Shown: positions 1 through 21,634 of the stretch, piece after piece
Numbering within the stretch: position 1 is the stretch's first letter
How the letters are laid out: every line of letters begins with the position of its first letter
IMG/VR virus record: IMGVR_UViG_3300032163_000117
Coordinates: 1 to 21,634 of that record
DNA: 21,634 nt
Origin: a virus
Reading direction: 5' to 3' (one strand)
Program-made: the position numbers and the translations under genes
Notes under the pieces: generated by a model
Told to the model about the DNA's origin: nothing
The model's database searches: none
What the model saw: only the letters and a program-made list of their open reading frames with translations

Positions 1-1
1 T

Positions 2-298
2 TCCGCTTATGAAGAAAAGACTGGGGATTCGGTGATGACAATTATCGCCGAGAAAAGGGGCGGCTACTTATTTAATTATCACGATAAAGAGAAGATTGCC
101 AAAGTTAATAGGGAAGGGATTCCTGCTTTTGGGGCTTGGAACTTAGAGGAGATGAAAGCCCTTCCGAATCCGATAGGTCTCATCTATTGGTATTTGGTCG
201 AGCAATCGTCAGAACTTCTGCGTATAATGATGGTGCTTCTGATAAAAATGTTGTGGGGGCGCTGGAAGACAAATCTGAAAAGGAAATTGAAACCATGA
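2..298 (+). CDS. Hypothetical protein, truncated at the 5' window edge, possibly frameshifted
   Basis: This reading frame is open from the window edge, so the gene probably begins upstream; internal starts are GTG at 32 and ATG at 35. I do not recognise the family. The first part, to about position 195, is polar and codon-like. The end (about 205-298) reads as a hydrophobic segment (LLRIMMVLLIKMLW) followed by a basic tail, which could be a membrane anchor. However, over 202-294 the overlapping frame 1 has purine-first codons almost throughout, while this frame does not, so real coding may switch frame near 195-215. The stop TGA (296-298) overlaps the ATG of the next gene in an ATGA junction. 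The stretch is visibly more AT-rich than the rest of the window. Confidence 0.45.
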   Translation, partial: SAYEEKTGDSVMTIIAEKRGGYLFNYHDKEKIAKVNREGIPAFGAWNLEEMKALPNPIGLIYWYLVEQSSELLRIMMVLLIKMLWGRWKTNLKRKLKP

Positions 299-597
299 AC
301 GCGGCAAGTCGTGGGTTGAAGCGCTACATGATGGACATCACGGTGCCGAACAAACCAAGAATGGCTGAGTCGGGTGACGGGGCATGGTGCTTGTTTGCCG
401 ATATACCAGACAAAAGTGTTGATGAGTACGATGTCAGCCGGGTGTACGACATCTCTTTCGGATGGAGCCACGCGGCTTTTCTGACTTGTCCTTCTTGCAA
501 TGGCTATGGGACGGCAGATGGGAACACCTGCGGCCGGTGCTATGGCATCGGACTTTCGCATCCAAACACATACCGGATAGGAGAAAAACATGCTTAA
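295..597 (+). CDS. Small DnaJ-type zinc-finger protein
   Basis: This encodes a 100-residue protein with two cysteine pairs near its C-terminus, CPSCNGYG and CGRCYGIG, spaced by a short loop. This is the CxxCxGxG pattern of DnaJ-type zinc fingers, so it should bind one zinc ion. No J domain or other chaperone part is present, and the N-terminal 65 residues match nothing I recognise. ATG 295 was chosen because it forms an ATGA junction with the upstream frame and has AAGGAAA about 10 bases before it. The frame stays open and codon-like upstream of 295 (possible TTG starts at 136 or 187), so the true N-terminus may be longer. Phages often carry such orphan fingers; the function is unknown. Confidence 0.7.
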   Translation: MNAASRGLKRYMMDITVPNKPRMAESGDGAWCLFADIPDKSVDEYDVSRVYDISFGWSHAAFLTCPSCNGYGTADGNTCGRCYGIGLSHPNTYRIGEKHA

Positions 598-2155
598 CGT
601 AGGGCAACTAGGTCTCGCGGCCATGAATGAACATATGATGCAGAAGTTGGGCTGGCAGATGGCCAACCTCCCGATAGAGACAGCTAACGCATTCGCCAAC
701 TGGTACCTATGCTACGCCTCGGCCTTTCCCGAGAGCGCCGAGAAGATGCGTGCCTTGCTTGAGATGGCGCCGGGGCGCATACAAGACATGTCGGCGATCC
801 CGCGCGGCAAGGGGCCTATCGTGGTTATCGGATCTGGCAGTTCCTTCAACGAGATCGGCCCGACTCTGAAGGACTGGCCTGGCGCTGTCATGTGCTCGAC
901 ATCTCAGGCGTCCACGATGGTGAAGTACGGAAGAGCGCCGGACTATGTGGTCTGTCTTGACCCACGGGATGCTCCGCAGGATGAACTGTCTGCGTCGGAC
1001 TGGGGAGACGCTGTACTTCTTGGCCACGTCAGCATCCCTCATACCTATGTCGTGCGATGGCTGGAACGAGCTCGGGGGAATATCTACCTTGGCCGTATCA
1101 TGGAACCAACCTACGACTGGTACAGCCACCATTTGGGGCGCGGCTATCCGTGGATCCGACATATCATCATGCCCATGATCGACTCCGGCGCCGCAGAGAT
1201 CAGCTTCGCTACATGGCTGGGATACTCTCCGATTTACCTAGCGGGCATCGACTACAGCGGCCCTCGGTTCGACCGCTGGGATTGGAACATGGATACCAAG
1301 GAGTGGTCCCTTGACGCTGTGACTAGCAAGGTGGACATGGGGAAAATCGGGGGCCACGCGGAACACGCCATGTCCTACGCATCCCGGGGTTCGCTCATTT
1401 CCTCGTTCATGCAGATCGCCAACTGGAAGTATCAACAGAGAATCTATCAACTTTCAGACCGGTCACTTCTCACACAATTTCCGCGCCGGGAATGGTCGGA
1501 TATTCTCGCGGGACGAGAATATGAGGAGTTCGACAGACAGAAGGTCCTCGATGAACTGGAGATGGCGCTCGCTATCTGGGATACGTTCATGGTCTCACTG
1601 AACGGCGGTTGGGGGCCCGATTATCATACGTATATTAGCGCGGATGCCAACGAGGATCAGATTAGCCATCTCCAGCGCGATGCGATTGAGCTCATGCAAT
1701 CCTACGGCGCAAGACCCGAGGAGGCGAACTACTTCGGGGCCCTCTATGGCTACAACCACCAGGTCAAGAAGAACATCGAGGATTTTCAGCGCATCGAGGC
1801 CGAACACAAACAGCCGGTGCAGGAAATGATAGCGCAGGGACTCATCACAGTGGAGGCCGGTGACCTTCTGCTTCATGGCGCCGAGGAGTTCCAGACATGG
1901 GACTGGCACAAGATCAAGTTGATCGACATACCCGCTACTCTCCAGCGTCGCCGGTGGTTGCTCGCTGAGGCTGTCAAGCGTGGCTACACAAAAGCGCCAA
2001 TGGTGCCGGTGAAGGATATGCAACCCGGGGACGTCTTGGCACCGGAGATTACGCAAGTAGTAGAGATGAACAAGGGATCGCCAGAAGAGAAAGTACGGGA
2101 GGCATTCGTGGAAGCGACCAACGCACTGAAGGAAAGGGAGGCACAAGGTGGATAA
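590..2155 (+). CDS. MptE-like / DUF115 domain protein
   Basis: This is a 521-residue protein. Residues about 75-225 have the layout of the MptE-like/DUF115 fold (PF01973), which is shared by archaeal 6-hydroxymethylpterin diphosphokinase and the Maf flagellin glycosyltransferases. There is a glycine-rich nucleotide-binding turn VVIGSGSS (78-85), the PDYVVCLDPRD strand (117-127), and the helix-strand AAEISFATWLGYSPIYLAGID (201-221; the family's A-x-x-LG-x-x-PI-x-x-x-G-x-D signature). The C-terminal half (about 260-521) is charged, mostly helical and unrecognised. Start ATG 590 has AGGAG at 579-583. It sits directly upstream of the packaging genes and overlaps the next gene by 8 bases. The fold is fairly sure; the substrate (a nucleotide-sugar for glycosylation or a pterin) cannot be told. 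Confidence 0.75.
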   Translation: MLNVGQLGLAAMNEHMMQKLGWQMANLPIETANAFANWYLCYASAFPESAEKMRALLEMAPGRIQDMSAIPRGKGPIVVIGSGSSFNEIGPTLKDWPGAVMCSTSQASTMVKYGRAPDYVVCLDPRDAPQDELSASDWGDAVLLGHVSIPHTYVVRWLERARGNIYLGRIMEPTYDWYSHHLGRGYPWIRHIIMPMIDSGAAEISFATWLGYSPIYLAGIDYSGPRFDRWDWNMDTKEWSLDAVTSKVDMGKIGGHAEHAMSYASRGSLISSFMQIANWKYQQRIYQLSDRSLLTQFPRREWSDILAGREYEEFDRQKVLDELEMALAIWDTFMVSLNGGWGPDYHTYISADANEDQISHLQRDAIELMQSYGARPEEANYFGALYGYNHQVKKNIEDFQRIEAEHKQPVQEMIAQGLITVEAGDLLLHGAEEFQTWDWHKIKLIDIPATLQRRRWLLAEAVKRGYTKAPMVPVKDMQPGDVLAPEITQVVEMNKGSPEEKVREAFVEATNALKEREAQGG

Positions 2156-2429
2156 TCTATTCCCGGCCCTCGTGGCCAACGCTATCGCAGAGGCGGGTTG
2201 CCACGCATCAGTCGCCGAGAAGGTGTATTTAGCTCTGTGCGAATTGCCGAGCAATGACAGCATGATCCTGTGGCTTCGGCTCCAAGGCAGGAGTTACGGC
2301 GATATAGGGGAGACGCTGGACATGAACAAGGGACGTGTGTGGAAGATCGTTCACGGTTCGATCAAGCGCTCAGTCTACAGCATCATCGAGCATTCGACGG
2401 CGATACCAGTAACCGCGATGTTATCCTGA
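2148..2429 (+). CDS. Small helix-turn-helix protein, possible terminase-associated DNA-binding protein
   Basis: This encodes a 93-residue protein starting at GTG 2148, with a strong GGGAGG (2136-2141) six bases upstream that fixes the start. Residues about 40-75 (LWLRLQGRSYGDIGETLDMN, then KGRVWKIVHGSIKR) resemble the helix-turn-helix of sigma-70 region 4 or of small terminase subunits: a polar helix, a GETLDMN turn and a basic recognition helix. It lies just before the packaging genes and overlaps the MptE-like gene by 8 bases. It could recognise the packaging site (small terminase) or regulate late transcription. The next gene is a second small-terminase candidate, so the assignment is open. 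Confidence 0.65.
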   Translation: MDNLFPALVANAIAEAGCHASVAEKVYLALCELPSNDSMILWLRLQGRSYGDIGETLDMNKGRVWKIVHGSIKRSVYSIIEHSTAIPVTAMLS

Positions 2430-2436
2430 AGGTGTC

Positions 2437-2784
2437 ATGTTCAGCAAGGGCTATGATCCAAAGAGAAACACCAAGGGCCGCCCGCCGGTAGCCAACTCTG
2501 TAGCTACGCTTGCGCGCGACATCCTTGAGAGCAAGAAGAAGGGCCAGAAGTCGAAGGGCGAACAGATCATTTTGAAGTTCGTAGAACTGGCTCTAGGCGG
2601 TAGCGCGCCGCATGCAAACTTTCTATTCGACCGTGCCTATGGGAAGGCAGCCGAAACCATGAACCTAAGCGGCGGCCTATCACTGTACGAACAGGGGGCA
2701 AGCGAGGCTGCGCGGTTGGCGGATGAGGCGGGACGTAAGGCCCTACTGGTGGAACTGAGAAAACTTACCGGTGCTAAGAAGTGA
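2437..2784 (+). CDS. Probable small terminase subunit / DUF5681-like protein
   Basis: This is a 115-residue protein with a basic N-terminus (GYDPKRNTKGRPPV) resembling the GNPxGRPxG opening of DUF5681 proteins. It then has a helical segment containing FDRAYGKAAE, close to the DRAYGKP motif seen in many small phage proteins encoded next to large terminases. The C-terminus is helical and basic. ATG 2437 has AAGGTG just upstream, and the gene overlaps the terminase ATPase ORF by 14 bases. Position and motifs suggest a role in DNA recognition during packaging. No classical helix-turn-helix is evident, so the assignment rests mainly on context and the RAYGK motif. Confidence 0.6.
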   Translation: MFSKGYDPKRNTKGRPPVANSVATLARDILESKKKGQKSKGEQIILKFVELALGGSAPHANFLFDRAYGKAAETMNLSGGLSLYEQGASEAARLADEAGRKALLVELRKLTGAKK

Positions 2785-3625
2785 GACTGCATACCTTCGG
2801 GGAGTCAGCCACTACCTCTTCCCGTCGGTCTGGGCGCGGGATGTTCTTTCGTTCATTGCTGACGATGTTCAGACGGAGTTCATCAACTCTCAGGCCACTG
2901 ACATTATCATCAACTGCACTCGCCAGTGGGGAAAGACTACAACCGCTGGGATCAAGGCAGCGCACAAGGCGAGGTTCGTAAGTGAATCCGAAATCCTGGT
3001 TGTCTCCGCGACTCAACGGCAGGCTGGGCTTCTTGAGGCGAAAGCTCAGTGGGCTCTCACGCGAGCAGCGCAGAAGTTTACGCCAGTTCAAGGCCGCGAA
3101 TACGAGGTTATGGAATATGATCCGGAAGACGGTCCGCAGATTGTGCGCCGATCTGTGCTTAGTCTGGAACTATCTAACGGCTCCCGGATCATATCGACGC
3201 CGGCGTCAGAGGACTCGATCCGTGGTTACTCGCCATCGATGATAGTTGTGGACGAGGACGCCCGCGTGTCTGACGCGCTGTATGATGCGCTGAGGCCGAT
3301 GAGGGCGGCGCATTCTTGCCAGCTTGTCCTGCAGAGCACGCCGAACGGAAAGCGCGGCCACTTCTACCGTGAATGGCATGGCGATGATCCAGTTTGGACC
3401 AGATTCGAAGTTCCGGCGAACGAATGTCCACGTATCACCAAAGAGTTCCTTGAGCGCGAACGCACGAAGATGACCAGCGATGCCATGTACCGGCAGGAGT
3501 ATTTCTGCGAATTCATAGACCTTGCGGGATCCCTGTTCACGCAGGAGATGCTAGATATGATGGATATCAGGGATGATGTCGCTCCAATAGCAAGACCATG
3601 GATGCCGGATAACTTGGATGCGTGA
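2771..3625 (+). CDS. terL: Terminase large subunit, ATPase part (split gene)
   Basis: This is the 284-residue ATPase motor of the packaging enzyme, which hydrolyses ATP to drive DNA through the portal. Visible motifs are Walker A CTRQWGKTT (49-57), a SATQRQAG segment (79-86), Walker B MIVVDED with the catalytic glutamate (157-163) and the coupling motif QSTPNG (188-193). The QEYFCEFID segment that normally ends the ATPase domain is present. The nuclease domain is missing and lies in the next ORF, in another frame, after an 8-base overlap (3618-3625). Intact large terminases are usually one chain of about 450-600 residues. The start is GTG 2771, inside the upstream gene, with only a weak SD; no better in-frame start was seen. 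Confidence 0.9.
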   Translation: MLRSETAYLRGVSHYLFPSVWARDVLSFIADDVQTEFINSQATDIIINCTRQWGKTTTAGIKAAHKARFVSESEILVVSATQRQAGLLEAKAQWALTRAAQKFTPVQGREYEVMEYDPEDGPQIVRRSVLSLELSNGSRIISTPASEDSIRGYSPSMIVVDEDARVSDALYDALRPMRAAHSCQLVLQSTPNGKRGHFYREWHGDDPVWTRFEVPANECPRITKEFLERERTKMTSDAMYRQEYFCEFIDLAGSLFTQEMLDMMDIRDDVAPIARPWMPDNLDA

Positions 3626-4334
3626 AGTCTCTGAAATCCAGGCAACCGAGGCTTTGGTAAACAGGCTCCGAGGTGCCGAGGCCATATTCTTCGGGCTGGA
3701 TGTGGGGCGTGTCGTTGACCACTCTGCGCTGTCTGCACTTGTGCGCTACGTTTTTCCGATTGAGAACAACCTGAGTACCTTGGTCACAAAATACTACTGC
3801 GTTTATCTTAATCGCTACGATCTGAAGACTCCGTATGAGAAAATAGAGGACGATGCACAGAAATGGTGGAACTGGGCCGACATTGCTGGTTATCGCAAGT
3901 ATTTCATCATGGACATGACGGGTGTCGGCGCTCCGGTGCTTGAAGGTATACGAAGGCGTAGAGTCAGGACCATCGGTGTCACGCTAACGGCGGGCAATCA
4001 AGAGAGCAACCCAGACATCGACCAGTATAACGTTCCGAAGGCCGCGTTGACGACACAGTTGATGCGGACTTCGCAAATGGGAAGGCTAAAGGGATATCCC
4101 AATGAGGTAAAGTGGTGGAAAGAATTGAAAGAAGAAATGGGAAGTTTTGGATACGATATCAACAAGCAGGGCGTTATGACCTACGAGAGCATGGACGATA
4201 AGATACACGACGACCTTGTGATATCCGTCGCTCTGCCGATCTGGTTTGGTGAACGTGTCGTGCCCTACCGCATGCCGGTACGGTCTGGCGGTGGCGACAG
4301 GGACGATTACGCATCCTACGACCCGCTAGGGTAA
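3618..4334 (+). CDS. terL: Terminase large subunit, nuclease part (split gene)
   Basis: This 238-residue protein carries the RNase H-like nuclease domain that cuts concatemeric DNA at headful or site-specific ends. The acidic metal-binding set is visible: FFGLDVGRVVDHSA (24-37, D28), FIMDMTGVGAP (96-106, D99) and IHDDLVISVALP (196-207, D198/D199). ATG 3618 overlaps the TGA of the ATPase ORF as ATGCGTGA; upstream there is only a weak GGAT, so translation is probably coupled by reinitiation. Joining the two ORFs needs a +1 shift near 3620. The split falls in the ATPase-nuclease hinge, so it may be a natural two-gene terminase, a frameshift, or a sequence error. Confidence 0.88.
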   Translation: MREVSEIQATEALVNRLRGAEAIFFGLDVGRVVDHSALSALVRYVFPIENNLSTLVTKYYCVYLNRYDLKTPYEKIEDDAQKWWNWADIAGYRKYFIMDMTGVGAPVLEGIRRRRVRTIGVTLTAGNQESNPDIDQYNVPKAALTTQLMRTSQMGRLKGYPNEVKWWKELKEEMGSFGYDINKQGVMTYESMDDKIHDDLVISVALPIWFGERVVPYRMPVRSGGGDRDDYASYDPLG

Positions 4335-4347
4335 CCGGTGTGTTACC
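4330..4347 (+). terminator. Weak hairpin after the terminase genes
   Basis: A perfect 6-bp inverted repeat, GGTAAC (4330-4335) and GTTACC (4342-4347), with a 6-base loop spans the terminase stop codon and is followed by TTTGCATT. The stem is short and the T-run is only three bases, so it is at best a weak terminator or an mRNA-end structure. The 62-base gap to the next gene shows no convincing promoter. Confidence 0.3.
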
Positions 4348-4396
4348 TTTGCATTAGAAACTGGTACGGCATCAAGCCGACCGTGGAGGTAGCCGA

Positions 4397-4945
4397 ATGG
4401 CTAAGTATTTCTACTACAGGTGTGTGAATCAGGTGGATCTTGGTTTCATGGCGCCGTGGGGGAAGGGTGGCCCGCGCGGGGAAGGGTCGGATAGAGAGGA
4501 TGCGCCGCAGATCGTGAAGCATTCAATTCGACTTAGACCGTCAAAAGGGACGGATGCCAGGGGGCGCCCATTCCATCCTGACTACATCGTGACGGAACGA
4601 CCGTTGGCGAAACAGTACCTTGAGGTAACCGTAAAAAAGGTTAGCAGACCGGCCTATGACCCTTTCACGGGTCGCAAGTTGTCGGCCAGGGCGTACAGAA
4701 AGAAAGTGACCACGGTCAAGTTCCAGTCCATGGACCCAAGCGAAATCACCCAGCCTATTTTGGATCGTGTCATCAAGAAGAACTGGGCGCCCGAGATTTT
4801 CGAGGAAGTTCCTACCAAAGTCGAGTTGCCGGTTGACAAGGCGCTGGAGGAACAGTTGGCGATGATGGGTCCTGACGATGATGCGGCACCGGATGAAGTG
4901 ATCCTTCCCGAAGGCCAACCCGTGAAGGCAAAGAGGAGCAAGTAG
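4397..4945 (+). CDS. Hypothetical phage protein (182 residues)
   Basis: I do not recognise this protein. It opens with MAKYFYYRCVNQVDLGF, then a glycine- and charge-rich segment (about 22-60), a probable beta-rich middle with many lysines (about 70-110) and an acidic, proline-containing C-terminal stretch that ends in a basic KAKRSK. There is no signal peptide or membrane segment. ATG 4397 has GGAGG (4384-4388) at good distance. It is the first gene after the terminase and abuts the next one directly (TAG followed by ATG). Its place between terminase and portal suggests a virion or assembly role, but that is inference only. Confidence 0.75.
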   Translation: MAKYFYYRCVNQVDLGFMAPWGKGGPRGEGSDREDAPQIVKHSIRLRPSKGTDARGRPFHPDYIVTERPLAKQYLEVTVKKVSRPAYDPFTGRKLSARAYRKKVTTVKFQSMDPSEITQPILDRVIKKNWAPEIFEEVPTKVELPVDKALEEQLAMMGPDDDAAPDEVILPEGQPVKAKRSK

Positions 4946-5134
4946 ATGGGCAAGAACTGGATTGCAGGAGCGATCAAGCATCCCGGCGCATTCAGTGCAA
5001 AGGCCAAGTCCGCCGGCATGAGCACGAGCGCCTACGCAAGTAAGGTGCTGAAGTCGGGGAGTCACGCATCAAGCAAGACGAAGCATCAAGCGGCGCTGGC
5101 CAAGACTCTCGGTAAGATGAGAAAGAAGAAGTAG
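4946..5134 (+). CDS. Small basic phage protein, KxWIxxAIKxPGA type
   Basis: This is a 62-residue, very basic protein. Its opening GKNWIAGAIKHPGAFSAKAK and its tail AALAKTLGKMRKKK match a recurrent class of tiny phage proteins. These read K-x-WI-x-x-AIK-x-PGA near the start and A-x-LA-x-TL near the end, and usually lie among head genes; their function is unknown. The conserved pattern makes it a real gene despite its size. ATG 4946 follows the previous TAG with no gap and has GAGGAG about ten bases upstream. The net positive charge fits nucleic-acid contact, which is inference. Confidence 0.8.
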   Translation: MGKNWIAGAIKHPGAFSAKAKSAGMSTSAYASKVLKSGSHASSKTKHQAALAKTLGKMRKKK

Positions 5135-5347
5135 ATGGCGAACATGCTTGAGCTCGGATGTCCGTACTGCGGCGGACCTACCGCGATCGTCTCAACGAAA
5201 TCAAAGACAGGGGTCGCGCAGTACGCAGTCGGTTGCCCGATCCATGGGCGCGTTCAGGCCAATTGGTACACAAGTTCTGCCAGTGCGACTACGACCGCCT
5301 TACTTTCGAAGACTGCAAAGAAAACGAAGTGGGCGGCGCCAGTATGA
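5135..5347 (+). CDS. Small zinc-ribbon-like protein
   Basis: This 70-residue protein has CPYCGG (9-14) and CPIHG (34-38), a CxxC...CxxH set spaced like a small zinc ribbon. The C-terminal half is Ser/Thr/Ala-rich and ends with a basic KTAKKTK stretch. It starts at ATG 5135 immediately after the TAG of the previous gene; the upstream AAGAAG is a weak SD, so coupling is likely, and ATG 5144 is an alternative start. No wider family is recognised. It is one of three small zinc-binding candidates in this window. Confidence 0.65.
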   Translation: MANMLELGCPYCGGPTAIVSTKSKTGVAQYAVGCPIHGRVQANWYTSSASATTTALLSKTAKKTKWAAPV

Positions 5348-5357
5348 GGAGGAAAAG

Positions 5358-5408
5358 GTGATAAAGACGCAAGCGATGACGGCAACCGAGGAACTGAGAT
5401 GCCGCTGA
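5358..5408 (+). CDS. Possible 16-codon leader ORF with strong SD
   Basis: A GTG at 5358 lies five bases after a strong AGGAGG (5347-5352) and opens 16 codons that read MIKTQAMTATEELRCR. It ends at TGA 5406-5408, inside the start of the next gene. Nothing else in the interval uses this SD well. It may only serve to bring ribosomes to the gene at 5399 by coupling, or the SD may be fortuitous. The peptide itself has no recognisable features. Confidence 0.25.
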   Translation: MIKTQAMTATEELRCR

Positions 5409-5539
5409 CCTCCAAGGGCCGTGAGATCATGGCCGCGATGAAGAAAACCTACGGCGCCAAGAAGGGCGAAGAGGTTTTCTATGCCAGCCAGAACGCCGGA
5501 AAGATCAAGGGGACGCACAAGAAGAGGAAGAAACGATGA
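5399..5539 (+). CDS. Small basic phage protein, MPLTxKGxxIMxxMKxxYG type
   Basis: This is a 46-residue protein opening MPLTSKGREIMAAMKKTYG, then KKGEEVFYASQNAG and a basic HKKRKKR tail. The pattern (MPL-x-x-KG-x-x-IM, then YG-x-KKGE-x-VFYAS-x-N-x-G) is a recurrent phage microprotein found near portal and terminase genes, with no known function. ATG 5399 has GAGG about ten bases upstream (5388-5391). Its TGA overlaps the next ATG as ATGA (5536-5539). The gene is well below usual length cut-offs and easy to miss. Confidence 0.8.
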   Translation: MPLTSKGREIMAAMKKTYGAKKGEEVFYASQNAGKIKGTHKKRKKR

Positions 5540-5652
5540 GCGCTCTGGAATGTCTTGATCTCTTGGTCAGTGAATTGCCAAGACGGAATCACGTATGGAC
5601 GCTGAAACAGCGGAAAGCGTATGAGCGTCTTGTAAGGGAGTTGAAACGATGA
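5536..5652 (+). CDS. Hypothetical microprotein (38 residues)
   Basis: This short frame encodes 38 residues, MSALECLDLLVSEL and on to KAYERLVRELKR, probably a pair of amphipathic helices with a basic end. ATG 5536 overlaps the previous TGA (ATGA) and GAGGAA lies just upstream. Its own TGA overlaps the next ATG the same way at 5649. Two flanking ATGA junctions and helix-like composition support it as real. The family is not recognised. Confidence 0.6.
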   Translation: MSALECLDLLVSELPRRNHVWTLKQRKAYERLVRELKR

Positions 5653-5768
5653 AGCACATGATGCCGGGTATGCCGAAGATGCCCAAGAGCGGCAAGGGGA
5701 TGAATTCAATGATGCAAGTGCCGGCTGGTTCAACCAGTTTCATCCGCAAACGGCCCAAGAAGAAGTAA
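5649..5768 (+). CDS. Methionine-rich basic microprotein (39 residues)
   Basis: This 39-residue frame is unusually rich in methionine: MKHMMPGMPKMPKSGKG, then MNSMM, giving nine Met, followed by a short polar part and the basic end RKRPKKK. ATG 5649 is coupled to the upstream TGA (ATGA), and the TAA abuts the next ATG. Met/Pro/Lys-rich small proteins occur among phage head genes, but I know no function. Met-rich stretches can bind soft metals such as copper; nothing else here supports that. Confidence 0.6.
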   Translation: MKHMMPGMPKMPKSGKGMNSMMQVPAGSTSFIRKRPKKK

Positions 5769-5942
5769 ATGGTCATCGAACGCGATCAGACCGACATTCC
5801 CTGTCCTGCGTGCGGAACTGTCCTTGAGAAGCACACGGCGGCCGACGCCGGCGGCGGGTTGCGTTCGAGACTGTTCTGCCCGAAATGTCCGAAGTCCTAT
5901 CCGTGGGGCATTCTCGAAGCCCGGTATCTGAAGGGAGCATAG
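5769..5942 (+). CDS. Small zinc-ribbon protein (57 residues)
   Basis: This 57-residue protein has CPACG (12-16) and CPKC (37-40), a CxxC-21-CxxC arrangement typical of a zinc ribbon, and ends with PWGILEARYLKGA. ATG 5769 follows the TAA of the Met-rich gene with no gap, and the SD is weak, so coupling is likely. Such tiny ribbons may bind nucleic acid or a host protein; no specific family is recognised. Confidence 0.7.
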   Translation: MVIERDQTDIPCPACGTVLEKHTAADAGGGLRSRLFCPKCPKSYPWGILEARYLKGA

Positions 5943-6191
5943 GTGCACTTTTTCGTCCGTGACAAGAAGCCAAGTCTCGATGGCCTTACCCGTGAAGAGC
6001 GCAAGGCCGCCATTGACGCATGGGACAAAGCGCAGTCATTGCCGCTACGAGAAGCCGCTGCCGAACGGCGCAAGATCCTGAAGCGCCGGCGGCTTGAGGA
6101 CCTCGCCGAGCGGCCGGATCTCGTGCGCAAGTCCACCGAGGAGATGCGGGCCATTCGCAGGAACATGGAGCGGAGGATCAACGAACTGTGA
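5943..6191 (+). CDS. Charged helical hypothetical protein (82 residues)
   Basis: This 82-residue protein is dominated by Arg, Lys, Glu and Ala in an almost continuous predicted helix (about 18-80), with runs such as ERRKILKRRRLEDLAER, suggesting a coiled-coil or nucleic-acid-facing helix. The start is GTG 5943, directly after the preceding TAG, with GGGAG (5933-5937) at proper spacing. Its TGA overlaps the next GTG (GTGA). No family is recognised. Confidence 0.7.
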   Translation: MHFFVRDKKPSLDGLTREERKAAIDAWDKAQSLPLREAAAERRKILKRRRLEDLAERPDLVRKSTEEMRAIRRNMERRINEL

Positions 6192-6415
6192 GCGATTCGG
6201 AAACCACCGTTCAGCAGGACATTTCGGGGGCTCTCGCTGATGCCATGATGCAGGCGGGGAAGGCAACGGCAATCGTCATATCAATGGCCATGGGAGATGG
6301 AAGTATCTGGAACTTTTCCGCAGGTTCACTGATTGAGAAGTTGGGACTTGTAAAGGCATTCGAGTTTCGTTCCGCTGAACTGTGGGGAAAAAGCGAAGAG
6401 CCACTAGATGAGTGA
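6188..6415 (+). CDS. Hypothetical protein upstream of the portal (75 residues)
   Basis: This 75-residue protein starts at GTG 6188 in a GTGA overlap with the previous gene; GGAGG (6172-6176) is rather far upstream. It has an alanine-rich segment with alternating hydrophobics (ALADAMMQAGKATAIVISMA, about 15-34) followed by GDGSIWNFSAG, and a charged end. The middle could be an amphipathic helix or beta element; a true membrane span is doubtful. It overlaps the portal gene by 8 bases. The function is unknown. Confidence 0.65.
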   Translation: MSDSETTVQQDISGALADAMMQAGKATAIVISMAMGDGSIWNFSAGSLIEKLGLVKAFEFRSAELWGKSEEPLDE

Positions 6416-8114
6416 AGTTCTCGACGTTCTTGACGAATACTCCACCCTTGTACAGATCAGAAAACCCTTTGAGGCCGTCTGGGACGATATTGACGCGAAT
6501 CTGCTTCCAAACGTAGCCCGCCTTGCTGAGTCCTCCTCACGTCAAACCGAGCAGGGCCAGAAACGAGATGAAAAAATCATCGACGGGACACCGCGTTCGG
6601 CGCTCAGTACGTTCCAGGCGGGCCTCATGGGGCGTCTGATGTCCAACACGAACGACTGGCTGGCTGTGGAGACGCCCGACGAAGATATGGCCGACGACCG
6701 AGACATCCGGATGTGGCTTTCCAAGGTCAACCAAGTCATATTCTCCCTGATCAACCGTTCCACCTTTTATCCCATGGTCTACCAACTTTTCGGCGTGGCT
6801 GGAGGGATGGGGTCGGGTGGCGTGTACCGATACTTCGATAAGCAAGAAGGCAAGGAAGTCTTCTCCTGCCGCAACCCGTGGGAGATGTTCTACTCCGACG
6901 GCCCGGACGGGGAACTGGACACCGTGTTCCGCCTCACCATCATGACCGCCAAGACAATGGTACAGGCGTTTGAGAATGACACGCTGGATGCCGAGGTGAT
7001 CCGGATGGCCGGTTCCAATACCGAGAAGCACAACGATGTCCGGCTCATCCATGCCGTGAAACCGAATCCTGACTACGATCCGCGCAAACGAGACACTAAG
7101 GCGAAGAAGTACGTTTCCTACTACGTGGATCTCGACCACGAAAATCTCGTGCGCAAGGGTGGTTACTCGGTGATGCCCTATTCGGCCTGGCGCATCGAGA
7201 AGGAAGTCAACGAGGACTACGGGCGCGGCCCTGGCTGGCGAGCTCTGGCCGACATCAAGGGTCTCTATGCCTACGCCAAGACCGACATCACCGGCGCGCA
7301 AATGCAAGTCAACCCTCCGTTGGATATACCACGCGAGCAAGAGGGCAAGGTCCAGTGGCGCCCAGGCGGACGGAACTACTTCGACGAGGTGGGGCGAACC
7401 GCGAAACCCGCCGAGACGAGAATCGACCTGAAGGCCGGTCTTGAACGCGAGCAGCACAAGCAGCAGATTATCGAGCGCCATTTTATGGTTCCTTTTTTCA
7501 CCGCCATGCAACAGATTGGGGGGATGGACAGGGAGCGCACCGCCTACGAGGTCCGCCAGATCGAACAGGAGATGGCTATTCTTCTTGGACCCTACGCGAT
7601 GGGCTTCCAAGTTCAGTTCATGGATTCCATCGTGGAGGGGATATTCAACGATGCCGCGGATAACGGGTTGATCCCTCCACCACCGCCGCAACTCGTCCAG
7701 AGCCTAAACGGACGTAAACTGGAGATTTCCTACTCCGGTCCCTTGGCGCAAGCGCAGAAGAACTTCTTCAACTCGGAGCCGTACAGGAAAACCATTCAAG
7801 ACATCCAGGCGATGATGGGCGTGGATCCCACGGGCCAGCATCTACCGTCTCAGATCATGGACATACCTGATTGGGACCGTTTCCTGAAAGAACTTGCTCA
7901 GGGAAATGGTCTGCCTATCGAATCGCTTCTGGAGGACAAGACTTTCAAGCAGATTCGCAAGCAGCGCGCCGATGCCATTCAGAAACAGCAGCAACTTGAT
8001 GCGATTCAGAAGATGGGCGGGATGCAAGGTCTCAACCAGCCGGCGCAACCGGGGAGTGTAGCTGATGCGATGGCTAAGCAAAATCAGGGCCAGCCTGTTG
8101 CGTCGGGACAGTAG
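6408..8114 (+). CDS. Portal protein (podovirus head-tail connector)
   Basis: This 568-residue protein looks like the podoviral head-to-tail connecting portal family (PF12236). Family-like segments include the N-terminal helical part with TPRSALSTFQAGLMGRLMS, then LFGVAGGMGSGGVYRY, the CRNPWEMFYSDGPDGELDTV strand region, and the late stem/clip part with ERTAYEVRQIEQEMAILLGP. The C-terminal 60 residues are Gln-rich (KQRADAIQKQQQLDAIQKM), a likely helical barrel or crown. Twelve copies would form the DNA channel to which terminase and tail dock. ATG 6408 overlaps the upstream stop, and the SD is weak (GAAGAG), so coupling is likely. Length is normal for the family. Confidence 0.9.
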   Translation: MSEVLDVLDEYSTLVQIRKPFEAVWDDIDANLLPNVARLAESSSRQTEQGQKRDEKIIDGTPRSALSTFQAGLMGRLMSNTNDWLAVETPDEDMADDRDIRMWLSKVNQVIFSLINRSTFYPMVYQLFGVAGGMGSGGVYRYFDKQEGKEVFSCRNPWEMFYSDGPDGELDTVFRLTIMTAKTMVQAFENDTLDAEVIRMAGSNTEKHNDVRLIHAVKPNPDYDPRKRDTKAKKYVSYYVDLDHENLVRKGGYSVMPYSAWRIEKEVNEDYGRGPGWRALADIKGLYAYAKTDITGAQMQVNPPLDIPREQEGKVQWRPGGRNYFDEVGRTAKPAETRIDLKAGLEREQHKQQIIERHFMVPFFTAMQQIGGMDRERTAYEVRQIEQEMAILLGPYAMGFQVQFMDSIVEGIFNDAADNGLIPPPPPQLVQSLNGRKLEISYSGPLAQAQKNFFNSEPYRKTIQDIQAMMGVDPTGQHLPSQIMDIPDWDRFLKELAQGNGLPIESLLEDKTFKQIRKQRADAIQKQQQLDAIQKMGGMQGLNQPAQPGSVADAMAKQNQGQPVASGQ

Positions 8115-8361
8115 ACCTAGGGAAACGATCCTTGCCTATCGCAAGGTCTACAGCGATCCTCAGTTCGGCCTCTGGGCCTTTGCGCGGTTACTGGAGTCTG
8201 GCGGCTTGTTCAAGCGCATCGATACCGAGGAACAGCGGGCGGCCCACAACGTCGTGGTGACCATGTTGGAGAACATGGGAATCCCGCAGGGTTTGAACTA
8301 CGACGAACTGGCGCGACTAGTTTTCAACCTCACAATACCGCCGGAAGCCGTTGACGGGTAA
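8065..8361 (+). CDS. Bbp19-like small phage protein
   Basis: This is a 98-residue protein whose core (AYRKVYSDPQFGLWAFARLL, then later AAHNVVVTMLENMGI) resembles the Bbp19-like proteins encoded just after the portal in BPP-1-type phages, of unknown function. ATG 8065 has GGGGAG (8051-8056) at good distance. This implies a 50-base overlap with the portal gene in another frame; a later TTG (8098) would shorten the overlap but has no SD. The N-terminus (RWLSKIRASLLRRDSRPR) is strongly basic. The family match is from pattern memory and is moderate. Confidence 0.65.
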   Translation: MRWLSKIRASLLRRDSRPRETILAYRKVYSDPQFGLWAFARLLESGGLFKRIDTEEQRAAHNVVVTMLENMGIPQGLNYDELARLVFNLTIPPEAVDG

Positions 8362-8412
8362 CGGCGGCGGAAACGCCTACAGTATACTTGGTCTTAGTTA
8401 ACAGGAGGTTCT
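8362..8412 (+). promoter_or_regulatory. Scaffold gene leader with strong SD and TATACT box
   Basis: This is one of the few intergenic gaps. It ends with AGGAGG (8403-8408) four bases before the scaffold ATG. It contains a small inverted repeat GGCG...CGCC (within 8361-8377) and TATACT at 8383-8388, which resembles a -10 box. The only -35-like element, TTGACG at 8351-8356, is 26 bases away, too far for a standard sigma-70 promoter. The SD is firm; the promoter is doubtful. Confidence 0.3.
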
Positions 8413-9159
8413 ATGGCAGAAACTGACCCGGCGGTTGCAATTGTGACCGGCAGTCCCGACAATCACAAGGAAGCCGCACCGGAAAATCAGGCAAGCCCGT
8501 CTGACTGGGCAAAAGACTTCGACGAAGGTCTGAAGAAGAAGGTGGAGAAGTTCAAGTCTCCCGCAGACCTCGCAAAAGGATACGCCGAGCTTGAAGCGTA
8601 CTCTTCGAAGACCTTCCAGGACATGACAGACTCCGAGAAAGAGAAGTATCTCAAGCGGCTCGCACTTCCCGAGAAGCCGGAAGACTACGAACTTTCCACC
8701 ATCACCCTGCCCGATGGCGTTCCCAAGGAAGCCACGGCGGACGCGGAGTTCAAGGCGTTCGTGCACTCCCTGAAACTGACCAAGGATCAGGCAAGGGGGT
8801 TGCATGAATGGGCCATGAAACGGGCGTCCAATGGGATCATCGCGCAGAGGGCAGCTGCCAAGAAGCAGACCGAGGATCGGGAAACCGCACTTCGTTCTTC
8901 ATGGGGCACCTCGCACGATGCGAACCAGGCGGCCGTGGAGAAGGTCATCGCGTTGGGCGGTGAAGAGTTCGTGAAGTACATGAACAGCGGACCGGGCAAG
9001 GAAGCCGTGGTCAGACAGGGCTTGTATGCGATCAGTAAACAGTTCGCGGATGAGACCCTTGTGTCGGGGCGCGTGAAGGTTGGGGCGGCGAAGACCGAGA
9101 ACAGACCGGGGTTTGTTTTCGATACCTCGAAGTCCCCCGAGCTCGCTCAGACAAGTTGA
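8413..9159 (+). CDS. Capsid scaffolding protein
   Basis: This is a 248-residue, highly charged, mostly helical protein directly upstream of the major capsid gene, the usual place and composition of a scaffolding protein. Segments such as ALPEKPEDYEL (about 95) and SLKLTKDQARGLHEWAMKRA (about 118-137) are typical of phage scaffold proteins, and the Ala/Lys/Glu-rich helices around 135-190 fit an elongated assembly core. It would template procapsid assembly and then leave or be degraded; no protease domain is seen. ATG 8413 is set by AGGAGG just upstream. The identity rests on composition, position and family-like segments. Confidence 0.8.
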   Translation: MAETDPAVAIVTGSPDNHKEAAPENQASPSDWAKDFDEGLKKKVEKFKSPADLAKGYAELEAYSSKTFQDMTDSEKEKYLKRLALPEKPEDYELSTITLPDGVPKEATADAEFKAFVHSLKLTKDQARGLHEWAMKRASNGIIAQRAAAKKQTEDRETALRSSWGTSHDANQAAVEKVIALGGEEFVKYMNSGPGKEAVVRQGLYAISKQFADETLVSGRVKVGAAKTENRPGFVFDTSKSPELAQTS

Positions 9160-9161
9160 GG

Positions 9162-9206
9162 ACCGAAGCGAGGGCAATCTCTTAGGAGACCGAGCGAAGG
9201 GCAATC
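9162..9206 (+). repeat. Imperfect direct repeat in the major capsid leader
   Basis: Two near-identical 18-base units lie 27 bases apart, ACCGAAGCGAGGGCAATC (9162-9179) and ACCGAGCGAAGGGCAATC (9189-9206), in the 87-base gap before the major capsid gene. GGAGA (9185-9189) and TCTCC (9208-9212) could pair around the second copy. The capsid SD AAGGAG (9236-9241) follows. No clear promoter boxes are seen. The repeat may be a regulatory or RNA-structure element of the most highly expressed gene. Confidence 0.5.
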
Positions 9207-9246
9207 CTCTCCAGCGTCAACCATGTCCGGCTGACAAGGAGAAGGA

Positions 9247-10272
9247 ATGGCTACACTTCAGAACAATGGGCTTGGCCTTGTAGAAATCGCCAAGCGTACC
9301 AACAACGGGGTCGTACTGACGATATCCGAGGTTCTCTCCCGCGTGGACGAGATCCTCATGGATATCCCATACGTACCCTGTAACCAGGTCGGTGCCTACG
9401 TGCACAGCCGCCGAACCACGCTTCCCTCTGGAACGTGGAGGATCATCGGGACTGGTGCCAGCACCGAAATGTCACATACCAAGCAGGTCGTCGAGAACGT
9501 CGGCACCCTGGAATCCTGGGCGGAGGTTGACGAACTCACCCTCCTGTCCATGCTCGGGGATAAACAGGTATTCCTCAACACGGAGTTTATTTCCTTCATC
9601 GAGGGGCTTGGCCAGACGCTCACGACCGCGCTGGTCTCAGCGGATACCCAGTTGAATCCCGAGCAGTTCGACGGGTTGCAGATCCGGCTCAATGCACTGG
9701 GAACCTACGTTCTCGGCTGCGGAGGATCGGGCGGCGATACCACGTCGATCTACGGGATCCAGTGGGGCGCGAACAGGGTCCACGGGATCTACCAGCCGCT
9801 CGTCCACCAGCCCAACGTCAATGCGTCTGTAGGTGTTGACTACAAGGGCAAGGCGACCGTGGAGGATGGGTCCTCAACGAGCCCGACGCGCAGGGATGTC
9901 TACCAGGCGAAGTTCCAGGCCAGCATGGGACTCTGCAACTGGGACGACAGAAACCTCATCCGTCTTACGAACATCGAGGATGATCCTTCGGGTGCCAACA
10001 TCATCGAGCCGGATCTTCTGGTCCAGCTCATGAGACTCGGCAAGAAGGGGCAGGGGACCGGAGGGGACCAGATCTTCGGGATCACGAGTTACCCGGAATG
10101 GATGCTGTACGCGCATTCCATTGCACTCACTCAGATGGACATCTTGGCCATGGACAAAGGCAACGTGCTCTACACCCCGGGGCAATTGTGGGGAGAACCG
10201 GTGTCGATGTTCCGAGGGGCTCCCATCCGTCAGCTCGACGCCATCGGTAAGACCGATACGGTAGTGGCGTAA
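9247..10272 (+). CDS. Major capsid protein (BPP-1-like)
   Basis: This is a 341-residue protein resembling the major capsid proteins of BPP-1-type podophages (HK97-fold shell). Typical segments are LTISEVLSRVDEILMDIPYV (24-43) near the start, RTTLPSGTWRIIGTGAS, the VENVGTLESWAEVDELTLL strand, the NPEQFDGLQIRLNALG loop, GGSGGDTTSIYGIQWG, and HGIYQPL. Hundreds of copies would build the icosahedral shell. ATG 9247 follows AAGGAG (9236-9241). It lies between scaffold and cement genes, the expected order. Length fits the family (about 330-350). No Ig-like insertion or protease is present. Confidence 0.9.
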   Translation: MATLQNNGLGLVEIAKRTNNGVVLTISEVLSRVDEILMDIPYVPCNQVGAYVHSRRTTLPSGTWRIIGTGASTEMSHTKQVVENVGTLESWAEVDELTLLSMLGDKQVFLNTEFISFIEGLGQTLTTALVSADTQLNPEQFDGLQIRLNALGTYVLGCGGSGGDTTSIYGIQWGANRVHGIYQPLVHQPNVNASVGVDYKGKATVEDGSSTSPTRRDVYQAKFQASMGLCNWDDRNLIRLTNIEDDPSGANIIEPDLLVQLMRLGKKGQGTGGDQIFGITSYPEWMLYAHSIALTQMDILAMDKGNVLYTPGQLWGEPVSMFRGAPIRQLDAIGKTDTVVA

Positions 10273-10288
10273 GGAAAGGAGGAAAAAG

Positions 10289-10702
10289 ATGATAACCGAA
10301 AAGGCTCTTATCCTTTCTGACGCTCAGGCAATCACCACGTCAAGCACCACGAACAGCACCAACACGATCGATCTTGAGTTCGCAACCCCGAATATCGGAG
10401 GGGGGACGCCTCTGTGGCTCATCTGCAGGGTCAACACGCTGTTCGTCGAAGTGACGAGCGGCTCAGAGACCTTTGACGCACAGTTGCAGAACTCCGCAAC
10501 CTCGGGCGGCACTTACGTCAAGATCGCGCAGGGGTACGGCTTCTCAGGCCGGGAAGTTGTGAAGGGACTCGACCTTCTGACGATCCCGCTTCCTGCGGAC
10601 TGTCTGCGGTACCTGAAGGTGGTCTACACGACCACGACAGGCTCCGGGTGGTCAGCGGGCAAGGTGGACTGCTTCATCGCATCCACGGCGCCGAAGAACT
10701 AG
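10289..10702 (+). CDS. Bbp16-like capsid cement protein
   Basis: This 137-residue beta-rich protein resembles the Bbp16 family of capsid cement proteins: start KALILSDAQAITTSSTTNST, then IDL, a central TPLWLICRVNTLF...SGSETFDAQLQNSAT and the RYLKVVYTTTTGSGWSAGKV ending. Cement trimers sit on the capsid surface and stabilise it. It follows the capsid gene closely with an excellent SD (AAAGGAGG, 10275-10282), so it is likely made at capsid-like levels. A strong hairpin follows its stop. The family assignment is by motif and position. Confidence 0.8.
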   Translation: MITEKALILSDAQAITTSSTTNSTNTIDLEFATPNIGGGTPLWLICRVNTLFVEVTSGSETFDAQLQNSATSGGTYVKIAQGYGFSGREVVKGLDLLTIPLPADCLRYLKVVYTTTTGSGWSAGKVDCFIASTAPKN

Positions 10703-10710
10703 TCTCAAGC

Positions 10711-10733
10711 GGGGGGAGTTCAGGACTCCCCCC
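10711..10733 (+). terminator. Strong hairpin after the capsid-cement genes, no T-run
   Basis: GGGGGGAGT (10711-10719) and ACTCCCCCC (10725-10733) form a perfect 9-bp, very GC-rich stem with a 5-base loop. It lies eight bases after the cement stop and just before the SD of the next gene (AAGGGGG, 10734-10740). It lacks the T-run of an intrinsic terminator, so it may stabilise the 3' end of the capsid mRNA, attenuate readthrough or modulate translation of the next gene. Confidence 0.5.
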
Positions 10734-10744
10734 AAGGGGGATAG

Positions 10745-11023
10745 ATGAACACAGTACGGGACCGACTCGGCCAGCATGGATCTGACGTTGTTACGACCAC
10801 GGTCGCTCAGACGGTAGCGGCTGGCAACGTATGGTTTGCCATACAGGGCATGTGGTCGGTGACGGTGTTTGCCACGCTGACAGTGCTCGGCGTCAATTCA
10901 CTTACGGGGACAACGGCATCAACGGCGTTGTTCGTCAATTCGGTGATTTACGGAGCTTTCACAAACTTCACCCTAACATCGGGTGCCGTGCGTTGCTATC
11001 GAACGATAGCGACGAGCGGTTAG
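10745..11023 (+). CDS. Small beta-rich structural protein (92 residues)
   Basis: This 92-residue protein has low charge and is rich in Thr, Val, Ala and Gly (VAAGNVWFAIQGMWSVTVFA, then TLTVLGVNSLTG and SVIYGAFTNFTLTSG). It resembles small beta-sandwich virion proteins that follow capsid or cement genes in many phages, whose sequences run ...GxIYGxFTxxTLTSGxV.... ATG 10745 follows AAGGGGG closely. It is likely a minor head-surface or decoration protein; the exact function is unknown. A strong hairpin precedes its SD. Confidence 0.65.
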   Translation: MNTVRDRLGQHGSDVVTTTVAQTVAAGNVWFAIQGMWSVTVFATLTVLGVNSLTGTTASTALFVNSVIYGAFTNFTLTSGAVRCYRTIATSG

Positions 11024-11052
11024 GCCAAGGTCCTTAAGGAGGGACGAAACGA

Positions 11053-11286
11053 ATGAAAAGCACGTTCAATTCCAGCAATCAGTTCTGGACGGAGATCGCG
11101 GCAAGCGCCGGGCTCATCGGGAGTCTGGCTGTCACGTCTTCGTGTCTCACCACGAGCGAAGTCAGTCTTGCCAAGTGGATCAACGATTTCGGTGTAGCCA
11201 ACAGCTACTGGAGGCCACACATGATCAACGAGTTCCTTGTCCTGCTGGACAAGGTCCTGCGGCGCTATCCGGCGACCACGGACTGA
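11053..11286 (+). CDS. Hypothetical protein (77 residues)
   Basis: This is a 77-residue protein of unknown family. It has a mildly hydrophobic stretch AASAGLIGSLAVTSSC (about 16-31) and a C-terminal helix with NEFLVLLDKVLRRYP. The start resembles a lipoprotein signal but the residues before the Cys (VTSS) do not fit a lipobox, and the N-terminus lacks the usual basic charge. ATG 11053 has an excellent AAGGAGGG (11036-11043). Its position among head and tail genes suggests a virion or assembly role. Confidence 0.65.
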   Translation: MKSTFNSSNQFWTEIAASAGLIGSLAVTSSCLTTSEVSLAKWINDFGVANSYWRPHMINEFLVLLDKVLRRYPATTD

Positions 11287-11322
11287 AAGGAGTGGGGCCG
11301 GCGTTTAGCCGGCCCTTTCATG
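11286..11322 (+). promoter_or_regulatory. Hairpin between SD and start codon (SD-bridging structure)
   Basis: AAAGGAG (11286-11292) is a strong SD but lies 27 bases before the ATG at 11320. Between them GGGCCGGC (11295-11302) and GCCGGCCC (11308-11315) form a perfect 8-bp GC stem with loop GTTTA. With the stem folded, SD and ATG are separated by only six unpaired bases (TG and TTTC), the normal distance. Bridged SDs of this kind are known in phage T4 (genes 38 and 25). The hairpin followed by TTTC could also act as a weak terminator for the upstream gene. Confidence 0.6.
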
Positions 11323-11511
11323 AAGTGGAGAATTGTCGAGTATCAACCGGAACGCTACCGGGCCGAACGGAAGATTGTTTTCTGGTGGAGACTGAAGTTG
11401 ATGTTCTCTGAAATCGACGATGCAGAGGATCATATCCGATACATCATCTGGAATGACAAGAGGAAAAAGAAGCTGAAGAGGTTCCGGGCCCGCGAGGTGT
11501 TACAACCATGA
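11320..11511 (+). CDS. Hypothetical protein behind the bridged SD (63 residues)
   Basis: This 63-residue, strongly basic and aromatic protein (MKWRIVEYQPERYRAERKIV, then FWWRLKLMFSEIDDAEDHIR and a KRKKKLKRFRAREV end) resembles short phage proteins with a W-x-V beta start and an aspartate/glutamate-containing helix, of unknown function. The only SD is the one brought near by the hairpin at 11295-11315. Its stop overlaps the adaptor ATG as ATGA (11508-11511). Good codon composition and the coupled junction support it as real. Confidence 0.65.
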   Translation: MKWRIVEYQPERYRAERKIVFWWRLKLMFSEIDDAEDHIRYIIWNDKRKKKLKRFRAREVLQP

Positions 11512-12332
11512 GTACGGCAAGCATCACGGCAAATGTCGATATAGCCAACCTTGCTCTTTCGAGGTTGGGAGAGCCCGCTATCTCTACGCTGACTGAAGTT
11601 TCCAGGGACGCGACTGCATGCAATCAATTGTTCGCGCAGAACCGCGACTACTGCCTCATGCTGGCGGACTGGGACTGTCTCTTGCAGCGTTCTACACTCA
11701 CGAGGGCGGGCAAGACTGCCATCTCCGGGATCACGGCGGCCAACCCCCCGCATGTCACGGCCACGGGACACCTCTTCATCGCTAACGAACTAGTGAGCGT
11801 GGAAAGCGTCACCGGCATGTCGCAGATCAACGACAACCTATACCGCGTGTTCGCCATCGGCACCAACTCTCTCACGCTCTACAACACGGACGGTACTTCA
11901 CTGGACGCATCGGGCTACACCGCATGGACCTCCGGGGGCTATGTCTATCGAAGCTCGGGCAACTGGGCGTTCGCTTACGACCTTCCTACCGACTGTATCC
12001 GCGTGGCGGCCATCATGAATGAGATCGGAAAACTTCAGCCCAAGTACTCGTGGACGAAGGAACGGAACTTCATCTACACGGACATCGAGAATGCCGGGGT
12101 GAAGTACGTGAAGCAGACGACCGACCCGACACTCTTTGAAGCGGATCTCGTAGAAGTCATGTCCGCTCGTCTGTCGTGGCTGGTGTCCATGAGGATCCAT
12201 TCTGACAAGGCGCTCAGGACCCAGGTCTACAACGAGATGAACCAAGCGATCCAGAGAGCCCGCATGACGAACTCTCAAGGCGAGGGAGACGACGGGGCGC
12301 CAGAGGATTTGTGGGTGGACGCACAGAGATGA
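11508..12332 (+). CDS. Head-to-tail adaptor protein with inserted FCCH-like domain
   Basis: This is a 274-residue protein. The N-terminal helices (DIANLALSRLGEP, 11-23; DATACNQLFAQNRDYCL, 34-50; then ADWDCL) and the C-terminal helices (DPTLFEADLVEVMSARLSWL and following) are those of podoviral adaptor proteins (T7 gp11 / P22 gp4 type), which ring the portal exit and seat the nozzle. Between them, about residues 72-147, sits a beta-rich insertion (NPPHVTATGHLF..., then TSGGYVY) like the FCCH domain first named in ubiquitin-activating enzymes. This insert is common in phage structural proteins and implies no enzyme. GAGGTG (11494-11499) precedes ATG 11508. Its stop overlaps the nozzle ATG. Confidence 0.82.
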   Translation: MSTASITANVDIANLALSRLGEPAISTLTEVSRDATACNQLFAQNRDYCLMLADWDCLLQRSTLTRAGKTAISGITAANPPHVTATGHLFIANELVSVESVTGMSQINDNLYRVFAIGTNSLTLYNTDGTSLDASGYTAWTSGGYVYRSSGNWAFAYDLPTDCIRVAAIMNEIGKLQPKYSWTKERNFIYTDIENAGVKYVKQTTDPTLFEADLVEVMSARLSWLVSMRIHSDKALRTQVYNEMNQAIQRARMTNSQGEGDDGAPEDLWVDAQR

Positions 12333-15061
12333 GGACTCGTCCGCTTCCCCGCAACTTCTCTTCCGGCGAAATGGCCCCGTGGGTCGATGGCATCACCAAT
12401 GAACTGACTCAGAAGGGTTGCCGGACCATTGAGAACTACATCGTCAAGAAGCAGGGGCAGGCCACCCGGCGGCCGGGGACGTTCTTTGTCGCCGAGGTGA
12501 AGGATTCCAGCAAGGCCACGGCGCTTGTCCCGGTGGTCATCGATGACACCAATCGCTACGTCCTTGAGATCGGCGATGCTTATGTCCGTGTGTTCGACCA
12601 GTCGACACATGCATATCTGTCAACGGAAATCACTTCACCATGGAGCACGGGGGACGTCTCTAGTCTCCGCTACCAATACTTCCCCAAGAAGAAGGCGATT
12701 GCGTTCGTCCACAATGTCTACGAGCCTCGTTTGCTTTCATGGACCAGTGGCACTGACTGGAGCCTCGACTACTTTCCGTTTGAACACTATGAGAAAGAAG
12801 TCTATGTCTCGGTCGATGGTCAAGTGTTCGATAGGAACGAATTCGGGGAAAGCGCTTTTCCTGACGAATCGGTGCGTGTGGCATACGATACCTCGGGGAG
12901 TCCGAGGACCTACGTCCTATTCGGCGGCGGCCGATGGCTATCCATCAACCGAAATCAAACGGGATGGGATCCGGCACGGGCGCAAGGATATTTCAGCGAG
13001 GATGCGGAATCCTGGGCGATGACAACCTTACCGTTCGATCCGCCGGCAACAAACATATGGGCAACCTGGCTATGGGTGAACAGCGCCGGTACCGCGATGA
13101 TGTGCGGGGGATCGACGGGAGAAGTTGCCATTAGCCACGACGGGGGCGCGCAATGGGCATCCCCGGCTACGGGAACGATAACAGCAAAAACCTTCGATCT
13201 TGTCGGCTACGACGAAGCTAAGAAGCGATGGAGGATCGAGGCCAATAGTGCCGGCATGTACACCGCCGATGATGGCTTGTCGTGGGCGACAACCGGGAGC
13301 GGTGTAGCGGGCGGACAAGTCTTTTCCATGGACGGCTATAATGATGTTTGGCTCTCCGCCGTTGGTGGCAAAATGTACAGGGCTACCTCCGTGGCAGCTT
13401 TTACGACCGCGATCTCGGTCACCAGTTACAACTTCTATGCCGTAAGACACGGAACGATAAACGATGCCACGCTATGGGTAGCACTGGCGCAGAAGGCGAG
13501 CACGTTCTCGACCACCTTCTACGTTTCCGGTGATAATGCCGTGACGTGGAGCGCGGCAGATTCGGCTTTCGATGCTCGCTATTCCTTCAATACCGGTCAG
13601 TACATCAATAGCTACATCACGTTCGACGGGAATAGGTTTCTTGTCTATCTTACGAAGCACCCCACTGCCGCGGATTCTACCAGTCTCGGAGTTGACAGGC
13701 TTAGTTCCACGGATGGAAGGACGTGGACGGTGACCACGGTCACCGATGCGGCTATTTATGTTGACTCTCAGGCGGTGGGATGGGATCAGTTGCACACCTA
13801 TTTCAAGACGGCGGGAGACCGACCGTCAATCATCGCGGGGAACGAAGGGAGGACCGTTCTCGGGGCATCGACGAATGAACCCGCGACGCTACGGGCATCC
13901 AAGGCCGGGGAGTTGAATCGTTTCTTTCTCGGCGACGTCGCCGGCGATTCCTGGGAGTACGAGTTAACCGGCCCGGACAATGTAGATATCCAGTGGATCA
14001 TGGGCGACATGGGCGGTCTCGTAGTTGGGACGCGTACCGCCGAGGGAATCCTGCTCGGCTCTCCCGAAGAGGGCATCACCCCGCTTACCGCACAGTTCCG
14101 CTGGCTCTCCACGTTCGGGAGTGCGAACATTCAGCCCGTCCGCATCCATGACACCATCGTCTTCGTCCAGCGCGGCGGGGAGATCATCCGGGGTTATGTA
14201 CCATCGCAGAATGCCTACCAGTCGCCGGAGCTCACTTCCTACGCTGACCATATCGCATCCGGCGGCGTTACGAAACTCGCCCACCAGGACGACCCGCAGA
14301 GCATGGTCTACGCCATCCGCAATGACGGACAGATGCTGGCGCTGACGTTCGACAACAACCTTCGTGCATGGGCGAGGATCAAGGCGGCGGCCTCCGCGGC
14401 GGGAGCGGCTGTCATCGAAGACGTGGCCATCATTCCTACGAGCAACGCGGAGGATGAAATATGGCTCATCGTAAAACGCACCATTGGCGGCTCGACAAAG
14501 AGATACATCGAATACATGGATACCCTTGCCGTTGCATCGTTTGCCGCAGCTCACTACGTCGATTGCGGCGTCTACAAGACAAGTGGAACCACGTTCCAGA
14601 CGGTTGGTTCTCTCACGCATCTGGCTGGTGAGGTGGTCGATGCGCTGGTAGACGGCTCCCGGTGGATAGCAGGGCTCACGGTGGCGGCCTCGGGCACCAT
14701 CACCACGGCGCCGTATTCAGGGACGGCGATACACGCCGGACTTCCGTACTCAAGTTACCTCCAGACGCTCCGAGGCGACCATGGCAGCTCGTATGGCGAC
14801 GGTGCGGGGCTCAACAAGCGCACCTCGGGGCTGACGCTGTGGGTGCACGATTCCTCGGCGTTGGCTAAGTTCGGGCCAACAACCACGACAGCGGTGGAGT
14901 CGATATCCTATTCAACGAGCGTTGCACTTGCAACAGAGGTTGTCTCCTATCCCTTCCCTGGCCAGTGGGACCGCGACAACTACATCTGGTGCATCGTCAA
15001 CGATCCCCGGCCGTTCACTCTCGTGGCCATGCTCCCCGACTCTGAGACGGGAGATCGCTGA
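12329..15061 (+). CDS. Tail nozzle-like protein with Asp-box (beta-propeller-like) insertion
   Basis: This 910-residue protein resembles the podoviral tail nozzle / tubular-protein-B group: RNFSSGEMAPWVDG near the start, then GCRTIENYIVKKQGQATRRP with GTFFV, and a DDTNRYVLEIGDAYVRVF strand region. Inserted from about 140 to 480 are Asp-box-like motifs S/T-x-D-x-G-x-x-W: SEDAESW (223-229), SHDGGAQW (269-276), TADDGLSW (312-319), VSGDNAVTW (399-407) and STDGRTW (460-466), as in BNR/sialidase beta-propellers. The C-terminal half returns to the family pattern (TAQFRWLSTFGSANIQPVRI, then FVQRGG). ATG 12329 is chosen for its ATGA overlap; GTG 12311 would add six residues. Propeller catalytic residues were not identified, so a binding role is likelier than an enzyme. 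Confidence 0.8.
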   Translation: MRTRPLPRNFSSGEMAPWVDGITNELTQKGCRTIENYIVKKQGQATRRPGTFFVAEVKDSSKATALVPVVIDDTNRYVLEIGDAYVRVFDQSTHAYLSTEITSPWSTGDVSSLRYQYFPKKKAIAFVHNVYEPRLLSWTSGTDWSLDYFPFEHYEKEVYVSVDGQVFDRNEFGESAFPDESVRVAYDTSGSPRTYVLFGGGRWLSINRNQTGWDPARAQGYFSEDAESWAMTTLPFDPPATNIWATWLWVNSAGTAMMCGGSTGEVAISHDGGAQWASPATGTITAKTFDLVGYDEAKKRWRIEANSAGMYTADDGLSWATTGSGVAGGQVFSMDGYNDVWLSAVGGKMYRATSVAAFTTAISVTSYNFYAVRHGTINDATLWVALAQKASTFSTTFYVSGDNAVTWSAADSAFDARYSFNTGQYINSYITFDGNRFLVYLTKHPTAADSTSLGVDRLSSTDGRTWTVTTVTDAAIYVDSQAVGWDQLHTYFKTAGDRPSIIAGNEGRTVLGASTNEPATLRASKAGELNRFFLGDVAGDSWEYELTGPDNVDIQWIMGDMGGLVVGTRTAEGILLGSPEEGITPLTAQFRWLSTFGSANIQPVRIHDTIVFVQRGGEIIRGYVPSQNAYQSPELTSYADHIASGGVTKLAHQDDPQSMVYAIRNDGQMLALTFDNNLRAWARIKAAASAAGAAVIEDVAIIPTSNAEDEIWLIVKRTIGGSTKRYIEYMDTLAVASFAAAHYVDCGVYKTSGTTFQTVGSLTHLAGEVVDALVDGSRWIAGLTVAASGTITTAPYSGTAIHAGLPYSSYLQTLRGDHGSSYGDGAGLNKRTSGLTLWVHDSSALAKFGPTTTTAVESISYSTSVALATEVVSYPFPGQWDRDNYIWCIVNDPRPFTLVAMLPDSETGDR

Positions 15062-15780
15062 TGTTCTGGATAGCGCTGGCAATCCTCGGAATCGGTGCCG
15101 CTGTCAACATCATCGGCAACGTCCAGCAGGCACAGGCCAAGGCCAAGGAAGATGAGCGGAAAGCTTCCCAGCTCGAAGATCTTTCCAAGCCCGGCGGTTA
15201 CTACGATCAGGAACTCAAAGCGATACAGTCCGACTTGCAGAATGTCGAAGCTGACCGGGCGGCGGCGGGAAAGATGCTTGCCATAAGTTCCATCGAAATC
15301 ACCCGGCAAGGGGCGCAGGCCAAGGGAGGCGTTGCGGCCACGGCGGGGGCGGGGAACTTGGCGCAGACCGGTTCTATCTCAAAGCGGCAGGACACGATCA
15401 CCGAACAGGTGAATCTCAACATGGCCAAGGTCCGGCTGCAGTATGAGGGGACTCTCCGGGGGTTGGCTACTCGTGCGGCGCAGGATACGGCTGCACAGAC
15501 AAAACTTGAGTTCCAACAGACAGCCGGAACGCAGGATGCGGCGGCGCTAAAGAATGAGGCCGATTGGCTGAGCACGTGGGGCGTAGGGCTTTCGATTGCC
15601 AGCGGCGTCACGGGATTCGCGGCAAGCGCAATTGGGATGGGCGGATCCCCTCTCGGATCGCAAAGCAAGGCAACTCCAGCATCTAGCGGTTTTCTGACAG
15701 AGACAGGGACGGCCTATGGCGATCCCTACGCCAGCATGTCCAACGTAGACTGGAATAGTGCATGGGGGAGGCAGTACTAA
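15061..15780 (+). CDS. Internal virion (ejection) protein, smallest of three
   Basis: This 239-residue protein has an N-terminal hydrophobic helix (FWIALAILGIGAAVNIIGNV, 2-21), a long Ala/Gln/Lys helical middle (about 22-160) with VQQAQAKAKEDERKASQLED, and a second hydrophobic glycine-rich stretch (about 174-192, VGLSIASGVTGFAASAIGMG). This layout matches small internal virion proteins of podophages (T7 gp14-like), which insert into the host outer membrane on infection. ATG 15061 overlaps the upstream TGA by one base and has GGGAG (15049-15053). It is the first of three ejection-type genes. The role is inferred from order and composition. Confidence 0.7.
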   Translation: MFWIALAILGIGAAVNIIGNVQQAQAKAKEDERKASQLEDLSKPGGYYDQELKAIQSDLQNVEADRAAAGKMLAISSIEITRQGAQAKGGVAATAGAGNLAQTGSISKRQDTITEQVNLNMAKVRLQYEGTLRGLATRAAQDTAAQTKLEFQQTAGTQDAAALKNEADWLSTWGVGLSIASGVTGFAASAIGMGGSPLGSQSKATPASSGFLTETGTAYGDPYASMSNVDWNSAWGRQY

Positions 15781-17693
15781 TGGCAGGAATTGACCTTCCC
15801 CCGATCGTAGGACCTGGCGCCCCCGGAGTGGCGGGCGGGTACCTATCTCAGTTCGGGAACGAACTCATGCAACTCGGCGCCGCGCTTGGCAAGCAAAGAC
15901 AGTACGCGCCTGAGCAACAGGCACTTCTGGACGCAGAGTCTACTAAGCAACTCATTGCCGCCAAGAGCCTCGCCTACGATAAGGTGAACGCCTTCAACAA
16001 GGAACTGGACACCAATACCGACTATCAGCACTACGGCGATACGTGGACAAGTTACAAGGCTGGAATTAATGATGCGGTGTCTTCGATTATCACACTCCCG
16101 GGCGCCAGACAAAAGTACGACGAATGGTGGCTGACCGAGGCGGATAAGCAAAACGACTACGTGGCGAAACAGGCCCGGGGCCGGACCGTAGCGGCGGCGC
16201 AGGCGCAGGGACAGGTGGCTATAGAGAACTTCGCCAACGGAGGCAACGAAGGCGCCATCAAGAGCACGATCCGTGAGATGGTCTCCGGCGGATTGTGGAA
16301 TTCATCCGAGGCTACGAACGTTGCGAGGGAATACATCCCGAAAGCCCGCTACAACTTCATCCTTCAGCAACTCGACAAGCTGGACGATCCCAATGCGGCC
16401 ATTGAGACATTGACCAATCCCGAGGCTTCTCAACGGTTCCAGCTCGATCCTAAGCAAGTAGAGGATCTGACAAGGCACTTCGAGGACCAAAAGGCATCAA
16501 AACAAACCCTCGCCAATGAGCAGCGCAAAGAACAGCAACAGAAGATGACAGAGGATCTGATCACGAATGCTTCTGATCCAAAGACCATGCCAACACGAGA
16601 AGCGCTATCAAAGGCCATGGCGGCTCTCCTCGGTTCACCGGGCTATGAGATTGCCAAGAGTTTGCGGGACGCCGTGGATGAGGAAACAAAACGCATCAAC
16701 GAAGCCAAGATCCAGCGTGATATGACCGCTAACTATTCTCAATTCGACACGTCTATGCGCTTGTGGGATGGGAACGGACAAGCGCCGTGGGGACCGAAAG
16801 AACTAAATGCGGCATTGAATGCTAAAGACACTCTCCGGATCACGGAGCCGGAATACAACCAACTCAACGATCTCTATACAAGCACGATGAAGGGGATCGC
16901 CGATGGAACACGGAAGGGACCAAACTTCCTTGACCCGAGGCAGGAACAAGCCGCTTGGCAGATCGCGCTGGACACTACGCACGGATGGAATGCAGAAACT
17001 AAAAAACTCAAGATCCAAGCTATGCTTGGCAATGGGTTGCCGGGTGCCAAGGTAAATGAAATTGCTGGTGCGGCGGTCAACCTCGAAACCACGGACAAGG
17101 CGCGTAAGGACTACCTTGACCCGATCGAGACCTACACCAAAGGCAGGATCGACTCTATCGTTGTCAATCAGGGCAAGGAAGCTGGCACGGCGATCCAGTC
17201 CGCATCCTACGAGGGCTTCCAACTCAAGATGCAGATGATGGACTTCATGCGCCGAAATCCTGGGAATGAGAAAGCGTGGGGGGATCAACTCGACAAGATC
17301 ATGAGCGGAAAGGCCTCGCAGGATGCCGTTCAAGCCATGCTTGATCAGTACAAGGTACGATTCCCGGCGTTCGGTTCCTATTTCTTTGGGCAGGGCCCCC
17401 GATTTACCGCCGAGATGCAATTGGAGGCAGCCAGAACTCAAGGATTGGTCACTGATGTGGCATCGCAAGCTAGGTGGCGCTCCAATCTCCCGAAAATCCA
17501 GCAACAGGAGACCGACTTCCTCGCCCAGAACGGCATCAAGAATATCGTCAACAGCAAACTGGCGCCGAATAATGAAATGAACTATCTGGCCAAGGATAAC
17601 TCGATCTATAAGGTCGTTCAGGAGCCGGTGAACGGTGTCATGCGGAATGTCATCTACAAGGTAGTCAATGGTCAGTGGGTCAAGGTGAAATGA
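15780..17693 (+). CDS. Internal virion (ejection) protein, middle
   Basis: This 637-residue, mostly helical protein is rich in Gln, Ala, Lys and Asp. It has an N-terminal Pro/Gly-rich segment (PPIVGPGAPGVAGGYLSQFG, about 6-25), long helices to about 600 and a short beta-like tail ending NGQWVKVK. No membrane segment or lytic transglycosylase signature was seen. It resembles the middle internal virion protein of podophages (T7 gp15-like). ATG 15780 was chosen over an upstream in-frame start at 15762 because it has GGGGGAGG (15764-15771) eight bases before it and a TAATG junction. Its stop overlaps the start of the largest ejection gene. Confidence 0.68.
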   Translation: MAGIDLPPIVGPGAPGVAGGYLSQFGNELMQLGAALGKQRQYAPEQQALLDAESTKQLIAAKSLAYDKVNAFNKELDTNTDYQHYGDTWTSYKAGINDAVSSIITLPGARQKYDEWWLTEADKQNDYVAKQARGRTVAAAQAQGQVAIENFANGGNEGAIKSTIREMVSGGLWNSSEATNVAREYIPKARYNFILQQLDKLDDPNAAIETLTNPEASQRFQLDPKQVEDLTRHFEDQKASKQTLANEQRKEQQQKMTEDLITNASDPKTMPTREALSKAMAALLGSPGYEIAKSLRDAVDEETKRINEAKIQRDMTANYSQFDTSMRLWDGNGQAPWGPKELNAALNAKDTLRITEPEYNQLNDLYTSTMKGIADGTRKGPNFLDPRQEQAAWQIALDTTHGWNAETKKLKIQAMLGNGLPGAKVNEIAGAAVNLETTDKARKDYLDPIETYTKGRIDSIVVNQGKEAGTAIQSASYEGFQLKMQMMDFMRRNPGNEKAWGDQLDKIMSGKASQDAVQAMLDQYKVRFPAFGSYFFGQGPRFTAEMQLEAARTQGLVTDVASQARWRSNLPKIQQQETDFLAQNGIKNIVNSKLAPNNEMNYLAKDNSIYKVVQEPVNGVMRNVIYKVVNGQWVKVK

Positions 17694-20600
17694 GCGATAT
17701 CGCAGATTTTGGGATCACGACAACCAAACCCAGTGACATCGCGGACTTCGGCCCGGTCGATCAGGCGCCCCCGACTGACATGGCCAACTTCGACCAGGCG
17801 CAGGCCATAGCCGACCAGACGAAGGACTCCGCAGCGGTCATAAACAGGGCCAAGGCCAGCATCGCCATATCGCAACTGACTGCGATGTCTCCATTGCAGG
17901 TAGAGAAATATCTCGAACCCATCTCTGACAAGTTGTGGCCAGGCCAATCGAACAAACCTGCCAGTATTGCCGAACGGTTCAGAAACTCTCTCCGGGCATT
18001 GGAGTTAAACCATGAGAAGAATCAGATCGGCGCGAGAATGGCCCTCGGCCGGGAACGTCCGGATGACGTCAGGCGGTTGTCGGAAATTAATACCTCGCTA
18101 CCTTCTCCTGATGAAACGTTGAAGATGGTCCCTAATGCTCTCCTGTCTTTTGCTTACGGTAACCTCTATCAACCTACGAAGGCTTACGCATTCGGCAAGG
18201 TTAATCTAGAGGACCAGCCGGCCAAGGTAGCGGCCAACGCGGCGGTAGCTCTTATCAGTGGGTTCTATTTGCCGGCGAAGGTCGTCAACGTGGTGGGTGA
18301 GATGGAGGAACAAACGGCAGGTGCGGCCTACATCTCATCAATCGAGGCGGGGATGGACCGACCACGGGCTCTCGGGGTAGCGGCGGCGCTTATCGCCATC
18401 AATACCGCGGCGAACGCGATCCCGATGGCCAGAGCGGCTACGGCCGGCGCGAATGTTGCAAAAGAAGTAGCGCAGGAAGCCGTCAAGCGGAGTCTACTCA
18501 GTGGTACGGTAGTGCGGGCGGTCACGGCGGCGGGAGAACAAGCTCTCTATGGTTATGGCCTGACCGCGGCTGACAAGTTGGCGCCTGAGATTGCCAAGGC
18601 AAGTCAGGGGCTTCCGACGAAAGAGTTTTGGCAATTCATGGGAGAGATAGGGATAGAGGGCACCATCACCACTGGTATTGGCGCGACTATATCCACGGCA
18701 TCGATAGCAGGAGCGGCATTCAGAATCCGCCGCGGCGGACCGATTGATTTGGCGTTGAAGGAACAAGCAAGGAAAGTGGAGCAACCTGCCGCCTCGCAAC
18801 CAGCGATCCCGGAAACCAAACCCTACGTTCCCGCCGCCCCCGGTGAGCAGAAGATCGGAGACATCCTCGCTATCACCGACGCCGAGGCCGCGAAGCTGGA
18901 TGCTTCTGTTCGGTCCACTGAATCATCGGCGGATTACATCCAAGCCAAGGATCTGACTGCCAAGCAGGTAGCGACGCAGGCCATCGATGAATACAAGGCG
19001 AAGTTGGAAGGCCGCCAGTTGACGGCCAGTTACATAAACCGTATCGAAAAGGTGGATACATCTAAAATGCGGCCCGAGTTTGCCGCTCCGGTTGAGGAGA
19101 TAAAGAAAAACTTTACCGCAGAACGTTTCAGCAAGGGAACCACCGCAAAACTGAACGACCTGCGGTCTAGACTGGCCGTCGATCCTAATATGGCGTTGTC
19201 TGAGAAGGAAATGTATCAGCTTGGCGAGATGGATAAGACGCCTTACAAAGACTTGTCGGTCGACGATCTTAAGTTGATTACAGAGGCGGCGGAACATTAC
19301 CGTTGGTTGAACCTCACTGAGAATCAAATCATAGTTGCCGGCAGGCAGTGGGATATCGCCCATGCCGCTGCACAGATTGAAGCAGAAGCCAAGCCCTTGG
19401 TTGCGAAGATTGGAGAATCGTCAAATGTGAAGGCCGAGGCGGGCGCCATTACCCGGTCCAAGGAAGCCGTCGAGGCTACCTATGATAATGTAAGACTTAG
19501 AAGTGAACACGTTGATCTAGTGGCTGAGGAGGTAGGACCGACATTCCGGAAAGCTACGGTAGACCGGGCACTCCAAGCGTCCAAGGATCACTATGCCTAT
19601 GTTGCAGCGATGCAGAAAGAATCAGGTCTGCGCATCGCTTCCATTCCTGAGCAGGTGGGCAACCTTGATAAGTGGTTCAACGAAACGCGGGCGTTACCTA
19701 TGCTCGACGAGAGTGGTCAGAAAGTAAACGTAGAAGTTTCTCGGGACTACATTATCTCGGCCTATATGGACACATTGAATCCAGATAATGCTCGTCACCA
19801 AACTGATGGCGGTTATGGTTTGCCCTACTCGGGCCGCAATAAGGTAAATAAGGTCTATCGTCTTACGCCCGAAGCTGTCACCGAAATCAATCACATGGTC
19901 GAGGGCGATGGAAAGACACGGACACCCGAGATGGTCTATTCGGAAATGCTTCGGTGGGCGATGAACAAGACCGGTGGTGATCGCGGAGAAGTGTTTCTAC
20001 AACAGAACATGTTGCCGTATCCAAAGGTGGATAACTACTGGCGCATTGATACCATGCCGGTCGGCCGGAAGGGAACAGCAAAAGCTGAGGCGGTGGCCAT
20101 GGAATCGAAGGCCGCATACGCCAGTTTGCACTTGGATCGTTCGGCCAACATCGAGCGCACTGATTCTAGTATTCCGATTTACTGGTATCCAGCGCGGACC
20201 AAGTTGGCGAATTCCATTGAAGATTCATCGAAATATATTCACTTCGCGGACCCTATCAGACAGGCCAATTCTATCTTGAAGAATGAAAAGGTCAACGCCG
20301 TATTGAGTCGCGCTCCGGATGGGGAGATCAAGAAAAATATCATTACCAAGGCATTGAAGGATCTGATTGGCCAACACGATCCCAAAACAGATTTTGATAT
20401 CCGTTTTGGTGCGAAGATCCGTAACAACTTCTCTACGGCCGTTCTTGGCGCCAAACTCGCTATCCCTGGTAAGCAGTTCGGAGCGTTTCTGCGTTATGGT
20501 CTATACGTCAAGCCGAAGTATTTGGTGCAAGGCATCTATGATTCTATAAGACATCCGAAACAGACGGAACGGATCGTTCGGCAAGGCTCTCCAGGATTGT

Positions 20601-21517
20601 ATGCCGTTCGCCAAGAACGAGGGAAATCCTTTGAGGTGTCAAGTGTCCTTCGTGCTCTGGGCAATGTTGGCCGGCCGAAAACTGTGACGGAGAAGATCAA
20701 GGGCGCGACCATGGCGGGCATAGGATGGGCGGACACCCGGGGTGTGGTGCGGCCGGGAATGCGCGGAGCTTACTTACAAGCCATTGATGAATTGAAGGCA
20801 GGCACTCTTTCTCCTGATGTAATAGAGGCCACCGGTCTTGACCCCGCGAAGGTTGTTTCGTTGTCTTTAACGGAGAAAGAGAAGGCGGCGTGGAGGTTCT
20901 CCGAGTGGGTGACGGAGCACACACAAACCTCTGATAATCCGTTGCTCCAAGGTGACTATCAGCGGTTGAATGAATTCGGCCGGCAGATGTCTTTGTTTCT
21001 ATCCGAACCCATGACCACGGCGACAATGCGTCGGCGGGCATTCCTAGAGGCGCAGAGGAAGAAAACTCCGCAAGCGTGGTTGAAGTTCGCCAAAGTGATG
21101 GTACTAACTCTCGGAATAGAACCGGTTATTGAAACGGAGATCAATCGAGTACGTGATGCAGCGCATGGTAAGCCACAGGATGCATTCCCCAACAAAGAAT
21201 TAGCACAAATAGCTTCGACACCCTACGGCGGGATACCCATTGCCAACCAAGTATTGAATGCTGCGGCATATAAGATTCTACTTGGCCGTTCTACGCAAAC
21301 GAATTCCACCCCCACAATGGAAATGATTGATCTAGCCAAACGATGGACATTGATGACGATAGATCCACGAACCTACCGGCTGCGGATTAATTCGATCAAG
21401 TACGCCAACACAACCATGGAATTGTTCGGACTACTTTCGGGGCTTCCTATTCAACCCGTGGTTAGGAACGTGGAAAGCGGCATTAATCTCATGGACAAGT
21501 TGGGGGCGCTGAAATGA
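17690..21517 (+). CDS. Large internal virion (ejection) protein with polyvalent-protein-type C-terminus
   Basis: This 1275-residue protein is the largest here. It opens with a repeated SDIADFG peptide (three copies, residues 2-35). There follow helical segments and several Ala/Gly-rich hydrophobic stretches (about 180-205, 225-255 and 320-345, such as TTGIGATISTASIAGAAF). The C-terminal part (about 840-1200), with YIHFADPIRQANSILKNEKV and FSTAVLGAKLAIPGKQFGAF, resembles the polyvalent-protein domains found in large phage and conjugative ejected proteins. No transglycosylase motif was found. It is inferred to be the gp16-like protein that crosses the inner membrane. ATG 17690 overlaps the upstream stop (ATGA), and AAGG (17682-17685) is a modest SD. 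Confidence 0.75.
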   Translation: MSDIADFGITTTKPSDIADFGPVDQAPPTDMANFDQAQAIADQTKDSAAVINRAKASIAISQLTAMSPLQVEKYLEPISDKLWPGQSNKPASIAERFRNSLRALELNHEKNQIGARMALGRERPDDVRRLSEINTSLPSPDETLKMVPNALLSFAYGNLYQPTKAYAFGKVNLEDQPAKVAANAAVALISGFYLPAKVVNVVGEMEEQTAGAAYISSIEAGMDRPRALGVAAALIAINTAANAIPMARAATAGANVAKEVAQEAVKRSLLSGTVVRAVTAAGEQALYGYGLTAADKLAPEIAKASQGLPTKEFWQFMGEIGIEGTITTGIGATISTASIAGAAFRIRRGGPIDLALKEQARKVEQPAASQPAIPETKPYVPAAPGEQKIGDILAITDAEAAKLDASVRSTESSADYIQAKDLTAKQVATQAIDEYKAKLEGRQLTASYINRIEKVDTSKMRPEFAAPVEEIKKNFTAERFSKGTTAKLNDLRSRLAVDPNMALSEKEMYQLGEMDKTPYKDLSVDDLKLITEAAEHYRWLNLTENQIIVAGRQWDIAHAAAQIEAEAKPLVAKIGESSNVKAEAGAITRSKEAVEATYDNVRLRSEHVDLVAEEVGPTFRKATVDRALQASKDHYAYVAAMQKESGLRIASIPEQVGNLDKWFNETRALPMLDESGQKVNVEVSRDYIISAYMDTLNPDNARHQTDGGYGLPYSGRNKVNKVYRLTPEAVTEINHMVEGDGKTRTPEMVYSEMLRWAMNKTGGDRGEVFLQQNMLPYPKVDNYWRIDTMPVGRKGTAKAEAVAMESKAAYASLHLDRSANIERTDSSIPIYWYPARTKLANSIEDSSKYIHFADPIRQANSILKNEKVNAVLSRAPDGEIKKNIITKALKDLIGQHDPKTDFDIRFGAKIRNNFSTAVLGAKLAIPGKQFGAFLRYGLYVKPKYLVQGIYDSIRHPKQTERIVRQGSPGLYAVRQERGKSFEVSSVLRALGNVGRPKTVTEKIKGATMAGIGWADTRGVVRPGMRGAYLQAIDELKAGTLSPDVIEATGLDPAKVVSLSLTEKEKAAWRFSEWVTEHTQTSDNPLLQGDYQRLNEFGRQMSLFLSEPMTTATMRRRAFLEAQRKKTPQAWLKFAKVMVLTLGIEPVIETEINRVRDAAHGKPQDAFPNKELAQIASTPYGGIPIANQVLNAAAYKILLGRSTQTNSTPTMEMIDLAKRWTLMTIDPRTYRLRINSIKYANTTMELFGLLSGLPIQPVVRNVESGINLMDKLGALK
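17693..17794 (+). repeat. Three-copy SDIADFG peptide repeat
   Basis: The ejection protein N-terminus repeats SDIADFG (17693-17713), SDIADFG (17732-17752) and the variant TDMANFD (17774-17794), at steps of 13 and 14 residues. The first two copies have identical residues but six of seven codons differ at the third base, so the peptide rather than the DNA has been kept. The spacers are Thr/Pro-rich. The role is unknown; a binding or targeting signal is plausible. Confidence 0.7.
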
Positions 21518-21634
21518 GCCGTGGCAGCAAGGAAGAGATATTCGGGGAGCGCATCTTCCGGGGCGTCTCTACCTTCTTTGGTGATGTGGTTTTCAAACGC
21601 CATATGACGCTCTATGCGCCGATACCTAGCGAGC
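21514..21634 (+). CDS. Unidentified protein, cut by the window end
   Basis: Only the first 40 codons are present: MSRGSKEEIFGERIFRGVST, then FFGDVVFKRHMTLYAPIPSE. ATG 21514 overlaps the upstream TGA (ATGA), which supports the start; the SD is weak. After the ejection genes a tail fibre or spike would be a normal next gene, and the short alternating hydrophobic pattern could be a virion-binding N-terminus, but too little is visible to assign a function. Confidence 0.5.
   Translation, partial: MSRGSKEEIFGERIFRGVSTFFGDVVFKRHMTLYAPIPSE

Follow-up and report, generated by a model that had tools for sequence, protein, structure and literature searches.

Hairpin H2, which lies between the small genes orf77 and orf63 in the 21,634-base window (the whole stretch of DNA analysed, an IMG/VR virus record), is best explained, on comparison with related viruses, as this phage's version of a hairpin that recurs, close to a stop codon, where the head genes give way to the tail genes. 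There is perhaps an even chance that this boundary hairpin, once folded, is also the spacer within a split ribosome-binding site for orf63, bringing a strong, distant Shine-Dalgarno sequence (SD) within working range of the start codon.

The window holds the virion module of an epsilon15/BPP-1-like podovirus, with genes for portal, capsid, a Bbp16-like cement protein (Pfam PF21190), tail-tubular A and tail-tubular B, together with small genes. The features discussed here are collected in Table 1. The two small genes that flank H2 share one reading frame (11053-11511), with a single UGA and the hairpin between them.

Table 1. Features of the window around hairpin H2 (positions are those of the window)
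Feature	Position	Strand	Remarks
Hairpin H1	10711..10733	+	3' of orf137 (Bbp16-like cement protein); normal SD downstream of H1
orf77	11053..11286	+	Small gene upstream of the hairpin; stop TGA 11284-11286 touches the SD
Shine-Dalgarno (SD) AAAGGAG	11286..11292	+	Sole SD candidate for ATG 11320
Hairpin H2	11294..11316	+	8 perfect GC pairs, loop GTTTA, plus G.U pair 11294/11316
orf63	11320..11511	+	63 residues; putative start ATG 11320; stop overlaps the tail-tubular-A start (ATGA)
Internal start, rival	11387..11403	+	GGAG 11387-11390 with TTG 11398 / ATG 11401
Tail-tubular-A gene	11508..12332	+	phrog_394

The leader of orf63

The arrangement described in the initial annotation (AAAGGAG, a perfect 8-bp GC stem, ATG 11320, and a spacing that drops from 27 to 6 nt) proved exact on re-reading. 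The stem pairs GGGCCGGC (11295-11302) with GCCGGCCC (11308-11315) around the loop at 11303-11307, and its formation leaves 2 + 4 of the 27 linear nucleotides between SD and ATG. The wobble pair G11294.U11316, with a pairing probability of about 0.7, extends the stem to 9 bp and shortens the spacing to 4 nt. Structure prediction likewise forms the stem, with a folding energy of -19.0 kcal/mol for the isolated hairpin at 37 C, but longer folds also sequester some SD bases or the first base of the AUG, which counts against bridging; when 76 nt are folded, UGAA 11284-11287 and UUCA 11317-11320 pair with each other. When 131 nt are folded, the unpaired probability is 0.58-0.95 for the bases of the SD and 0.48-0.99 for those of the AUG. 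For the 40-nt leader the folding energy is -22.2 kcal/mol (z = -4.3), a value matched by none of 200 shuffles. The stem greatly exceeds chance expectation: perfect all-GC stems of at least 8 bp occur 0.15 times per shuffled window, and the only intergenic perfect stems of at least 7 bp in the window are H2 and H1. A scan against Rfam matched no family.

The hybrid of AAAGGAG with the anti-SD is worth about -8.2 to -8.3 kcal/mol, while the local SD energy 3' of H2 is 0.0. No ATG, GTG or TTG lies in frame between the orf77 stop and 11320, and orf63 is the only gene in the window whose start lacks both a local SD and an adjoining or overlapping stop codon.

The coding signal of orf63 is 0.196 bits per codon relative to out-of-frame sequence, a level reached by 10 of 180 decoy stretches and lying within the range of the window's real genes (0.10-0.44; 0.14-0.44 for the well-supported ones, 0.10 for the small orf92). 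No homologue was found by searches of PHROGs, Pfam, INPHARED and IMG/VR or by phmmer on all loci, a point against the proposed bridge, and BLASTP detected no relationship to epsilon15 gp10. An AlphaFold model made without an alignment consists of one long helix (pTM 0.35) and was set aside.

A recurrent hairpin at the head/tail gene boundary

Of 231 distinct viruses, 161 carry at least one GC hairpin at a junction between genes 3' of the capsid gene, 177 distinct hairpins in all, and such hairpins recur between the capsid and tail-tubular-A genes. Median distances are 13 nt from the preceding stop codon and 18 nt to the following start, and an SD lies 3' of the hairpin in 157 of the 177 junctions; genes at the junctions were called by a simple script, and single junctions may be wrong. 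At least 5 T within 8 nt after the stem are found in 36 of the 177, and the tails are U-rich in some relatives, among them BPP-1 (L112) and L117. In the epsilon15 record (NC_004775) the hairpin that separates gp9 from gp10 is annotated as a rho-independent terminator, and gp10 overlaps the tail-tubular-A gene gp11. The boundary hairpins are probably 3'-end elements, either terminator-like or mRNA-stabilising. H1 also has counterparts, of differing sequence, in three relatives (L003 at 3120, L006 at 6428, L008 at 6429).

A variable slot downstream of orf77

Relatives differ from the window at the place where it has H2 and orf63. In L003 (capsid 73% and tail-tubular A 49% identical to those of the window) and L094 (tail-tubular A 54% identical), tail-tubular A lies directly 3' of the orf77 homologue, and its SD touches the stop codon (TAAGGGAGGCTGACATG; TAAGGGGGCGCGCGGTG). 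In L008 the tail-tubular-A start directly follows the stop of the orf77 homologue. The slot is thus empty in these three, with neither orf63 nor an H2-like hairpin. The L006 slot (6973-7994) contains ORFs of 269 and 70 codons. The contents differ among the four relatives, so the slot is a variable site of insertion. The AAAGGAG of the window occupies the position that the tail-tubular-A SD holds in L003 and L094, and the distribution among relatives suggests that the arrangement in the window is the derived state.

A second case in another epsilon15-like virus

We scanned 12,049 long-ORF starts for the order SD, hairpin, start and obtained seven matches, including the window and L023, another epsilon15-like virus. 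In L023 the arrangement spans 6713-6749 and reads aaaTAAGGAC[AGGGGGGCATTGCCCCCCT]aataccctATG. The gene that follows is the conserved tail-tubular-A gene, which here encodes 197 residues; a TAA in its frame immediately 3' of the hairpin obliges it to start at ATG 6747. The closest relatives of L023 either place a normal SD 3' of the hairpin or show nothing of this kind, and this lack of conservation around L023 counts against the bridge. Among the other matches, the one in L016 lies inside the portal gene, and those in L166, L006 and L056 were set aside as their gene starts are only putative.

The window and L023 are the only two clear cases in which a credible gene follows the hairpin with no SD between them; in each, an SD immediately precedes the hairpin. 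A strong upstream SD is present at 3 of the 6 junctions that lack a downstream SD and at 9 of the 171 others (Fisher p = 0.004), or at 2 of 5 when the window is removed (p = 0.03), figures to be read with a small sample, a threshold chosen after the data were seen, and the doubtful nature of the 42-aa ORF that follows one of the three (L258) in mind. Four entries in the junction table (L292, L246, L258 and L226) were rejected as weak or doubtful cases.

Alternative explanations

Several other accounts of how orf63 is, or is not, translated have to be weighed. Initiation within the gene, at TTG 11398 or ATG 11401, would give a product of 36-37 residues and make H2 and AAAGGAG irrelevant; the internal GGAG has an SD energy of -6.4 at a spacing of 7-10 nt. 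We consider this unlikely, given that codons 1-27 are also coding-like, at 0.131 bits per codon vs about -0.4 in the other frames, although their total signal is modest (3.5 bits), which weighs against the bridge as well. Re-initiation by ribosomes leaving orf77, whose stop lies 33 nt upstream, would make a folded spacer unnecessary. The SD overlaps that stop, and the window's other weak-SD starts also stand at a stop codon; all of them, however, abut or overlap it, whereas 33 nt is a long gap for coupling; moreover, structure just after a stop codon correlates with less coupling (PMC12548453), so the strong stem here disfavours it. Re-initiation as the whole explanation therefore looks distinctly improbable, while coupling to orf77 may help initiation at orf63, with the SD overlapping the orf77 stop. 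Readthrough of UGA 11284, or SECIS-like recoding, would fuse orf77 to orf63 through the frame that is open from 11287 to 11508, and the stem does begin 8 nt after the UGA. We regard it as very remote: the orf77 homologues in L003, L006, L008 and L094 end in the same residues (...TTD) at TAA, TAG, TAA and TAA, respectively, with no extension, and the linker codons lack a coding signal (-0.144). A recoded UGA with a conserved extension, the mark of stop readthrough or a bacterial SECIS, is thus missing, and this candidate was rejected. Similarly far-fetched is the temperature- or transcription-dependent switch that the initial annotation had read into the stem. Its position is the one point that speaks for such a switch; the stem, at -19 kcal/mol at 37 C, is predicted to stay paired with a probability above 0.9 even at 85 C. 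RNA thermometers have to melt at growth temperatures, and H2 is too stable for that role.

The main rival is that H2 is a 3'-end element of the head transcript and nothing more (a weak terminator or an RNase barrier), with AAAGGAG a fossil of the SD that once served tail-tubular A, orf63 translated weakly or not at all, and tail-tubular A served by its own SD, GAGGTG. The energy of that SD (-7.2), the U-rich tails seen at some other boundaries, the orphan status of orf63, and the position of H2, in synteny with the annotated terminator of epsilon15, are all consistent with this reading. Both H1 and H2 have poor U-tails, however; the tail of H2, TTTCATGA, has 4 T in 8, under the rule of 5, and H2, GC-rich hairpin though it is, is not called a terminator. 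The gene-like codon usage of orf63 and its ending in an ATGA overlap also argue against it, and we rate it as possible yet rather doubtful. Partial termination, which had been suggested along with the switch, fits the position of the hairpin and not the U-tract rule; it is a possible, if tenuous, additional role.

A proposed constitutive split ribosome-binding site

With no local SD, no other standard in-frame start upstream, and the parallel in L023, bridging across the folded hairpin is the simplest account of initiation at ATG 11320, and this part of the original suggestion is plausible and gains strength from the L023 case; nothing supports a regulated state. We propose that a boundary hairpin and a small ORF entered the slot downstream of orf77 in the lineage of the window, such that the hairpin would now separate a stop-touching SD from the next start. 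Because the hairpin should always be folded, it would be looped out, and the SD could act on ATG 11320 across 4-6 effective nucleotides. The site would then be constitutive, not a switch, and translation of orf63 would feed tail-tubular A through the ATGA overlap. Initiation at 11320 and the coupling to tail-tubular A are both inferred. That a terminator-like boundary hairpin has, in epsilon15/BPP-1-like podoviruses, at least twice independently become the spacer of a split site, thereby combining the 3' end of the head transcript with translation of the next gene (tail-tubular A in L023), is a more tentative suggestion.

Split ribosome-binding sites are on record for two T4 genes in a review (PMC3014915). 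If our reading is true, a second, unrelated phage group would join them with two independent cases, and the arrangement would seem to arise readily wherever a stop-touching SD adjoins a boundary hairpin. It would offer a small gene a route into an operon without an SD of its own. It would also be a caution for start-codon callers, as the absence of a local SD would not exclude a start.

Comparison with known systems

Like H2, the terminator of epsilon15 is a GC hairpin close to a stop codon; it occupies the corresponding position in the virion module and precedes a small gene overlapping tail-tubular A. In epsilon15, however, the tail is U-rich (GCTTTTCT) and a GGAG lies 3' of the hairpin, whereas in the window the tail is poor and the SD lies 5' of the hairpin. 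In T7, the terminator-like hairpin Tphi, at genes 10/11, also lies between the capsid and tail-tubular-A genes; its sequence and tail differ from those of H2.

The folded spacers of T4 genes 38 and 25, cited as precedent in the initial annotation, are confirmed in the literature: folding reduces the SD-AUG spacing from 22 to 5 nt in gene 38 and from 27 to 11 nt in gene 25, and initiation is lost when the structure is weakened (PMC3014915). As in T4, where the SD stands 22-27 nt from the AUG, orf63 has an intercistronic hairpin between a strong SD and its putative start, the SD is too distant to act unaided at 27 nt, and there is no other. The stable hairpin brings the folded spacing to 6 nt with the 8-bp stem, inside the 5-11 nt of the T4 sites, or to 4 nt when the G.U pair makes it 9 bp. 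Unlike the T4 cases, the candidate described here belongs to an epsilon15/BPP-1-type podovirus, draws its hairpin from the boundary class, precedes an orphan gene, and is proposed from sequence and in-silico folding.
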